Counted from the first letter of the stretch, positions 1 through 64,000 are shown. The stretch is DNA of 64,000 nucleotides from Bryobacterales bacterium (GCA_020851555.1 JADZCM010000035.1:1-64000); one strand, 5' to 3'. A program made the numbers and translations. The notes: generated by a model from the sequence alone, not told the origin.

Positions 1-147
1 CCTCGCCTGTCCCCTCCCTCGGCTTCCGATCCCGCCCACGAATCTCCGCCGCTCGACGCAAACCCCGTAAGCCTCTCCTCCCACGCCTATTCCCGCCTGG
101 CCGGTGCCCTGGTTGCGGAATCGCTGCGCTCCTTTGGCGCGGGTTGA
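1..147 (+). CDS. C-terminal end of an unidentified upstream gene (partial)
   Basis: An open frame runs from the first base to a TGA at 145-147, giving 48 codons without a stop. The last part reads as a plausible helical C-terminus (SHAYSRLAGALVAESL). I do not recognise a family. The stretch is short and rich in Pro and Ser codons, so it could be non-coding. The next gene starts about 100 bases further on. Confidence 0.38.
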   Translation, partial: PRLSPPSASDPAHESPPLDANPVSLSSHAYSRLAGALVAESLRSFGAG

Positions 148-248
148 CATCCGCCGGCCGATCCCGCAAAATGGTCGAAGTCCGCCCAGCGCGGGAGGCC
201 GATGGCTCTGGCCGGAAAATCTCAGACTGCGCCCTGACGATCGGGAGA

Positions 249-1550
249 ATGCGAATCAGGCAGAGCATAGCCATTGCAGCCCTTCTGACGATGCAGCTTG
301 CCGCAGTGCGGGGCGCGGCGTCCGGCGCTCAGACCGCAAGCGGCGGCGCGAAAGCCGCAGCCACGGCGGCCCACAAAAAGCTTGCGCCGAAAGCCGCTCC
401 GAAGGCTGCGGCCAAACCTGTGCCGAAGGCGGCGGCCAAACCTGCGCCGAAGGCGGCGGCCAAGGCCGCTCCGAAGGCTTCCGCGAAATCGGCGACGGCC
501 AAGGCCGCTTCGAAGAAGACGCCCGCCAGGACAGCAGCCAAAGCCGCACCCAAGCGGCGTCCAGCATACAGTCCCTGGAGTGAGCCGACCTTCAAAGATT
601 CCACCGCCGGTGACGAGATCGGCGGCGAGGATCTGACCGTCCGGCAGGCGGCGGTGCAGGCGCTCGGCCGGTACAACGGCTCGGTGGTGGCGGTTAATCC
701 GCGCAACGGCCGCATCCTGTCGATCGTCAACCAGAAACTGGCCTTGCAGAGCGGCTTCCAGCCCTGTTCCACGGTGAAACTACCGGTCGCCGTGGCCGGA
801 CTGGTGGAGAATGTCATTCAGGGCGATACGGTGGTCCGGCTGTCGGGCGCGACGCGTATGACGCTCACCGAGGCCCTGGCTCACTCCAATAACCCGTTCT
901 TCGCGTTGCTGGGGACAAAGCTCGGTTTCGACCGCTTCAGCTACTATGCGCGGCTGCTGGGCCTGGGGGAACTGGCGGGGCTCAACATCGAGGGCGAGCG
1001 GCCGGGATTGTTTCCCAGTGAGCAGCCCAGCGGGACCAGCATCGGGATGATGTCCAGTTTCGGCGAGGGGATTTCGCTGACGCCCCTGCAACTGGCGGCG
1101 ATGCTCTCGGCCTTCGCCAACGGCGGCACGCTTTACTACTTGCAGTATCCGCGGTCGTTGATGGAAGCCCGGGATTTCATTCCGCAGGTGAAGCGGCGCC
1201 TGGACATCGACCGGTGGCTTCCGGACCTGACGCCCGGCATGTCGGCCGCCGTGGAGTACGGCACGGCTCGCCGCGCCAACTACGACCCCTCCCAACCCGT
1301 CCTCGGCAAGACCGGCACGTGCACGGAGAACCGCACCCACCTGGGGTGGTTCGGCTCCTTCAACGAGGTGGGGCACAACCGCCTGGTCGTCGTGGTCCTC
1401 CTGACCGGCGGCAGCGGAGTGAGCGGCCCGGCGGCGGCCCAGATTGCGGGCGACATGTACCGGCGGCTCTCGGCGGAGAACTTCTTCGGCGAGAAGTGGG
1501 AGCTTACCGCCACGCGGCAGGTCTCCATCTCCTCCTGTTGCGCTCAGTAG
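249..1550 (+). CDS. Penicillin-binding protein, transpeptidase domain, with Lys/Ala/Pro-rich N-terminus
   Basis: This 433-residue protein has the three signatures of a serine D,D-transpeptidase in order: S-T-V-K with Ser174 as the predicted nucleophile, S-N-N at 213-215, and K-T-G-T from Lys354. It should cross-link peptidoglycan on the outer face of the inner membrane. The start at 249 is chosen over an in-frame ATG at 144 because GGGAG lies just upstream and a hydrophobic signal or anchor segment follows (about residues 5-25). Residues about 30-105 are a low-complexity Lys/Ala/Pro tract resembling histone-H1 tails, which may bind wall polymers or DNA; that is inference. No transglycosylase or dimerisation domain is visible, so the protein is short for a class B PBP. 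It is convergent with obg, 4 bases apart. Confidence 0.82.
   Translation: MRIRQSIAIAALLTMQLAAVRGAASGAQTASGGAKAAATAAHKKLAPKAAPKAAAKPVPKAAAKPAPKAAAKAAPKASAKSATAKAASKKTPARTAAKAAPKRRPAYSPWSEPTFKDSTAGDEIGGEDLTVRQAAVQALGRYNGSVVAVNPRNGRILSIVNQKLALQSGFQPCSTVKLPVAVAGLVENVIQGDTVVRLSGATRMTLTEALAHSNNPFFALLGTKLGFDRFSYYARLLGLGELAGLNIEGERPGLFPSEQPSGTSIGMMSSFGEGISLTPLQLAAMLSAFANGGTLYYLQYPRSLMEARDFIPQVKRRLDIDRWLPDLTPGMSAAVEYGTARRANYDPSQPVLGKTGTCTENRTHLGWFGSFNEVGHNRLVVVVLLTGGSGVSGPAAAQIAGDMYRRLSAENFFGEKWELTATRQVSISSCCAQ
399..478 (+). repeat. 24-bp tandem repeat coding for the K/A/P-rich PBP tail
   Basis: Units begin at 399, 423 and 447, with a fourth partial unit from 471. Each opens with CCGAAGGC and is 24 bases long, so copy number can change by eight residues without breaking the frame. 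The repeat encodes the PKAAAKPx pattern. Confidence 0.8.
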
Positions 1551-1554
1551 CCCT

Positions 1555-2562
1555 TCAAGCGTCCGCCGGGGCTTTCAGCACTGCCTCACCCATGGCATAC
1601 TTGAGGCGTTCGAGCCCGTCCCCGGTGACGCTTGAGACCGGGTGGAAGGCCAACCCGCGCGCGGCGGCCGTCTTCCTCAGGGACTCCACGCGCGAGGGGT
1701 CCTGAGCCGCGTCCATCTTGGATGCGACCACGATCATGGGCTTGCTTGCCAGAGCCTCGCTGAATTCGGCAAGCTCCGCCAGTACCACGTCGAAGTCGCG
1801 GACCGGGTCCCTGCCGCTCGACTCAGAGACGTCCACCAGGTGCACCAGCAGGCGCGTCCGTTCCACGTGCTTGAGGAACTGCACGCCGAGCCCGTGTCCG
1901 AGGTGCGCGCCCTCGATCAGCCCGGGAATGTCCGCCACGACGAACGTGCGGTCGCCCAGGCTGACAACGCCCAGGTTCGGCTCCAGGGTGGTGAAAGGAT
2001 AGTCGGCGATCCTCGGGCGCGCGGCCGAAATCCGGGAGATGAGGGTGGACTTGCCCGCGTTGGGAAACCCCACCAGCCCCACGTCGGCGAGCAGCTTCAA
2101 TTCCAGGCGGAGGCGCCGCTCCTGGCCCGGCCTTCCGGGCTCGTGCTCGCGCGGGGCCTGGTGGGTGGAGGTGGCGAAGCGCGCGTTGCCGCGGCCGCCC
2201 CGGCCTCCCTTCGCCACCAGGAAGGTCTCGCCGGGCTTCGTGAAATCGTGAAGGATCTCGCCGGTCTGCGCGTCGCGGACCACCGTGCCCACCGGAACGG
2301 GGAGCAGGACGGAGGCGCCGTCCCGTCCGGTGCGGTTGCTGCCCTCGCCGTGCCGGCCCCGCTCGGCGCGGTGCTCGGGGTTGAAGCGGAAATGCAGCAG
2401 CGTGTTGCGGTGCACGGTGGAAACCAGAACCACGTCGCCGCCGCGGCCGCCGTCGCCCCCGCTCGGGCCGCCGCGCGGCGCCGACCTCTCGCGGCGGAAG
2501 GCGAGGCAGCCGTTTCCGCCGTCGCCGGCTTTCACGCTGATGACGGCTTCGTCGATGAACAT
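1555..2562 (-). CDS. obg: Obg family GTPase (CgtA/ObgE)
   Basis: A ribosome-associated GTPase acting in 50S assembly and stress control. The 335-residue product has the Gly-rich Obg fold at about 1-158 ([23 protein letters not shown]). The G domain follows, with P-loop GFPNAGKS at 165-172, switch II motif DIPGLIEGA and a NKxD-like ASKMD. I start at the ATG at 2562 ([13 protein letters not shown]), the usual N-terminus; the frame is open 12 codons further upstream but those residues do not fit the family. It lacks the long C-terminal extension seen in some Obg proteins. It is the third gene of the rplU-rpmA-obg order, 66 bases after rpmA. Confidence 0.96.
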
Positions 2563-2628
2563 GACAGAGCGGTGGGGCGGACGCTCCCGCCCTTCCACGG
2601 CAGGCCGGGCGGCCCGTTCCGCGCCGCG

Positions 2629-2886
2629 CTATTCGGAAGGCAGGATGCTGACGAACTTGCCCATGCGGCCGCGGTCACGGAACGCCACCACGCCGGTGAC
2701 CTTGGCGAAGAGCGTGTCGTCTTTGCCGAGGCCGACGTTCTCGCCCGGCTTGATGCGCGTGCCGCGCTGCCGCACCAGGATTGAGCCGCCGCTCACAAAC
2801 TGGCCGCCGAAGGCCTTGACGCCGAGTCTCTGCGCGTTGGAGTCGCGGCCGTTACGGGAACTCCCCAAACCTTTTTTGTGCGCCAT
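2629..2886 (-). CDS. rpmA: 50S ribosomal protein L27
   Basis: An 85-residue L27 that begins [16 protein letters not shown], the conserved N-terminus reaching towards the peptidyl-transferase centre. The core [20 protein letters not shown] is intact. The mature-type N-terminus shows that no Firmicutes-style leader needs removal. It lies 9 bases after rplU and before obg, the normal operon order. Confidence 0.97.
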
Positions 2887-2895
2887 GTCGCTCTC

Positions 2896-3207
2896 CTAAG
2901 CCAGTATCTCGTTCACCTTCACGCTGGTCAGGTACTGCCGGTGGCCGATAGTGCGCCGGACCTGTTTCTTGCGCTTGAACTTGAAAACCAGGATCTTGCC
3001 GCCCCGGTCCTGCGCGGTGATGACCGCCTTTACACGGGCCTGTGCGGCCTCGCTCCCCGCGAGAGCCTGGTCCCCGTCCTTGAACACGGCCAGGACCCTG
3101 TCGAACTCCACCTCGGAGCCGACCTCGCCGGGCAACTTCTCGACGCGAATCACGTCGCCGGGTGCGACGCGGTACTGCTTACCGCCTGTTTCGATCACTG
3201 CGTACAT
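2896..3207 (-). CDS. rplU: 50S ribosomal protein L21
   Basis: A 103-residue L21 starting [14 protein letters not shown] and carrying the conserved basic stretch [15 protein letters not shown] that contacts 23S rRNA. It is first in the rplU-rpmA-obg operon. The only promoter-like element seen upstream is a TACAAT hexamer on the minus strand at 3295-3300, about 90 bases before the start, with no clear -35 match. Confidence 0.97.
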
Positions 3208-3534
3208 GACAAACCTCGCCTGCTCAATCTGTTCGGGAAGCTGCCTGCGGAGGCGAACCCTGCTGCGGCTTCACGCCAGGAACCGCAAGCTCTTATTGTA
3301 CAACAGACGATTGGGAGTTTCCGGGCCAGTGCGTTCCCGCCGCCCGCATCCCGGCAACCGGACCAGAACGGAGTCCCATCCACCCCCGGCAGGTGGTCTT
3401 CACCGCGCGTGCCTCAGCGCGCGCGCTGCGCCGATCTGTGCTGCGAAGACGTCGTGGCCCTGACAGAACTCGAATCTGTGACCGCTGCCGAGTCAGGGTC
3501 CAGCTCGGGCAGGCGGAGGGCCCGCTGCCGTTCT
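3208..3534. other. Gene-free stretch between rplU and a transposase remnant
   Basis: I see no supportable gene here. A minus-strand TACAAT at 3295-3300 may be the rplU -10 element, giving a leader of roughly 85 bases. The rightmost part may hold unrecognisable upstream sequence of the IS110 element; the reading frame of the remnant stays open across it without IS110-like residues. Confidence 0.4.
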
Positions 3535-4035
3535 TATCAAGAGGTGATCCAACGCTGGGACGCGATTAGAGGGGTAGATCTGGTGACCGCTTGTAGCTTG
3601 ATGGCGGAGATCGGAGTTCGCGCAGAGCAGTTTCCTACACAGCACCATCTGGCCTCGTGGACGGGGCTGTGTCCGGGCAATGATGAGAGCGCGGGGAAAC
3701 GGAGGAGGGGGATAACGCGGAAAGGCGATCCACGGCTGCGCACGGCGCTGTGCCGGGCGGCATGGGCGGCCTCGCATGCCAAACGTACGTACCCGCCGGC
3801 ACAGTGTCACACGACCGCGGCCAGGCGAGGTCGCTGGAGGGCGATCATCGCAGCGGCACACGGCATTCCGGTGATTGCCCACGTATTGCTGCAACGCGGG
3901 GAGAACTGCCGGGAGGCGGGCGGAGATTACTTTGAACGCCTCAATCCCAGCGGCCTGCCCCGCTATCTTGTACGCCGTCTGGAACGACTGGGCCACCCGG
4001 TGGCGTTGCAGCCCTCAACGGCCCAATCCGGGTGA
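3535..4035 (+). pseudogene. IS110-family transposase, C-terminal remnant
   Basis: From about 3535 to the TGA at 4033-4035 the frame reads like the C-terminal Transposase_20 domain of IS110/IS116/IS902 elements. Visible signatures are IRGVDLVTACSLMAEIG, the ASWTGLCPGNDESAGKRRRG block, GDPRLRTALCRAAWAAS and the end GDYFERLNPSGLPRYLVRRLE. The N-terminal RuvC-like DEDD nuclease half, normally about 200 residues, is absent and no start is placed. The element is therefore truncated and inactive. No terminal repeats are expected for this family. It sits at the left edge of the sulfatase cluster. Confidence 0.85.
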
Positions 4036-4343
4036 GATTTTCGAGGGAGGGCGGAGGGAAAGCGAATCACGCTCAACCCTGCCGAGGGGAGAAGAACGGG
4101 CGGGGTGGGGGCCGGCCGGAGCGCAGCCGGCGAGGCCGCAGGCCGGGCGTTTCAGGACGGAGCGCAAGGCGCCCCAGCCGCGCGACGCCCGCGTGGATGA
4201 TCGGGCCGCTCAGGTGATATGCTCTTTCCGGGATCGCAGTATGTCCTGAGGCGCGGGAGTCCGTAGCCTGGAGGATTCCCTGGCGCTCGGATGTATTGGC
4301 GTGACGCTGGCGCTTTAAGCAGGATGGAAACACGGGTATCGAG
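4036..4343. other. Gene-free stretch between the IS110 remnant and the sulfatase operon
   Basis: No gene is supported here. The sequence right after the transposase stop is G-rich and may include the non-coding right end of the IS110 element. It must also hold the promoter of the sulfatase operon; a TATGCT hexamer near 4218 is the only -10-like element I noticed and it has no convincing -35. Confidence 0.4.
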
Positions 4344-5732
4344 ATGATGAACAGACGCGAGTTCCTGGCAGCGAGCGGTGCGACGCTGGCCGCTGCCCCC
4401 GCAAGAAATCCCAACATTATTCTGATCCTCGCCGACGACCTGGGGTACGGTGACTTGAGTTGTTACGGAAGCGAGATCCCGACGCCGAACCTCGATCGGC
4501 TGGCGAGTGAAGGCGTGCGGTTCACACAGGCGTACGTGGCCTCCCCCATTTGCTCCCCATCTCGCGTGGCGATCACCACCGGCCAGTACCCGGCGCGTCA
4601 TCTGATTTTCTCGTTCCTTGACTCGCGCGCAAGGAATCGCGCACTGGGCATGCGCGACTACCTGGATCCGGACGCGCCCAGCATGGCGCGCGTGTTTCAG
4701 CGGGCCGGCTACGCCACGGGCCACTTCGGCAAGTGGCACATGGGAGGCGGCCGTGACGTCGGCGACGCGCCTTTGCCCACGGACTACGGGTTCGATGAGT
4801 CTCTGACTTCCTTTGAGGGGCTCGGCGATCGCGTGCTTCCTCCCGGCAATCTCTCAGAGATGAGCGCGAAACTGGGACGGGGGAACATCTCACGCAGGCC
4901 GCAGAGTGAATTGACCGCCATCTATGTGGATCGGGCCATCGATTTCATCAAGCGCAACGCCAACCGGCCTTTCTTCCTCAACCTTTGGCCGAATGACGTG
5001 CATGACCCCTTCGACCCTAAGCCCGAGTTGATGGAAAAGTATCAGCGGCTAAGCAGCAACAAGTATCTGCAACAGTTCGCTGCCACGCTGGACGAAATGG
5101 ACCGGCAGATCGGGCGACTTATCAATGCCGTGGACACACTCGGCCTAGCCGGCCGCACGATAGTTGTTTTCATGGGTGACAACGGACCTACCGCCTGGCC
5201 GCGTTATTACAAAGAAGGGTTTGAGCCGCCGGGCAGCACCGGTGGTCTGCGCGGCCGCAAATGGAGCCTTTACGAAGGTGGTGTGCGAGAGCCGCTAATC
5301 ATCCGGTGGAGAGGGAGGGTTCCTGCGGGCGTCGTGGATCGGGATACGGCGGTCTGCTCCACGGACCTGTTCCCCAGCTTCTGCCGGCTGGCCGGAATAG
5401 AGGCGCCCAAGGTCGCCTTTGACGGCGAAGATCTCTCAGCGGCGTTTCTGGGCAGACGGCAGCGCAGGCAGGGTGACCTCCTGTGGGAATACGGGCGGGA
5501 TGCCACGTATCTGAGACCTGGCCGCGAAGATGACCGCAGTCCCAATCTCGCCATTCGCAGCGGGAGGTGGAAGGCGCTGGTGAACGACGATGGTACCGGC
5601 CTGGAGCTTTACGATCTTGAGGCCTCTGCCAAGGAACGCGAGAATCTCGCCGCCACGCACCCCGGCCTGGCGCGCAAGCTCTCACAACGAGTGATAGCAT
5701 GGCGGAAATCACTACCGGTGATGGAAAAATGA
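4344..5732 (+). CDS. Exported Cys-type sulfatase 1
   Basis: A 462-residue type I sulfatase that hydrolyses a sulfate ester. The start MMNRREFLAASG is a Tat-like signal (RR-x-F-L). The alkaline-phosphatase-superfamily metal site begins at ILADDLGYGDLSCYG (about 28-41). The modification motif C-S-P-S-R spans 70-74, so Cys70 should become formylglycine. HFGKWHMGG and the later metal-site motif MGDNGPT are present. The substrate is unknown; neighbours suggest sulfated polysaccharides (inference). The stop codon overlaps the next start as ATGA, so translation is probably coupled. Confidence 0.93.
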   Translation: MMNRREFLAASGATLAAAPARNPNIILILADDLGYGDLSCYGSEIPTPNLDRLASEGVRFTQAYVASPICSPSRVAITTGQYPARHLIFSFLDSRARNRALGMRDYLDPDAPSMARVFQRAGYATGHFGKWHMGGGRDVGDAPLPTDYGFDESLTSFEGLGDRVLPPGNLSEMSAKLGRGNISRRPQSELTAIYVDRAIDFIKRNANRPFFLNLWPNDVHDPFDPKPELMEKYQRLSSNKYLQQFAATLDEMDRQIGRLINAVDTLGLAGRTIVVFMGDNGPTAWPRYYKEGFEPPGSTGGLRGRKWSLYEGGVREPLIIRWRGRVPAGVVDRDTAVCSTDLFPSFCRLAGIEAPKVAFDGEDLSAAFLGRRQRRQGDLLWEYGRDATYLRPGREDDRSPNLAIRSGRWKALVNDDGTGLELYDLEASAKERENLAATHPGLARKLSQRVIAWRKSLPVMEK

Positions 5733-7354
5733 GCATGGACCGCAGAACCTTCCTGGGCGCGATGGCGGCCGCCGGCGCCCAGTTGCGTGGGGCGCCGGCT
5801 TCCAGGCGCCCGAATATCATCCTGATCATGGCCGACGATATGGGTTACTCCGATATCGGCTGCTACGGCGGGGAAATCGACACACCCAACCTCAACGGGC
5901 TGGCCAGCCGCGGCTTACGTTTTGCGCAGTTCTACAACACCGCGCGTTGCTGTCCCGCACGGGCCTCTCTGCTGACTGGGCTGTATCCCCACCAGGCGGG
6001 TATCGGCCACATGGTGGACCGCGATGACGGAATACCCGGCTATCGCGGCGACCTGAACCGGCGGTGTGTGACGATCGCTGAGGTGCTGCGCCAGGCCGGT
6101 TACCGCACCCTCATGTGTGGGAAATGGCACGTCACGCCGGTGACGGCCTCCAAGCATAACTGGCCCCTCCAGCGCGGATTCGAGCGCTATTACGGCATCA
6201 TCCACGGGGCAGCCAGCTTCTATGATCCGGTCACACTCACCCGGGACAACGAGAGCATACAGCCGGACGGCAGGGATTATTACCTCACGGACGCTCTCAG
6301 CGATCAAGCGGTGAAGTTCGTGCGGGAGTACGCGGCGAAACCGGACCCGTTTTTCATGTACTTGGCATATACGTCGCCTCACTGGCCGCTGCACGCGCTC
6401 GAGGCCGACATCGCGAAGTACCGTGGCCGTTACGCCGGGGGCTGGGACGCCCTGCGTGCTGACCGCCATCGGCGCATGCTGGAGATGGGTTTGGTGGAGA
6501 GCCGCTGGCCCCTAACGCCCCGCGATGCACGGGTGGCCCCCTGGACCGAAGCGCCAGACAAGCAATGGCAACAGCGCCGCATGGAAGTGTACGCCGCCCA
6601 GATCGACCGCATGGACCAGGGCATCGGCCGCGTCCTCCAGGCCCTCGGGCAAACGGGCGCGGAGGACAACACGCTGATCATGTTCCTGGCGGACAACGGC
6701 GGGTGCGCGGAGGAGATCATTGGCTGGGGTCCCGCCCGCCACATTCCGAAGGTCACCCGGGATGGCCGTCCCGTGCGCGTCGGCAATAATCCGGAGATCA
6801 TGCCCGGCCCTGAGGATACCTACCAGAGCTACGGCATTCCCTGGGCGAACGCCAGCAACACACCGTTCCGGCTGTACAAGCACTGGGTGCATGAGGGTGG
6901 AATAGCGACGCCGTTTATCGCCTGCTGGCCACGAGTCATCAGGCAGCAGGGTGTTTTGACCCGGCAGGCCGGTCACATCATGGACATCATGGCGACTTGC
7001 GCGGACGCCGCCGGCGCCCGCTACCCCGGGAGCTTTCAGGGCGAGAAGATCCTCCCTCTTGAAGGCCGAAGCCTGATGCCTGTCTTCCAGGGAAGGCAGC
7101 GCCGGGCTCATTCGGAACTCTACTGGGAACACGAGGGCAATCGCGCGGTGCGGCAGGGCAGGTGGAAACTCGTGTCACGGCATCCCGACCAGTGGGAACT
7201 CTATGATCTTGAGGCTGACCGTACGGAGATGCAGAACCTGGCCCACGGACAGCCGAAAAAGACCGCCGAGCTGATCGCGAAGTACGAAGCGTGGGCGCAG
7301 CGCGCCGGTGTCGTGCCGTGGCAAGAGGTCCTCTCAAGGAGGAAACAAGCATGA
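5729..7354 (+). CDS. Exported Cys-type sulfatase 2 (arylsulfatase-like)
   Basis: This 541-residue sulfatase starts at the ATG overlapping the previous stop (MSMDRRTFLGAM), again with an RR-x-F-L Tat-like signal. Metal-binding DD occurs in MADDMGYSDIGCYGG. The CxPxR motif is C74-C75-P-A-R, so Cys74 is the expected formylglycine precursor. CGKWHV and LADNGG follow, and the C-terminal subdomain (QGRWKLV, LYDLEADRTE) is complete. It is the longest of the three, with an insertion after the central region. An in-frame ATG at 5735 is an alternative start. Confidence 0.93.
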   Translation: MSMDRRTFLGAMAAAGAQLRGAPASRRPNIILIMADDMGYSDIGCYGGEIDTPNLNGLASRGLRFAQFYNTARCCPARASLLTGLYPHQAGIGHMVDRDDGIPGYRGDLNRRCVTIAEVLRQAGYRTLMCGKWHVTPVTASKHNWPLQRGFERYYGIIHGAASFYDPVTLTRDNESIQPDGRDYYLTDALSDQAVKFVREYAAKPDPFFMYLAYTSPHWPLHALEADIAKYRGRYAGGWDALRADRHRRMLEMGLVESRWPLTPRDARVAPWTEAPDKQWQQRRMEVYAAQIDRMDQGIGRVLQALGQTGAEDNTLIMFLADNGGCAEEIIGWGPARHIPKVTRDGRPVRVGNNPEIMPGPEDTYQSYGIPWANASNTPFRLYKHWVHEGGIATPFIACWPRVIRQQGVLTRQAGHIMDIMATCADAAGARYPGSFQGEKILPLEGRSLMPVFQGRQRRAHSELYWEHEGNRAVRQGRWKLVSRHPDQWELYDLEADRTEMQNLAHGQPKKTAELIAKYEAWAQRAGVVPWQEVLSRRKQA

Positions 7355-8718
7355 GACGCCGGAACTTTTTGGCGGCCTTGCCGATTGCGGGCGCATCGCC
7401 GTTTACCTCACCTCCGAATATCGCTCTGTTCATCGCGGACGATCACGGTCTATTGGACACGCCGGTGTACGGCAGCCGGGTGGTCCGCACGCCCACACTC
7501 GACCGGCTCGCGGCCTCAGGGATGGTTTTCGAGAATGCATTCGCCGGCTCCCCTACCTGCGTGCCGTCGCGCGCGATCCTCACCAGCGGTCTCATGTCGG
7601 TTCGGAACGGCGTGGAGGCCAATCATACCCAGATGAAGCCTGATGTTCGAACCTTGCCAAGCTACCTGGCTTCGTTGGGCTACCGGGTGGCTCATTTTGG
7701 TAAAAGTCACTTTCAGCCTGCCGCCAACTACAAGGAATGGGAAGCGGTCCCCAGCGAGATCCGCCGTAAGGGCCTCTGGAGCGATCTCGACACCGCCGCT
7801 GTAGACGGCTGGCTCGCGGAGCATGGCTCGAAAGACAAACGGCCGCTGTGCCTGGTGATTGGCTGCCACAGCCCGCATGTGTACTGGGAAGAAGCCGCCG
7901 GCTACGATCCGAACAGCGCCGAGCTTCCGCCCACGTTCGTAGATACGCCTGAAACACGCGCCTGGCGCGCCCGCTATTACACGGACGTCACCAAGATGGA
8001 CCAACAACTCGGCGAGGTGTACAACTCCGTCTTCCGTCGAACCAGCGGCAACACGCTGTTCATCTACATCTCTGATAACGGCGCCCAGTGGCCATTCGCG
8101 AAATGGAGTCTGTACGATGCCGGGATCCGGCTGCCGATGGTTGCGGTCTGGCCCGGGGTCGTTCGTGCGGGCTCCAGATCGCGGGCGATGGTCAGCTTCG
8201 CCGATATCCTGCCCACGCTGATCGAGCTTGCCGGGGGGAAGGCGCCCGGCGGCCTTGACGGCCGCTCGTTCGCTGGGGTGCTCCGCGGCAATCGCACGTC
8301 TCACCGCACGCACGTCTTTGCTACGCACTCAGGCGATGGCACGATGAATGTCTATCCGATCCGCGCAGTCCGCGACGCCCGCTTCAAGTACATACTGAAC
8401 CTGCATCCGGAATTCAAGTACACAACACACATCGATAGCGGCATCGATCTCGACGGCAAAGCGTACTGGGACTCCTGGGTGCACAGGGCGCAGACTGACC
8501 GCGCGGCCGCCGCCATCGTCCAGCGGTATCACCTCCGGCCCAGGGAAGAGCTGTACGACACGCAAAACGACCCCCACGAGACGCAGAATCTCGCCGGCCG
8601 GCCCCAGCACCGCGGCCGTCTCATTGCCATGCGCCGCCAGGTGGAAGGCTGGATGAGGCAGCAGGGTGACCAGGGCCGTGTTTTCAACCAGCCGCGCTTG
8701 CTCAGTTCAGAGCCATAA
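7351..8718 (+). CDS. Exported Cys-type sulfatase 3 (heparan N-sulfatase-like)
   Basis: A 455-residue sulfatase starting MRRRNFLAALPIAG, a short Tat-like signal, at an ATG overlapping the stop of sulfatase 2. Metal-site residues are IADDHGLLDTPVYG and SDNGAQWPFAKW. The modification motif is C-V-P-S-R at 70-74. The compact form and the FGKSHFQP motif resemble the N-sulphoglucosamine sulphohydrolase branch, but substrate cannot be fixed from sequence. It is the last gene of the sulfatase operon. No formylglycine-generating enzyme is linked to it. Confidence 0.92.
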   Translation: MRRRNFLAALPIAGASPFTSPPNIALFIADDHGLLDTPVYGSRVVRTPTLDRLAASGMVFENAFAGSPTCVPSRAILTSGLMSVRNGVEANHTQMKPDVRTLPSYLASLGYRVAHFGKSHFQPAANYKEWEAVPSEIRRKGLWSDLDTAAVDGWLAEHGSKDKRPLCLVIGCHSPHVYWEEAAGYDPNSAELPPTFVDTPETRAWRARYYTDVTKMDQQLGEVYNSVFRRTSGNTLFIYISDNGAQWPFAKWSLYDAGIRLPMVAVWPGVVRAGSRSRAMVSFADILPTLIELAGGKAPGGLDGRSFAGVLRGNRTSHRTHVFATHSGDGTMNVYPIRAVRDARFKYILNLHPEFKYTTHIDSGIDLDGKAYWDSWVHRAQTDRAAAAIVQRYHLRPREELYDTQNDPHETQNLAGRPQHRGRLIAMRRQVEGWMRQQGDQGRVFNQPRLLSSEP

Positions 8719-9069
8719 ACGGAACAGGCGAGTAGCCGCGTCCCCGTGGCGGGATTTGTCGGAGGCGGTGGCCCATTGACAGGCCAACACCCCCGAGCGG
8801 CGTCGATTCGAAGCACGTGACTGCCACACTGCCGGGGGGCCGGCACCGCAGGGATGGTGGTGGCCATTTCCGGCCGCTCCATATAGGGGCCTCAATCTGT
8901 CGTCCCGGACGACGAAAGGCCAGATTATCCACCTTCGATGCCACGGCCACCAACTGGCTTGGAATCAGCGACGTGGGACGGGGTCCATGTGAACGCACGG
9001 CTACCACGGCTTTGGACCCCACTTGGACCCCAGTGGATTATCGGGAAGACCGCAAGTCTTTGAAGGGTT
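8719..9069. other. Gene-free stretch with short TTGGACCCC repeats next to tRNA-Gly
   Basis: No gene is supported. The decamer TTGGACCCCA occurs twice in direct orientation at 9012-9021 and 9023-9032, and its core appears inverted (GGGGTCCA) at 8980-8987. These copies lie just beyond the 3' end of the tRNA gene. Clustered short repeats beside a tRNA 3' end are seen in arm-binding regions of tyrosine-integrase attachment sites, but no integrase is present and the link is inference. Confidence 0.4.
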
Positions 9070-9145
<76 letters not shown>

Positions 9146-9158
9146 GTGCCTACATCGC

Positions 9159-9188
9159 ATTTTCCCGCGACCGGAACCGTCCTGTCAA
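9159..9188 (-). promoter_or_regulatory. Promoter of tRNA-Gly
   Basis: Reading the minus strand, a perfect TTGACA (-35) lies at 9188-9183 and GAAAAT (-10, 4 of 6) at 9164-9159, with an 18-base spacer. The predicted start near 9152 leaves a few bases of 5' leader before the tRNA. Confidence 0.6.
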
Positions 9189-9277
9189 ACCTGGCAGCAG
9201 GCTGTTCCCTCCGCCGGCCGTACGCAGTACACTATTTACGCGGGGAGCTTTGCTGCGCGCTCCCGGGAAGGAGAGCT

Positions 9278-10252
9278 ATGGGCCGGATTTGCAGGTTTAC
9301 GGTTGCCGCGCTGGCGGTTGTGCTGGCGGCGGGCGCTCAACAGCAGAAGAAGCGCGTTGCTGTCATGGATTTCGACTACGCCACGGTTCGCAGCGGCATC
9401 GCGGCCATCTTCGGGACCGACCAGGACGTGGGCAGAGGGATCGCGGACATGATCGTGGACCGGCTGGTGACCAGCGGCACCTACTCGGTCATCGAACGCA
9501 AGGCGCTCGACAAGATCCTCACCGAGCAGAACTTCTCCAACAGCGACCGGGCCGACGCTACCTCCGCCGCCAAGATCGGGAAGGTCCTGGGTGTGGACGC
9601 CATCATCATCGGCAGCATCACCCAGTTCGGCCGTGATGACCAGTCGACCAGCTTGGGAGGCGGGGCGGTCGGAGGCATCACGCGGCGCTTCGGGATCGGC
9701 GGCGTCAAGCGCACCGAGTCCAAGGCCGTGGTAGGCATCAGCGCCCGCATGGTGGACGTGAATACGGCCGAGATCCTGGCGGTGGCCAGCGGCAAGGGCG
9801 AGTCGGAGCGCTCCGGCACGTCGCTGCTGGGCGCGGGCGGCGGCGGGGGCACGGCGGCGGGCGGCGCGGTGGACATGCGCAGCAGCAACTTCGCGGCCAC
9901 CATCCTGGGCGAGGCCACCGGCAAGGCCGTTTCGCAGCTCTCCGGGCTGCTGGACCAGAGCGCCGGAAAGCTCCCCACCACCAAGGTCAGCGTACAGGGT
10001 CTGGTCGCGGACGCGGCGGGAGGCGAACTGATCCTGAACGTGGGCAGCCAGGCGGGAGTAAGAGTCGGCGACCGGTTGCAGGTCTCCCGCAAAGTACGCG
10101 AGGTCAAGGACCCCACCACGGGCAGGGTCATACGGAGCATCGAGGAACCGCTGGGCGTGGTGGTGATCACCGAGGTTGATACGCAGTCCTCGGTCGGCAA
10201 ATACACCGGTCCCCCGGCCAAGGTCGGGGACATTGTGAAGACGGCCCCCTAG
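9278..10252 (+). CDS. Exported CsgG/curli-assembly-like protein
   Basis: A 324-residue protein starting MGRICRFTVAALAVVLAAG, a signal peptide, preceded by AAGGAGA at 9268-9274. The core KKRVAVMDFDYATV...GRGIADMIVDRLVTSGTYSVIERKALDKIL and GADAIIIGSI-like GVDAIIIGSITQFG are typical of the CsgG fold. A lipobox Cys is not seen, so it may be periplasmic rather than a CsgG pore lipoprotein. The C-terminal about 100 residues (ELILNVGSQAGVRVGDRLQVSR) look like a ligand-binding beta domain found in Acidobacteria homologues. The frame is open upstream through the antisense of the tRNA; that extension is rejected. A LolA-like gene follows after 59 bases. Confidence 0.8.
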   Translation: MGRICRFTVAALAVVLAAGAQQQKKRVAVMDFDYATVRSGIAAIFGTDQDVGRGIADMIVDRLVTSGTYSVIERKALDKILTEQNFSNSDRADATSAAKIGKVLGVDAIIIGSITQFGRDDQSTSLGGGAVGGITRRFGIGGVKRTESKAVVGISARMVDVNTAEILAVASGKGESERSGTSLLGAGGGGGTAAGGAVDMRSSNFAATILGEATGKAVSQLSGLLDQSAGKLPTTKVSVQGLVADAAGGELILNVGSQAGVRVGDRLQVSRKVREVKDPTTGRVIRSIEEPLGVVVITEVDTQSSVGKYTGPPAKVGDIVKTAP

Positions 10253-10311
10253 CCTGAACCAGGTCAACAAGTTCCCTCCACGAACCGGGCCTGGAGAACG
10301 TCATCCCTGTT

Positions 10312-10962
10312 GTGACGAGGTGGGTGGTGTTTCTGTGCCTCGCGGCGCCGGTTTCCGGGGCCGCGACGGCGGACATTGGGCGCCTGCTCAAAGCCGTCCA
10401 GGACCGCTACAATCGAGCCGGAACGCTGCAAGTCCTTTTCCAGCAATCATATAAACTGCCCGGCCGGATCTCCAGAACGGAGTGGGGCGAGCTCAGCCTC
10501 CGCAAGCCGGGCCGGATGCGGTGGGTTTACGAATCGCCCAAGGGCAAACTGTTCGTCTCCGACGGCAAGGAGATGTTCCTCTACTCTCCGGCCTCGAACC
10601 GCGTGCAGCGCATGAGAGTCAAGGAAACCGACGATTTGCGCGCGCCCATGGGCTTCCTTCTTGGCAAGCTGGACTTCTGGAGGGATTTCGACCGCTTCCT
10701 GTCGACGCCCGACGGCGGCGACGTGCGGATCGCCGCCGAACCGAAGTCGGAACGGGCACCTTACACAAACGTGGAGTTCGTGGTGACGCCGTCCAACCAG
10801 ATCCGCTATCTGAAGATCCAGGGGCAGGACGGCTCCATCATGGAGTTCCACCTTTCGGGCGAGAAACTCAATCCGCCGTTGGCCGAGAGCCTCTTCCGCT
10901 TCACCCCGCCCGCCGGCGCGGAGGTGGTGGACGGGCTTTCCGAGAGAGACGAGGAGCCGTAG
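10312..10962 (+). CDS. lolA: LolA-like outer-membrane lipoprotein carrier
   Basis: A 216-residue protein from a GTG start, with signal peptide (VVFLCLAAPVSGAATA) and the LolA fold pattern: LLKAVQDRYNRAGTLQVLFQQ, GELSLRKPGRMRWVYESP and ASDGKEMFLY-like VSDGKEMFLYSP. LolA shuttles lipoproteins through the periplasm. Its place directly ahead of the secretion/pilus genes, 3 bases before gspF, suggests a dedicated role with that machine, perhaps delivery of an outer-membrane lipoprotein. A general LolA role is the alternative. Confidence 0.8.
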   Translation: MTRWVVFLCLAAPVSGAATADIGRLLKAVQDRYNRAGTLQVLFQQSYKLPGRISRTEWGELSLRKPGRMRWVYESPKGKLFVSDGKEMFLYSPASNRVQRMRVKETDDLRAPMGFLLGKLDFWRDFDRFLSTPDGGDVRIAAEPKSERAPYTNVEFVVTPSNQIRYLKIQGQDGSIMEFHLSGEKLNPPLAESLFRFTPPAGAEVVDGLSERDEEP

Positions 10963-10965
10963 CCC

Positions 10966-12177
10966 ATGGCCGAGTTCGTCCTGAAGTACGCCGACAGCCG
11001 CGGGGAGATCCGCCAGCAGGTGGCCGAGGGCTCCTCCGAGCAGGAGGTTCGCGCCCGTTTCTCGGACCAGGGCTACCTGGTCTACTCGGTGCGCTCCCGC
11101 GACAGCGCGGCCCCCCTGGCCGGCGTCCGGCTGCGGCGGCGCCAGCGGCTCAACCTGGAGAAGTTCCTGATCTTCAACCAGCAGTTTGTGACTCTCATAC
11201 GCGCGGGCCTGCCGATCCTCAAGGCGCTCGACCTGCTCGCCGAGCGGCTGACGGACGCCAGGCTGGGGCGTCATGTCCGCAGCGTCCGGGACGAGGTGAA
11301 GAACGGGGCGCTGCTGTCGGACGCTTTCCGCCGCCAGGGAGTGTTCCCGCCCATCTACGTGACTTCGGTGCTGGCCGGGGAGAAAAGCGGGAGTTTGGCC
11401 GAGGTCATCGACCGTTACATCGCCTACCAGAAGCTGACCCTGGCGGTGAAAAAGAAACTGCTGGTTTCGCTGCTCTACCCCGCCGTCCTATTGGTTCTGG
11501 TCTGCTGCCTGGTGGTCTTCCTGGTCACCTACGTGGTCCCCAACTTCGCGCTGCTGTACAGCACCATGGCGGCCGAGTTGCCGGCGCTGACCCGGTACCT
11601 GATCGCCATAGGAACCACCGCCAGGAGCTACGTGTACTTCTTCCTGGGAGGGTTGGCCGCGGCGGCCGCGGCCTTCCGCCTGTGGAGCCGCCGGGATTCC
11701 GCGCAGCACACGCTGGACCGGCTCAAGCTTCGCGCCCCGGTGCTGGGCCGCATCTGGATCATGTACCAGGTGGGGCAGTTCGCGCGCGTGCTGAGCACGC
11801 TGCTGGTGGGCGGCATCCCGCTGGTGCAGGCGCTGGAGACGGCCTCGGACTCCATGTCCAGCAGCCTCATCCGGAAGTCGCTCGAGAAGACCAAGCGGAT
11901 GGTGAGGGAGGGGCAGCCCATGTCGGCCGCGGTCCGGTCCACGGGAGTATTTCCGGGCCTCTCCATCGACATGATCGAGGTGGGAGAATCGACCGGAGCG
12001 CTGCCCTCGATGCTGAACAGCGTGGCCGAGTTCTACGAGGAGGACGTCACCATCCGGATGACGGCGGTGCTCTCGCTGATCGAGCCCGCCATCATGGTCT
12101 TCATGGGGTTGTTCGTGGCCTTCGTGCTGGTGGCCCTGTATCTGCCGATATTCTCCCTGGCGGATTCGCTGAGGTAG
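10966..12177 (+). CDS. gspF: Type II secretion / type IV pilus inner-membrane protein, GspF/PilC family
   Basis: This 403-residue polytopic protein contains the two repeated GspF (T2SSF) domains. The first has FNQQFVTLIRAGLPILKALDLL and the second FARVLSTLLVGGIPLVQALETA. Membrane segments lie near residues 165-195, 220-240 and 375-400. GspF/PilC is the platform that couples the cytoplasmic ATPase to pseudopilus or pilus assembly. It stands between lolA and the gspE-type ATPase. Confidence 0.93.
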   Translation: MAEFVLKYADSRGEIRQQVAEGSSEQEVRARFSDQGYLVYSVRSRDSAAPLAGVRLRRRQRLNLEKFLIFNQQFVTLIRAGLPILKALDLLAERLTDARLGRHVRSVRDEVKNGALLSDAFRRQGVFPPIYVTSVLAGEKSGSLAEVIDRYIAYQKLTLAVKKKLLVSLLYPAVLLVLVCCLVVFLVTYVVPNFALLYSTMAAELPALTRYLIAIGTTARSYVYFFLGGLAAAAAAFRLWSRRDSAQHTLDRLKLRAPVLGRIWIMYQVGQFARVLSTLLVGGIPLVQALETASDSMSSSLIRKSLEKTKRMVREGQPMSAAVRSTGVFPGLSIDMIEVGESTGALPSMLNSVAEFYEEDVTIRMTAVLSLIEPAIMVFMGLFVAFVLVALYLPIFSLADSLR

Positions 12178-12208
12178 GAGGGCGCGGCCGGCGCGCCCGG
12201 AGTTGAGC

Positions 12209-13831
12209 ATGGGAACTGACCGAGTACGTTTCGAAGATCCGCAGCAGGAAGCGGAGCAGGCGCGCGCGCTGGCGGCCCGCTACCGCTGCGAGTTCGTGGA
12301 CCTGGCGAGCGCGCGCATCGACCACGAGCTGTTCCGCTCGATCCCGGTGGACCTCATGTTCCGGTACAACTTCGTGCCCATGCACGCCGAGAACGGGTCG
12401 CTGGAGATCGCGCTGGCCGACCCCCGCAACCTGAATCTCATCGACGAACTGGCCATCCTGCTGAACAAGAAGTTGCGGGTGAAGGTGGCCACGCTGTCGC
12501 AGATCGCCGACCTGCTCAAGAAGACGGAGCAGTCGCAGCGGGTTCTGGAGGAGGTGACCGAAGGCTTTGCGCTGGACGTGGTGGCCGACGAGGAGGGGCT
12601 GGACGAGACGCTGTCGATCGACCGCCTCACGGCGGCCGACAGCGACATCGCGCCGGTCATCAAGCTGGTGGACACCACCATCTTCAACGCCCTGGAGCGG
12701 CGCGCCAGCGACATACACATCGAGACGCGCGACCAGGAGGTCGCCATCAAGTACCGGATCGACGGCGTGCTGCACTACGCCATGCCGCCCATCGCCAAGG
12801 ACTGGCACTCCACGATCATCTCCCGCATCAAGGTCATGAGCGAGCTGGATATCGCCGAGCGCCGCGTGCCCCAGGACGGACGCTTCCGGGTGCGGTACAA
12901 AGCGCGCCTGATCGATTTCCGCGTTTCGATCATGCCCACCATCTACGGCGAGGACGCCGTGCTGCGCGTGCTCGACAAGGAGTCCATGAGCGAGAAGTTC
13001 GCCAAGCTCTCCCTGGACGTGGTGGGCTTCTCCGAATGGGAGCTGACCCGGTTCCGCCGCTACATCAAGGAGCCCTACGGGATGGTGCTGGTGACGGGCC
13101 CCACCGGCTCGGGCAAGACCACCACGCTTTACGCCGCGCTCAGCGAGATCAAGAACGACGAGGACAAGATCATCACGGTCGAAGACCCGGTCGAGTACCA
13201 GATCAAGGGCATCACCCAGATCCCGGTCAACGAGAAGAAGGGGCTGACCTTCGCCCGCGGCCTGCGCTCCATCCTGCGGCACGACCCCGACAAGATCATG
13301 GTGGGCGAGATCCGCGACCAGGAGACCGCCCAGATCGCCATCAACGCCGCGCTGACCGGCCACCTGGTGTTCACGACGGTTCACGCCAACAACGTGCTGG
13401 ACGTGCTCGGGCGCTTTCTGAACATGGGGGTGGAGCCGTACAACTTCGTCTCGGCGTTGAACTGCATCCTGGCCCAGCGCCTGGTCCGGGTCATCTGCGC
13501 GCACTGCAAGCACACGGTGATCTATCCGGAGGCCTACCTGGCCGAGAGCGGCCTCGCCTCCCCCGAATGGAGGAACGTAACGTTCTATGAAGGCGCGGGC
13601 TGCTTTGAGTGCGGCGGAACCGGCTTCCGGGGCCGCACCGCCATCTGCGAGCTGCTGGACCTCACCGAGCGCATCCGCGAGATGATTCTGGACAAGCGCC
13701 CGACCTCCGAGATCAAGCGGGTGGCCCGGGAAGAGGGCATGGTGTTCCTCCGGGAATCGGGCCTGGAGAAGGTCCGCATCGGGATGACGACCTTGAGGGA
13801 ACTGAACAAGGTCACCTTCATTGAAGGATAG
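12209..13831 (+). CDS. gspE: Type II secretion / type IV pilus assembly ATPase, GspE/PilB family
   Basis: A 540-residue hexameric ATPase. The N-terminal MshEN-like domain covers about 1-110, followed by the Walker A GPTGSGKT at 297-304, the Asp box VEDPVEYQ, the Walker B region MVGEIRDQETA and the His box TGHLVFTTVHAN. Two CxxC pairs (CAHC, CFECGG) form the usual zinc site near residues 430-475. The ATG at 12209 is preferred over the in-frame TTG at 12203 because GGAG lies at 12199-12202. It powers assembly of the pseudopilus with the GspF protein upstream. Confidence 0.95.
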   Translation: MGTDRVRFEDPQQEAEQARALAARYRCEFVDLASARIDHELFRSIPVDLMFRYNFVPMHAENGSLEIALADPRNLNLIDELAILLNKKLRVKVATLSQIADLLKKTEQSQRVLEEVTEGFALDVVADEEGLDETLSIDRLTAADSDIAPVIKLVDTTIFNALERRASDIHIETRDQEVAIKYRIDGVLHYAMPPIAKDWHSTIISRIKVMSELDIAERRVPQDGRFRVRYKARLIDFRVSIMPTIYGEDAVLRVLDKESMSEKFAKLSLDVVGFSEWELTRFRRYIKEPYGMVLVTGPTGSGKTTTLYAALSEIKNDEDKIITVEDPVEYQIKGITQIPVNEKKGLTFARGLRSILRHDPDKIMVGEIRDQETAQIAINAALTGHLVFTTVHANNVLDVLGRFLNMGVEPYNFVSALNCILAQRLVRVICAHCKHTVIYPEAYLAESGLASPEWRNVTFYEGAGCFECGGTGFRGRTAICELLDLTERIREMILDKRPTSEIKRVAREEGMVFLRESGLEKVRIGMTTLRELNKVTFIEG

Positions 13832-13839
13832 CGAACGGG

Positions 13840-14736
13840 ATGTCTCGACTCACCTCTCTGCTGGGCATGCTGAAGGATCCGCCTCCGACGCACGTGTTCG
13901 AGGTCTCGGAGGCGGGCATCGCCGTGGCGGAGGTTGGCAGGCAGCCCAGGATCGGCTTCGCGGCGCTGGAACGGGACGTGGTCTCGGTGTCGCCGGTCCG
14001 CGACAACGTGCTGCGGCCGGAGGCGCTGCTTCAGCAGGTGCGGGCCGCGGCGAGGGGCGACGGCGTCCGCAAGCGGCGCCGCGCCGCGCTCATCCTGCCC
14101 GACTACGCGGTCCGCGTCACCGTGCTGGACTTCGAGGACTTCCCCGCCGACGCCAAGGAACAGGCTTCGCTCGTGCGCTTCCGCCTGAAGCGCAGCGTGC
14201 CGTTCGATGTGGACTCCTCCGCCGTCGGCTTCCAGCCGCAGCGGGACAGCGCCGGCGGAAAGCGGGTGGACGTGGTGGCGGCGATTGCTCCCCTGGAGAT
14301 CCTGGCGCGCTACGAGGCGCCCTTCCGGCTGGCGGGCTTCCACGTGGGCTGGGTCACTACCTCTACGCTCGCGGCTCTGGAGCTGGTTCCGGCGGCGGGG
14401 TTGAACGTGCTGGCGAAGCTGACCGGACGGGTCCTGAGCCTGGCGGTGGTCCACCACGGCGTGCTGAAGCTGGTCCGCTCCATCGAGTTGTCCGGATTCA
14501 CCGGGGAGGAGGTCGTGGGACACCTGTTTCCGACGCTGGCCTACGCCGAGGACCAGCTCTCGGCTTCGCCCGGCTCGCTGCTGGTGTGCGGCCTCGCTTC
14601 CGCCACGCACGAGAGCGGCGTGTGGCTGGAATCGCAGCTAGGCGTCCGGACGGCCGCCCTCAGCTCGCGCTTCGGACAACCCGGGCCAATGAACGCCGGG
14701 CTGATGGGGTACCTGGAGAAACTGAAGGAGATCTGA
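13840..14736 (+). CDS. PilM-like actin-fold protein
   Basis: A 298-residue protein with a PilM/GspL-cytoplasmic type layout: an N-terminal HVFEVSEAGIAVAEV strand pair, RAALILPDYAVRVTVLDFEDFP, and an LVRFRLKRSVPFDVDSS core. It is likely the cytoplasmic ring or clamp linking the ATPase to PilN/PilO. The classic nucleotide motifs of PilM are weak here, so ATP binding is uncertain. It starts 8 bases after the ATPase and 4 bases before the pilN-like gene. Confidence 0.75.
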   Translation: MSRLTSLLGMLKDPPPTHVFEVSEAGIAVAEVGRQPRIGFAALERDVVSVSPVRDNVLRPEALLQQVRAAARGDGVRKRRRAALILPDYAVRVTVLDFEDFPADAKEQASLVRFRLKRSVPFDVDSSAVGFQPQRDSAGGKRVDVVAAIAPLEILARYEAPFRLAGFHVGWVTTSTLAALELVPAAGLNVLAKLTGRVLSLAVVHHGVLKLVRSIELSGFTGEEVVGHLFPTLAYAEDQLSASPGSLLVCGLASATHESGVWLESQLGVRTAALSSRFGQPGPMNAGLMGYLEKLKEI

Positions 14737-14740
14737 AACC

Positions 14741-15307
14741 GTGCGTATCGCCATCAACCTCGCCAGCGAGCCGTTCCGGCGCGACCGGCCCATGGTGGCC
14801 GCGTCGGTCGCGGTGGGCCTGGTCCTCGCCGGGATGCTGGCGATGCTGATCTCGCTGGCGGTGATGGAGCGGGGCGCCGCCGCCGAGACGCGGCAGGACA
14901 TCGCCGTGCTGAACAAGCGGCTGGCCGCCCTGAACGCGGAACAGGCTCAACTGGAGAGCAGCTTGCGGCAGCCGGAGAACGCCGAGGCGCTGGGCAAGGT
15001 GGCGTTCATCAACTCGCTGCTGTACCGCAAGGGAATCAGTTGGACCAGGATCTTCACGGACCTGGAGGGGGTGATGCCCTACAATGTCCGGCTGATCTCC
15101 ATTCGCCCTCAGGTCGACGCGCGAAACAAGGTGCTCCTGGACATGATGATCGGGACCCAGTCTCCGCTTCCCGCCATCGAGATGCTGAAGCGCATGGAGG
15201 GTTCTCCGCTGTTCGGTTCGACGGAGGTTCACACCTATCTGCCCCCGAGCCAGACCGAACCTCTTCACCGTTACCGGATCACCGTGAACTACGGGCAGAA
15301 ACTGTGA
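14741..15307 (+). CDS. PilN-like bitopic inner-membrane protein
   Basis: A 188-residue protein from a GTG start. The N-terminus MRIAINLASEPFRRDRP is the short cytoplasmic peptide that PilN uses to bind PilM (family knowledge; INLA motif visible). One membrane helix (about 19-42) and a coiled coil (about 45-85) precede a periplasmic ferredoxin-like fold. The stop overlaps the next start as TGATG. Confidence 0.82.
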   Translation: MRIAINLASEPFRRDRPMVAASVAVGLVLAGMLAMLISLAVMERGAAAETRQDIAVLNKRLAALNAEQAQLESSLRQPENAEALGKVAFINSLLYRKGISWTRIFTDLEGVMPYNVRLISIRPQVDARNKVLLDMMIGTQSPLPAIEMLKRMEGSPLFGSTEVHTYLPPSQTEPLHRYRITVNYGQKL

Positions 15308-15915
15308 TGAGCGCCCTAAAGCCGAATTCGACAGCCTCGCCGGGGAGCCTGTGGGGGCGGCTCTCAAAGGACCCCCGGCTTACCGCGCGCACGGCGCTGG
15401 CTCTTCTGCTGGCCGCCAACCTGGTGGCCGCCGCCGCGGTCTTCCGGCCCTGGGGAGGATCCCCCGAGGAACTCCAGCGGCAGCTCACCCAGCTTCGCGG
15501 AGAGGCCCGCGAGAGGGAAGCAACGGTGGGCCGCCTGAGGAAACTGGTCGAGACCGTGGAGAAGACCCGGGCCGAGTCGGATCAGTTCTTCGCGACCTAC
15601 TTCCTGGACGGCAAGACCGCCTACTCCGCGGTTCTCGATGAGCTGAGAGCCTTGGCCGAGAGGGCGGGGGTCAAGCCCAAAGACCACTCCTTCAACGCCG
15701 AGCCCGTCGAGGGGAGCGATACGCTGGCAATGGTGACCATCACCGGGAACTATGACGGGAGCTACGCGGACCTAGTTAAATTCGTGAACGCCATCGACCA
15801 TTCACCGCGCTTTCTCACCATCGAGCGATTGCAGGCGGCGCCGCAGCAGTCTCAGGGAATGCTGAACATCAGCCTCCGGATCAACGTCTTCGTCCGGGGG
15901 GAGGTGGCGCAATGA
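15307..15915 (+). CDS. PilO-like bitopic inner-membrane protein
   Basis: A 202-residue protein with one membrane helix at about 27-45 (ALALLLAANLVAAAAVF), a coiled coil (about 50-95) and a periplasmic domain with the PilO-type pattern NYDGSYADLVKFVNAIDHSPRF. It should pair with the PilN-like protein to align the pseudopilus. The ATG at 15307 overlaps the previous stop; the same frame is open further upstream but that part shadows pilN. Confidence 0.82.
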   Translation: MSALKPNSTASPGSLWGRLSKDPRLTARTALALLLAANLVAAAAVFRPWGGSPEELQRQLTQLRGEAREREATVGRLRKLVETVEKTRAESDQFFATYFLDGKTAYSAVLDELRALAERAGVKPKDHSFNAEPVEGSDTLAMVTITGNYDGSYADLVKFVNAIDHSPRFLTIERLQAAPQQSQGMLNISLRINVFVRGEVAQ

Positions 15916-16595
15916 AACTGGGCGCGGAACCGAAGCGGCTGGCGATCCTGGGCGCGCTTCTTTTGCTGGCGGGATACTTCCTCTACACGGGCGTTTTCCG
16001 TGAGTCTGCCTCGCCGCCTCCGGCGGCCACCGGCGCCGCAGGCCGCCCTGTTCCGCGAATCGACCAGGTCCCCGATGTGGGGCGGCCCGTCCCGCGCGCC
16101 GAAGCGCGGCCGCGCGGTGAGCGGCCGTCGCTTCAGGACTTCAAGCCCTCGCTCCGGCCGGCGCGGGTGGACGAACAGGCGGATCTGAATTCAGCCGAGG
16201 CCACGTTGCGGCTGGACCTGCTGGCGCGGGTCGCGGGCGTGAAGATCGAATCCGGCAATCGCAGCCTGTTCGAGTTCTCCGCGCCTCCTCCGCCGCCGGA
16301 ACCGAAGGTCATCCCCGCGGCCAAGATTCAAACCGTTCCTCCTCCGCCGCCGGCGCCGGAACGCAAGCCGGCGGCGCCGCCCATTCCCCTCAAGTTCTTT
16401 GGGTACGCTACGTCCTCCAGGCTGGTGAACCGCCGCGGCTTCTTCATGGACGGCGACCAGATCCTGGTAGGCGCCGAAGGAGAAGTGCTCAAGAAGCGAT
16501 ACAAAGTGGTGAAAATCGGCGTAAACTCGGTAGTGATGGAGGACCTGGAGTTCAAGACGGAACAGACCCTCCGGCTTGAACCCCAGCCTGGATGA
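15912..16595 (+). CDS. PilP/GspC-like periplasmic protein
   Basis: A 227-residue protein with an N-terminal membrane helix (about 10-28), a long Pro-rich linker with two PPPPPxP tracts, and a C-terminal beta domain: LKFFGYATSSRLVNRRGFFMDGDQILVGAEGEVLKKRYKVVKI. The latter is like the homology region of PilP and GspC that touches the outer-membrane secretin. No secretin gene is in the cluster. ATGA-type overlaps join it to genes on both sides. Confidence 0.7.
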   Translation: MKLGAEPKRLAILGALLLLAGYFLYTGVFRESASPPPAATGAAGRPVPRIDQVPDVGRPVPRAEARPRGERPSLQDFKPSLRPARVDEQADLNSAEATLRLDLLARVAGVKIESGNRSLFEFSAPPPPPEPKVIPAAKIQTVPPPPPAPERKPAAPPIPLKFFGYATSSRLVNRRGFFMDGDQILVGAEGEVLKKRYKVVKIGVNSVVMEDLEFKTEQTLRLEPQPG

Positions 16596-17938
16596 TGCCC
16601 CGGCCGCCCCATCACCGGGAAGCCGGCTTCGCGATGCTGTTCGTGTTCCTTCTGGCGGGTTTCGCGGCGATCGCCCTGTACATGGAGTTGCCCCGGGTGG
16701 TGTTCGAGGCCCAGCGCAACCGCGAGCAGACCCTGGTCGATCACGGCGAGCAGTACCGGCGCGCCATTCAACTCTACTACCGGCAGTTCCGCGTCTACCC
16801 TCCCAACCTGGACGCCCTGGAGAGCACCAACAACCGGCGTTTTCTCCGCCGCCGCTACAAGGACCCCATGACCGGCGAGGATGAGTGGCGGCTGATTCAC
16901 GGCCTGCCCAACGGGATTTTCACCGACTCGCTGATTCACAAGCCTCCCGGGCAGCAGGACAAGAAGGACGCAGAGACGGAGACCGCCGAGGCCGCCGCAC
17001 CTCTCTGGATGCAGCGCCGTCCCAGCGACACCACGCTGCCGCCGGACCCGGGCCTGCCGGCAACCGACGTTCCCAGCCCGGAGGCAGGGTTCGATCCGTC
17101 GTTCGCGGGCGCCGCGCCGCCGCCCCAGGAAACGCCCCAATCCGCCGCCGGGCAGTTTCCGCTGATACCGGGTCAACCGTCCATCGTGCCGGGCGGGCCC
17201 GTGATGCCGGGAACGACGATCACCGTGGGCGGCCTGGCCGGGCAACCGGCGCCGCTTCCCGGACCGCAGGGAGCGATCGTCCCGCCCGGGTTCCTGCTCG
17301 GCGCTTCTCCGCCCGGTGTTTTCGGCCAGCCGCCGGCGCAACAACCGGCCGCCGGCAGTCCGATGGTTCCCGGCGTTCCCGGACAGCCGCCCGCCGGATC
17401 GAACCCGGCGATTGACATGATCCGCAATCTGCTCACTACGCCTAATCCTCGCGGGTTGGCCGCCATACAGGTCAGCGGGAGCCAGCAGTCCGGCGGGCCG
17501 GCCGGAATCGCGGGCGTGGCCAGCAAGCTGGAGGCCGAGGGCATCATGGTCTACAACGAGCGGACCAAGTACAACGAGTGGGAATTCCTGTACGATCCGC
17601 GGCTGGACCTGGCTGCCCAACTGCCAGTGCAGGGGACCGGGCCACAATTTCAGGGGCCGGGCCAGACGTCTGGCACCGGGCCTGCGTTCTTCCCCGGGGG
17701 ATTCGGAGATGGGCCACAACAGCGTGGCCCAGGCGGCCCGGGTCTGCGGGATTCCGGTGGCAGACGCGGCGGCGGAGGAGGTTTTGGGCCTGGCGGGGGC
17801 TTTGGGCAGGGTGGCGGAGGTTTTGGGCCGGGCGGCGGGGGCTTTGGACAGGGCGGACGCGGTGGCGGAGGATTCACTCCCTTCCCCGTGCCCGGCGGCT
17901 TCGGCGCGCCGCAGCAGCCTCAGACCCCCAGGCGGTAG
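16592..17938 (+). CDS. Pseudopilin-like protein with Pro/Gly-rich C-terminal tail
   Basis: A 448-residue product. The start EAGFAMLFVFLLAGFAAIALYMELP has the G-F junction and hydrophobic helix of a prepilin, but position +5 is Phe rather than Glu. A GspG-like globular part follows (YRRAIQLYYRQFRVYPPNLDALE, RRYKDPMTGEDEWRL). From about 130 on the chain is dominated by Pro, then by Gly: the end is FGPGGGGFGQGG-type repeats at about 17770-17880. It is the last gene of the assembly cluster. It may be a specialised pseudopilin or a surface-exposed fibre component; the tail is unusual in length. Confidence 0.7.
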   Translation: MMPRPPHHREAGFAMLFVFLLAGFAAIALYMELPRVVFEAQRNREQTLVDHGEQYRRAIQLYYRQFRVYPPNLDALESTNNRRFLRRRYKDPMTGEDEWRLIHGLPNGIFTDSLIHKPPGQQDKKDAETETAEAAAPLWMQRRPSDTTLPPDPGLPATDVPSPEAGFDPSFAGAAPPPQETPQSAAGQFPLIPGQPSIVPGGPVMPGTTITVGGLAGQPAPLPGPQGAIVPPGFLLGASPPGVFGQPPAQQPAAGSPMVPGVPGQPPAGSNPAIDMIRNLLTTPNPRGLAAIQVSGSQQSGGPAGIAGVASKLEAEGIMVYNERTKYNEWEFLYDPRLDLAAQLPVQGTGPQFQGPGQTSGTGPAFFPGGFGDGPQQRGPGGPGLRDSGGRRGGGGGFGPGGGFGQGGGGFGPGGGGFGQGGRGGGGFTPFPVPGGFGAPQQPQTPRR

Positions 17939-17962
17939 CCGCTCCCCGGCCCGGCTGACGTC

Positions 17963-17971
17963 TGATATCAT
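17963..17971 (+). promoter_or_regulatory. Candidate extended -10 element before the small exported protein
   Basis: TGA followed by TATCAT (5 of 6 to TATAAT) forms an extended -10 with no clear -35. The predicted start near 17978 gives a leader of about 30 bases. Confidence 0.35.
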
Positions 17972-18008
17972 CGGAGCACTTCTTCGGAAGGGAGACTCAT
18001 TTCACGTG

Positions 18009-18371
18009 ATGCAGCGCTTGTTTCTGCTGTACGTTGTAGTGCTCGCGGCTCTTGTTCCGGCCGCGCCTGCGGCCGATGTGACCGGCAAGTGGAAAGCGAA
18101 TTTCGAGGGCCCCAACGGCTCCATGGAGATCACCTACGACTTCCAGGCGAGCGGTGAGACGCTCACCGGAACCGTCAGCAGCCAGATGGGCGAGGAAAAG
18201 ATACAGGAAGGGAAGGTCAAGGGCGACGAGGTCACCTTCCTCCTGGTTGTCGGCGACGGTTTCAGGATCAACTACAAGGGCAAGCTCGCCGGCGATGAGT
18301 TGAAGTTCACCCTGACCTTCGGCGGCGGCGACATGCCTCCCTTCGAGGTGACCGCCAAGCGCGTGAAGTGA
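18009..18371 (+). CDS. Small exported protein of unknown function
   Basis: A 120-residue protein with a signal peptide (MQRLFLLYVVVLAALVPAAPA) and one beta-rich domain: DVTGKWKANFEGPNGSMEITYDF, GETLTGTVSSQMGEEKIQEGKVKGDEVTF. The pattern looks like a small lipocalin-like or glycan-binding barrel common as a stand-alone exported protein in Acidobacteria. I do not assign a function. Its stop overlaps the GTG start of the GH3 gene, so the two are probably translated together. Confidence 0.75.
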   Translation: MQRLFLLYVVVLAALVPAAPAADVTGKWKANFEGPNGSMEITYDFQASGETLTGTVSSQMGEEKIQEGKVKGDEVTFLLVVGDGFRINYKGKLAGDELKFTLTFGGGDMPPFEVTAKRVK

Positions 18372-20755
18372 GGGTTTTCGGACTTCTGCTGGCCGTGGCG
18401 GGAGGAGCGGCCCAAGCGGCCGCGGGCGCCGACGTCCACACGCTCCTCCGGCAGATGACGCTGGAGGAGAAACTCTCACTCGTCCACGGCGCGCGCGATC
18501 CCGTGAACCTGGGGCAGGCGGGCTACTGGCCGGGCGTGCCGCGGCTGGGCATCCCCCCATTGCGTCTGGCGGACGGGCCTCCGGGAGTCAACGTCAACCG
18601 TGACGCAACTGCCATGCCCGCCCCCGTCAGCCTGGCGGCGGCCTTCAGCGCCGAAGCCGCGCGCCTGTACGGAACGGTCCTGGGACGGGAGGCCAAAGCG
18701 CTGGAGCAGGACCTGCTGCTCGCTCCCTACGTGAACATCGTCCGGGACCCGATGTTCCGGCGGAACCATACGACCCTCGGCGAAGATCCGCTTTTGAACG
18801 GAGCCATCGCCGCGGCTCTGATCGCCGGCATACAAAGCCAGGGGGTCATGGCGCAGGTGAAACACCTTGCCGTTTACAACGGAATGGACAGCGTCCGGGT
18901 GGACGAGCGGACTCTGCGCGAGGTCTATCTGCCTGCATTCGAGGCCGCGGTCAAGGCAGGTGTGGCTTCCGCCATGTGCGCCTACAACCAGGTGAACGGC
19001 GTTTCCTCCTGCCAGAACCCGACACTCCTGAACGGCGTGCTCCGCGGCGAGTGGGGTTTTCAGGGTTTCGTCACCTCGGACTGGGGCGCCATCCGCAGCC
19101 CGCTTTCGCTCGTGAGCGGCGTGGACCTCGAGATGCCCGGTCGCGCGATTTCCGGCCGTAGCGGGCCGCATTTCACGGAAGAACTGAGGGACGCCGTCGC
19201 ATCCGGCCGTGTCCCGGTGGCGGCGGTTGACCAGGCCGTGGAGCGTATCCTGCGGCAGATGGACCGCTTCGGCCTGCTCGAGCCGGGACGGCCCATCCGC
19301 CCGGGGCGGATCAACGTGAAGGCGGACGCGGACGCGGCGCGCACCCTCGCCGAACAGGGGGCGGTGCTGCTCAAAAACGACGGCGGTTTCCTGCCCCTAC
19401 AAGGCCGCGACCTCTCATCGCTCGCCGTGATTGGGCCGGCCGCGCGCCAGTTGGCCGCCGGATTCATGGGGGAGCGGGCCTACGGATTTGAGGAGCGGCT
19501 GATTTCACCGTTGGATGCCCTGCGGAAGCTGGCGCCCCGGGCCGGGATCACCTACTTCGTGGGAACCGGCTTCACGGGCGTCCCGGTGCCGGTCACGGAC
19601 GGAGTGCTGGCGGCGCCGGTGGCTGGCGACTATACCTTCATGGTCCAGCCCGCCGGCGGCAGCGGGCACATCGCGATCGATGGCCGGGTGGTCGTGCAAT
19701 CCAGCGGCTTCCGCGGGTTCGGCCTCGTCGAACGGAAGTGGTCCAGCCTCCTGCCGAGCATCGACGGCCGCGACAACGCGCGCGCGACCGTCCATCTGGC
19801 GGCGGGGCGCCACCGCATCGAGATGGGGGTGGAGCCGTCAGGCGAATCCCGGCCCGAGGTCCGCTTTGCGTGGATCACGCCCGCGCTGCGAGAGGAGAGC
19901 ACGCGTGAGGCGGTCCAAGGCGCGGCCGCGGCGCGCGCGGCGGTCGTTTTCGCGTGGAGCGAAACGGGCAGTTCCTTTTCCCTGCCGGAGGAACAGGACA
20001 ATCTGATCCGCCGCGTGGCCGCAGCGAACCCGCGCACAGCCGTGGTCCTCAACACCGGCGGCCCCGTTGCCATGCCCTGGAAGGATGAGGTTCGTGCCAT
20101 TCTCCAGATGTGGTATCCGGGACAGGAAGGTGGTTGGGCTACCGCCAATCTGCTCCTCGGGCGGGCCAACCCCGGCGGCAAGCTGCCGGTCACCTTCCCG
20201 GTCAAACTGGAGGACGCCCCCGCGCGCGCGGCCGGACATCCCGAACGGTTGGCGCCGCCGGCGCCTCCCGGCGAGACGGGCCTGGACGAGAACCCTCCGG
20301 TAGCGACCTTCTCGGAAGGCATTGCCGTCGGCTACCGGTGGTACGATCAGCAGAGCATCCAACCCCTGTTCCCCTTCGGCCACGGGCTGTCGTATGCGCG
20401 TTTCGAGTACTCGGACATCGCGGTGCGGCAGCGTGGCGAGAACGTGGAAGTCTCCTTCACGCTGCGAAACGCCGGGGTGCGTCGAGGCGCCGAGGTCGCG
20501 CAGGTCTATCTCGGCCCGGTTGGGCGACCGCCCGTGCCGATGGCTCCAAAATCGCTGGCGGGATTCACGCGGGTCGAACTGAAACCGCGCGGGAGCAGGC
20601 GCGTTTCAGTGAGCATCCCCCCGCGCGCGCTTTCCTACTGGTCGGCCGGGAAGCATGGATGGGTCATCCCGTCCGGCAGCCGGCCGGTCTACGTGGGATC
20701 GTCCTCGCGGGACATCCGGCTGGAAGGGCTTCTGCCCCCTACCACTCCACGCTAG
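18368..20755 (+). CDS. Exported glycoside hydrolase family 3, beta-glucosidase-like
   Basis: A 795-residue exported enzyme from a GTG start with a signal peptide (FGLLLAVAGGAAQAAAG). Domains in order: GH3 N-terminal barrel (MTLEEKLSLVHG, KHLAVYNGMD, DERTLREVYLPAFE), with the nucleophile Asp in GFVTSDWGA; GH3 C-terminal alpha/beta domain starting near AEQGAVLLKND; a PA14-like insert (VAGDYTFMVQPAGGSGHIAIDGR); and a C-terminal fibronectin-III-like domain (VSFTLRNAGVRRGAEVAQVYLG). It should release glucose or xylose from beta-linked oligosaccharides outside the cytoplasm. Its 3' end overlaps the convergent DUF2911 gene by 17 bases. Confidence 0.93.
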   Translation: MRVFGLLLAVAGGAAQAAAGADVHTLLRQMTLEEKLSLVHGARDPVNLGQAGYWPGVPRLGIPPLRLADGPPGVNVNRDATAMPAPVSLAAAFSAEAARLYGTVLGREAKALEQDLLLAPYVNIVRDPMFRRNHTTLGEDPLLNGAIAAALIAGIQSQGVMAQVKHLAVYNGMDSVRVDERTLREVYLPAFEAAVKAGVASAMCAYNQVNGVSSCQNPTLLNGVLRGEWGFQGFVTSDWGAIRSPLSLVSGVDLEMPGRAISGRSGPHFTEELRDAVASGRVPVAAVDQAVERILRQMDRFGLLEPGRPIRPGRINVKADADAARTLAEQGAVLLKNDGGFLPLQGRDLSSLAVIGPAARQLAAGFMGERAYGFEERLISPLDALRKLAPRAGITYFVGTGFTGVPVPVTDGVLAAPVAGDYTFMVQPAGGSGHIAIDGRVVVQSSGFRGFGLVERKWSSLLPSIDGRDNARATVHLAAGRHRIEMGVEPSGESRPEVRFAWITPALREESTREAVQGAAAARAAVVFAWSETGSSFSLPEEQDNLIRRVAAANPRTAVVLNTGGPVAMPWKDEVRAILQMWYPGQEGGWATANLLLGRANPGGKLPVTFPVKLEDAPARAAGHPERLAPPAPPGETGLDENPPVATFSEGIAVGYRWYDQQSIQPLFPFGHGLSYARFEYSDIAVRQRGENVEVSFTLRNAGVRRGAEVAQVYLGPVGRPPVPMAPKSLAGFTRVELKPRGSRRVSVSIPPRALSYWSAGKHGWVIPSGSRPVYVGSSSRDIRLEGLLPPTTPR

Positions 20756-21230
20756 GCCGCAGCGTATCGAGATTGAACGGGACCGACGCGACGGTGGTCC
20801 CGTAGGTCAACTCGAGCTTTCCGGCGACGTTGCCGTAGCTGGCCAGCGTCATCCGCAGAACGTCAGCCGGAGCGGCGGCCTTCTTCATGTCCATCGGAAC
20901 GCGGCCCAGTTCTGTCTTCGGATTGGGCGTCGCGGCCTGGGCGCCGGTCTGCTTGTTGATGATGAGCTGCCACTCTTTGGCGTCCGGCACCACAAAGAGG
21001 GCGTAGTCGCCTTTGGGGACGGCGAGACCCTGCACCTCCAGATCCGAGTCCGTGTGGAGGAAGGCCGGCTTCCCCGCGATCTGTCCCCCGGCGGCCGGGA
21101 GTTCGGAGTAGCGCAGGGTTATGGCCTTGCCGCTCATCTTCACGGCCGCTTCCTTCAACCCCGCCGGCTGAGCGAGAACCAGGCTCACCAGGCAGGTCAG
21201 TACGATGGCGCAGGTTAAGGTATACTTCAC
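20739..21230 (-). CDS. Exported DUF2911 protein
   Basis: A 163-residue protein with a signal peptide (YTLTCAIVLTCLVSLVLA) and the DUF2911 signatures VPKGDYALFVVPD and EWQLIINKQTG. The family is exported, beta-rich and of unknown biochemical role. It is the last gene of the oxidoreductase set; its start overlaps the stop of the cytochrome gene. Confidence 0.85.
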   Translation of the reverse strand: MKYTLTCAIVLTCLVSLVLAQPAGLKEAAVKMSGKAITLRYSELPAAGGQIAGKPAFLHTDSDLEVQGLAVPKGDYALFVVPDAKEWQLIINKQTGAQAATPNPKTELGRVPMDMKKAAAPADVLRMTLASYGNVAGKLELTYGTTVASVPFNLDTLRPSVEW

Positions 21231-22288
21231 GGCTGGCTATTCTCCTTCTTTTTTGGAACCCCCTTCGGGTGGCAGTCCACGCACTTGACCCAGTGTATGT
21301 TGTGCTTGCTGCCGGCCGAGCGGAACGTCGTGTCCATGGTCTCGACCTCCAACCCACAGTTTGACATTTTCGGATGGCATTCCGCACAGGAAGCGCGGGT
21401 CTTCTGCCCGTGCTTCAAGTGACAGGACAGGCAACTGATTCCCTCGTGCACTCCGACGGCGGTGCGGTCGTCGCCGCTACCTACCTGGCGGCTGGCCTCT
21501 GCCGCGTGGCACTGGTAGCAGAGCGCCTGCCGCTGGTCCCGGCTCATCCTGACGGCCCGCTCCCCTTCGAGCATTTCGGGAAGAGGCAGCGCCGCCACCG
21601 GGATGTGGCTCTGCGTGCGGCGGTCGTAGAACGCCAGTGAGGGCCGGTTGAGTTCCTGCTTAGGCCCCTCCACCCTGCCGTCCACTCCGGCCTTCCGCAG
21701 CAGAGGGCCGTGCCGGTGTACGCCGTGGCACGTCAGGCAAGGCATGGTGGGCCGGCCGGCGAGCTCCGTCCTCAGCAGGCGCCACGGCCCGCTCCTGTCG
21801 AGGGGAGAGACCAGTTCCTGGATTCCGCCCTCGTAGTGCATGCCGTGACAGCGGAGACAGTCGTCCATCAGCAACCGGTTTGTGTTGTGCGTCTTGTCGG
21901 TGAAGATGCGCGAGTAGTCGGCGCTGTGCGGCCCTGCCCGCCACTGGGCGTACTCCTGGCGGTGGCACTCCTGGCAGCGCTCCACCATCTTCAGGACATC
22001 GATGTTCCGGATTCTGATCTGGGCCGGCACCTCGCCGCGCAGGTGGTAGTAGACCCGGGAGGCGTTGTTCCAGTGGAACGCCAGCTCCGGCGTAAAGGCT
22101 CCGCCGTGGCATTCCGGGCAGCCCACCTCGCGGTGGCTGGAGCCGTGCCACATGTCGTACGAGGCATTCATTTCGTGGCAGCGCGTGCAGCCGGCGCCTG
22201 CTCCCGACTCGTAGTACAGGCTTGCTCCCGGGACCATAAGGATCGCCGCAAGGGCGGCCAGCGCGACGGTCAAGGCGGCCCTCTTCAC
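21227..22288 (-). CDS. Nine-heme c-type cytochrome, membrane-anchored or exported
   Basis: A 353-residue protein with an N-terminal hydrophobic segment (LTVALAALAAILMVPGASLYY) and nine CxxCH heme sites: CTRCH, CPECH, CQECH, CLRCH, CLTCH, CYQCH, CLSCH, CAECH and CVDCH. The segment from the first heme (CTRCHEMNASYDMWHGSSHREVGCPECHGG) resembles NapC/NrfH-type quinol-interacting cytochromes. It very likely takes electrons from the GMC flavoprotein encoded just upstream, with which it overlaps by 4 bases. The final acceptor is not visible. Confidence 0.93.
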   Translation of the reverse strand: MKRAALTVALAALAAILMVPGASLYYESGAGAGCTRCHEMNASYDMWHGSSHREVGCPECHGGAFTPELAFHWNNASRVYYHLRGEVPAQIRIRNIDVLKMVERCQECHRQEYAQWRAGPHSADYSRIFTDKTHNTNRLLMDDCLRCHGMHYEGGIQELVSPLDRSGPWRLLRTELAGRPTMPCLTCHGVHRHGPLLRKAGVDGRVEGPKQELNRPSLAFYDRRTQSHIPVAALPLPEMLEGERAVRMSRDQRQALCYQCHAAEASRQVGSGDDRTAVGVHEGISCLSCHLKHGQKTRASCAECHPKMSNCGLEVETMDTTFRSAGSKHNIHWVKCVDCHPKGVPKKKENSQP

Positions 22289-23940
22289 ACGCGCCCCCGA
22301 GTGTTCTTCCAGGTCTTCGCGAGGTGGCCGGCTGCGTGATATGCGACCGCCAGGATGGTCAGCACTGGATTAAAGCCGCCGTTGGTGACGTGCACGCTGG
22401 CGTCGATGACGTGAAGGTTATCCACGTCGTGAACCCGGCAGTACTTGTCCACGACGGAAGTCTTCGGATCGCCGCCCATCCGGCATGTGCCGGCCTGGTG
22501 CTGGCCGCCGCTCAACCCGCGGGACGGCTGCCTTCGCCAGGTGCGCGCGGCGCCGGCTTCCTTGAGCCAGGCTTCCGCTTTGCCAGCCATGAAGCGCGCG
22601 ATCTCGATGCTGTGCGGGTGCTTGCCGCCCGAAAGGCGCGCCACGGGGATGCCCCAGTAGTCCTTCACTTTCGGATCAGCCTGAACCCGCGCCTCGAATA
22701 TGGGCATCTCCTGCGTCGGGCCTATCACCACGATGGTCCGCCGGAAGGCTTTCCGCACCCACTCCTTGTGGGCCGGGCCCCACGGAGGCACATACGCCGG
22801 GGCGTAGTCCAGAAACTGGTACGGCAGGCGTATAAACTCATTGGCCAGCATGGCGCCGCCGGCCAGTCCGGGGTTTCCGTGATTGTAGTCGCAGATGGCG
22901 ATCTGCGCGCCGGGCCCAAGGTCGTCATAGGTGTCGAAATTGAACAGGCCCACCGCCCCCGAGTAGGTGTGGGACTGGAGGTTCCTTCCCACCCAGTCGT
23001 GCCGGTTGCCCAGGCCGTTCGGAAACAGCCGGCTCTTGGAGTTCAACAGCAGCCGGGCGGATTCTACCGCTCCCCCCGACACGATCACCAGGTCCGCGGT
23101 CTGTTCCTGGCGCCGGTCCTCCGCGTCGAAGTACACCACTCCGCTGGCGCGTCCGCGGTTGTCCACCAGGACTTCCCGGACAATGCACTCGGTGCGGAGT
23201 TCGCAGTTGCCCGTAGCCAGCGCCGCCGGGATCACCGTGTTGTGCGTGCCCGTCCGCGCATCCACCTCGCAGGCGAAGCCCACGCACCAGCGGCAGCGCA
23301 TGCAGGGCCCGCGGCCGTTGTAGGGCGCCGTGTTGCGCAGCATGGGGATATCGAAAGGGTGCAGGCCCAGACGTTTGGCGGCCGGGTGGAGCACCTCGTA
23401 CTCGCGGTTCGGGGGAAGGGGCGGCATCGGCAGGGGCCGCTTGCGGGGGGCTCTGAACGGGTTGGCGGAGTCATCGCCCGAAACGCCCATTTCCCACTCG
23501 GCCTTCTCGTAGTAGGGCTCCAGTTCGTCGTAAGTGAGCGGCCAATCGTCGAGCGTGCTGCCCTCCACCGCGCCGTAAGTGGACTTCATCCGGAAGTCCT
23601 TCTCCATGAATCGCCAGGCCATGGCGCCGTAGCTGAAGGTGCCTCCGCCCACACAGGCCGCGTTGTTGCTGTACCCGCCTTCGCTGGCTAGGACGATCCG
23701 CTCTTTGCCTGTCTCGTCCACCAGGACCCGCGGGTTGCGCTCGTCGCCGGGGCCGAAGCCGTTGCCCAGCGCCGAGGTGCGCTGATTGCGAAGGTCGTCC
23801 TTGCGGCAGCCCGCCGGAGAGTGGAACTTGCCCCGCTCCAGCAGTACGACGCTCAGGCCCGCAGTGGCCAGTTCCTTGGCCGCCACGCCGCCTCCGGCGC
23901 CGGAACCCACGATGACCGCGTTGACGTGCTTCAGCGCCAC
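22285..23940 (-). CDS. GMC-family FAD oxidoreductase (gluconate/glucose dehydrogenase large-subunit type)
   Basis: A 551-residue flavoprotein. The FAD Rossmann motif VGSGAGGGVAAKELATAGLSVVLLERG opens the chain. The segment GGTFSYGAMAWRF and the catalytic region GGQHQAGTCRMGGDPKTSVVD, then HVIDASVHVTNGGFNPVLTILA, match the membrane-bound sugar dehydrogenase branch of GMC enzymes. It has no signal of its own; in this family it is exported together with the Tat-bearing small subunit, encoded 4 bases upstream. It should oxidise a sugar or sugar acid and pass electrons to the cytochrome downstream. Confidence 0.93.
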   Translation of the reverse strand: MALKHVNAVIVGSGAGGGVAAKELATAGLSVVLLERGKFHSPAGCRKDDLRNQRTSALGNGFGPGDERNPRVLVDETGKERIVLASEGGYSNNAACVGGGTFSYGAMAWRFMEKDFRMKSTYGAVEGSTLDDWPLTYDELEPYYEKAEWEMGVSGDDSANPFRAPRKRPLPMPPLPPNREYEVLHPAAKRLGLHPFDIPMLRNTAPYNGRGPCMRCRWCVGFACEVDARTGTHNTVIPAALATGNCELRTECIVREVLVDNRGRASGVVYFDAEDRRQEQTADLVIVSGGAVESARLLLNSKSRLFPNGLGNRHDWVGRNLQSHTYSGAVGLFNFDTYDDLGPGAQIAICDYNHGNPGLAGGAMLANEFIRLPYQFLDYAPAYVPPWGPAHKEWVRKAFRRTIVVIGPTQEMPIFEARVQADPKVKDYWGIPVARLSGGKHPHSIEIARFMAGKAEAWLKEAGAARTWRRQPSRGLSGGQHQAGTCRMGGDPKTSVVDKYCRVHDVDNLHVIDASVHVTNGGFNPVLTILAVAYHAAGHLAKTWKNTRGRV

Positions 23941-23944
23941 CGCC

Positions 23945-24481
23945 TCAACCCGCCTTCGTCTCGTAGGGCACCCGGCCCCTGACGGGAGGCGACGGCAGCC
24001 CCAGCATTCGCCAGCTCACCTCTTCGCGGTTGCCGCCGTGGCGAGGGTCGCCGTAGTAGCCCTGCATGGTATGGGCGCGGATCAAGGCGAAAAACCCGGC
24101 GTGCTTCTCTTCGATTTCGGCCAGGACTTCGAGTTGCTGCTCCGGCGCCAGTTCCGCAAAGACCTTGCCGCCGCGCTCGCGGGCGGCCTCCTCCACCTTC
24201 GCAATGCCCTGGCGGTAGGCGTCACGGTGCTTCTTGTAGTGCCTGGTCAGTTGAAGGTCGATGAAGTTGACCGCGGCGGCTTCGGAAGCGCCCGGGCAAT
24301 CGTCCGCCGGGATGATGCGCTCGCAGATGGCGTCCACGGTCCTGGCCTCGGCGGCGGTAAAGAAGCGCCAATAAGCCCCGCCGCCAGCGCGGCCGCAGGA
24401 GACCAGTGACGACGAGGCTGCCGCGGTCAGGGCCGCTTCCAGGAAACCGCGCCGCTTCAGCGGCCCATTCTTCCGTGGCAC
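23945..24481 (-). CDS. Gluconate 2-dehydrogenase subunit 3 family protein (Tat-bearing small subunit)
   Basis: A 178-residue protein with KRRGFLEAALTAAASSSLVSCG at its start, a Tat-type motif followed by a possible lipobox (LVSC). The body FFTAAEARTVDAICERIIPADDCPGASEAAAVNFIDLQL is typical of the family. It should escort the GMC subunit through the Tat system. I use a GTG at 24481, since GGAG lies 6 bases before it and the Tat motif follows closely. An ATG at 24556 is in frame but would overlap the upstream gene by 20 bases. Confidence 0.85.
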   Translation of the reverse strand: MPRKNGPLKRRGFLEAALTAAASSSLVSCGRAGGGAYWRFFTAAEARTVDAICERIIPADDCPGASEAAAVNFIDLQLTRHYKKHRDAYRQGIAKVEEAARERGGKVFAELAPEQQLEVLAEIEEKHAGFFALIRAHTMQGYYGDPRHGGNREEVSWRMLGLPSPPVRGRVPYETKAG

Positions 24482-24536
24482 GGTTGTCTCCGGCCTTTTA
24501 TCGCGAACCGAAGCCGGTGAGGAAACCCCACGCCCG

Positions 24537-25475
24537 TCAGGTGAACACGGCTCCATGACGGCTGGTGAAGTAGGCGTTCTCCTTGACCTCGTCCTTGATG
24601 CGCGGGAACATCCCCACGCAGACGAAGTCGACCGGCTTGATGCTTTGGAAAGCCTGCTTGAAGGCCGCTTCCGGGCTGCCGGCCCGGCCGGCCGCCAGGA
24701 TCTTGAAAGCGCAGCACGGCTTCCTGGTCTGCCGGAAGAACTTGTACATGCGCGCCGGGTCGTCTTGCAGGTAAACCTCCGAGGGCATCTCCGGCAACTC
24801 GCCCCCCAGGAGCTTGCGCAGTTCCTGGGGCGTTCGCCGGCGGTTGTAGACACAGCCGGCGTAGAAGTCCACGTCCCAGCCGGCGTCCTCAACCATGGCC
24901 AGCACTTCCGGAATGTGGCTCCCCACTCCCACCACCGAGACGCCCAGGTCGCGGAGCTTCTTGCAGTAGTCGCGGATGACCTCCATCCGGTTGGCGCGGT
25001 AGGCGTCGTCGGTGCGCTCTCCCTGCACCCAGGCCGCGTACGGCTTGACCGCGTTCCACAACTCGGCCGGGTCGTCGGTCGTAGCCTGAGCCACCAGGTG
25101 CATCTTGCCGCCCTCGCCCAGGTACCGCTCCCAGTCCGCCTGGGCGCGGCCCATGTGGACGTAGTTGTAGGCGTTGACACCGAACTTCTCGCAGCGCTGC
25201 AAGACCTCGACAACCTTGGCAGAGGTGTACCACTCCCGCATAACGGTGTCGAAGACGTTGTTGTAGTGGCCGAAGCCCAGGAACGGGTTGACCCCTATGA
25301 CCAGGCGGCTGATCTCGACTTTGCCGAACGCCACCTTCGGCATCCTGATGTCCGAGTCGGGGATGGCCGCGATCTTGGCGGCCGGGCCTTGAGCCGGCAG
25401 CGGCGGCGCGCTGCCAGCCAGTCCGGTGGCCAGGGCGGCCGTGGATTGAAGGAAAACCCTGCGCGTGTTTCGCAT
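24537..25475 (-). CDS. Exported TIM-barrel protein, aldo/keto-reductase-like
   Basis: A 312-residue protein starting MRNTRRVFLQSTAALATGLAG, a Tat-like signal, with GGGAGGG just upstream of the ATG at 25475. The core KVEISRLVIGVNPFLGFGHYNNVFDTVMREW and alternating strand/helix pattern (LGVSVVGVGSHIPEVLAMVEDAGWDVDFYAGCVYN) suggest an aldo/keto-reductase-like or related barrel, but the catalytic Asp-Tyr-Lys-His set is not obvious. Substrate unknown. It leads the oxidoreductase cluster and probably shares its transcript. Confidence 0.75.
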   Translation of the reverse strand: MRNTRRVFLQSTAALATGLAGSAPPLPAQGPAAKIAAIPDSDIRMPKVAFGKVEISRLVIGVNPFLGFGHYNNVFDTVMREWYTSAKVVEVLQRCEKFGVNAYNYVHMGRAQADWERYLGEGGKMHLVAQATTDDPAELWNAVKPYAAWVQGERTDDAYRANRMEVIRDYCKKLRDLGVSVVGVGSHIPEVLAMVEDAGWDVDFYAGCVYNRRRTPQELRKLLGGELPEMPSEVYLQDDPARMYKFFRQTRKPCCAFKILAAGRAGSPEAAFKQAFQSIKPVDFVCVGMFPRIKDEVKENAYFTSRHGAVFT

Positions 25476-25547
25476 CTTCCCTCCCAAAACACACAGCATA
25501 TCACCGGCCTGTCCAAGGGGCTACCGCACCCCGGTGAGAAAACGGCG

Positions 25548-26642
25548 CTAGGGCACGGGCCGGAAGGGGCGGTGAGGGTCGCCGGTCCAGCGGCAGAGGG
25601 TGAGGTCGGCGGTCTGGAGACCGTTGCGGCCGCTGTTGACGGCGATGTAGAAAAACCCGCCGCCGAGTGAGGCGATGCCGACGTCCGCCTTCTGAAACCA
25701 TCCGCGGACGCCGGAAGCCGCGTCCCAGAGGCCGGCCGGAGCGAGCGGCAACAGCAACCCGCGTTCGCCCGTGCCGCGGAGTTCCGCCCGCCGGGGCTTG
25801 GCCGCGGCTTCCACGGCGAACAGGGTGTAGTTCGGAAAACCCGGCTTGGCGCCGGCGTAGACGCCGAGAAACCAGAGCCGCGTGGAAGCGTCATATTCGA
25901 GGTTCTGAACACCGTAGTTGGTGTTGCCGGTGTAGACGAAGTACTTGCCGGCGGGGCGCGCGGGACCGCCGCGGTGGGGCGCGGATTCGTCGAGCGGGCG
26001 GGCGTAGCGCGGCCAGCGCGACACATCGTATTGCAGCAGCACCTGGTGGTCGTTGTCGGCGCGGTGGAGGTTCGAGTAGACGCCGTAAGCGACGGTGAGA
26101 TATTGCTTGCCGCCGGTGCGGCCGAACCTGGGGCCGAAACTCACGCCGTCGATGCCGCTGCATCCGTAGCGGTGATCGGCGGTGGCGGCGGTGTCGCCGT
26201 CGAAGAAGCCGTCGCCGTTCATGTCGGCGCTGTAGTCGGCGGCGGCTTCAGGCAGATAGACGGTGCGGAAGATGGCGGATTTCTGGGCCTGGAGTCCGGG
26301 CGCGACGATTTTGTCCACGTCGATGATGGCGATGTAAAAAGCCTGCTGCGCCTTGTATTCGAGCGAGCCGTAAAGCAGGCCGTCGGCGGGGTTGAAGGCC
26401 AGATCGCCGAGATGGCCGGCGAAACCGCCGAGGGCGCCGATGAGGCGGCCGGCCAGGTCGGTTTTGACCAGCAGAGTGGTGAAGGAGTAATAGACGAAGC
26501 CCCGTTGGAGGTCGACCGCGATGCCCTGGACGTGCCCGGTTGGCCAGGCGCCTCCGTTGAGGGAGCGAGGCAGCGAAAGCGGATGGTCCTGCGCCAGGGC
26601 GCAGCAGGACGCCAGACAGAGAAGCAAGCTGCCGAGCCGCAT
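25548..26642 (-). CDS. Exported beta-propeller-like protein with a calcium-type loop, function unknown
   Basis: A 364-residue exported protein (signal MRLGSLLLCLASCCALA). Repeated beta-strand blocks such as VQGIAVDLQRGFVYYSFTTLLVKTDLAG, HLGDLAFNPADGLLYGSL and NLEYDASTRLWFLGVY suggest a propeller. An EF-hand-like loop DMNGDGFFDGD lies near residues 134-144. I do not recognise a named family. The start at 26642 is preferred to 26663, as the signal begins there. Confidence 0.7.
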   Translation of the reverse strand: MRLGSLLLCLASCCALAQDHPLSLPRSLNGGAWPTGHVQGIAVDLQRGFVYYSFTTLLVKTDLAGRLIGALGGFAGHLGDLAFNPADGLLYGSLEYKAQQAFYIAIIDVDKIVAPGLQAQKSAIFRTVYLPEAAADYSADMNGDGFFDGDTAATADHRYGCSGIDGVSFGPRFGRTGGKQYLTVAYGVYSNLHRADNDHQVLLQYDVSRWPRYARPLDESAPHRGGPARPAGKYFVYTGNTNYGVQNLEYDASTRLWFLGVYAGAKPGFPNYTLFAVEAAAKPRRAELRGTGERGLLLPLAPAGLWDAASGVRGWFQKADVGIASLGGGFFYIAVNSGRNGLQTADLTLCRWTGDPHRPFRPVP

Positions 26643-26762
26643 GGCGCCAGACCATTCTGCCACACCGGTGAGCAGCGGCGGGCGCCGGCAATTTGTGAAG
26701 GCACGGCCGGCGTGAAATCCGAAGTCCGGGCGTGCGGCGGGAGGGAGGACGCGCGAATTCCG

Positions 26763-27206
26763 CTAAACGGTACGGCCGCCCCGGACCGTCAGCACCGGAA
26801 CCTCGCTTTCGCGGAGGACGCGGTCCGTGACCGAACCGAGCATCAGGCGCTTCAGGCCGCCGCGGCCGTGGGTGCCCATGACGATCAGGTCCGCCTGCGT
26901 GTCCGCGACGGCCTTGCGAATCGCGTCCACGGGCAGGCCCTCGATGACCCGCACGTCCGGCATATCTCCGGCGTGCTTGCCGGTGAAGCCCCGCAGCGCC
27001 TCCTCCGCCTTGCGGAAGGAACTGCGGAACTGCTGCTCCAGTTGAGCCAGTTCGCTTCCGGTGAAGTAGGCGGGCGCGGAGAAGGCCTCCGCATAGAGCA
27101 CGGTGAGCCGGGCCCCCAGTTGGGCGGCCAGGCCGGAGGCGTAGCGCAAGGCTTCCGCGGACAAGTCGCTGAAATCGACGGGACACAGAATGTGTTTCAC
27201 TTGCAT
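26763..27206 (-). CDS. Universal stress protein (UspA family, ATP-binding type)
   Basis: A 147-residue protein with the Usp fold: KHILCPVDFSDLSAEALRYA at the start and the nucleotide-binding pattern MGTHGRGGLKRLMLGSVTDRVLRESEVPVLTVR at the end. G-x2-G-x9-G(S/T) is intact, so it should bind ATP. These proteins support survival under stress; the exact role is unknown. It is divergent from the PPase gene. Confidence 0.92.
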   Translation of the reverse strand: MQVKHILCPVDFSDLSAEALRYASGLAAQLGARLTVLYAEAFSAPAYFTGSELAQLEQQFRSSFRKAEEALRGFTGKHAGDMPDVRVIEGLPVDAIRKAVADTQADLIVMGTHGRGGLKRLMLGSVTDRVLRESEVPVLTVRGGRTV

Positions 27207-27385
27207 GGGAGCAGGTTAGCCTCCTGAGAAGGAGATGCAGAGACGCCCGGCCAGGTGACGGGACCGCCGCGCACCGGCTGGCTCTTGCGGCCCCTATCCG
27301 GGTCCCGGCCGATGTATACTTGCACGTACACCGGTGGGCGGCAAGTGCGATGCGCGCCGCCGGAATCCCCGTTCGGAGAGCAGCC

Positions 27386-28351
27386 ATGAAAATCGTTGAA
27401 ATCCCCGCCAGGAAGCTGGATGCAAAGGCTTTTATCCGGGAGAAGGTGCAGGAGATCTCGGACAGAGTGGGTGACGGCACTGCCATCACGGCGCTGTCCG
27501 GCGGCGTGGACTCGGCGGTGGTGACCAAGCTGGGCCACATGGCGCTGGGGAACCGGCTCAAGACCTATTTCATCAACAATGGCCTCATGCGCAAGGACGA
27601 ACCGCAGACGGTGGTCAGGCTCTTCCGGCGCGCCGGCATCCGGGTTGAAGTTCTGGAGGCGCAGAAGGCGTTTTTTGACGCGCTCAAGGGCCTGCGCGAT
27701 CCGGAGGCCAAGCGCGAGGCGATCACGCAGACGTTCTACAAGAAGATCTTCGGCCAGCTCGTCAAGTCGAGCGGGGCGCGGTTCCTGCTGCAAGGCACGA
27801 TCCTTACCGACGTCGAGGAAACCGTCGCCGGAGTCAAGCGGCAGCACAACGTTCTCGCGCAGCTTGGCATCGATCCGCAGGAGGCGTTCGGCTACCGCAT
27901 ACTCGAGCCCGTGCTGCAACTTCGGAAGGACGGCGTCCGGAAGCTGGCCAAGGCTCTTGACCTGCCGGTTTCGGTGTACAAGCGCATGCCGTTCCCCGGC
28001 CCCGCCCTGGCCGCGCGCGTGATTGGGGAGGTAACCCCGGAGAGGGTCGAACTGGTGAGGGTGGCTACGGCCATCGTGGAATCCGAACTGCGCAACGTCA
28101 AGGCATTCCAGTATATGGCGATCCTGCACGAAGACCAGTTCGCGGGCATGCGGGACGGCAAGCGCGATTTCGGCCGCCAGATCGAGGTCCGCTGCTGGAG
28201 CAGCGTGGACGCCAGGACCGCCAAACCGGTGTGGCTGCCCCGCCGTGAACTCCAGCGGCTGGCCGGCAGGCTGACGCGGGAGGTCCCGGGCGTGGTCAGC
28301 GTGACTTATAACATCGCCGCCAAGCCGCCTTCCACCCTGGAAGCCGTGTAG
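27386..28351 (+). CDS. Stand-alone GMP-synthetase-type ATP pyrophosphatase
   Basis: A 321-residue protein matching the C-terminal two thirds of GuaA: the PP-loop SGGVDS at 38-43, YFINNGLMRKDE, GTILTDVEE, MPFPGPALAARVIGE and the dimerisation end (YNIAAKPPSTLEAV). It has no glutamine amidotransferase domain, which in most bacteria is fused at the N-terminus. The ATG at 27386 has CGGAGAG upstream. It could make GMP with a separate glutaminase as in archaeal GuaAa/GuaAb, use ammonia directly, or act on a different substrate. No glutaminase partner for it is visible in the window. Confidence 0.88.
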   Translation: MKIVEIPARKLDAKAFIREKVQEISDRVGDGTAITALSGGVDSAVVTKLGHMALGNRLKTYFINNGLMRKDEPQTVVRLFRRAGIRVEVLEAQKAFFDALKGLRDPEAKREAITQTFYKKIFGQLVKSSGARFLLQGTILTDVEETVAGVKRQHNVLAQLGIDPQEAFGYRILEPVLQLRKDGVRKLAKALDLPVSVYKRMPFPGPALAARVIGEVTPERVELVRVATAIVESELRNVKAFQYMAILHEDQFAGMRDGKRDFGRQIEVRCWSSVDARTAKPVWLPRRELQRLAGRLTREVPGVVSVTYNIAAKPPSTLEAV

Positions 28352-28380
28352 CGGCGGCGGCCCGTCCGGCTGCGCGGCGC

Positions 28381-28389
28381 TGTGATAAT
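28381..28389 (+). promoter_or_regulatory. Extended -10 promoter of the OmpH/Skp gene
   Basis: TGT followed by GATAAT (5 of 6) is a strong extended -10. No -35 is evident. The predicted start near 28396 leaves about 29 bases before the ATG at 28425. Confidence 0.5.
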
Positions 28390-28424
28390 CTGAAGATGCA
28401 CAACACACGAGGAGCAGAGTATCT

Positions 28425-28946
28425 ATGTCCGTTTCCCCCAAGCTGCGGTGGCTGTTCGCACTGATCGTCCCCCTGCTGGCCGTCTCCCCCGCCTCCGCCC
28501 AGCTCAAAGTCGCCGTGATCGCCTCTCAGACCGCCCTGTCCGAAACCGCCGAAATCAAGAAGGCGCAGGCCGACCTGGAAGCCCGTTACAAACCCAAGCA
28601 GGAACAGATCACCAGGCTCGGCAAGGAACTGGAGAGCATCAACAGCCAGTTGAGTCTCGGCGACAAGCTCACTTTGCAGGCGCAGGCCGAGTTGAACGAG
28701 CAGGGGCGGAGGAAGCAGCGCGAGCTGACCAGGCTCAGCGAGGACCTGCAAGCCGATGTGGACCACGAAAGAAGCGATATCATTGCCCGCAGCAGCGAAC
28801 AGATGCGGAAGGTGATAGAGAAGTTAGCCCAGGAAAAGGGGCTTGACCTTGTGGTGGAAGCCGGCACGACCCTCTTTTCGAAGCCCGAGTTGGACCTGAC
28901 AAAGGAAGCGACCGCCGCTTACGACAAGGCTCACCCGGTCAAGTAA
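28425..28946 (+). CDS. OmpH/Skp-family periplasmic chaperone
   Basis: A 173-residue exported protein (signal about 1-26, ending SPASAQ). The mature part starts LKVAVIASQTALSETAEIKKAQADLEARYK and continues as a long charged coiled coil, then KVIEKLAQEKGLDLVVEAGTTLFSKPELDLTKE, the usual OmpH ending. Skp-type trimers hold unfolded outer-membrane proteins in the periplasm. It is not next to bamA or lpxD as in many genomes. A small membrane protein follows after 5 bases. Confidence 0.88.
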   Translation: MSVSPKLRWLFALIVPLLAVSPASAQLKVAVIASQTALSETAEIKKAQADLEARYKPKQEQITRLGKELESINSQLSLGDKLTLQAQAELNEQGRRKQRELTRLSEDLQADVDHERSDIIARSSEQMRKVIEKLAQEKGLDLVVEAGTTLFSKPELDLTKEATAAYDKAHPVK

Positions 28947-28951
28947 ACCTG

Positions 28952-29410
28952 ATGGCAGGCTATCTGGAAACCTACGGCGCCGGCCAGGTGAAACGTGAGC
29001 GGCGGCTGAAAGTGGTTTTTTCAGTTGCCCTCGCGCTGGCCGTGGCCGGCGGGAGCCTGTATTTCTTCCTTCGCAACTACCACGAAACAAGACAGGCGGA
29101 GCTGTTCCTGAACCTGCTGAAGCAGAAGGACTATACCGCGGCTTACGCGCTCTGGGGCTGCACGCCCTCCACCCCCTGCCCTCACTACAGCATGGACAGC
29201 TTCATGCAGGATTGGGGTCCCGAGAGCGGGCACGCCGACCTCAGCAAGCTCCAGATCACCAAGGTCAAAGGCTGCTCCACCGGCGTGATCATCGAGGCCA
29301 ACTTCGGCGGCGGCGTCATCGAGCACCTGTGGGTGGACCGCGCCAGCCGCCAGGTCGGGTACGCACCGTTCACCGTCTGCAACCCGGTCTACAGGCCGCA
29401 CAAGAAGTAG
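28952..29410 (+). CDS. Single-pass membrane protein of unknown function
   Basis: A 152-residue protein with one helix at about 22-40 (VVFSVALALAVAGGSLYFFL) and an extracytoplasmic domain with paired Cys residues (WGCTPSTPCPHY). The rest, KVKGCSTGVIIEANFGGGVIEHLWVDRASRQVGYAPF, looks like a small beta domain. I do not recognise the family. It is likely co-transcribed with the Skp-like gene. Confidence 0.72.
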   Translation: MAGYLETYGAGQVKRERRLKVVFSVALALAVAGGSLYFFLRNYHETRQAELFLNLLKQKDYTAAYALWGCTPSTPCPHYSMDSFMQDWGPESGHADLSKLQITKVKGCSTGVIIEANFGGGVIEHLWVDRASRQVGYAPFTVCNPVYRPHKK

Positions 29411-29600
29411 ACCCTCCGGCCGGTTGGACCCGCGGCATTTCCGGCAAGGGACGCCGGCGGCGGCGTGCCCCATAATGAGTTGTGCCATGTTCAACCCGGA
29501 CCGGTTGGCCGCGCGTCACAGTCCCAGGACCCTGGATATCCCGAAAGCCTGTGATATCGCCGTGGGCGTGCGCGTCGCGGCCGGGCCGGGGATCCCCGCA

Positions 29601-29617
29601 TTGGACCTCAGCTTGCA
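29601..29617 (+). promoter_or_regulatory. Sigma-54-type promoter of glnB
   Basis: The 17-base element has TTGG at its left and TTGCA at its right, so the GG and GC pairs fall at -24 and -12 with the exact spacing of TGGCAC-N5-TTGC. The predicted start near 29628 leaves about 50 bases before the glnB ATG. A TACAAT at 29631-29636 has no -35 at the right distance and is the weaker alternative. Confidence 0.6.
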
Positions 29618-29679
29618 TGGTGAAGAGGCGTACAATCTGGAGTCGTAGCGGGAAGAAGACGCCGGAGGAGATTCGGAGC

Positions 29680-30018
29680 ATGAAGAAGATCGAGGCGATC
29701 ATTCAGCCGTTCAAGCTGGAGGAAGTGAGAGAGGCCCTCAAAGGTATCGGAATCGAGGGAATGACCATCTCCGAGGTTCGGGGCCACGGCCGCCAGAGCG
29801 AGCACAAGGAGGTCTACCGCGGCCAGGAGTACCAAGTGGTTCTGCTCCCCAGGGTCAAGCTCGAAATGGTGGTGCCTTCGGCGCGGGTGGCCGAAGTAAT
29901 CGAAACGGTTATCTCCGCCGCGCGCACCGGCAAGATCGGCGACGGGAAGATCTTTGTGTATGACGTGGCCGAGGCTATCCGCATCCGCGACGGCGACCGT
30001 TCGGAGGCCGCCCTCTGA
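29680..30018 (+). CDS. glnB: Nitrogen regulatory protein PII
   Basis: A 112-residue PII protein that senses 2-oxoglutarate and ATP/ADP to control nitrogen assimilation. MKKIEAIIQPFKLEEVREAL and the T-loop EVYRGQEYQVVLLPRVKLEMVV are intact, with Tyr51 available for uridylylation. The C-loop TGKIGDGKIFVYDV is complete. The ATG at 29680 has GGAGG about 12 bases upstream. The sequence between 29411 and 29679 holds no other supported gene. No amtB or glnA neighbour is present. Confidence 0.95.
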   Translation: MKKIEAIIQPFKLEEVREALKGIGIEGMTISEVRGHGRQSEHKEVYRGQEYQVVLLPRVKLEMVVPSARVAEVIETVISAARTGKIGDGKIFVYDVAEAIRIRDGDRSEAAL

Positions 30019-30020
30019 AG

Positions 30021-30057
30021 ACGGCCGGAGGCCGTTGGCGCCGGCTCCAGGGCCGGC
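30021..30057. terminator. Two hairpins between convergent glnB and iscX
   Basis: ACGGCC at 30021-30026 pairs with GGCCGT at 30030-30035, and GCCGGC at 30040-30045 pairs with GCCGGC at 30052-30057. There is no T-run, so intrinsic termination is uncertain, but the position between converging genes suits a shared terminator. Confidence 0.35.
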
Positions 30058-30102
30058 AGTTGGCGTGCGGCCGAATGCCGCGCAAAGGCCGGGAGGCTTG
30101 GC

Positions 30103-30308
30103 CTACTCCTGATACTCCTCGTACCACGCCATCTGGATGGCTTCGAGCTTGCCCTCATTGGACGCGAAAGCGTCGTCCCGGAAATCGGCCAGTTCCGTTA
30201 CCCAGCGGTGCAGATCCGTGAAACGCACCGTCAGGGGGTCCAGGCCGGGGAACTTCTCGAGCAGGGCCAGGGCGATGGCTTGCGGGTCGTCCCAGGTCAA
30301 AGCGGGCA

Positions 30309-30309
<1 letters not shown>
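30103..30309 (-). CDS. iscX: Fe-S assembly protein IscX
   Basis: A 68-residue acidic protein ending the isc operon. The diagnostic stretch LTVRFTDLHRWVTELADF and SNEGKLEAIQMAWYEEY is clear. IscX binds IscS and moderates cluster assembly, and binds iron weakly. Its start codon overlaps the last base of hscA, implying coupling. Confidence 0.95.
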
Positions 30310-32161
<1,852 letters not shown>

Positions 32162-32162
<1 letters not shown>

Positions 32163-32782
32163 CAGCGGGCGGTTAATCCTTCTTCCACTTCTTCCACGAG
32201 GTTCGAGACGAAGCTGCGGCGGTCCAACGCGCCGCGGATCTTCATGAGCACATCCCGTTCCCTGCCGCGATCGTACAGGGCGAACAGCGCGCCAAGATCC
32301 GCGTCGAGCTCTCCGCGAAGAGCGCGGAAACGGGCCAGCGCGGCCTCCAGTCCGGGCCGCGCCGATTCCCCGCCCCCGCGCAGTTCCTCCAGGGCGGTGT
32401 TGACCTCGAAGACCTCTTCGAGCAGTTCTGGCGGCACGCGCCTGGTATTCTGGCCCGGCGGCTCCAGGCCTTCCTCCCGGAGAAAGTACTCGGCGCGGGC
32501 TACCGGGTCCCGCAGGGTGCGGTACGCGTCGTTGAGGATGGCGGTGGCGTCCAGCGAGAAACGTCTTTCGTTAGGAGTGCCGTTCTGGAACCGGTCGGGA
32601 TGCACCAGGCGGCTGAGGCGGTAGTAGTGATCCTGGAGAGCCGGAACGTCGACATCAAGCCGGCGTTCCAGACCGAGGAAGCGGTAGTAGTCGGTCGCCG
32701 GCGGCAGGAGCGTGTTGCAGAATTTGCAGAAGAGCGAATCGTGCGGCTCTCCGCCGCACTTCCAGCATCCGGCGGCGTTCAT
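32162..32782 (-). CDS. hscB: J-domain co-chaperone HscB with N-terminal tetracysteine motif
   Basis: A 206-residue co-chaperone that targets HscA to IscU. The J domain (about 31-100) has the HPD triad in RLVHPDRF. The C-terminal three-helix domain that grips IscU follows. Unlike E. coli HscB, the chain begins with two CxxC pairs (Cys6, 9, 19 and 22), like the zinc-binding N-terminus of eukaryotic HSC20. The alternative of a random Cys cluster is unlikely, given the CWKCG and FCKFC context. Confidence 0.94.
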
Positions 32783-33105
32783 CAGGCAGTGAAGGACGTG
32801 CCGCAGCCGCAGCTCTTTTTGGCGTTGGGGTTTTCGAACACGAATCCGGACTGCATCAGAGACTCCTTGTAGTCCAGGGTCATGCCTTCCAGGTACAACA
32901 GGCTTTTCGGATCGACGAAAACCTTGACGCCGTCGAACTCGTACACCCGGTCGGAGGGGCGTTCCTTGGGCTCGAACCGGATCAGGTAGCTGAGGCCCGA
33001 GCAGCCGCCTCCCTGCACCCCCAGGCGCAGACCGCCGCCTTCCACACCCTGCCGGGCGAAGACCTGCCGGATTCTATCGACCGCTTTCGGAGTCACCTGA
33101 ATCAT
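32782..33105 (-). CDS. iscA: Fe-S assembly A-type carrier IscA
   Basis: A 107-residue A-type carrier with the three conserved cysteines: GGGCSGLSY (Cys35) and SCGCGTSF (Cys99, Cys101). It receives clusters from IscU and hands them to apoproteins. The start at 33105 has GGGAGG just upstream; the open frame further upstream only shadows iscU. It starts 2 bases after the iscU stop. Confidence 0.95.
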   Translation of the reverse strand: MIQVTPKAVDRIRQVFARQGVEGGGLRLGVQGGGCSGLSYLIRFEPKERPSDRVYEFDGVKVFVDPKSLLYLEGMTLDYKESLMQSGFVFENPNAKKSCGCGTSFTA

Positions 33106-33107
33106 GC

Positions 33108-33503
33108 TCAGCGTCCCTCCCCGTCCCGCTTCTTCTTGTAATCGTTGATGGCCGCTTTGATGGCGTCCTCGGCCAGCACCGAACAGTGGATCTTGACCGG
33201 AGGCAGGCTCAGTTCGTTGACGATCTCCACGTTCTTGATTGCCAGAGCCTGGTCCAGGGTTCGCCCCTTCACCCACTCGGTGGCAAGCGAGGAACTGGCA
33301 ATGGCGCTGCCGCAGCCGAAGGTCTTGAACTTCGCGTCTTCAATGACGCCGGTCTCCGGGTTCACCTTCAGTTGCAGCCGCATCACGTCGCCGCACTCCG
33401 GAGCGCCTACCATCCCGGTGCCGACGGTGGGGTCGTTCTTGTCAAACGAGCCCACGTTGCGGGGGTTGTTGTAATGATCGAGCACTTTTTCCGAGTAGGA
33501 CAT
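33108..33503 (-). CDS. iscU: Fe-S scaffold protein IscU
   Basis: A 131-residue scaffold. The ligand cysteines are Cys37 (APECGDVM), Cys64 (TFGCGSAIASSS) and Cys107 (KIHCSVLAEDAI), with Asp39. The LPPVK motif at 100-104 is the HscA docking site. Clusters are built here from sulfur supplied by IscS. It is contiguous with iscS (no gap). Confidence 0.97.
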   Translation of the reverse strand: MSYSEKVLDHYNNPRNVGSFDKNDPTVGTGMVGAPECGDVMRLQLKVNPETGVIEDAKFKTFGCGSAIASSSLATEWVKGRTLDQALAIKNVEIVNELSLPPVKIHCSVLAEDAIKAAINDYKKKRDGEGR

Positions 33504-34724
33504 TCAACGCTCCGGCTGCCAGGCGACGGTCTTCAGATCGACGCCGGCCCTGGCCATTTCGTATAACGGAGACAACTCGCGCAGTTTGTTGACCGTTTCG
33601 ATCACGCGCTCGGCCACGTAATCCACCTCTTCCTCGGTGTTGAACCGACCCAGGCCGAACCGTATGGAGGTATGCGCCAGATCGTCGCCCACGCCGAGCG
33701 CCTTCAAAACGTAACTTGGCTCCAGGGTCGCCGAGGTGCAGGCCGAACCGCTCGAAACCGCCACATCCTTGATCCCCATCAACATGGACTCCCCTTCCAC
33801 ATAAGCGAAGCTCATGTTCAAGTTGTTGGGCAGCCGGTGTTCCATGGAGCCGTTGACGTAGACTTCCTCCAGGGCGGCTTCCAGCCTGGACTTCAGCCTG
33901 TCTCTCAGTCCGGCCAGCCGGACCGCCTCCGACGGCAGTTCTTGCAGGCAGACGGCGCAGGCTGCCCCCAGGCCCACGATTCCGGTAACGTTCAGGGTGC
34001 CGCTGCGCATGCCCCGTTCGTGTCCGCCGCCGTCCATCTGCGCGGTAAGTTGCACACGGGGGTTCTTCCGGCGCACGTAGAGCGCGCCAACGCCCTTGGG
34101 CCCGTACATCTTGTGGGCGCTGATCGACAACAGGTCGATGTTGTCGTCGATGACATTGACCGGAACTTTGCCCACCGCCTGCGTGGCGTCGGTGTGAAAC
34201 AGCACTCCGCGCTCTTTGGCTATCCGGCCGATTTCGCGGACCGGCTGAAGCACGCCGATCTCGTTGTTGGCGTGCATAATGCTGATAAGGATGGTCTTAT
34301 CGGTGATTGCCCGCCGCAGCGCGTCGAGATCCACCAGGCCGTCCTTGCCCACGGGGAGCACCGTCACCTGCACGCCCTGCTTCTGAAGCCGCTTGCAGGT
34401 GTCCAGCACCGCCTTGTGCTCGGTGGCGGCGGTGATGATGTGGTTGCCCTTCTCGGCATACATCCCGGCGACGCCCTTGATGGCGAGGTTGTTGGATTCG
34501 GTGGCGCCGCTGGTGAAGATGATCTCCTTGGCGGTGGCGCCAATTAGTGCCGCGACCTCGCCGCGGGCCTTGTCCACGGCTCGTTCCGCTTCCCAGCCAA
34601 AGCTGTGGTTCCGGCTGGCAGCGTTGCCGAACTGCTCCGTAAAGAAGGGAAGCATGGCCTGGAGCACGCGCGGATCGACCGGCGTCGTGGCGTGGTAATC
34701 CATGTAGATGGGGGTTTTGATCAT
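33504..34724 (-). CDS. iscS: Cysteine desulfurase IscS
   Basis: A 406-residue PLP enzyme turning cysteine into alanine plus enzyme-bound persulfide. The PLP lysine sits in [20 protein letters not shown]. The mobile Cys loop [21 protein letters not shown] is long, as in group I (IscS-type) enzymes. N-terminus [20 protein letters not shown] is standard. It overlaps the end of iscR by 4 bases. Confidence 0.96.
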
Positions 34725-35173
34725 AGGGTTCTCGCGGACGAAAGCCCCACCAGCGGCGGTTCCGGCTTTCGCCCAGCCGACATCTCCTCAATACTGATGC
34801 CGTCCAGCAGGCTGAGGATGTCCTCGCGGATTTTCTGCAAGGGCCTGCGGGCGGTGCACTTGGCGGTCTGCGTGCAGCCTCCCGCGCGGGTCGAGCAGGC
34901 GGTCAGGAACACCGGACCGTCGATGGCCCGGATCACCTGTAGCGCGCTGATGCGACTTGCGTGCCGGGCCAGCCGGTAGCCCCCTTTAGTGCCGTAGGCC
35001 GCCTTCAGAAAACCGCTTTGCGCGAGTCGCTGCAATACCTTAGCCAGGAGCGGCAGGGGCAACTGGTATGCCTCGGCGATCTCCTTCGCGCTGGCGCCCC
35101 GTCCGGACACGCCGGCTGCCAGGTGCATGAGGGCGATCAACCCGTAGTCCGCCTTCTTACTGAGCCGCAGCAT
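34721..35173 (-). CDS. iscR: Rrf2-family Fe-S regulator, IscR-like
   Basis: A 150-residue winged-helix regulator: [50 protein letters not shown] and [10 protein letters not shown]. Three cysteines (C-x6-C-x5-C) form the [2Fe-2S] ligand region; E. coli IscR has C-x5-C-x5-C. It should repress the isc operon when cluster-loaded. I choose the ATG at 35173, the usual family start. A TTG at 35209 is in frame and follows GGAGG, but that GGAGG lies between the -35 and -10 of the promoter and is not transcribed if the promoter call is right. Confidence 0.93.
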
Positions 35174-35180
35174 GGGGGGC

Positions 35181-35207
35181 GATATAGGACCGGATCGGTC
35201 CCATATC
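35181..35207. promoter_or_regulatory. IscR-type operator of the isc operon
   Basis: A 27-base near-perfect palindrome with half-sites GATAT-x-GGACCG and CGGTCC-x-ATATC. It contains the type 1 IscR framework ATA-N3-GAC-N7-GTC-N3-TAT in full. It covers the predicted transcription start, a position that fits repression. Confidence 0.75.
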
Positions 35208-35209
35208 AA

Positions 35210-35238
35210 AATTTACCTCCGGGGACAGCCGCTGTCAA
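35210..35238 (-). promoter_or_regulatory. Promoter of the isc operon
   Basis: On the minus strand a perfect TTGACA (-35) lies at 35238-35233 and TAAATT (-10, 4 of 6) at 35215-35210, with a 17-base spacer. The start is predicted near 35203, inside the palindrome at 35181-35207. Confidence 0.7.
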
Positions 35239-35495
35239 GAGGGAGTGGTGGTCCAGGGTGAGACCGGCCGGCTTCCGGTTCTCCCGCCCCCGGCGGCGGC
35301 GGCCGCCGCAATTGGTACCATCGAGGATTCGGCGCCGGCAGCCCGCGGGCATGCACGCCGTGCGCATGGCCTTCCGGTGAGGACCGGGGCTTGTTTCGTG
35401 CAAGAACTGGAACATATAGCTGACACAACCACCCTCGAGGTTCGCGCGCCGCAGCGCCATTCGGGGGAAAAACAGCCGGGGGAGCCGGCGCGTCG

Positions 35496-36305
35496 ATGAG
35501 AGCGCCCAACCCGGCCGGCTGGGAAGCCGTCGGCCGCGAACTCCGGCTCTATCCGTCGCACTCGTTATGGCGGACCTACTGCGACCGGTTGAACCGGCAG
35601 TGGCTCACCGGTCTCCTTGGCCGGAGTTCGTTCGATGCGGCGCTGAAAACGGACGCGTTCGATGAAGCGGTAGGGGAAGGGGTCTACCAGGTCTTACGTG
35701 GGGCCGCGCGGAAGGGTTACCTCATGGACGTGTCGCCATCCACGTGCAGCCAGGCGGCGGCCCGGTGCGGAGGGCTGGCAGCGGCCGCCTGCGACATCCG
35801 CCGGCTTCCCTTCCGCGAGGAATCCCTGGACCTGGTGATTTCGCTCTCCACGCTGGATCATTTCTCCTCGGTCGTGGAGATCGAGCAAGCGCTCCGGTCC
35901 ATCTACCGGGTTCTGCGGCCCGGCGGGCGCCTGCTCCTGACGCTGGACAACCTGAGCAACCCGCTGGTACGGCTTCGCAACTCCGTTCCTGCCAGGCTTC
36001 TGGAGAAGACCGGCCTGGTGCCGTTTCCGGTTGGAGTCACTCTCTGTTCCAGGCAACTGCGCGGGCTTCTGGAACGGGTGGGCTACCGCGTCGAGTCCCT
36101 CGGCACGCTGATGCACGTGCCGCGTGCTCCGGCCGTCGCCTGGGCGGGGCTGCTCGACCGCTGGAACTGGGCGTCCGCGCGCGGCGCGTCCTGCCGCGCC
36201 TTTCTGGCGCTCGAGTTTCTCTCGCGCCTGCCCACGGCCCGGTGGACCGGCAACTACATCGCGGCCGCCTGCTCGAAAGGCGGCGGCGCGAGTTCCTCGC
36301 CGTAG
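35496..36305 (+). CDS. Class I SAM-dependent methyltransferase
   Basis: A 269-residue Methyltransf_11-like protein. Motif II/III region LVISLSTLDHFSSVVEIEQALRSIYRVLRPGGRLLLTLDN is clear, and motif I reads as GYLMDVSPSTC, with the normal Gly-rich loop degenerate. A C-terminal hydrophobic part suggests a lipid or quinone-like substrate, but the target is unknown. The preceding 250 bases carry only the isc promoter. Confidence 0.78.
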   Translation: MRAPNPAGWEAVGRELRLYPSHSLWRTYCDRLNRQWLTGLLGRSSFDAALKTDAFDEAVGEGVYQVLRGAARKGYLMDVSPSTCSQAAARCGGLAAAACDIRRLPFREESLDLVISLSTLDHFSSVVEIEQALRSIYRVLRPGGRLLLTLDNLSNPLVRLRNSVPARLLEKTGLVPFPVGVTLCSRQLRGLLERVGYRVESLGTLMHVPRAPAVAWAGLLDRWNWASARGASCRAFLALEFLSRLPTARWTGNYIAAACSKGGGASSSP

Positions 36306-36334
36306 CGCCGCGGCCGTGTCCGGCCGGGTACAGG

Positions 36335-37474
36335 TCAGCGGCCGGGGGGGTCCGGGGACCAGCCCCAAGCCTCCAGCATGATCCCGAACAGACGCGTGTT
36401 GGGTAGGAAGCCCCTCACCCGCCCGGCGCCCGGCCCTATGGCCGTCGCGATCACTTCCTCCCCGGTGTGGGTGTTGTAGATACGGACGTTGGGGAGTTCC
36501 ACGAATTTCGTCTTCTGGCCGGCGTTCTTTTCTTTCCACTCGTCGAGCCCTTTGAGCAGAGGCTCGGAGCGCCGCCCGGAGTACACGCTGAGACTGAACG
36601 AGTGATCGGCCGTGAACAGCAGCAGCGTCTCTTTCAGATCGACGCGCCCGGCGATCTCCCGTATCAGCTTGTCGAAGTTGACCAGGCGGTCGAGACCTCC
36701 GGGAAGGCGATCCGTGTGCGCGTCCCACTCGATCATGAGGAAATAACCACGCGGGTTCCGCTCCAAACGGTCCAGCGCAATCCTGGCCGCGGCGGGCACA
36801 TCGACGGCGCCTTCCAGGATCGCCACGGGGCGGGCGTCCGCTGCCTGGATCTGATCCAGGGAGGCGAACACCGGGCGTCCCGGGCCGGATCCCACCGTGT
36901 CCCAATCCTTTTCCATGGCTTTCAACGCGGTCTCAACGGCATTGCGTCCGGAGCCGATCAGCACGTCCACCCCGTCACCGAAACGGGGCTTGAATGCCTG
37001 TAGGATGATCTCGCCGGACTTGCTGCGGTTGTTGCTGTGCGCGTAGCAGGCGGCAGGCGTCGCATCGACGATGCTCATGTCGGTCACGACCCCGGTGGAC
37101 AACCCCCGCTCCTCGGCATATTCGAGGATGGTTTTCAGGACGCGCCCGTCCGTCTTGTTCCGGACCGTCGTCGCGTCCATGCTGATGACGCCGTTTTGAG
37201 TCTTCTCGCCGGTAACGATCGCCGTCATTCCCGCCGCCGAGTCGCTCACCCAATCCGACGCCGGTGACGTATCGCTCAGCGCAAGGTTAGGCCAGGACTG
37301 AACAAAGAGTCTCTGGGGCTCTCCGTAACCGTGCAGGCTGGCGGCGCTCACCGTTGAGACACCCCCGGCGTCGGCCAGAAACAGAATGACGTTTTTCGCC
37401 TTTTCCGGCTGGGCGCCGGCGGCGCCGTGCAGCAGGATCAGCGCCAGGACTAAGTAAACAAATCGCTTAAACAT
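36335..37474 (-). CDS. Exported alkaline phosphatase
   Basis: A 379-residue PhoA-superfamily phosphatase with a signal peptide (VYLVLALILLHGAAGA). The metal and nucleophile residues are recognisable: Asp in FLADAGG, Ser in VSDSAAGMT, Asp/His in EWDAHTD, Asp-His in FTADHSFS and His in NTHTGEEVIATAIGPGA. It releases phosphate from monoesters in the periplasm or outside. It is convergent with the methyltransferase, 29 bases apart. No pho box was recognised. Confidence 0.92.
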   Translation of the reverse strand: MFKRFVYLVLALILLHGAAGAQPEKAKNVILFLADAGGVSTVSAASLHGYGEPQRLFVQSWPNLALSDTSPASDWVSDSAAGMTAIVTGEKTQNGVISMDATTVRNKTDGRVLKTILEYAEERGLSTGVVTDMSIVDATPAACYAHSNNRSKSGEIILQAFKPRFGDGVDVLIGSGRNAVETALKAMEKDWDTVGSGPGRPVFASLDQIQAADARPVAILEGAVDVPAAARIALDRLERNPRGYFLMIEWDAHTDRLPGGLDRLVNFDKLIREIAGRVDLKETLLLFTADHSFSLSVYSGRRSEPLLKGLDEWKEKNAGQKTKFVELPNVRIYNTHTGEEVIATAIGPGAGRVRGFLPNTRLFGIMLEAWGWSPDPPGR

Positions 37475-37564
37475 AGCTCCAACACCTCCGGCGTGAGGCT
37501 TCCAACGCGCTCCTCACTTTAACACAAACGCCTGCCGCAGCCCGAGCGCAACGGCCGCGCCGGC

Positions 37565-39889
37565 TCAGAAGTTCGCGCTGGCCGGCTGTGACGTCCCAGC
37601 CGAATTGGACAACACCACGGAGACCGAACCGATGGCGCCGATCGCACCCTGTACCTGGAAGGGCTGCGTGTAGAGGAACGAACTGCCGAATTGTCCGGAG
37701 TTCGCTCCGCCGTACCAGGTTGTGAAAGCGGCGCTCACCGGCACAGTAAGCGAAGTGGTTGCCAGGTTTCCACCGGCAGCGGGAGTGAAGGTGAACACCG
37801 CCTGAGTCACCTCCCGCGGAGTGGAGTAGCCGGTTATCAGCAGGTTGAAGCCGCTGCCGGTCCTGGCCACCTGGACGGAATTGATCCGCGGCGCGGACCG
37901 GGCGATCTGCACGGTCCGGCTGGGCGCCGGAGTGGGCGTGATGTTCTGGCCGCCGGCCAGAAGCTGGTCGATTGTCAGAATGATGCGGCCGGCCACCGTG
38001 CCGGTTTGTATGGCGGGGGTGGAAGTCGGGAACGTGGCCCGCGTCTGGCCGGCCGGAATGGTGAAGTTCACGGTCCTGCCGCCCGTCGAAAACTGTATGG
38101 ACGGGTCGTCTGAAGGGACCACGGCATCAGGGACGAACTCCAGGCGCGCCCGGCCGGTGATTGCCAGCGCGTAGGGCGAGCCGAGCTGCACGTCGAAGGC
38201 GGGCTGCTGAGCCGGGTTGGCCACGTCCGGAAGGCCCGTAACAGAAACCGCCGGCGCTGGCGGGTTCACGGTCAGGCTGAACTGCTTGGCGGCCGCCCCC
38301 CCGCTTGAGTCGGTGACGCGAAGCGTGAAGCTGAACGCTCCACTCTGCGTGGGTGCGCCGCTGAGAGCCGCTGCGTTGGAGTCCAACGTCAGGCCGGGCG
38401 GCAATGCGCCCGATGCCACTGACCAGGTGTAAGGGGGAGCACCCCCGCTGGCGGCCAAAGCCTGCGTGTAGGACACACCCACCGTGCCGGCAGGAAGCGG
38501 GGAAGCTGTGACAATGGTGAGGGCCGTGCTCACAGTGAGGCTGAACTGCCGCGTCAGCGTCTGGAGCCCATCGCCGGCGGTCACGGTGAAGACGGATGTT
38601 CCCGGGGACGTGGGCGTGCCGCTGAGCACCAGGGTCGGGGCATCGAATGTCAAGCCCGCCGGCACGGAACCGCTCACCGAGGCGGAGTACGGGGGCCTCC
38701 CTCCGCTGCCCAGTTGCTGCGTGTAGGCGGCGCCCACGACAGCGGCCGGCAATGGCGAGGCTGCCAGGGCGAGCGCCGGGTAGATGTGGATGTCGTAGTA
38801 GTTCGGGAAGGTCACTCCCTGGCTGTCTCTCCACACGGCGACGAAACTGTATGTTCCGGCCGCGGTCGGCGTGCCGCTGAGCACGCCGGTCTTGGCGTCC
38901 AGTACGACGCCCGGCGGGAGTTGTCCGCCGGAGATAGACCAAATCCACGGCCCGATTCCCGAAAAAGCGACAAGCGTCGCCTGGTAGGGGACGCCAACCT
39001 CTCCGTCCGGGCCTTGCGTACTGCCGCTTTGGACGATGTTCAGAGTGAAAGCCTTTGTGCCGATCACCCCCAGGGCGTCGGAAACACGGACGCTGAAGCT
39101 GAATGAGCCGATCTCGGCCGGATTCCCGGCCAGAACCCCCGCCGTACTCAGGGACAGGCCGCGCGGCGGCGCACCGGAGGCTATCAGCCAGGTGTATGGA
39201 GCCTGCCCGCCCGTAACGGTCAGCGTCTGCGAGTAACCGGCTCCCAACGCGCCGTTGGGCAGAGGGGACGAGGTGGTAATCGTCAGCGCCGGATAGACTC
39301 TCCAACCAAACGCCTGCACGGCAGTGACGCCGGCGCTGTCGTTGACCGATATCTGGACTCTTCCTGCGTCCACACCGGCCGGCGTACCGCTGATCACCCC
39401 GGCCGGACTGAGGGTCAAACCGGGGGGTAGGGATCCTCCGCTCACGCGCCAGTTGCTGTAGGGCGGGGTACCCAGCGTGGCTGTCAATGCCTGCGAATAC
39501 GGGACGCCCACGGTCCCCACCGCCAGGCTCGTTGTCTGAATCACCGGCGCAGGGTTGATGGTGAAGGTCCTCACCGCCGCCGACGGGACGGTACGGTTGA
39601 AGACTTGTACATTCACGGTTCCCGCCGGCACGAGCAGCGCTGAGTCGACCGTCACCAGGAGCTGTGTAGGGGTCGCCGAAAACGGGATCAGCAGCGTGTC
39701 TCTGAAGTTCACTCTGGAGACGCCGTCCGCCACGAAGTTGCTCCCATTCACGGTCAAGGTGAATGGAGCTGCGCCGGTCGTGGTGGCCGTCGGACTGATG
39801 CTGTTGAGCACTGGTGTGGGGACTTGCGCCTCAAGCGCTCCGCAAAACACAACCAAGGACATCGCGGCGAAGACTCGATGGCTCCTCAT
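37565..39889 (-). CDS. Exported protein with IPT/TIG domain and five putative-Ig (He_PIG) repeats
   Basis: A 774-residue exported protein. An IPT/TIG-like domain (NSISPTATTTGAAPFTLTVNGSNFV) opens the mature part. Five He_PIG-type repeats follow, each built as GxxYxQxL...PPYxW...G.LPPGLxL...G.LSGTP...G.xxFxxxV.D. A C-terminal beta domain of about 200 residues ends the chain. Such stacks serve as stalks or adhesin-like modules on the cell surface; no catalytic domain is present. The 3' neighbour on the same strand overlaps by 4 bases. Confidence 0.85.
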   Translation of the reverse strand: MRSHRVFAAMSLVVFCGALEAQVPTPVLNSISPTATTTGAAPFTLTVNGSNFVADGVSRVNFRDTLLIPFSATPTQLLVTVDSALLVPAGTVNVQVFNRTVPSAAVRTFTINPAPVIQTTSLAVGTVGVPYSQALTATLGTPPYSNWRVSGGSLPPGLTLSPAGVISGTPAGVDAGRVQISVNDSAGVTAVQAFGWRVYPALTITTSSPLPNGALGAGYSQTLTVTGGQAPYTWLIASGAPPRGLSLSTAGVLAGNPAEIGSFSFSVRVSDALGVIGTKAFTLNIVQSGSTQGPDGEVGVPYQATLVAFSGIGPWIWSISGGQLPPGVVLDAKTGVLSGTPTAAGTYSFVAVWRDSQGVTFPNYYDIHIYPALALAASPLPAAVVGAAYTQQLGSGGRPPYSASVSGSVPAGLTFDAPTLVLSGTPTSPGTSVFTVTAGDGLQTLTRQFSLTVSTALTIVTASPLPAGTVGVSYTQALAASGGAPPYTWSVASGALPPGLTLDSNAAALSGAPTQSGAFSFTLRVTDSSGGAAAKQFSLTVNPPAPAVSVTGLPDVANPAQQPAFDVQLGSPYALAITGRARLEFVPDAVVPSDDPSIQFSTGGRTVNFTIPAGQTRATFPTSTPAIQTGTVAGRIILTIDQLLAGGQNITPTPAPSRTVQIARSAPRINSVQVARTGSGFNLLITGYSTPREVTQAVFTFTPAAGGNLATTSLTVPVSAAFTTWYGGANSGQFGSSFLYTQPFQVQGAIGAIGSVSVVLSNSAGTSQPASANF

Positions 39890-40932
39890 CGCTCACCTCC
39901 GCGGCGAACCGGCTCGGGCCGGGAGACGGCTCGGCGCGGGTCGGCTTGTGAATCCGGAACAAACACGAGGCGGGGCGGGCCGCCGGCGTCCAGCAGCCAG
40001 AGGAGGTCCGACTCCGCGCCGGTGACCCGGAAGGCGGCCCCTCCGGGCAGCCGTTCCAGGCCGCTCACCACGCAATCACAGGAAAGCGTCTGCGGTTCCC
40101 CGCCCTCCAGGCTCAGGCTCAGGATTCCGGCGGGCTCGGCGTTCGCCACCAGCACACTGCGCTTGTCCGGCGCGGCAGCCACCCCAACCGGCCGGGTAAC
40201 CCCCTCGGCCGGTCCGCCGATTGGGGCGAGCACGGCCTCGCCTTTGGGGTCGCGCACCAGCGTCACCAGGCCGGTCCCGCCGTCCGCAACCAGCGCATCC
40301 GGGCTCCCGGGCAGGAAAGCCAGGCTGGGCCGCGAAGTGACGGACGTCAAGACCCGCGGGCCGGCGTCGCTCGTCAGCAGCCACACGGGCGTCTCTCCGC
40401 CGCTGGCGGCGAAGAGCACCGCGTCGCCCGCGTCATTCACGGCCAGCGCGCCCGCGCCGCCGTCCGGCTGGGGCAGTTCGATACTCCACGAGACGGAGGG
40501 AGCATCCGGCAGACCGCCCAGTACCGCCACGGCGTTCGTCTCCGGGTAGAAGAACGCCGCCGCTCCACCCCCGGGGCTGATCGCCAGGCGCGCGGCGCCC
40601 CAGGCCAGCGGCAACTCCGTCAGGCCGCCGGAGGCGTTTAGTTCCCTCAGCAGCACGGCCCGGCGGCCACGCACGGTGAGCGCCAGCGCATAGTCCTCGG
40701 CGGGGGGGAAGACGACCGTCTCGAATCCCATCCGGGACAGGACGGGCCGGCCGAGGGTGGCGGCTCCGGGAACTCCGAGCACCGGCCGGATCCCGGCCGC
40801 CCGGTCGAACACGAAACCAACCACCGGACCGCTCACCGGGGCGGCATCCTGAGCCGCCGCGCCAAGGGCAGCCGCGGAGATCAGAGCCGCACAGGACATG
40901 ATGCGAACCAGAACAGCAGCAGTGCGAGTCAT
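39886..40932 (-). CDS. Exported beta-propeller-like protein, function unknown
   Basis: A 348-residue exported protein (signal about 1-30). The mature part is a run of short beta blocks such as YALALTVRGRRAVLLREL, LAISPGGGAAAFFYPETNAVAVL, LAFLPGSPDALVADGGTGLVTLV and VGVAAAPDKRSVLVANAEPAGILSL, the rhythm of a WD40/YVTN-type propeller. The ATG at 40932 follows GGAGGG. It is overlapped by the putative-Ig protein downstream, so both likely share a transcript. Confidence 0.72.
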   Translation of the reverse strand: MTRTAAVLVRIMSCAALISAAALGAAAQDAAPVSGPVVGFVFDRAAGIRPVLGVPGAATLGRPVLSRMGFETVVFPPAEDYALALTVRGRRAVLLRELNASGGLTELPLAWGAARLAISPGGGAAAFFYPETNAVAVLGGLPDAPSVSWSIELPQPDGGAGALAVNDAGDAVLFAASGGETPVWLLTSDAGPRVLTSVTSRPSLAFLPGSPDALVADGGTGLVTLVRDPKGEAVLAPIGGPAEGVTRPVGVAAAPDKRSVLVANAEPAGILSLSLEGGEPQTLSCDCVVSGLERLPGGAAFRVTGAESDLLWLLDAGGPPRLVFVPDSQADPRRAVSRPEPVRRGGER

Positions 40933-40949
40933 CGTATCCCTCCTGGCCA

Positions 40950-41543
40950 TTACTGTGGTCCGCCCACCGTGGGCGTTCCGGCGGAGATGGTGGTCGGCGG
41001 CGGCGGCGGAGAAGCAGGGGATCCTTTGTCCTTGCGGGTGGCAACCACGATACCGCCCGCCGCCGCTCCGCCCGCGATCGCCAGGATCGCCAGCAGTTTG
41101 CCGGAAATCCCGCCTGCCGCCGCGGCCGTAATCGCCGCGTTGACCTGCGTGACAGCCGCGCTCGCCGTAACCCCTTCGAAAGAAGCTTCGACGCGTATCT
41201 GGAACTTGCCCGGCACGTCGTTCGCGCGGAGACCCTTGGCAACGGCCCTGCCTCCACTGTCCGTGCGCACCTGGAGTGTCCGCGTGCCATTGTCGAAGAC
41301 CCCGCCCGCTCCGCTGTCGGGGAGCAGGAACAGGACCGCCGCGCCGGCCACCGGCTTGTGGTTCTCGTCCTCCACCTGCACGATCACCTCGCGCGCCGTG
41401 CGCTGCCGGATGTTGTTGATGGCGCCCTCGCCCTCAACGATCACGATGTTCAGCTTGGCCGGCGCCGCCTGGGCCCGGGCGGAGGAGCCGAGCGGCGGCA
41501 GCGTCAGCAGAATGGAAAGGAGAAGCGCGACTACCGGACGCAT
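40950..41543 (-). CDS. Exported Ig-like protein with C-terminal membrane anchor
   Basis: A 197-residue protein with a signal peptide (VVALLLSILLTLPPLGSSARA), a single Ig-like domain (REVIVQVEDENHKPVAGAAVLFLLPDSGAGGVF, Big_1/carboxypeptidase-regulatory style), a Gly/Ala membrane helix (about 150-175) and a short charged tail (RKDKG). It would sit with the Ig domain outside the cytoplasm. It is divergent from the DUF4384/caspase genes and may share their control region. An in-frame start at 41570 is possible. Confidence 0.7.
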   Translation of the reverse strand: MRPVVALLLSILLTLPPLGSSARAQAAPAKLNIVIVEGEGAINNIRQRTAREVIVQVEDENHKPVAGAAVLFLLPDSGAGGVFDNGTRTLQVRTDSGGRAVAKGLRANDVPGKFQIRVEASFEGVTASAAVTQVNAAITAAAAGGISGKLLAILAIAGGAAAGGIVVATRKDKGSPASPPPPPTTISAGTPTVGGPQ

Positions 41544-41640
41544 CCCAGTTCCAGTGAAAGAGTCGACCATGGAAAGCCCTCTCTTGTCCCTATCCTACCT
41601 ATTATGGGCCAAAAGGCCTATTTGCGTTTCGCTTTTCCAC

Positions 41641-41649
41641 TGCTATTCT
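41641..41649 (+). promoter_or_regulatory. Extended -10 promoter of the DUF4384/caspase module
   Basis: TGC followed by TATTCT forms an extended -10; no -35 is clear. The start would be near 41656, immediately before the strong AAGGAGGG at 41658-41665. A CATAAT on the minus strand at 41616-41611 may serve the divergent gene. Confidence 0.42.
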
Positions 41650-41670
41650 GGAGACACAAGGAGGGTTTCT

Positions 41671-42582
41671 ATGTGGTCCCGGCGATTTGTGGCGATAACC
41701 GGCCCTCTTCTGCTCGTTGTGGCCGCCGGCAGCGCGCCGGCGCAGAGCCAGGCCGGTAAGCGTCTGAGCGCCAGAGAGATCTTCTACTCGGCGCCGGGAG
41801 AATCCGTGGGGGCCAGGACGGAGGCGGCCCCCAAGGCGGTGAGCGCCCCCAAGAAGGCGGCGCCGCCGCAGGCCGCCAAGGCCAAACCCGCCGCGCCGCC
41901 CGCGGGCGCCGGCGCTCCGGCCCGCGTCAGGGAAGGCGCCGAACTGGTGCAGGCTGCCTACACCGCTCCGGCGGCCTATCCGCTCGGGCTCCGCTACAGC
42001 ATTCTCAGGCGCACCGGCGCCGACTCGGTGGAAGCCGGCCCCGATGAAGTTTTCCACGCCGGCGACAGAATCCGGTTGCGCGTCGAAACCAACAGCAACG
42101 GATACCTTTACATCATTCACCGCGGGTCGAGCGGCATATGGAAACCGCTGTTCCCGTCCGCGGAGACCGCCGGGGGAGACAACCGGGTGGAGAGGGGCAA
42201 GCCCTACGACATTCCGCCGGGCTACGTCTTCACCTTTGATGAGCAGCCCGGAGAGGAGAGACTGTTCATCGTGCTGACCCGGCAGCCGGAACCGGACCTG
42301 GAGAACCTTATCTACACCTTGCGGAAGCCGGCCCGGACGGAAGAGCCTGCCGCTCAGCCCGAACCCAAGGTCCTGCTGGCGCAGAACATGGTCAATATCA
42401 ACGACAGCGTGGTCAACCGCCTGCGGAACGTCTACGCCCGGGACCTGATCATCGAGAAGGCCGACGAAGCATCCCCGGCGCGCGCCGCCGGCCCCGCCAA
42501 GGAGAAGGCTGTGTACGTCGTGAACCCGGCGCGTTCGGCGGATGCGCGCGTGGTGGCGGACGTGACCCTCAGCCACAAGTGA
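41671..42582 (+). CDS. Exported DUF4384 protein 1
   Basis: A 303-residue exported protein (signal WSRRFVAITGPLLLVVAAGSAPAQ) with a Lys/Ala/Pro-rich linker (about 45-90) and a DUF4384 domain: VFHAGDRIRLRVETNSNGYLYIIHRGSSGIWKPLFPSAE. DUF4384 often accompanies caspase-like peptidases in multidomain proteins; here it is separate. Its role is unknown, perhaps sensing or binding ligands outside the cytoplasm. The ATG at 41671 follows AAGGAGGG. A second DUF4384 gene starts one base after its stop. Confidence 0.82.
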   Translation: MWSRRFVAITGPLLLVVAAGSAPAQSQAGKRLSAREIFYSAPGESVGARTEAAPKAVSAPKKAAPPQAAKAKPAAPPAGAGAPARVREGAELVQAAYTAPAAYPLGLRYSILRRTGADSVEAGPDEVFHAGDRIRLRVETNSNGYLYIIHRGSSGIWKPLFPSAETAGGDNRVERGKPYDIPPGYVFTFDEQPGEERLFIVLTRQPEPDLENLIYTLRKPARTEEPAAQPEPKVLLAQNMVNINDSVVNRLRNVYARDLIIEKADEASPARAAGPAKEKAVYVVNPARSADARVVADVTLSHK

Positions 42583-42583
42583 C

Positions 42584-43261
42584 ATGAGACCGCTTCTAGC
42601 GCTGGCCCTGCTGCCGCTCAGCCTGGCCGCTCAAACTCGCGACGGTTCCGGCTCATCCACGCAACGGATGGAGATCATCCTGGAGCGGCAGGAAGCCGGC
42701 GCCTGGAAGGTCATAGACCCCGGCCTGGTGCTGGCGTCCGGCGAGCGCGTCCGTTTCCGGTTCCGCGCCAACTTCGCTGGCTTTCTCTACGTAATGAATT
42801 ACGGCTCCAGCGGCAAGTACGACCTGCTCTTCCCGCGCGAGGAAACGGGACGCCAGAACCGGATCGAGGCGGGCCAGGAATACCGGATCCCCGCCACGGA
42901 ATCGTGGTTCAAGATCGGCGGGCCGCCGGGCTTCGACATAGTCTACTGGCTGGCGAGCCCCGTAACCCTGGGAAGCGACGGGATGGGACTGCCTGCTCCG
43001 CCGAAGGACAAGCAGCCTCCCAAGATCCTGCTGCCCCGCTGCGACGACTCCATCTTCCGCGCCCGGGGACTGTGCATCGATTCGAGCGCCGGCGTGCGCG
43101 GCATCCCCCAGGCCGAGGAACTGCCGGAGAACCTGAAAGGCGTGCCGGGAGCCCGGTCGCGCGAACTGGTGATCGTGCGCAAGGACGAGGCTTTCGTGGT
43201 TAGCTCCCCGGTCCCGCTCTCGGGGCCGGTTCTGTATGAATTCCGGCTGGCCCACAAGTGA
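42584..43261 (+). CDS. Exported DUF4384 protein 2
   Basis: A 225-residue exported protein (signal LLALALLPLSLAAQ) with a second DUF4384 domain: GERVRFRFRANFAGFLYVMNYGSSGKYDLLFPREE. It shares the GSSG...LFP core with its neighbour but is otherwise clearly diverged. The C-terminus (PLSGPVLYEFRLAHK) resembles that of protein 1 (LSHK), as in many DUF4384 ends. Its stop is followed within 4 bases by the caspase gene. Confidence 0.82.
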   Translation: MRPLLALALLPLSLAAQTRDGSGSSTQRMEIILERQEAGAWKVIDPGLVLASGERVRFRFRANFAGFLYVMNYGSSGKYDLLFPREETGRQNRIEAGQEYRIPATESWFKIGGPPGFDIVYWLASPVTLGSDGMGLPAPPKDKQPPKILLPRCDDSIFRARGLCIDSSAGVRGIPQAEELPENLKGVPGARSRELVIVRKDEAFVVSSPVPLSGPVLYEFRLAHK

Positions 43262-43265
43262 AGCT

Positions 43266-45323
43266 ATGATTCGAATCCTTCTGTTACTGGGATTGTTCGC
43301 GCCGTTCGCCGGCTTCGCCCAGCAAAGGCCCGCCGCGCAGAGGGACCTGAAAGTCGAAAAGGACGCTCCGCCCGCCGCCGCCCCCGCCGCCGCCATCCCG
43401 CGGAGCTACGCCCTGGTCATGGGCATTTCCAGCTACAAGAACTTGCCCGCGGAACACCAGCTTCGCTACGCGGAACGCGACGCGGAGGAGATGTACTCGG
43501 TCCTCATCAGCCCGGAGGGCGGCAACTTCCGCGCGGAGAACGTGCACACGCTCATCGGGCCCAAGGCGACGCTGGCCAACATGCGCCGGGAGTTGGAGCA
43601 GTGGCTGCCCTCCGTGGCCCAGGAAGACGACCGGGTGCTGGTCTACTTCGCCGGCCACGGCTTCGTCTCGCAGGGCCGGCCTTATCTGGCTCCCTACGAC
43701 ATCGCACTGGACCAGATTGCGAAGACCGCTTACCCCATGGCCACGCTGGGTTCGGTCTTCGGGAAGCTCAAGGCGAAGTGGAAGGTGCTGCTGACGGATT
43801 CCTGCCACAGCGGAGCGGTCGCGCCGGACGCCGATGTGCAGGCCATCAACCGGTCCCTGATGGACCTGTCGCGCTCGCTCTTCTCGCTGACAGCCAGCCG
43901 GGACCGCGAGCGTTCCTTCGAGAGCCCCGACTGGGGCGGCGGACACGGGATCTTTACCTACTACGTCGTGCGCGGGATGGAGGGCGAGGCCGACGAGAAC
44001 CGGGACGGCGTCGTGACCGCCGACGAACTGGCGGAGTACGTGCGGCGCAACGTGCGCGAGGCGACCAGCGGCCAGCAGAACCCGACCTCCGACCGCAGCA
44101 GCTTCGACCCCGATATGCTGCTGGCCTACGTGCCGTCCAGGGCTTCGGCGGGCGCGCCGCCGCCGCCCAAGTTCGGCGCTCTCATCGTGGAAACGAACAT
44201 GGACGGCGTGGAGGTCTTCCTGGACGGCAAGTCCGTGGGCGTCGCCGCCAAGGGGCAGCCCCTGCGGCTTCCCGGACTGGCGCCGGGAAGCCACACCATT
44301 CAAGGCGTCAAGATGGGCTACGAGCCGGACGGCCCGCGCGAGGAGATGGTCTATCCCGGGCAGGAGAAAACCGTCACGCTGCGAATCATGGTTCTCCGCC
44401 GGCGCAACAAGGCGGCCACGGACGCCTTCGAGCGGGGGCTGGAACTCTACAGCAAGGGGTATGAAGACAACTACCGCCGGGCGGCCGGGAGTTTCGAAAA
44501 AGCGCTGAAGGAGGACCCCCGCTACAGTCAGGCGGCCTTGTATCTGGGGAGAACCTACAACGCCCTGTTCGATGAAACGAGAGCGCAACAGGCGTTCCGG
44601 AAGGCCATCGAGATCGACCCGGATTACCTGGAGGCGCGCGCCAGCTACGCCGGCATGCTGCTGGACATCGGCGACGCGGACGAGGCCATCCGGCAGTTGA
44701 CGGTGGTGGTCCGGCGAGATTCGAAGCACGCCATGGCGTACTACCTGCTGGCCCAGGCGTTTCGCATGAAGGAGCAGTACGCGCAATCGGTGGAAGCTGC
44801 CCGCACGGCGATCCGGCTGAACCCGGCGAATCCTGAGCCCCATTTCTGGCTGGCCGAGAGCCTGCGGCTGGGAGGGAACTACGACGAAGCCGCGGCGGAG
44901 TACGGCGAGTACCTGCGGCTCAGCGACTTCGACAGCAAGCTGGCGGGCAAGCTCAACTACTACGTGCTCGGTTTCCTGGCGGGGTTCGGGAAGAAGAAGC
45001 GGGCCGCGCAGCAGGACATCTGGAAGGATCTGCGGAGCCTGGCGTATTTCGGCATCTGCGACTGCCGCCGCAAGCAGTCCGACTGGGACGCCGCCATATT
45101 CAACTGCCAGAAGGCGCTGACCTACGACCCGGAGGACCCGTACGTGCACTATGCGCTCGGCCTGGCGTACGCCAGGAAGGCGCAGGCCTCGGGCAGCGTG
45201 GAAAGCCTGCCCGCGGCGCGACAGCATTTCGCCGCCATGCTGCGCATCAACAGCGATATGTCGGAGGCCGAGTATGCCCGCAAGAACCTGGCCTCCATCG
45301 ATGCGGCGCTGAAGGCGCGGTAG
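43266..45323 (+). CDS. Exported caspase-like (peptidase C14) protein with PEGA and TPR domains
   Basis: A 685-residue protein with a signal peptide (ILLLLGLFAPFAGFA). The caspase fold covers about 46-290, with catalytic His131 in YFAGHGF and Cys180 in LTDSCHSGA. A PEGA domain (GALIVETNMDGVEVFLDGKSVG) spans about 300-370. TPR repeats fill the remainder (for example YSQAALYLGRTYNALF, PHFWLAESLRLGGNYDEA). This looks like an active exported orthocaspase-type peptidase. It follows two DUF4384 genes closely, suggesting one functional unit. Substrate unknown. Confidence 0.9.
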   Translation: MIRILLLLGLFAPFAGFAQQRPAAQRDLKVEKDAPPAAAPAAAIPRSYALVMGISSYKNLPAEHQLRYAERDAEEMYSVLISPEGGNFRAENVHTLIGPKATLANMRRELEQWLPSVAQEDDRVLVYFAGHGFVSQGRPYLAPYDIALDQIAKTAYPMATLGSVFGKLKAKWKVLLTDSCHSGAVAPDADVQAINRSLMDLSRSLFSLTASRDRERSFESPDWGGGHGIFTYYVVRGMEGEADENRDGVVTADELAEYVRRNVREATSGQQNPTSDRSSFDPDMLLAYVPSRASAGAPPPPKFGALIVETNMDGVEVFLDGKSVGVAAKGQPLRLPGLAPGSHTIQGVKMGYEPDGPREEMVYPGQEKTVTLRIMVLRRRNKAATDAFERGLELYSKGYEDNYRRAAGSFEKALKEDPRYSQAALYLGRTYNALFDETRAQQAFRKAIEIDPDYLEARASYAGMLLDIGDADEAIRQLTVVVRRDSKHAMAYYLLAQAFRMKEQYAQSVEAARTAIRLNPANPEPHFWLAESLRLGGNYDEAAAEYGEYLRLSDFDSKLAGKLNYYVLGFLAGFGKKKRAAQQDIWKDLRSLAYFGICDCRRKQSDWDAAIFNCQKALTYDPEDPYVHYALGLAYARKAQASGSVESLPAARQHFAAMLRINSDMSEAEYARKNLASIDAALKAR

Positions 45324-45332
45324 ACTCCTCTC

Positions 45333-45965
45333 ATGACGGACCTCCGGCTCGACGAGGTTGAAGTCCGCGTGCTGGGCGCGCTGATGGAGAAGGAAGCGGC
45401 CACCCCGGACTACTACCCCCTCTCGCTGAACGCGCTTGTGGCGGCGTGCAACCAGAAGACCAGCCGCGACCCCGTGCTTTCGCTCGGGGAGGACGCGGTG
45501 CTGGCCGCCATAGACCGGCTGTGCGCGCGGGGCCTGGCTCTGGACATCAGCGGGGCCGAGCACCGCGTACACAAGTACGCTCACCGCCTGGGGGAGGTTT
45601 TCAACCTCGACCGCCGGGAGTACGCGGTGCTGTGCCTGTTGCTGCTGCGGGGGCCGCAGACGGCGGGCGAGTTGCGGGGGCGCGCGGACCGGCTCTATAC
45701 ATTCGACGACATCGCCTCCCTGGAGACCGCCTTGGGCCGCCTGGCGGAGCGCACGCCGCCGCTCGCCGCGGAACTGCCGCGCCGGCCCGGCGAAAAGGAA
45801 CCGCGGCACGTTCACCTGCTCTCGGGCCCCGTCGAGCCGCGGGCGCCGGCGCCGGCCTCCCCCGCCGTGCGCAGTTCGCCGCTCGAAGACCGGGTGTCCC
45901 GGCTGGAAGCGGACCTGGAGGAACTGCGGCGGCAGTTCGACCAATTCCGCAGGGGCTTCGAGTAG
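45333..45965 (+). CDS. YceH-family (DUF480) protein
   Basis: A 210-residue protein with two winged-helix-like halves. LDEVEVRVLGALMEKEAATPDYYPLSLNALVAACNQKTSRDPV is the family signature. A coiled-coil C-terminus (VSRLEADLEELRRQFDQF) follows. The family is widespread and its function is unsettled. It starts 9 bases after the caspase gene and is convergent with the kinase gene. Confidence 0.92.
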   Translation: MTDLRLDEVEVRVLGALMEKEAATPDYYPLSLNALVAACNQKTSRDPVLSLGEDAVLAAIDRLCARGLALDISGAEHRVHKYAHRLGEVFNLDRREYAVLCLLLLRGPQTAGELRGRADRLYTFDDIASLETALGRLAERTPPLAAELPRRPGEKEPRHVHLLSGPVEPRAPAPASPAVRSSPLEDRVSRLEADLEELRRQFDQFRRGFE

Positions 45966-45983
45966 CCGGCCGGGGGCCGGGCG

Positions 45984-47573
45984 TCAGCGCGCGTCCCGGG
46001 CGCAGCGGAAACCGATGTTGGCTTCCCGGTAGCGGGCGGGCACGGCGGTCCACTCGGTGGTCACGTTTTCGACGAGCGGGATGTCGTAAGCCCCGCCGCT
46101 CATGGAGTACCACGGCTCGTCGGCGGTGGGCGGCGGCTGAAGGTACCGCGCAAAACGCTGGAGCGCGCCGGCGCTGGGCGTGATCAGCTCGTCGACGAAT
46201 TCCCAGACGTTGCCGGCCATCTGCAAGGCGCCGTAGGGGCTGGCGCCCTGCGGAAAAGCGCCCGCCGGCATCAGCTCATGGCTGCCCAGCGAGCTGTTGT
46301 CGGCCACGTTGGCGAACGAGGGGTCCTTCGTATTGCCCCAGGGATAGGCCCGTCCGTCATCTCCCCGCGCCGCATGCTCCCATTCGTTCTTCGCCGGCAG
46401 CCGCTTGCCCGCCCAGCGGGCGAACTCGCGTGCATCCACGATCGTAATGTTCACCACCGGGTAATCCGGCTTGTCCTTCGGGAATCCGGGCGGGAAGGGG
46501 CGCTGCCGGGCGAGACAGAAGTCGGCGTAGGCGCGGTTGGTGACCTCGGTGCGGTCGATGTAGAAGCTGCCGCCGGCCAGCACCATGTCGCCCGACGGCA
46601 GAGACAACAGCGGGCTCAGTTCAGCGGGCTTCTCCGGCGGCGGGGGAGCGGCGGCCCGCGGCCTCAGCGCGAAGTACAGAACCAGGGCCACGGCCAGCAC
46701 AACCGCGGCGAGGGCCGGCAGCATCCACCGGCGGCCAGGCGCCGGAGCGGGCGGCTCCGGAGGGGCTATCGCCTGTTCCAACTCGCGGCGCACTTCCGCG
46801 AAACTCTGCGGCCGCTGGGCGGCGCTCTTGGCGACCGACCGGCCGATCAGGCGAACCACCGGCCCGGGGACGCCCGCCGCGTCCAGCGGCGCCAGGTCCA
46901 CCTGCTCGTGCAAAATCCGGGCGAAGAGCTGCTCGACGTTGTCGCCCGCGATCGGCCGCTGCCCGGAGAGCAGCTCGTACAGCAGGATTCCGAAGGCATA
47001 GACGTCAGCCAGTTGCGTGACGTCGCGGCCCGTTACCTGCTCGGGGGCCATATAGTAAGGCGTGCCCAGGGTGAAACCGGGGCGGGTCAGGCTCAGTTCT
47101 TCGGACTTGGCGATGCCGAAGTCCATGAGCTTTACCGCGCCGGTTTCGTTGATGTGGATGTTCTCGGGCTTGATGTCGCGGTGGATGATCTTCTGGGAGT
47201 GAATGTACTCGAGCGCTTTCGCAATCTGGATGGCGGTGCGCAGCCGTGCCGTCAGGTCTCCGGTGCGGCCGCCCTTCATGGCGCTGCGGAGGTCCTCGCC
47301 CCGCAGGAACTCCATCACCATGAACGGCTGGCCGGCCTCTTCGCCGAAGTCGTAAACGCTCATCACGTTTTCGTGGGCGAGAGCGCCGGCGACCTGGGCT
47401 TCGCGCAGGAAGCGGGCCTTGGCCTCCGGGTCGGCCGAAGCCTCTTCGGTGAGGATCTTCACGGCCACCGTGCGTCCGATGACGGTGTCCCGCGCCCGGT
47501 AGACGCGCGACATGCCGCCTCCCAGGAACTCCTCCAGTTCGTACTTGCCGATACGCTTGGGAATCTCCGTCAC
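45984..47573 (-). CDS. Transmembrane Ser/Thr kinase with FGE/sulfatase-modifying-like C-terminal domain
   Basis: A 529-residue protein with a complete Hanks-type kinase (Gly loop about 18-23, Lys39, HRD 131-133, DFG 151-153, APE 176-178), a membrane helix at about 284-303 and a periplasmic FGE-like domain (about 330-529; AGGSFYIDRTEVTNRAYADF, NEWEHAARGDDGRAYPWGN, GFRCARDAR). The cysteine pair needed for formylglycine formation has no counterpart: only two Cys are visible in this domain and neither is at that site. It is thus a binding or structural version. The start overlaps the end of tssM, tying it to type VI control; PpkA-type kinases play that role elsewhere. Confidence 0.9.
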   Translation of the reverse strand: MTEIPKRIGKYELEEFLGGGMSRVYRARDTVIGRTVAVKILTEEASADPEAKARFLREAQVAGALAHENVMSVYDFGEEAGQPFMVMEFLRGEDLRSAMKGGRTGDLTARLRTAIQIAKALEYIHSQKIIHRDIKPENIHINETGAVKLMDFGIAKSEELSLTRPGFTLGTPYYMAPEQVTGRDVTQLADVYAFGILLYELLSGQRPIAGDNVEQLFARILHEQVDLAPLDAAGVPGPVVRLIGRSVAKSAAQRPQSFAEVRRELEQAIAPPEPPAPAPGRRWMLPALAAVVLAVALVLYFALRPRAAAPPPPEKPAELSPLLSLPSGDMVLAGGSFYIDRTEVTNRAYADFCLARQRPFPPGFPKDKPDYPVVNITIVDAREFARWAGKRLPAKNEWEHAARGDDGRAYPWGNTKDPSFANVADNSSLGSHELMPAGAFPQGASPYGALQMAGNVWEFVDELITPSAGALQRFARYLQPPPTADEPWYSMSGGAYDIPLVENVTTEWTAVPARYREANIGFRCARDAR

Positions 47574-50500
47574 TGCGCCACCCGCGCGACGCAGCCCAAC
47601 CCTGACAGAAATCCCTTCTGGAAGACGGGCGCCGCGCCCGGCATCTCCAATTCAAAGGAGACCGTCAGCGGGCTGCCGTCGGGCAGCGTGAGAGGCTTGG
47701 CGGCGCGGCCCTGCCGCAGCACCCAGTCGAGGCGGTGAACGTTGCCGCTGGCTTGCCAGCGGTCGGCGTCGCCGAAGAACTCGAAAGCCGCCCATAGCCC
47801 CTCGTAGGAGTTGAACGTCAGGTCCGGGCCGCCGCCGAACTTCCCGGTCAGCCTCAGGTCCTGCGTTCCGCTGCCGGGCCACACGAAGGTCATGGAGCTT
47901 TGCCGCCCCCGGCTCACGTTCAGAGTCTGCCGGTCGATGATCAACGCCAGGCTCTGCACGCCCTGCGGCGCGGTCGCGCGCAGAGTGTAGGAGAGCCGGG
48001 GCGCAGAGGCCCCTCCGGGATAGAGCGCATCCGAGAACGCCGCCGCGCGGTTGAAGAAAGTCACGAAGGCGGGATTCAGAGCGATCCCCCCGCTGGGGTT
48101 GGGGGCATACGCGGACCCCTGCTTGGCCAGGTAGTTGCGCAGGGCGCCGTCGTAGAAGGTCCACAGCGATCCCTGCCCGGGCTGGAACACCGCGTTGACC
48201 TCCTGGAGCGTGGCCTTCTGCGTGGCGGCTGCCTGGAACGGATACTTGCTCATCAACTGCCGGTAGGCGGCGCAGAAGGCGGCGCCCTTGGAGTTCAGTT
48301 CCCCCGGACCCATGGCCCGGATCAGGGCCTCGACGTTCAGAATCGGGTCTTCCAGGAGCTTCTGGGTGGTCTGCTCCACTTTGCCCTCGGGGTCGATGCG
48401 GAAGCCCTGCGCCATCTGCCGCGTGGTGATCTTGGCGGCAGTGGCCTGATTGTTCACCTGCGCCAGCGCCGGATCGTTGGGGCCGGCCGAGGTTCCGGAA
48501 ACCTGTTCGACGGAGGCCTGAAGGCTCACCAGGGCGTTCATATAGCCCGTGTTGGACGGCCCGATATACCGGTCCTTGCTCTCCGGGCTGACTACCGCCT
48601 GAACCGGTTGGAAGGCGTTCTTGACCGGTTCGGAGGCGACCGCCGTATTCTGGGAAACCACCCACAGCGCCGCCAGCAGCGGCGACTGGTTGCCCGACAG
48701 GATGGTCAGCTTGTCGGCGGCGTCCTTCAGGCTGCCGTAGCGAAGCACGGTGGTCGCTTGCAGAAACGCCCGCCACTGCCCGATGAAGTCCGCCGTGTAC
48801 CGCTCGCGAAGCTGGCGCTCCAGTTGAGCGCGGTCGACTGCGGCGCCGCCCTGGCCGCCGAGCACCCAGGGCTCTCCCGCAAAGAACCGGTCCGCGTTCG
48901 GCAGCGATTTCTGCATGAAATCCCAGCCGCCCCGCGTGAAAGCGCCCTGGATCTCCTTGTTGTTGACCACGGCGCGCGCCGAGCCGGGAAACTGCTGGTT
49001 GAAGTTGAGCCCCGGGTTCTGCCGGGACGCCTCCGCCAGCATGAACTGATACACGCGCTCGATGCCGGTGAATTGTGAGAGGTAGCGCCGGCCGCGCTCC
49101 ACGGCGCCGGTGTCATACTCGGCCGCGAACGGATTCGCAAGCCGCAGGTCTTCAGAGTAGAAGTCGAACTGTTTGCGCACGAGCTGGAGCCGGTCCGGAT
49201 CCACGCTCTTGCCTTCGAGCCAATGCCGAAGCAGGACCGGCGACAGGAAGGCTTGCGTGCTCTTATCGTGATGCGCGGTCGTGATCAGGTAGGCCTTGAG
49301 CGTGTCGTAGACCGGGCCGTACGGGTCGGTAGGGGCCGGAGTGGCCGGCAACCGGCTGAGAACATTGACCAGGCTGAGCTGCGTGCCGCCGAACAGCAGG
49401 CGGAAGAAGCGGCTATAGTAGGCGCCTCGCACGGTCGGGTAGAGGTCGCCGCCGGTGTACAGGCCCCAGCGCAGCCGCAGCGGAGGCCCCTCCCGGCGGT
49501 GACGGGTGAGGGTTTCCAGTTCCTGACGGAGAGTCTCCAGGCGGGAGAGCGTATCGAGCGGAGGCGCATCAAAGGCCGCCGGCTGGGCCGACCCGATGGC
49601 CCGCACCGCCTCCAGCGCGCGCGCCTCCAGGCTCCGGTTGCCGCTGTAGGACACGATCAGCGCGATGGCGTAGACCAGCGCCAGTGAAGCCGCCGCGGCC
49701 AGCAGGATACGGCGGAGCAGGGTGACCCGGGAGCCGGCGCCACCCGCTGCCGCCTTCGTGCTGTCGGCAAACAGGACATCGTTGAACAAGTGGGAGAGGA
49801 AGAGCCACTGCGGCACCTTGCGCACGGCTGCCTGCCGCGGCGCCTCGGGCGCGGCGGGTTGCGGCAGGCCCCCGGTGGCGAACACCATGGTCGCTCCGCT
49901 GGCGGCGCTCGCGGAGGGCTGCCGTCCGGCCGGCGTTACGGCCGGAGCCACCATCTCCTGCGTGACCACGGGCCGCACACCCGAGAAGTAAAAACCCCTG
50001 AGATACGGACCGGCCTGGAGTTGGCTGGGCCGGCACATGTCCACCAGAAACTCCACCACGCCGGGACGCAGCTTGCGCAATTCCCTCGGAAACTCGTAAA
50101 CCCCCGGCAGCACGGCGGGATCGTGTTCCCGGGAGAGGAAATCGAGCCGCCGGTCGCACAGCGAGTAGAGCAGGTTGTTGAACGCCTCGGTCAGCCGCTG
50201 GGTCTCCCGTTCCGCGTACACGCCCGCGGCCTGCGTTTCGGGCGCTTCCAGAGTCACGCCGGCCACCTGCCCGGCCTCCTCGCGGCCCAGGTTGCGGACG
50301 TAGTCCGTGAAGAACGGAATCCGGTCGGCCTTGGTGAAGAGGACGTAAACGGGAAGCCTCGTTCCGAAGGATCTGGAAGCCTGCTCCAGCGCCCCACGCA
50401 GCGCGCGCGAAGCGGCCTGGAGGGCTTCCGCGGCGCCCGGCTGGAAGAACTCCTCGCACGAGAAGCACACCACGGCTGCCCGGTGCGCCTGCGCCCCGCG

Positions 50501-51058
50501 GCCCAGCATCGGAGCCAAAGTAGCCGGGCGCAACCGGCGCAGCAGCCGGCTCCAGGAAGCGCCTTCGGCCAGGATTTTGGCGCCGGCCTCGGCCACCACC
50601 GCCCGCCGGGCGAACCAGAGGTTGACGGCGCGGGTGGGCGCAACCAGGCCCTCCTGGAAGACGTGTCCGGCGAGCAGTTCCGGCTCCAGGCCGGAGTGCA
50701 GGACGGTCGATGTCTTGGCCGCGCCTTCCCTGCCGAGCACCAGAAAGACCGGAAGACCGGACAGATTTGCCTTGCGGCCCAGTTCGGACGCAGCCAGACG
50801 GGACTGGGCCTCGCGCACGAGCAGGTCAACCTCGCCCGAGGCGCCCGCCGCGTCCGCGGCGCCCTGCCCCGCGGATCGAGGAGCCGCGCTCTTGAACCGG
50901 TACCAGAGATATGCGCCCGCCGCCAGGAAACCGATCAGGGCGAGTCCGCCGCGCAGAATCCAGATTTCGCCGCCCTTCAGCCCCAGGATCGAGCCGAGAA
51001 ACCAGACCAGAACGAGGTAGCCTGCCAGGGCCGCGCTGACGACCAGGTAGAGATTCAT
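47570..51058 (-). CDS. tssM: Type VI secretion membrane-complex protein TssM (IcmF-like)
   Basis: A 1162-residue inner-membrane protein of the T6SS trans-envelope complex. Two helices lie at about 4-26 and 33-52, and a third near 445-465. The cytoplasmic nucleotide domain has a P-loop-like GREGAAKT at 109-116, in which the last Gly of GxxxxGK[ST] is Ala. The large periplasmic part includes the IcmF-related region and the TssM C-terminal beta domain (PGSGTQDLRLTGKFGG). It follows tssL by 15 bases. Confidence 0.93.
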   Translation of the reverse strand: MNLYLVVSAALAGYLVLVWFLGSILGLKGGEIWILRGGLALIGFLAAGAYLWYRFKSAAPRSAGQGAADAAGASGEVDLLVREAQSRLAASELGRKANLSGLPVFLVLGREGAAKTSTVLHSGLEPELLAGHVFQEGLVAPTRAVNLWFARRAVVAEAGAKILAEGASWSRLLRRLRPATLAPMLGRGAQAHRAAVVCFSCEEFFQPGAAEALQAASRALRGALEQASRSFGTRLPVYVLFTKADRIPFFTDYVRNLGREEAGQVAGVTLEAPETQAAGVYAERETQRLTEAFNNLLYSLCDRRLDFLSREHDPAVLPGVYEFPRELRKLRPGVVEFLVDMCRPSQLQAGPYLRGFYFSGVRPVVTQEMVAPAVTPAGRQPSASAASGATMVFATGGLPQPAAPEAPRQAAVRKVPQWLFLSHLFNDVLFADSTKAAAGGAGSRVTLLRRILLAAAASLALVYAIALIVSYSGNRSLEARALEAVRAIGSAQPAAFDAPPLDTLSRLETLRQELETLTRHRREGPPLRLRWGLYTGGDLYPTVRGAYYSRFFRLLFGGTQLSLVNVLSRLPATPAPTDPYGPVYDTLKAYLITTAHHDKSTQAFLSPVLLRHWLEGKSVDPDRLQLVRKQFDFYSEDLRLANPFAAEYDTGAVERGRRYLSQFTGIERVYQFMLAEASRQNPGLNFNQQFPGSARAVVNNKEIQGAFTRGGWDFMQKSLPNADRFFAGEPWVLGGQGGAAVDRAQLERQLRERYTADFIGQWRAFLQATTVLRYGSLKDAADKLTILSGNQSPLLAALWVVSQNTAVASEPVKNAFQPVQAVVSPESKDRYIGPSNTGYMNALVSLQASVEQVSGTSAGPNDPALAQVNNQATAAKITTRQMAQGFRIDPEGKVEQTTQKLLEDPILNVEALIRAMGPGELNSKGAAFCAAYRQLMSKYPFQAAATQKATLQEVNAVFQPGQGSLWTFYDGALRNYLAKQGSAYAPNPSGGIALNPAFVTFFNRAAAFSDALYPGGASAPRLSYTLRATAPQGVQSLALIIDRQTLNVSRGRQSSMTFVWPGSGTQDLRLTGKFGGGPDLTFNSYEGLWAAFEFFGDADRWQASGNVHRLDWVLRQGRAAKPLTLPDGSPLTVSFELEMPGAAPVFQKGFLSGLGCVARVAQ

Positions 51059-51073
51059 GGGAACACCTCAATC

Positions 51074-51766
51074 CTATTTGCGGGTTTCAGCCACGGCGGT
51101 CCGGAGCGCGGACACTCCGGAGCCAAGCGACACGCGAAAGCCAACCAGCAGCAGAAGGGCCAGCAGGACGCAAGCCGCGGCCCCCATCAACATCGGGCGG
51201 AACCAGGTGTCCGGCGCCGCGGCCGCCGCCAGCCTGGCCGGAGGCGCCCAATCCGGCGAAAGCAGCCCGCTCGGCTTGCGGATGCGCCGGATCTTCTCGG
51301 CGGCCGCGTCCATGCGGGCCTTGAGATCGGCCTGGCCACCGGCCCCGTACTTGCCGCGATAGCCGAGCAGCAAGCATAGATAGAACACTTCGAGCACATC
51401 GGCCAGTTGGGCGGACTCGTTCCTCTCCAGAAGCCGCTGCAAGCTCTGGAAGAAGATCTCGCCCGCAACGTGGCCGCCGAACATCTCTTCTTGCAGCGGC
51501 TTTCTCGGCCAGCCCGCAAAGACCGGATTCTGAAGGTTGAGCACGGACTCGTCCAGGAATGCGACCACGGCGAAGGACGCCAGACGGGCGTCTTCAGCGG
51601 CGTAACCGCGGTTACGCGCCTCCTGCTCGGCCGCGCCCAGCAGTTGCCGCATCTGGCCGCGGAAGACTTCGGCGTTGGCCACCGGCTGGCGATTCGCCCG
51701 GAGGCGCACGATCGCGGTGATCGACTCCTGGTAGATCAGTGCGAGGTTTTCGGTTCTCGTACCCAT
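51074..51766 (-). CDS. tssL: Type VI secretion membrane-complex protein TssL (DotU)
   Basis: A 230-residue tail-anchored protein. The cytoplasmic DotU helical domain is recognisable (FAVVAFLDESVLN, LADVLEVFYLCLLLGYRGKYG), with one C-terminal membrane helix (MGAAACVLLALLLLVGF). It has no peptidoglycan-binding extension. TssL binds TssM and TssK to dock the baseplate. The gap to tssK upstream is about 113 bases, with nothing recognised in it. Confidence 0.93.
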   Translation of the reverse strand: MGTRTENLALIYQESITAIVRLRANRQPVANAEVFRGQMRQLLGAAEQEARNRGYAAEDARLASFAVVAFLDESVLNLQNPVFAGWPRKPLQEEMFGGHVAGEIFFQSLQRLLERNESAQLADVLEVFYLCLLLGYRGKYGAGGQADLKARMDAAAEKIRRIRKPSGLLSPDWAPPARLAAAAAPDTWFRPMLMGAAACVLLALLLLVGFRVSLGSGVSALRTAVAETRK

Positions 51767-51879
51767 GGTTCTGGTGTCTCGGCCGCTCGGACCATCCCAG
51801 CCGGCGGCCGCTCCCTCACGGCGGCGGTCCCATGAGCCTGAGCGCGCGGAACCGCGGACGTCAGCGAGCGGCTATGGCA

Positions 51880-53241
51880 CTAGTCCCTAGCCTCCAGAAT
51901 GACATGCAGCCCGATCTCGGCGCCGGGGAACTCGCCGGGCAGGTACACTCCGACCTCCCTGGTTCTGACGATGTGATCCCAGCACGGCCCCGACCGGCTC
52001 ACGCCGAAATACTGGCAGTCCACCCTGGGAGCCACCGCCGCGGGCGGCACCGGCAGGTGGGTCAGGGGCATCCCCGGAAGCGCCCTCTGCACCAGCTTGG
52101 GAACGAACTCCTTCGAGCAGACTTTGACGAGCTGCGGCGTGAGGCGTATAAGGTCCGCTTCGCCCATGGCGGCGCGGATCGAAAGGATCCACCTCGCCGT
52201 CCCGAGGCACCTCTGGTCGGCGACGGCTCCCTCAAAGAAGTAATCGCCCGCCGCCCCAAGCGGGATGGTGATGCAGTTGGTGGGGAGGATAGTCTCGAGA
52301 TGGAACCGAATGTGCCGGTCTAATTCGCCGAAGCACTCCTCCAGCCGGTCGTGGTCGTACAAAGGGAGACCCGCCGGGTGGGAGTCGATTCCGAAGGTGC
52401 ACAGCGCGCCGGCCAGACGCGAGAGTTCGACGTACACCTCTTCCGGGTGCCCGTGCTTGGCCAGCAAAAGGCCTCTCAGCCGCGCCAGGCTGGAGTTCAC
52501 GCAATGCAGGAACCAGAAGGTGGCAACCTCCTGCTGAGAGAACGCCGCCGCCGCTTCTCCGGGCCGGTGCGCGGTGCGCCGGAATGCCTCGCTCTTCTCG
52601 CCCAGAATCTCCTGCAGCCGGCGGAGTATCCCCATGAGCCGTTCACTGGCCGAGACTTGCAGGCAGGGCGGGATGAAATCGGAGTCGAAGACGAAGTGCC
52701 CGGCGCCGCTGCGCTTCACCCTGGCCAGCGGAAGCGTCACAAGGTCCTCGCGCGGCTCGCTCTCCAGGTAGAAGCGGAAGTTCTTACGCCCGAACCTGAT
52801 CTGTTTGACGTCGCCGCCCGTGTTCTCATCGGGAACCTGGAATGGCTCGGATACATAGCGCGCGGCGCCGCCGGCCTCCGCATCCGGCTCGGCGCAGTTG
52901 ACGGCGTTCGGACGGTAGGCCGGGAGCCCCAGAAGGATGGTCAGCTTGTCGGCCAACGGCGGAAATGCCTCCGTGATGTTCCGGGTGGGAGGCAGGGAGT
53001 CGCAATCGGGCATCTCGAAGACCAGGCCATCCGGCATGATGCCGCGTGCCCGGAGGATGGACAGCGTCCCGTTGTGTATCGCCTCGGCGTCCATCTCGAG
53101 CGCCGCGAGGCCGTAGCCGGCGAAGGTCAGCGCCGACGCCGCGAAATGGGAGATGTCTTCGAAATAACGGGCCTGTGCCTGGAAATGGTGCGGCGCCAGG
53201 TGCATGCCCTCGGACCAGATGACTCGCGCCAGACGTTTCAC
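51880..53241 (-). CDS. tssK: Type VI secretion baseplate protein TssK
   Basis: A 453-residue baseplate protein. MKRLARVIWSEGMHLAPHHFQAQARYFED is the hallmark N-terminus, and CVNSSLARLRGLLLAKHGHPEEVYVELSRLAGALCTFG matches the middle. TssK links the baseplate to TssL/TssM and has a shape like phage receptor-binding proteins. Other baseplate genes (tssE, F, G) are not in the window. Confidence 0.95.
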   Translation of the reverse strand: MKRLARVIWSEGMHLAPHHFQAQARYFEDISHFAASALTFAGYGLAALEMDAEAIHNGTLSILRARGIMPDGLVFEMPDCDSLPPTRNITEAFPPLADKLTILLGLPAYRPNAVNCAEPDAEAGGAARYVSEPFQVPDENTGGDVKQIRFGRKNFRFYLESEPREDLVTLPLARVKRSGAGHFVFDSDFIPPCLQVSASERLMGILRRLQEILGEKSEAFRRTAHRPGEAAAAFSQQEVATFWFLHCVNSSLARLRGLLLAKHGHPEEVYVELSRLAGALCTFGIDSHPAGLPLYDHDRLEECFGELDRHIRFHLETILPTNCITIPLGAAGDYFFEGAVADQRCLGTARWILSIRAAMGEADLIRLTPQLVKVCSKEFVPKLVQRALPGMPLTHLPVPPAAVAPRVDCQYFGVSRSGPCWDHIVRTREVGVYLPGEFPGAEIGLHVILEARD

Positions 53242-53272
53242 GAATGATTCAGTATACGCCGGATCGCAGCCC

Positions 53273-54691
53273 TCAGGCTTCCAGCAGGGCCAAGCGCGCC
53301 ATACTGTGGAGGTTCCGCTCCAGCTCTTCCGCCCGGACGGCGCCCGGCCGGTCTCGCCCGGCGGCGAAGGCTTCCAGCCCGTGCTGCAATTCCCTCCGGT
53401 TCTTCGTGCCGTCCAGCAGAGAAACCATCCAGCGGCTCAGGTCGTCCTCCAGGTCGACGGTGGTGTGCCGCAGAGTGGTCACCGACCGTCCCTGCGCGGC
53501 TTGCAGGCGGGCCAGGCGGAACGCCCGGGGCCTCGCGGAAACCTCTAGGGTGAAGCTGGGCGGCAGGGCGTGCAGTTCCACCACGCCGGAAAGGCTTAGA
53601 CGCAGCAGCAGTTCGGCCAGCGCAACGGTGTCGCCCGGCGCCCCGGCCAGCCGCAGCGCGACCTCGGCGGCCAGATCTCCGAACGCTACGGAGGCGGGCC
53701 AGCGCCCCGACAGAGAAAACAGGACGGCCTTGGCCAGTGGAAGGTTCGTCTTCAGGGTGTGGCCTGCGGGAGACCGGAACTCGGCTTCGGCGTCCGAGGC
53801 CGCGTCCGCGCCGTCCGAAACCGGCTGAAGAGAGCTGGCCGCCCGCAGGTGCATTACGGCCCCGGCATCCGGCCTCTCCGGCAGGGCTGCCGGCCGCCGG
53901 CAGAGAAGAGTCTGGCGGAAGCGCCGGCACCTGAGAAAGTCCAGGTACTGCTGCTCCTGGATCCTGTCGCCTCCGGAAACCAGCTTGAGCGTCCGGGCCG
54001 TCTCGTCAGAGAGCCCTCCGTGGAGCAACGCCTTGAATTCAGCCTCGCCGACATACTCCAGCCCGTGCCTGCCGGCGTGTTCAGCGAACTGATGGAAATA
54101 GACCGGCTGGTTGGTCTCGGCCAAATCGTCGTGAAACAACGCGGAGGCGCTTCTGGATTGCAGGCTCTCCACTTCCTCAGCGAGGGCCGGCGGCTTGGCC
54201 GCCGAGGAGGCGAGGAAGTTGATCAAAGCGTAGGCGTGTTTGAGCTTGAGCTCGGGATCGGAGAGGCCGCGGGTCTGGTACAGAAGCATCTGGCGCATCA
54301 TGTCGCGCATGTGGCAGCCGGGGTACGTGTTGTAGCTCACAAATGCGATGCCGTCGGGCGCCAGGTTCGTTCCGCAGATTGCGAGCAGCCGGTCGCGGGT
54401 CTCCGGAGGCGCCCAGGAGTACAGACCATGCGCGATGATGTAGTCGAATTGCCCGAAGCTCTCGTCCACCTTCCGCAGGTCAAGCTGGTGCAAAACCACG
54501 TTCCCGAGGTGGAGCCCGGAGATGATCTTCCGTCCGGCTTCAACCGGCGCGCGCGCCAGATCGACGCCCACCGAGCGGCTCCCAGGCAGCGTCAGCGCAA
54601 TGGGGATCAGGTGCGAACCGTCGCCGCAGCCGAGTTCCAGGATGCGGCACGTCTCAAGGGCCGGCGGCTGCAACCCGAACAGGCGGGCCAC
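53273..54691 (-). CDS. SAM-dependent methyltransferase with regulatory domain, in the type VI operon
   Basis: A 472-residue protein from the GTG at 54691. The methyltransferase motif I is ILELGCGDGSHLIPIAL, and the motif for the regulatory domain follows (NQPVYFHQFAEHAGRHGLEYVGEAEF). Family resemblance continues upstream of this GTG in the same frame (SLYDLVPYCNLPVADAHPDR) back to about 54760, but no ATG, GTG or TTG occurs before the in-frame stop at 54793-54791. CTG codons at 54781 and 54787 are the only candidates. The target may be a T6SS component (inference). It lies 31 bases before tssK. Confidence 0.8.
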   Translation of the reverse strand: MARLFGLQPPALETCRILELGCGDGSHLIPIALTLPGSRSVGVDLARAPVEAGRKIISGLHLGNVVLHQLDLRKVDESFGQFDYIIAHGLYSWAPPETRDRLLAICGTNLAPDGIAFVSYNTYPGCHMRDMMRQMLLYQTRGLSDPELKLKHAYALINFLASSAAKPPALAEEVESLQSRSASALFHDDLAETNQPVYFHQFAEHAGRHGLEYVGEAEFKALLHGGLSDETARTLKLVSGGDRIQEQQYLDFLRCRRFRQTLLCRRPAALPERPDAGAVMHLRAASSLQPVSDGADAASDAEAEFRSPAGHTLKTNLPLAKAVLFSLSGRWPASVAFGDLAAEVALRLAGAPGDTVALAELLLRLSLSGVVELHALPPSFTLEVSARPRAFRLARLQAAQGRSVTTLRHTTVDLEDDLSRWMVSLLDGTKNRRELQHGLEAFAAGRDRPGAVRAEELERNLHSMARLALLEA

Positions 54692-54839
54692 CGTATACAG
54701 GCGGTCCGGATGCGCATCCGCAACCGGGAGATTGCAGTAGGGAACCAGATCATAGAGGGAATCTGCTGTCGGCGCACACAGTACCAGTGTCTAACAGCGA
54801 GGGCGGCAGCGGCGGCTTGCCGCCGGACTCGGGCCGCTT

Positions 54840-55664
54840 TCAGCCCGTCACGGTATTCCGCAGCACGCCGATGCCGGATAGTTCCACCTCGACCACGTCT
54901 CCCGGCTTCATCGGGCGCGTCGTGCCGGGCGTGCCAGTGTAAATCACATCCCCCGGCATCAGGGTGACGAACCGGCTGGCGAAACTCACGATGGCGTGGC
55001 AGTCGAACAGCAGGTCCGCCGTGCTCTCCTTCTGCACCACCTGTCCGTTCAGCCGGGTCTGCAGCTCCAGCTTTCCGTAGTCGATGCCTTTGACGATCAC
55101 CGGACCGAGCGGGCCAAAGGTGTCGGCGCCTTTGGCGCGCCACCACTGCTGGTCGTTCTTCTGCCAGTCACGCTCGCTTACGTCGTTGCCGCAGGTGGCG
55201 CCGAAGATCACCTCCGCCGCCCTCTCCGGCGGGATGTTCTTCGCCTGCTTGCCGATGACGATGACGAGTTCGCCCTCATAGTGGACATTGGCGGCGTCCG
55301 GCGGAATGACGATGGGATCTCCGGGGTTGGCCAGACACGTGACGGGCTTCCAGAAGAACTCCGGCTTGGCGGGAGGTTTCTGCGCTCCCAGGTGGCTCTT
55401 GTAGTTGAGGGCCACCGCCAGCACCTTGGACGGTTCGCACGGATAGAGCAGCTTCACCTCGGCGAGCTTGTGCCGGGCGCCGGTTTCCTTGTACGGCCCG
55501 AGGATGCCGCCTCGGATCTCGCGGATGGTCTCGCCCTCCAGCACCCCGTAAGCCGTGGTTGCCGCTTTGCGGAACCGAACGAACTTGACCGGAGCCGCCT
55601 GCGCGGCGGGCGCCATTCCTGCCGCCAGAACGGCGGCGAGCACTTCCCTTCGGGTGGAATCCAT
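54840..55664 (-). CDS. Exported fumarylacetoacetate-hydrolase-family enzyme
   Basis: A 274-residue protein with an N-terminal Tat-like signal (STRREVLAAVLAAGMAPAAQA) ahead of the FAH domain: LLYPCEPSKVLAVALNYKSHLG, NVHYEGELVIVIGK, FGATCGNDVSERDWQ and GPVIVKGIDYGKLELQTRLNGQ. Metal-ligand acidic residues are present in HYEGELV. The family does hydrolysis or decarboxylation of keto acids and is normally cytoplasmic, so the signal is odd. Substrate unknown. It is divergent from the ABC genes. Confidence 0.88.
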   Translation of the reverse strand: MDSTRREVLAAVLAAGMAPAAQAAPVKFVRFRKAATTAYGVLEGETIREIRGGILGPYKETGARHKLAEVKLLYPCEPSKVLAVALNYKSHLGAQKPPAKPEFFWKPVTCLANPGDPIVIPPDAANVHYEGELVIVIGKQAKNIPPERAAEVIFGATCGNDVSERDWQKNDQQWWRAKGADTFGPLGPVIVKGIDYGKLELQTRLNGQVVQKESTADLLFDCHAIVSFASRFVTLMPGDVIYTGTPGTTRPMKPGDVVEVELSGIGVLRNTVTG

Positions 55665-55789
55665 GCGAGTTCTCCGTCCACATGATACTCGATCGTGGTC
55701 CGGTGTATGTTCTACTCACGCGGCAGCACAACCGCCTGCCGCGCGGAAGGCCATTGAGCGTGCCGTCCCGGGTCGGACATACTGGGTCT

Positions 55790-56536
55790 ATGGCCGCGCT
55801 GAGGGTCCGGAATCTCCGCAAGTCGTACAAGGACGTCTTGGCCGTCAACGGCGTGGACCTGGAGGTGATGCCCGGGGAGTGTCTGGGCCTGCTGGGACCC
55901 AACGGCGCGGGCAAGACCACCACGGTCGAGATCTGCGAAGGGCTCCTGGAGCCGGATTCCGGCGACGTGGAACTGCTCGGCCGGCACTGGAATTCGCACG
56001 CCGGGGAATTGCGGCAGCGGCTCGGCATACAACTCCAGGAGACGCAACTCTCCGAGAGGCTCACGGTGATGGAGACCGTCCGTCTGTTTCGCAGCTTCTT
56101 CCGGCAGGGGCCGGAAGCCGCCGAGGTCATCGGCATGGTGCGGCTCGGCGACAAGCGGGATGCGCGCGTGGGCAACCTGTCGGGGGGACAGAAGCAGCGG
56201 CTGGCGCTGGCCTGCGCTCTGGTGGGAGACCCGGAGTTCCTCTTCCTGGACGAGCCGACCACCGGGCTGGATCCGCAGGCCCGGCGCATGATCTGGGACC
56301 TCATCGAGCAGTTCAAGCGGTCCGGCAGGACCATCCTGCTCACCACGCACTACATGGAGGAGGCCGAGCGTCTCTGCGAGCGGGTGGCCATCATGGATTT
56401 CGGCAAGGTGATCGCACTCGGGCCGCCAGCCGAACTGGTGGCCTCCATCGGCGTGCCGCCGCCTCCGGCGCCGGCCAACGGGAACCTGGAGGACGTCTTT
56501 GTCGCGCTGACGGGACGGCATTTGCGCGATGACTAG
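55790..56536 (+). CDS. ABC-2 type transporter ATP-binding protein
   Basis: A 248-residue ATPase with Walker A GPNGAGKTTT, signature LSGGQKQR, Walker B LFLDEPTTGLD and switch His TTHYMEEAE. It is of the drug/lipid exporter type. The ATG at 55790 opens the conserved MAALRVRNLRKSYKDVLAVNG. The end overlaps the permease start by 8 bases, so the two act as one exporter. Confidence 0.95.
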   Translation: MAALRVRNLRKSYKDVLAVNGVDLEVMPGECLGLLGPNGAGKTTTVEICEGLLEPDSGDVELLGRHWNSHAGELRQRLGIQLQETQLSERLTVMETVRLFRSFFRQGPEAAEVIGMVRLGDKRDARVGNLSGGQKQRLALACALVGDPEFLFLDEPTTGLDPQARRMIWDLIEQFKRSGRTILLTTHYMEEAERLCERVAIMDFGKVIALGPPAELVASIGVPPPPAPANGNLEDVFVALTGRHLRDD

Positions 56537-57566
56537 GGCGCTGGAGAAGAGCGCCCTGGCCCAGTTGACGCTGGTCAGATTCCGCGAGTTCATCCGCGAG
56601 CCGGAATCCGTTTTCTGGGTTTTCGTGTTTCCCATCCTGATGGCGGCGGGGCTCGGCCTGGCCTTCCGGAGCCGCCCCCCTGAGACCTTGAAGGTCGCGG
56701 CCACCACGCCGGAACTCGTGCAAGCCTTGCGGCAGGAGAAGCTCCTGAACGTGCAGCCACTGCCGCTGCGCGCGGCGGATGAGGCTCTGCGCACCGGCAA
56801 GCTGGCCCTGGTTGTCGTGCCCGCGCCCTCCGGCGGCGTGGTCTACCGCTACGACGAAGCCAGCCCGGACGGCCGCGCAGCCCGCATGCTGGCCGATGGG
56901 GCCGTGCAGCGCGCCGCGGGGCGGACCGATCCGGTCCCGGCCGCCGACCGGCTGATGAAGGAGCCGGGTTCCCGCTACATCGACTTCCTGGTTCCGGGGC
57001 TTATCGGCATGAACCTGATGGGCAGCGGGATCTGGAGCATCGCCTTCGCCGTGGTGGACGCGCGGCGGAAGAAGCTCATGAAGCGTCTGATTGCGACGCC
57101 CATGCTGCGGCGGCACTATCTGCTGTCTTTCATCATCTCGCGGCTGTCGGTGCTGGTCCTGGAAGTGGCGGTCCTGGCCGGCTTCGGCGTGGCCGTATTC
57201 GGGATACCGCTTCGTGGTTCGCTGCTGGTCCTCGCTCTGTTCTGCCTGATGGGTTCGTTGTGCTTCAGCGCCGTGGGGCTTCTCATTTCTTGCCGCGTGA
57301 AGACGATTGAAGGCGTCTCGGGGCTGGCCAACGTCGTGATGATGCCGATGTGGATCGCCTCCGGCGTGTTCTTCTCAGTGAGCCGGTTTCCCGACGGACT
57401 CCAGCCCCTGATCCGGGCGCTGCCGCTGACGGCCGCGATCGACGCCCTGCGCGCCAACATGCTGGAGGGGGCCGGGTTGGCGCAACTGGCGCCCGAGGCG
57501 GGCATTTTGGGCGCCTGGCTGATCGTCTGCTTCACGGTGGCGCTGAAACTGTTCCGCTGGAGTTAG
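56529..57566 (+). CDS. ABC-2 type transporter permease
   Basis: A 345-residue permease with one N-terminal helix, a large external loop (about 50-140) and five C-terminal helices; GLIGMNLMGSGIWSIAFAVVDARRKKLMKRL is the typical coupling region. The ligand is unknown. It overlaps the ATPase gene. Confidence 0.92.
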   Translation: MTRALEKSALAQLTLVRFREFIREPESVFWVFVFPILMAAGLGLAFRSRPPETLKVAATTPELVQALRQEKLLNVQPLPLRAADEALRTGKLALVVVPAPSGGVVYRYDEASPDGRAARMLADGAVQRAAGRTDPVPAADRLMKEPGSRYIDFLVPGLIGMNLMGSGIWSIAFAVVDARRKKLMKRLIATPMLRRHYLLSFIISRLSVLVLEVAVLAGFGVAVFGIPLRGSLLVLALFCLMGSLCFSAVGLLISCRVKTIEGVSGLANVVMMPMWIASGVFFSVSRFPDGLQPLIRALPLTAAIDALRANMLEGAGLAQLAPEAGILGAWLIVCFTVALKLFRWS

Positions 57567-57667
57567 CTCCGCGCCCGCCGCCGTCCGTCCCGCTCCCGGA
57601 CCCGGCGCCGGGCGACAGGCAGATCCGCATATCTGGCGGCCGGTCAGGGTAGGGATGGCGGCCGGCT

Positions 57668-57695
57668 GGGGCAGACCGGCGTTACGGCCTGCCCC
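57668..57695. terminator. Hairpin between convergent permease and enolase-family genes
   Basis: GGGGCAG at 57668-57674 pairs with CTGCCCC at 57689-57695, with CCG/CGG continuing inside and a six-base loop. There is no T-run, but a stable stem at the junction of convergent genes fits a two-way terminator. Confidence 0.42.
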
Positions 57696-57708
57696 AACGG
57701 TCCGCGGG

Positions 57709-59052
57709 CTAGGTGTACAGGTTGTCCGCCGAGCGCTCGCGGTTCCACTCGTCGGTCGGATCGAAGTAATTCTTGTCCATGAGGTGCTGCTTCATGGCCT
57801 CTTCGTTGAGCGTGAAGCCAAGGCCGGGGCCGTTCGGCACCCTGACGTAGCCCTTGTCGAGGATGGGCTTCTCGACGCCGTCGATGAGGCTGTCCCACCA
57901 GGGGATGTCCACCGAGTGGTTCTCCATGACCAGGAAGCCTTCGGTGGCCGCGGCGCAATGCACGTTGGCCATGCAGCAGACAGGCGAGCCGGCCATGTGC
58001 ATGGCCATGGGCACGCCGTACTTCTGGGCCATGTCGCCGATGCGCTTGGTCTCCAGGATGCCGCCGGAGGTCGAAAGGTCGGGATGAATGATGTCCACGG
58101 CGTGCTCGCGGCACAGCACCTCAAAAGGCTCTAGCAGGTAGATGTCCTCGCCCGTGCAGATCGGCACATCCAGGGCCTGCGTGATCTGCTTCAGCAGGTC
58201 GGTGTGGTACCACGGCACGGTGTCTTCCATCCACGCCAGGTTACACTTCTCGAAAGCCTTGCCGAGCTTGATGATGGAGTTGACACCCATGCTGCCGAAA
58301 TGGTCGGTGGCGATAGGAATCTCCCAGCCCACCACCTCGCGGACCTTCATGATGTAGTCGGCCATGATCGCGGCGCCCTTTTCGGTGATCTCGACGCCGG
58401 TCATGGTGTGCTCCCGGCCGCGTTCCATCGACATGCCCGAGATGGTGCCGGGTACACCGCGCAGGTGGCCCATAATCCCGATGTCCATCTTCAGGAAGGT
58501 GAAGCCCATTGCCATGCGCGTCTTCATACGCTCGCCGAAGACCTTCGGGTCGGGGGAATCCGGCGTGTCGGCGTAGCAGCGGCAGCGGTCGCGGTACTTG
58601 CCGCCCAGCATCTGCCAGACCGGGACGTTGTAGGCCTTTCCGGCAAGGTCCCAGCAGGCCTCTTCGATGGCCACCACCCCGCCGGCCATCCGTCCGTGGC
58701 CCCCGAACTGGCGCAGTCTCTTGAAGATCTGCTCGATGTTGCAGGGGTTCTGGCCGAGGATGCGGCTCTTCAACAGCAGCGCATAGGTCTTGCTGGCCCC
58801 GTCGCGGACCTCGCCGTAGCCCGAGATTCCCTGGTTGGTATCAATGCGTATGACCGGGCAGGTGAAGGGTGCTTTAGCGAGCACGGCTACCCGCAAGTCC
58901 GTGATCTTGAGTTGCGATGGAGCGGAATTGCGCTGGGTGTTCTGAACGGCCGCGTCAATCGTCTCGTCGGCCCAAAAACTTGTCGCCGCCACGCCGGTCG
59001 CGGCCTTCAGAAAAGACCGGCGGGTCTTGGGCAGAATAAACGGGTGTTTCAT
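57709..59052 (-). CDS. Exported enolase-superfamily (mandelate racemase / sugar-acid dehydratase-like) enzyme
   Basis: A 447-residue protein with a Tat-like start (KTRRSFLKAATGVAATSF). The barrel carries FLKMDI, metal ligands in IATDHFG, WMEDTVPW and CTGEDIY, and a His in MAMHMAG. This is the galactonate/mannonate-dehydratase side of the superfamily, though specificity cannot be read. An exported member is unusual, as these enzymes normally work in the cytoplasm. It is divergent from lexA. Confidence 0.88.
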   Translation of the reverse strand: MKHPFILPKTRRSFLKAATGVAATSFWADETIDAAVQNTQRNSAPSQLKITDLRVAVLAKAPFTCPVIRIDTNQGISGYGEVRDGASKTYALLLKSRILGQNPCNIEQIFKRLRQFGGHGRMAGGVVAIEEACWDLAGKAYNVPVWQMLGGKYRDRCRCYADTPDSPDPKVFGERMKTRMAMGFTFLKMDIGIMGHLRGVPGTISGMSMERGREHTMTGVEITEKGAAIMADYIMKVREVVGWEIPIATDHFGSMGVNSIIKLGKAFEKCNLAWMEDTVPWYHTDLLKQITQALDVPICTGEDIYLLEPFEVLCREHAVDIIHPDLSTSGGILETKRIGDMAQKYGVPMAMHMAGSPVCCMANVHCAAATEGFLVMENHSVDIPWWDSLIDGVEKPILDKGYVRVPNGPGLGFTLNEEAMKQHLMDKNYFDPTDEWNRERSADNLYT

Positions 59053-59112
59053 TCTGGACTCCTCCTAGCAGGCAAGTATACAGCACCGGGGCGCCAGTCA
59101 TTTGCGGCCATA

Positions 59113-59141
59113 TTGACTTTCTCTTTTTCTTCGCTGACAAT
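59113..59141 (+). promoter_or_regulatory. Promoter of lexA (probable leaderless start)
   Basis: TTGACT (5 of 6) at 59113-59118 and GACAAT (4 of 6) at 59136-59141 are 17 bases apart. Transcription would start at about 59148, which is the A of the lexA ATG. No ribosome-binding site precedes that ATG. A GTG at 59142 is in frame but directly abuts the -10. No LexA box was recognised. Confidence 0.55.
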
Positions 59142-59147
59142 GTGAGC

Positions 59148-59774
59148 ATGGCGCTGACGCGGAAGCAGAAGCAGGTGCTCGATCTCATTGCACGATTCGT
59201 CGAACAACACGGCTACAGCCCCAGCTACCAGGAGATTGCCGACGAGCTGAAGCTGGCTTCGCTCGCCACGGTACACAAGCACATCCTGGCGCTGGAGGCC
59301 AAGCACTACCTCCGGCGCGGCTTCAACCGGAGCCGGTCCATCGACCTCTCCCCGAAGTACCTTGAGGAGGAGCGGCGCCGCTGCGCTCGAGCCGGCGGAG
59401 AAGTGCCCCTGGCGGGCCGCATCGCGGCGGGCACGCCGGTAGAGGCGATACCGGGCCGCGACACTCTGAATCTCGGCGAGTTCCTGGCGGACGAAGACAT
59501 GTACGCGCTCGAGGTGAGAGGCGATTCCATGATCGAGGACCACATTTGCGACGGCGACGTGGTTTTGGTGGAGCGGTCGGCTAGGATCAAAGACGGTGAT
59601 ATCGTTGTCGCCGTCGTGAGCGGGGACCAGGCCACGCTGAAGCGCTTCTTCCGTGAGTCGGAGACGACCGTCCGGCTTCAGCCCGCCAACGCCGCGATGC
59701 CTCCCATCCAGGTGCCGCTCTCGGACCTCGAGATTCAAGGCAGGGTGCTGGCCGTGCTAAGAAAGTACAAGTAG
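59148..59774 (+). CDS. lexA: LexA repressor
   Basis: A 208-residue SOS repressor. The winged helix MALTRKQKQVLDLIARFVEQHGYSPSYQEIADEL comes first. The self-cleavage bond is Ala89-Gly90 (PLAGRI), with Ser127 in RGDSMIED and Lys165 in QATLKRFF as the catalytic pair. All cleavage residues are intact. It is followed by glgA 10 bases on, an unusual partner. Confidence 0.96.
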   Translation: MALTRKQKQVLDLIARFVEQHGYSPSYQEIADELKLASLATVHKHILALEAKHYLRRGFNRSRSIDLSPKYLEEERRRCARAGGEVPLAGRIAAGTPVEAIPGRDTLNLGEFLADEDMYALEVRGDSMIEDHICDGDVVLVERSARIKDGDIVVAVVSGDQATLKRFFRESETTVRLQPANAAMPPIQVPLSDLEIQGRVLAVLRKYK

Positions 59775-59784
59775 CCTAGGTTGA

Positions 59785-61233
59785 ATGCCCCGAGTCCTCA
59801 TGGTGGCTTCCGAAGCCACTCCATTTATCAAGACCGGCGGCCTGGCCGACGTCGTGGGCTCCCTGCCCCCGGAACTCAAGACCCTGGGCCAGGAGGTGGC
59901 GGTCGTGCTGCCCTGGTACAGGGGGGCGCGGGTCCCGGAGAGCCGGCCCGTGCTGGGGCCGGCGCCGTTGTGGGTCGGACAGTCATCGTACCAGGCGCGG
60001 CTGCACGTTTCGGAGGTCCGCGCCGTTCCGTACTACCTGGTGGAGTGCCCGGAAGTGTTCGACCGGGATGGCCTGTATTCCCCGCCGGAAGGCCAGTTTC
60101 CGGATAACCACGTGCGCTTCGCGGCGCTTTGCAAGGCGGCGCTGCTGGTTGCCCGGAGACTGTTCCGCACGGACATCCTTCACTGCCATGACTGGCAGGC
60201 CGCCTTGATTCCCATCTACCTCCGTTCCGTGCTGGCGCGCGATCCGGCCTTTCTGGGGGTGAAGACGCTTCTCACGGTGCATAACCTGGGTTATCAGGGG
60301 GTCTTCGCAAAGTACGAACTGGCCGGCATGGGGCTGGATGAAAGCATATTTCATCCCGGCTTTGCGGAATTCTTAGGCGATGTCAATCTGCTCAAAGGGG
60401 GGATCGCAGCCAGCGACGCGATCAGCACGGTCAGCAGGGCGTACGCCAGGGAGATCCAGACGCCCGATTATGGCTGCCGGCTCGATGGCCTGCTGCGCGA
60501 ACGCGCGGATGCGCTCTACGGAATCTTGAACGGAGTGGACTACTCTGTCTGGAATCCCGAGACGGACCCCCACATCGCCGCTAATTATTCGGCCGCCGAT
60601 CTAAGGGGCAAGGCCGTGTGCAAAGCCGATCTGCTGAAACGCATGGGGCTTCCCGGCGAGGCCGCGCACCGCCCGCTGATTGGGATCGTCTCGCGGTTCA
60701 CCGGGCAGAAGGGCTTCGACCTGCTGGAGGAGGCGGCCGGCGTTCTACACTCGGAGGACGTATCCCTGGTGGCTCTGGGGGCCGGTGAGCGCCGCTACGA
60801 GGATTTCTTCCGAAGTCTCGCCGCGCACTTGCCGGAGAAGGTGGCGGTCCGGATCGGGTATGACGACCCCCTTTCGCACCAGATCGAGGCCGGCAGCGAC
60901 CTCTTCCTGATGCCCAGCCGCTACGAGCCGTGCGGCCTGAACCAGATCTACAGCCTGCGCTACGGCGCCGTCCCGGTGGTTCGCGCCACCGGCGGGCTGG
61001 ATGATACCATCGATAGCAGCACGGGCTTCAAGTTCGAGGACTATTCGGCCAGGGCCCTGGCCGCCGCGCTGCGCGCGGCGCTGGCCGCATACGCCAACCC
61101 CGGCGAGTGGCGGCGCCTGATGTTGAACGGCATGGCGAAGGACTATTCCTGGCGGAAGTCCGCGGCGGAGTACGCCGGCCTGTACCGGCGGCTCGCCCCT
61201 GAATCCCGGCCGGGGCCGAAGACATCTACATGA
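59785..61233 (+). CDS. glgA: Glycogen synthase (ADP-glucose type)
   Basis: A 482-residue GT5 glucosyltransferase that extends alpha-1,4-glucan. The KTGGLADVVGSLP substrate loop is near residue 15, and the C-terminal SRYEPCGLNQIYSLRYGAVPVVRATGGLDDTI motif is intact. It comes 10 bases after lexA and 13 bases before the thioredoxin gene, so these may share a transcript. Confidence 0.96.
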   Translation: MPRVLMVASEATPFIKTGGLADVVGSLPPELKTLGQEVAVVLPWYRGARVPESRPVLGPAPLWVGQSSYQARLHVSEVRAVPYYLVECPEVFDRDGLYSPPEGQFPDNHVRFAALCKAALLVARRLFRTDILHCHDWQAALIPIYLRSVLARDPAFLGVKTLLTVHNLGYQGVFAKYELAGMGLDESIFHPGFAEFLGDVNLLKGGIAASDAISTVSRAYAREIQTPDYGCRLDGLLRERADALYGILNGVDYSVWNPETDPHIAANYSAADLRGKAVCKADLLKRMGLPGEAAHRPLIGIVSRFTGQKGFDLLEEAAGVLHSEDVSLVALGAGERRYEDFFRSLAAHLPEKVAVRIGYDDPLSHQIEAGSDLFLMPSRYEPCGLNQIYSLRYGAVPVVRATGGLDDTIDSSTGFKFEDYSARALAAALRAALAAYANPGEWRRLMLNGMAKDYSWRKSAAEYAGLYRRLAPESRPGPKTST

Positions 61234-61246
61234 TTGGAGAAACCGA

Positions 61247-61576
61247 ATGGCTGGTGTTCATACGCTGACCTTCAACGACGCATCTTTCGATAATGACGTG
61301 CTGAAAGCCGAAATCCCGGTGCTTGTGGACTTCTGGGCGGAGTGGTGCGGCCCCTGCCGCATGATGGAGCCCACCATCAGCGCCATAGCGGACGACTACG
61401 CCGGCAGGGTCAAAGTCGGCAAACTCAACGTGGACGAGAACGGCGGCAGCGCCATGCGCTACGGCGTGCGGGGCATCCCCACCCTGCTGCTCTTCAAGGG
61501 CGGGCAGGTGGTGGAACAGCGCGTCGGCGCCATTGGAAAGTCGGAAGTTCAGAAGATGCTGGACGCCCACCTCTGA
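61247..61576 (+). CDS. trxA: Thioredoxin
   Basis: A 109-residue thioredoxin with active site WCGPC in DFWAEWCGPCRMM and the cis-Pro in GIPTLLLFKGG. It has no signal peptide, so it works in the cytoplasm. A short stem, GAAGAC/GTCTTC, lies at 61575-61593 right at the stop, without a T-run. Confidence 0.96.
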   Translation: MAGVHTLTFNDASFDNDVLKAEIPVLVDFWAEWCGPCRMMEPTISAIADDYAGRVKVGKLNVDENGGSAMRYGVRGIPTLLLFKGGQVVEQRVGAIGKSEVQKMLDAHL

Positions 61577-61674
61577 AGACGGCGGGCGTCTTCCACCTCT
61601 CTCCCTGAAGCTCAAACGTGCCGGCGCAGAGATTCCTCTGTTTGTAGTATCCTGACAATGGAGATCTCCTAGAT

Positions 61675-62829
61675 ATGTGCAGAAACGTCATTAAGGCTGT
61701 TTTGCCCCTGGCCTGCCTGCTCATCTTGTTCAGCGCGAACACCTTCGCGCAAATGGGCGCGATCCAGGGAAAGGTTGTGGGGGAGGATGGCCAGCCCGTC
61801 CAGAACGCGGTCGTCAAGATTGTCCGTAACGACATCAAGGGCAACTACCAGACCAAGACGAACCGCAGAGGCGAGTATTTCCATGCCGGCCTGCCTGCCG
61901 GGCGCGCCACCAACTACACCGTCACACTGGAAATCGGGGGCAAGGATGTCGACTTCCGCCAGGGCGTCGCCGTCCCGTTGGGGGAGCCGATAGCCGTCAA
62001 TTTCGATCTGGCCCTCAAGAAGAAGCAGGAAGCGGCCATGGCCGCCGGGCAGATCACCGACGATCAAACGCGCGGCCTCAGCGCGCAGCAGCGCGAGGAG
62101 CTGGAGAAGGCCATGAAGGAGCGCGCCAGCCAGCTCGCCAAGAACAAGGAGCTTAGCGAGGCCTTTAATACCGGTATGGAGGCCATGAAGGCCAACCAGT
62201 TCCAGGCCGCGGTGGATGCGTTCACCAAGGCTTCCGAGGTGGACCCCAAACAGAACGCCGTATGGGGCCAGCTCGCGGAAGCCTACTCCAGCCTGGCACA
62301 GCAGAAGACCGGCGCCGAGCAGCAGCAGATTCTGGAGAAGTCGCTGGAGGCTTTCCAGAGAGCCATGGAATTGAAGCCCGACGACGCCGCTTATCACAAC
62401 AACTACGCTCTGGTGCTGGTCCGCGCCAAAAAGCTTCCCGAGGCGCAGGCTGCCCTGGAAAAGGCCGCCCAGTTGGATCCGCCCAACGCCGGCAAATATT
62501 ACTACAACCTGGGCGCGGTGATGATGAACACGGGGCAGATGGATGCGGCGGGCGAGGCGTTCAAGAAGGCCATTTCGCTCACTCCCAACTACGCCGCGGC
62601 CTGGTTCCAGTACGGGCTGTATCTGGTCGGAAAGGCGCAGATCGCCCCCGATGGCAAGATACAGCCGCCGGAAGGCACCCGTGAAGCGCTCCAGGAGTAT
62701 CTGAAGCTGGAGCCTGCCGGCTCCAACGCGGAGCAGGCGAAACAGATTCTCGGTTCTCTCGATGCCGCCATCGAGACGCAGTATGTCAACCCGGACGCCA
62801 AGAAGCGGCCGGGAGCGAAGAAGAAGTAG
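61675..62829 (+). CDS. Exported protein with carboxypeptidase-regulatory-like domain and TPR repeats
   Basis: A 384-residue exported protein (signal AVLPLACLLILFSANTFAQ). A regulatory-like beta domain (GAIQGKVVGEDGQPVQNAVVKIVRND, TKTNRRGEYFHAGLPAG) is at about 27-105. Four or five TPRs follow from about 160 (NTGMEAMKANQFQAAVDAFTKASEVDPK, YNLGAVMMNTGQMDAAGEAFKKAI). The end is Lys-rich (KKRPGAKKK). The two-part plan is common in Acidobacteria; partners are unknown. A palindrome, GGAGATCTCC at 61660-61669, covers the ribosome-binding site. Confidence 0.85.
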   Translation: MCRNVIKAVLPLACLLILFSANTFAQMGAIQGKVVGEDGQPVQNAVVKIVRNDIKGNYQTKTNRRGEYFHAGLPAGRATNYTVTLEIGGKDVDFRQGVAVPLGEPIAVNFDLALKKKQEAAMAAGQITDDQTRGLSAQQREELEKAMKERASQLAKNKELSEAFNTGMEAMKANQFQAAVDAFTKASEVDPKQNAVWGQLAEAYSSLAQQKTGAEQQQILEKSLEAFQRAMELKPDDAAYHNNYALVLVRAKKLPEAQAALEKAAQLDPPNAGKYYYNLGAVMMNTGQMDAAGEAFKKAISLTPNYAAAWFQYGLYLVGKAQIAPDGKIQPPEGTREALQEYLKLEPAGSNAEQAKQILGSLDAAIETQYVNPDAKKRPGAKKK

Positions 62830-62874
62830 CGCTCTTCGGATTCCCGACCGCTCCGCGGCATAGCGGACCACGGC

Positions 62875-63156
62875 ATGATCAGGGTCGTCCTCTACCTTCT
62901 GATCTCTATCTTCCTGATCACGTTTCTGCGGATCGTTATCGGGATCATCGGCAAGGGAGTCTCCGACCTGGCCGGACCGTCCAAACCCCGGGATTCCTCC
63001 CCGGCCGCGCGGTCCGCCGCCACGGGCGGCGAACTCAAGCGCGACCCGGTCTGCGGGACGTTCGTGGCCCCGTCAGCCAGCGTGAAGAAGACGGTCCGAG
63101 GCGAGGTGCTGCACTTCTGCTCCACCGCGTGCCGGGACAAGTACCGGGAAAGTTGA
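62875..63156 (+). CDS. Small membrane protein with YHS/TRASH-like metal-binding domain
   Basis: A 93-residue protein with an N-terminal membrane helix (VVLYLLISIFLITFLRIVIGIIG) and a C-terminal motif RDPVCGTFVAP...LHFCSTACRDKY. The C-x19-25-C-x3-C pattern of YHS/TRASH domains suggests binding of a metal such as copper or zinc. The domain faces the cytoplasm or periplasm depending on topology, which I cannot fix. Confidence 0.78.
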   Translation: MIRVVLYLLISIFLITFLRIVIGIIGKGVSDLAGPSKPRDSSPAARSAATGGELKRDPVCGTFVAPSASVKKTVRGEVLHFCSTACRDKYRES

Positions 63157-63200
63157 GTGACGAGGTGACTCGGTGACCCGGTGGTTGCCGAACGCGCCCG

Positions 63201-63602
63201 TCACGCGCCAGATGCGCCCCGGATCTCGTCCAGCAGCCCCCTCACCAGCCCCTCAATCTCGTCTCGAACCCGGCGGTAGACCTTCCCGCTCTGGCCGATC
63301 GGGTCGTCAACCGTCCACTTAAGGACAGGGCAGGGCCACTCCCACGGCAGCGGGCAACCGGCCATGTTCACGACCAGGTCAAAGGCTTGCCTCCGCATCC
63401 AGGTCAGAGGCTTGGGGAACTGGTCTCCCAGGTCGATTCGCTTCTCCGCCATGACCTCGCGCACGGGGGGCGCGATGATGCCCGCCGGCATCAGGCCGGC
63501 GCTTTCCACCTCCCAGATTCCCGCCCCCAGGTGACGGGCGAACGCCTCCGCCATCTGGCTGCGGCACGAATTGCCGATACAGACGAACAGGACGCGCTTC
63601 AT
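63201..63602 (-). CDS. arsC: Arsenate reductase / low-molecular-weight phosphatase family
   Basis: A 133-residue protein with the C-x5-R loop VCIGNSCRSQMAEAFARH (Cys8 to Arg14). The later segment (VNMAGCPLPWEWPCPVLKWTVDDPIG) matches the thioredoxin-coupled ArsC type, with the spaced Cys pair near 82 and 90. It may reduce arsenate, but a protein tyrosine phosphatase role is possible. It overlaps the end of pdxT as ATGA; no arsB or arsR is visible. Confidence 0.85.
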   Translation of the reverse strand: MKRVLFVCIGNSCRSQMAEAFARHLGAGIWEVESAGLMPAGIIAPPVREVMAEKRIDLGDQFPKPLTWMRRQAFDLVVNMAGCPLPWEWPCPVLKWTVDDPIGQSGKVYRRVRDEIEGLVRGLLDEIRGASGA

Positions 63603-64000
63603 GGCCTGAGCTTCGCGACGAACAACCGGTGTACGCGCCGGCCGGCGCTGAGTTCGGGGTGAAAGGTGGCGGCCAGGTGAAGGCCCTGTTCCATCAGGAC
63701 CGGATCGCCGTTGTACCGCGCCAGGACGCGCACGCCGGGGCCGGCGGTCCGGACGATGGGGGCACGGATGAAGACGGCTTCCAGAGGGCCGCCCTCTGCA
63801 TCTTCGATGCGGACAACGCGGCTCTGGACTTGCCGCCCGTAAGCGTTACGCTCCACCTCGAAGTCCATCAGCCCCAGGCATTCCTGCTCCGGCCGGGTGA
63901 CGCGGCGCGCCAGCAGGATGGCGCCGGCGCAGGTGCCGAATACCGGCCGCTGCCGCCCAAAACGGCGCAACGGCTCCCACAGCTTCTCGTCCTTGAGCAG
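63599..64000 (-). CDS. pdxT: Pyridoxal 5'-phosphate synthase glutaminase PdxT (partial, N-terminus outside window)
   Basis: The visible C-terminal 133 residues hold the nucleophile Cys in VFGTCAGAILLA, LGLMDFEVERNAYGRQVQS, and the catalytic His-Glu in ATFHPELS. PdxT feeds ammonia to PdxS in PLP synthesis. The reading frame continues past base 64000 (LLKDEKLWEPLRRF), so the gene starts outside. pdxS would be expected beyond the edge. Confidence 0.93.
   Translation of the reverse strand: MLKDEKLWEPLRRFGRQRPVFGTCAGAILLARRVTRPEQECLGLMDFEVERNAYGRQVQSRVVRIEDAEGGPLEAVFIRAPIVRTAGPGVRVLARYNGDPVLMEQGLHLAATFHPELSAGRRVHRLFVAKLRP

Follow-up and report, generated by a model that had tools for sequence, protein, structure and literature searches.

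Bacterial caspases are usually viewed as cytoplasmic proteases of cell death or defence, and the role of most of them is unknown. Prokaryotic caspase homologues (metacaspases and orthocaspases, PF00656) possess a caspase domain with a His/Cys dyad; TPR partners are common among them, and FGE is their fifth most widespread accessory domain (PMC3501461). The DUF4384 domain is found as the extracytoplasmic C-terminal domain of transmembrane Ser/Thr kinases, and its co-occurrence with kinase domains (PMC6426788), or with kinases and with caspases (PMC6426788, PMC7475262), has been mentioned in passing. TagQRST-PpkA, the type VI threonine phosphorylation system, likewise combines a transmembrane kinase with extracytoplasmic partners. 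Here, we analysed a 64,000-nucleotide stretch of DNA from a Bryobacterales bacterium (GCA_020851555.1, JADZCM010000035.1:1-64000; the window), which encodes a caspase homologue (C) with the same domain and dyad. In contrast to the described prokaryotic homologues, C is exported and forms a constant trio together with the exported DUF4384 proteins A and B. Unlike the DUF4384 domains of the kinases, those of A and B are free secreted proteins, present in two copies and tied to a caspase. All domains of A, B, and C are already known, and the open-access literature searched contained no account of such an exported trio or of links from it to kinases and Ig proteins.

The trio had been proposed by a sequence-only reading of the window, and both the coordinates and the Pfam matches bear it out. 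The three genes are collinear, separated by one base (A/B) and four bases (B/C). Both DUF4384 matches exceed the curated cut-off of 27 bits (A, 51.1 bits; B, 55.6 bits), and C matches Peptidase_C14 (65.7 bits, cut-off 21.4) and PEGA (21.8 bits, cut-off 20.8), plus TPRs. The caspase residues His131 and Cys180 were found where that reading had placed them. A signal peptide of typical form begins each of the three products, as also claimed, and by a crude score 89–94% of orthologues carry one vs. 28% of internal control windows. A and B are the only DUF4384 genes, and C the sole C14 gene, of the 3.69 Mb genome, which is about 93% complete by estimate. By eye, the intergenic region shared by the A-B-C genes and a divergent operon (41571-41670) contains a GGCC-AAAA-GGCC palindrome, a possible operator.

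Table 1. Features of the A-B-C locus and its surroundings, in coordinates of the window.
Feature	Position	Strand	Basis or remark
Exported protein, five He_PIG Ig repeats	37565..39889	-	
Exported protein, repeats like a beta-propeller	39886..40950	-	by eye; no Pfam match
Exported protein, weakly Ig-like; C-terminal hydrophobic segment, tail ITPGTPTVGxP	40950..41570	-	start 41543 or 41570
Gene A, exported DUF4384 protein, 303 aa	41671..42582	+	profile match, signal peptide
Post-signal-peptide motif LSAREIFY in A	41764..41787	+	conserved; family form L-T/S-A/P-R-E-L/I-F-Y/F
DUF4384 domain of A	42052..42288	+	Pfam
Gene B, exported DUF4384 protein, 225 aa	42584..43261	+	profile match, AlphaFold model
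DUF4384 domain of B	42731..42961	+	Pfam
Cysteine pair of B (PRCDD...ARGxC), candidate disulfide	43040..43075	+	invariant
Gene C, exported caspase-PEGA-TPR protein, 685 aa	43266..45323	+	profile match, model
Invariant Arg26-Asp27-Leu28 motif of C	43341..43349	+	N-terminus otherwise unconserved, linker-like
Caspase (C14) domain of C	43404..44102	+	His131 codon 43656-43658; Cys180 codon 43803-43805
PEGA domain of C	44175..44375	+	Pfam
TPR superhelix of C, including a conserved insertion that is modelled poorly	44415..45305	+	
yceH-type (DUF480) gene, between C and TssM	45333-45965		
Ser/Thr kinase-FGE, candidate partner kinase	45984..47573	-	one hydrophobic segment; predicted extracytoplasmic FGE-sulfatase-like domain
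Part of type VI locus (TssM, TssL, TssK)	47570-53241		

Protein A consists of the signal peptide, a conserved short motif, an Ala/Pro-rich linker, the DUF4384 domain, and a C-terminal “..LSHK”, an ending that A and B share in the form “..L.HK”. The short motif sits directly past the signal peptide in an otherwise variable, linker-like stretch and is altered or absent in DUF4384 proteins outside the family. We considered the motif, “LTARELFY” in its family form, as a site cut only by the caspase and rejected this idea. RGIF and RGAF variants occur in DUF4384 proteins without a nearby caspase, and a similar stretch precedes the DUF4384 domain of a fused kinase; the motif may therefore be a docking motif. 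An oxidising compartment would suit the invariant cysteine pair of B. The AlphaFold model of B shows a confident, beta-rich fold (pLDDT 86.5, pTM 0.85) without a PDB match at E 0.001 or better, the weak matches being to antibody-type beta sandwiches, so that the fold implies no function; a sequence search against the PDB also returned no match. Neither neighbour of the caspase is a gasdermin partner, as A and B match DUF4384 alone in Pfam.

The model of C (pLDDT 82.5) matches consensus TPR superhelices, and its caspase part resembles the MALT1 paracaspase (3v4o, TM 0.71 to the target). MALT1 has the same caspase fold followed by a beta-sandwich domain, a likeness of fold only, whereas C is an extracytoplasmic bacterial protein with TPRs. 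Because the C14 members characterised outside the animal caspases favour Arg or Lys at P1 (PMC5756287), cleavage behind these residues is predicted for C as well. The best NCBIfam match of the caspase domain is the EACC1-associated caspase NF047832, yet its 97.8 bits lie below the curated cut-off of 140.

Eighteen further genera-level genomes of this order contain full-length orthologues of C (54–70% identity). A scan of a genome collection, overlapping in part with this set, yielded 80 C loci at 57–74% identity, mostly in Bryobacterales/Bryobacteraceae metagenome-assembled genomes but including cultured Granulicella aggregans M8UP14 (L140), which has B and C along with the genes for the Ig, propeller, and He_PIG proteins described below. 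Loss of the gene order in relatives, or of the active site, had been named as grounds for abandoning the module, and neither applies. Among the 75 loci with at least 1.7 kb of sequence before C, 59 have at least two same-strand DUF4384 genes directly upstream, 12 have one, and four have none. His131, Cys180, and Asp178 are invariant in 86/86 loci, leaving the dyad intact throughout, and Arg26-Asp27 is kept in all 84 loci covering that region. The recurrence of the trio in tens of related genomes is beyond chance. When the reading frames lying up to about 10 kb from C were clustered without bias (86 loci), A/B were recovered in 75 loci, the Ig-like protein in 42, the propeller-like protein in 37, He_PIG in 35, and kinases in 24. 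With antisense-shadow-like clusters set aside, no other neighbour family recurred in more than eight loci.

The kinase-FGE gene is the next-but-one neighbour of C, in convergent orientation, and ends the type VI operon with a four-base overlap with TssM. This genome holds four kinases in all, and the chance of finding one next-but-one to C is about 0.6%; none of the four carries DUF4384. Two family relatives have 36 and 47 protein kinases, and the present genome has kept A-B-C despite its small size. In six other loci (L110, L113, L121, L124, L129, and L132), kinase > A > B > C form operons in which the kinase and A frames overlap. The L124 kinase was confirmed as Pkinase plus FGE-sulfatase, the architecture also encoded here. 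These six loci fall in one clade of the C tree and therefore represent one or few events. The L129 record is titled Arcobacter sp., yet it is an Acidobacteriota locus close to L124 on the tree, probably from a mislabelled assembly. Elsewhere, a kinase-DUF4384 fusion directly precedes C (L117 and L123), or a kinase-TM-DUF4384 > caspase-PEGA-TPR > Ig operon is found (L149 and L170, from two members of the same genus). On the C tree, the presence of an adjacent kinase switches at least ten times.

The same association extends beyond the module. Among 88 DUF4384 proteins from loci of a phylum search, 29 are fused to a kinase and five to a caspase, a ratio of about six, which does not support the view that DUF4384 proteins are mainly split-off parts of caspases. 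Of the stand-alone proteins in this sample, 31/54 have a kinase gene within 1.5 kb; the estimated chance adjacency is about 5–10% in genomes of about 30–110 kinases (binomial p about 1e-17 at 10%). In the rest of this phylum, transmembrane Ser/Thr kinases are the main context of DUF4384. Clusters of a caspase, a kinase-DUF4384, and a DUF4384 protein also occur in distantly related genomes of the phylum (L188, L174, L199, and L157) and suggest a wider family of such modules.

Our main reading, to which we assign a probability of roughly 45%, is that A-B-C is the extracytoplasmic arm of a kinase signalling system, working with a transmembrane Ser/Thr kinase and the divergent Ig protein. It draws on the conservation of the trio, the export signals, the intact active site, the co-inheritance of the Ig gene described below, and the recurrent linkage and fusion of DUF4384 to kinases. 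A and B would be secreted copies of a domain that is elsewhere the outer part of transmembrane eukaryotic-type Ser/Thr kinases, and C an exported caspase homologue on a PEGA-TPR scaffold. With its predicted Arg/Lys specificity, C would cleave envelope or surface proteins; the prime candidate substrates are the products of the divergent operon (Ig, propeller, and He_PIG), and further ones are the module's own A and C, in which the conserved motifs offer Arg35 and Arg26, respectively. We infer a physical complex in which A and B, held on the outer part of the kinase, would turn the result of cleavage into altered phosphorylation on the other side of the membrane, signalling in this inferred direction. 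In this genome, the candidate partner is the kinase-FGE beside C, although this kinase, convergent with C and overlapping TssM, may serve the type VI system instead. Other points against this reading are the scarcity of kinases close to C at most scorable loci (44/64 have none within 2.6 kb), the lack of DUF4384 in the four kinases of this genome, and the variation or loss of the A motif in DUF4384 proteins beyond the family. The evidence favours secreted DUF4384 domains as adaptors common to transmembrane kinases, with the caspase as the protease. An explicit protease-kinase relay, in which C would cut A (TAR|ELFY) and itself (QR|DL), or the Ig protein, and the cut would alter how DUF4384 engages the outer part of the kinase, appears improbable.

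The divergent gene next to A had been described as encoding an anchored Ig-like protein. The gene is real, and the “Ig-like” label is weak by sequence, as its Big_1 match of 20 bits lies under the Pfam cut-off of 34.9. The propeller-like and He_PIG genes, missed by the first reading, are part of the same conserved operon, which is divergent from A-B-C in most loci having it. Past the hydrophobic segment and a linker, the C-terminus of the Ig-like protein (40950-41100) carries ITPGTPTVGxP, which is strongly conserved in nearly all orthologues and is possibly a sorting tag or a phosphorylation site. We did not retain a cytoplasmic kinase site, as the L149 relative has an extra domain past the hydrophobic segment, which makes the membrane side ambiguous. 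A close Ig orthologue is present in 19/20 module-bearing genomes of the family vs. 1/17 without the module, uncorrected for phylogeny. On an RpoB tree of 40 genomes, the module is present in one member only of seven independent pairs; in about five to seven of these (5.4–6.8), the Ig orthologue agrees with the module, and in none does it oppose it (median p 0.016–0.06), at bit-score thresholds of 100 to 150 picked after the scores had been seen, with the top value including G339, counted by hand as its Ig gene adjoins C. The Ig gene is thus co-inherited with the module after phylogenetic correction, even where the two are unlinked.

This co-inheritance, together with an Ig gene near C in 41/69 scorable loci, would also suit a system in which C is a protease dedicated to the processing or shedding of the surface proteins from the divergent operon (Ig, propeller, and He_PIG), while A and B serve as substrate adaptors and most species involve no kinase. 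Gene arrangements also point that way: Ig follows C in the same direction in L060 (B > C > Ig), a C paralogue without A or B ends a single operon Ig > propeller > He_PIG > C in L061, and a kinase within 2.6 kb of C is absent in 44/64 scorable orthologous loci. However, such a protease would leave unexplained the mostly kinase-linked occurrence of DUF4384 and the kinase > A > B > C operons, and an unsystematic look at the three proteins identified no conserved cleavage site. We consider this explanation unlikely, though it is one to be taken seriously.

A type VI locus does lie near the module, as had been reported, past the yceH-type and kinase-FGE genes, and the module could be imagined as an accessory sensor of this system, analogous to TagQRST-PpkA and with the kinase-FGE as its kinase. 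In P. aeruginosa, envelope sensors work via the PpkA kinase (PMC6657622), and the kinase-FGE gene here belongs to a type VI operon; TssM and kinase-FGE neighbour the module in this genome and in scattered clades. Raw co-occurrence is also attractive, with TssK in 19/20 module-bearing family genomes vs. 9/17 without the module (Fisher p 0.005, uncorrected). The present genome has two TssK homologues (51880-53241 and G000 C9:41878-43158), and such pairs, in many cases separated by a few kb, are found in most type VI-bearing members of the family. The sensor reading failed in the independent-pairs test, however: TssK agrees with the module in about 2/7 pairs and does not differ in five, and one genome (G320) has the module without TssK. 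Type VI genes are physically adjacent in 8/61 scorable loci, recur in about six loci of the clustering, and are missing within 10 kb of C at most loci. Unlike TagQRST-PpkA, A-B-C contains a protease and is not co-inherited with type VI genes, which makes this alternative distinctly improbable. Of the module as first conceived, the conserved, exported, and ordered trio with its intact active site stands, whereas the split-off caspase parts and the link to type VI secretion or competition are not supported.

Caspase domains are found in polymorphic toxins (PMC3482391) and are implicated in bacterial cell death (PMC3501461), so that C might be secreted as a toxin or serve in self-killing, with inhibition by A and B. 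We saw neither a toxin delivery domain nor toxin-type variability, however, and the 54–74% full-length identity and stable order resemble a housekeeping signalling device. PADLOC gave a weak match for the caspase and no defence system beyond generic caspase and kinase models, and we regard a toxin as very unlikely. That A, B, and C are mere neighbours without a common function is hardly credible, being strongly disfavoured by the order kept across tens of genomes at 57–74% caspase identity and opposed by the co-inheritance with the Ig gene.

For the signalling arm that we prefer, the locus provides an exported caspase, conserved and catalytically intact by its residues, with two fixed partners. 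It thereby offers concrete candidates for substrate, adaptor, and readout, among them a surface protein inherited together with the module and a kinase that recurs as its partner. For DUF4384, occurrence in the extracytoplasmic part of kinases is a first clue to function.
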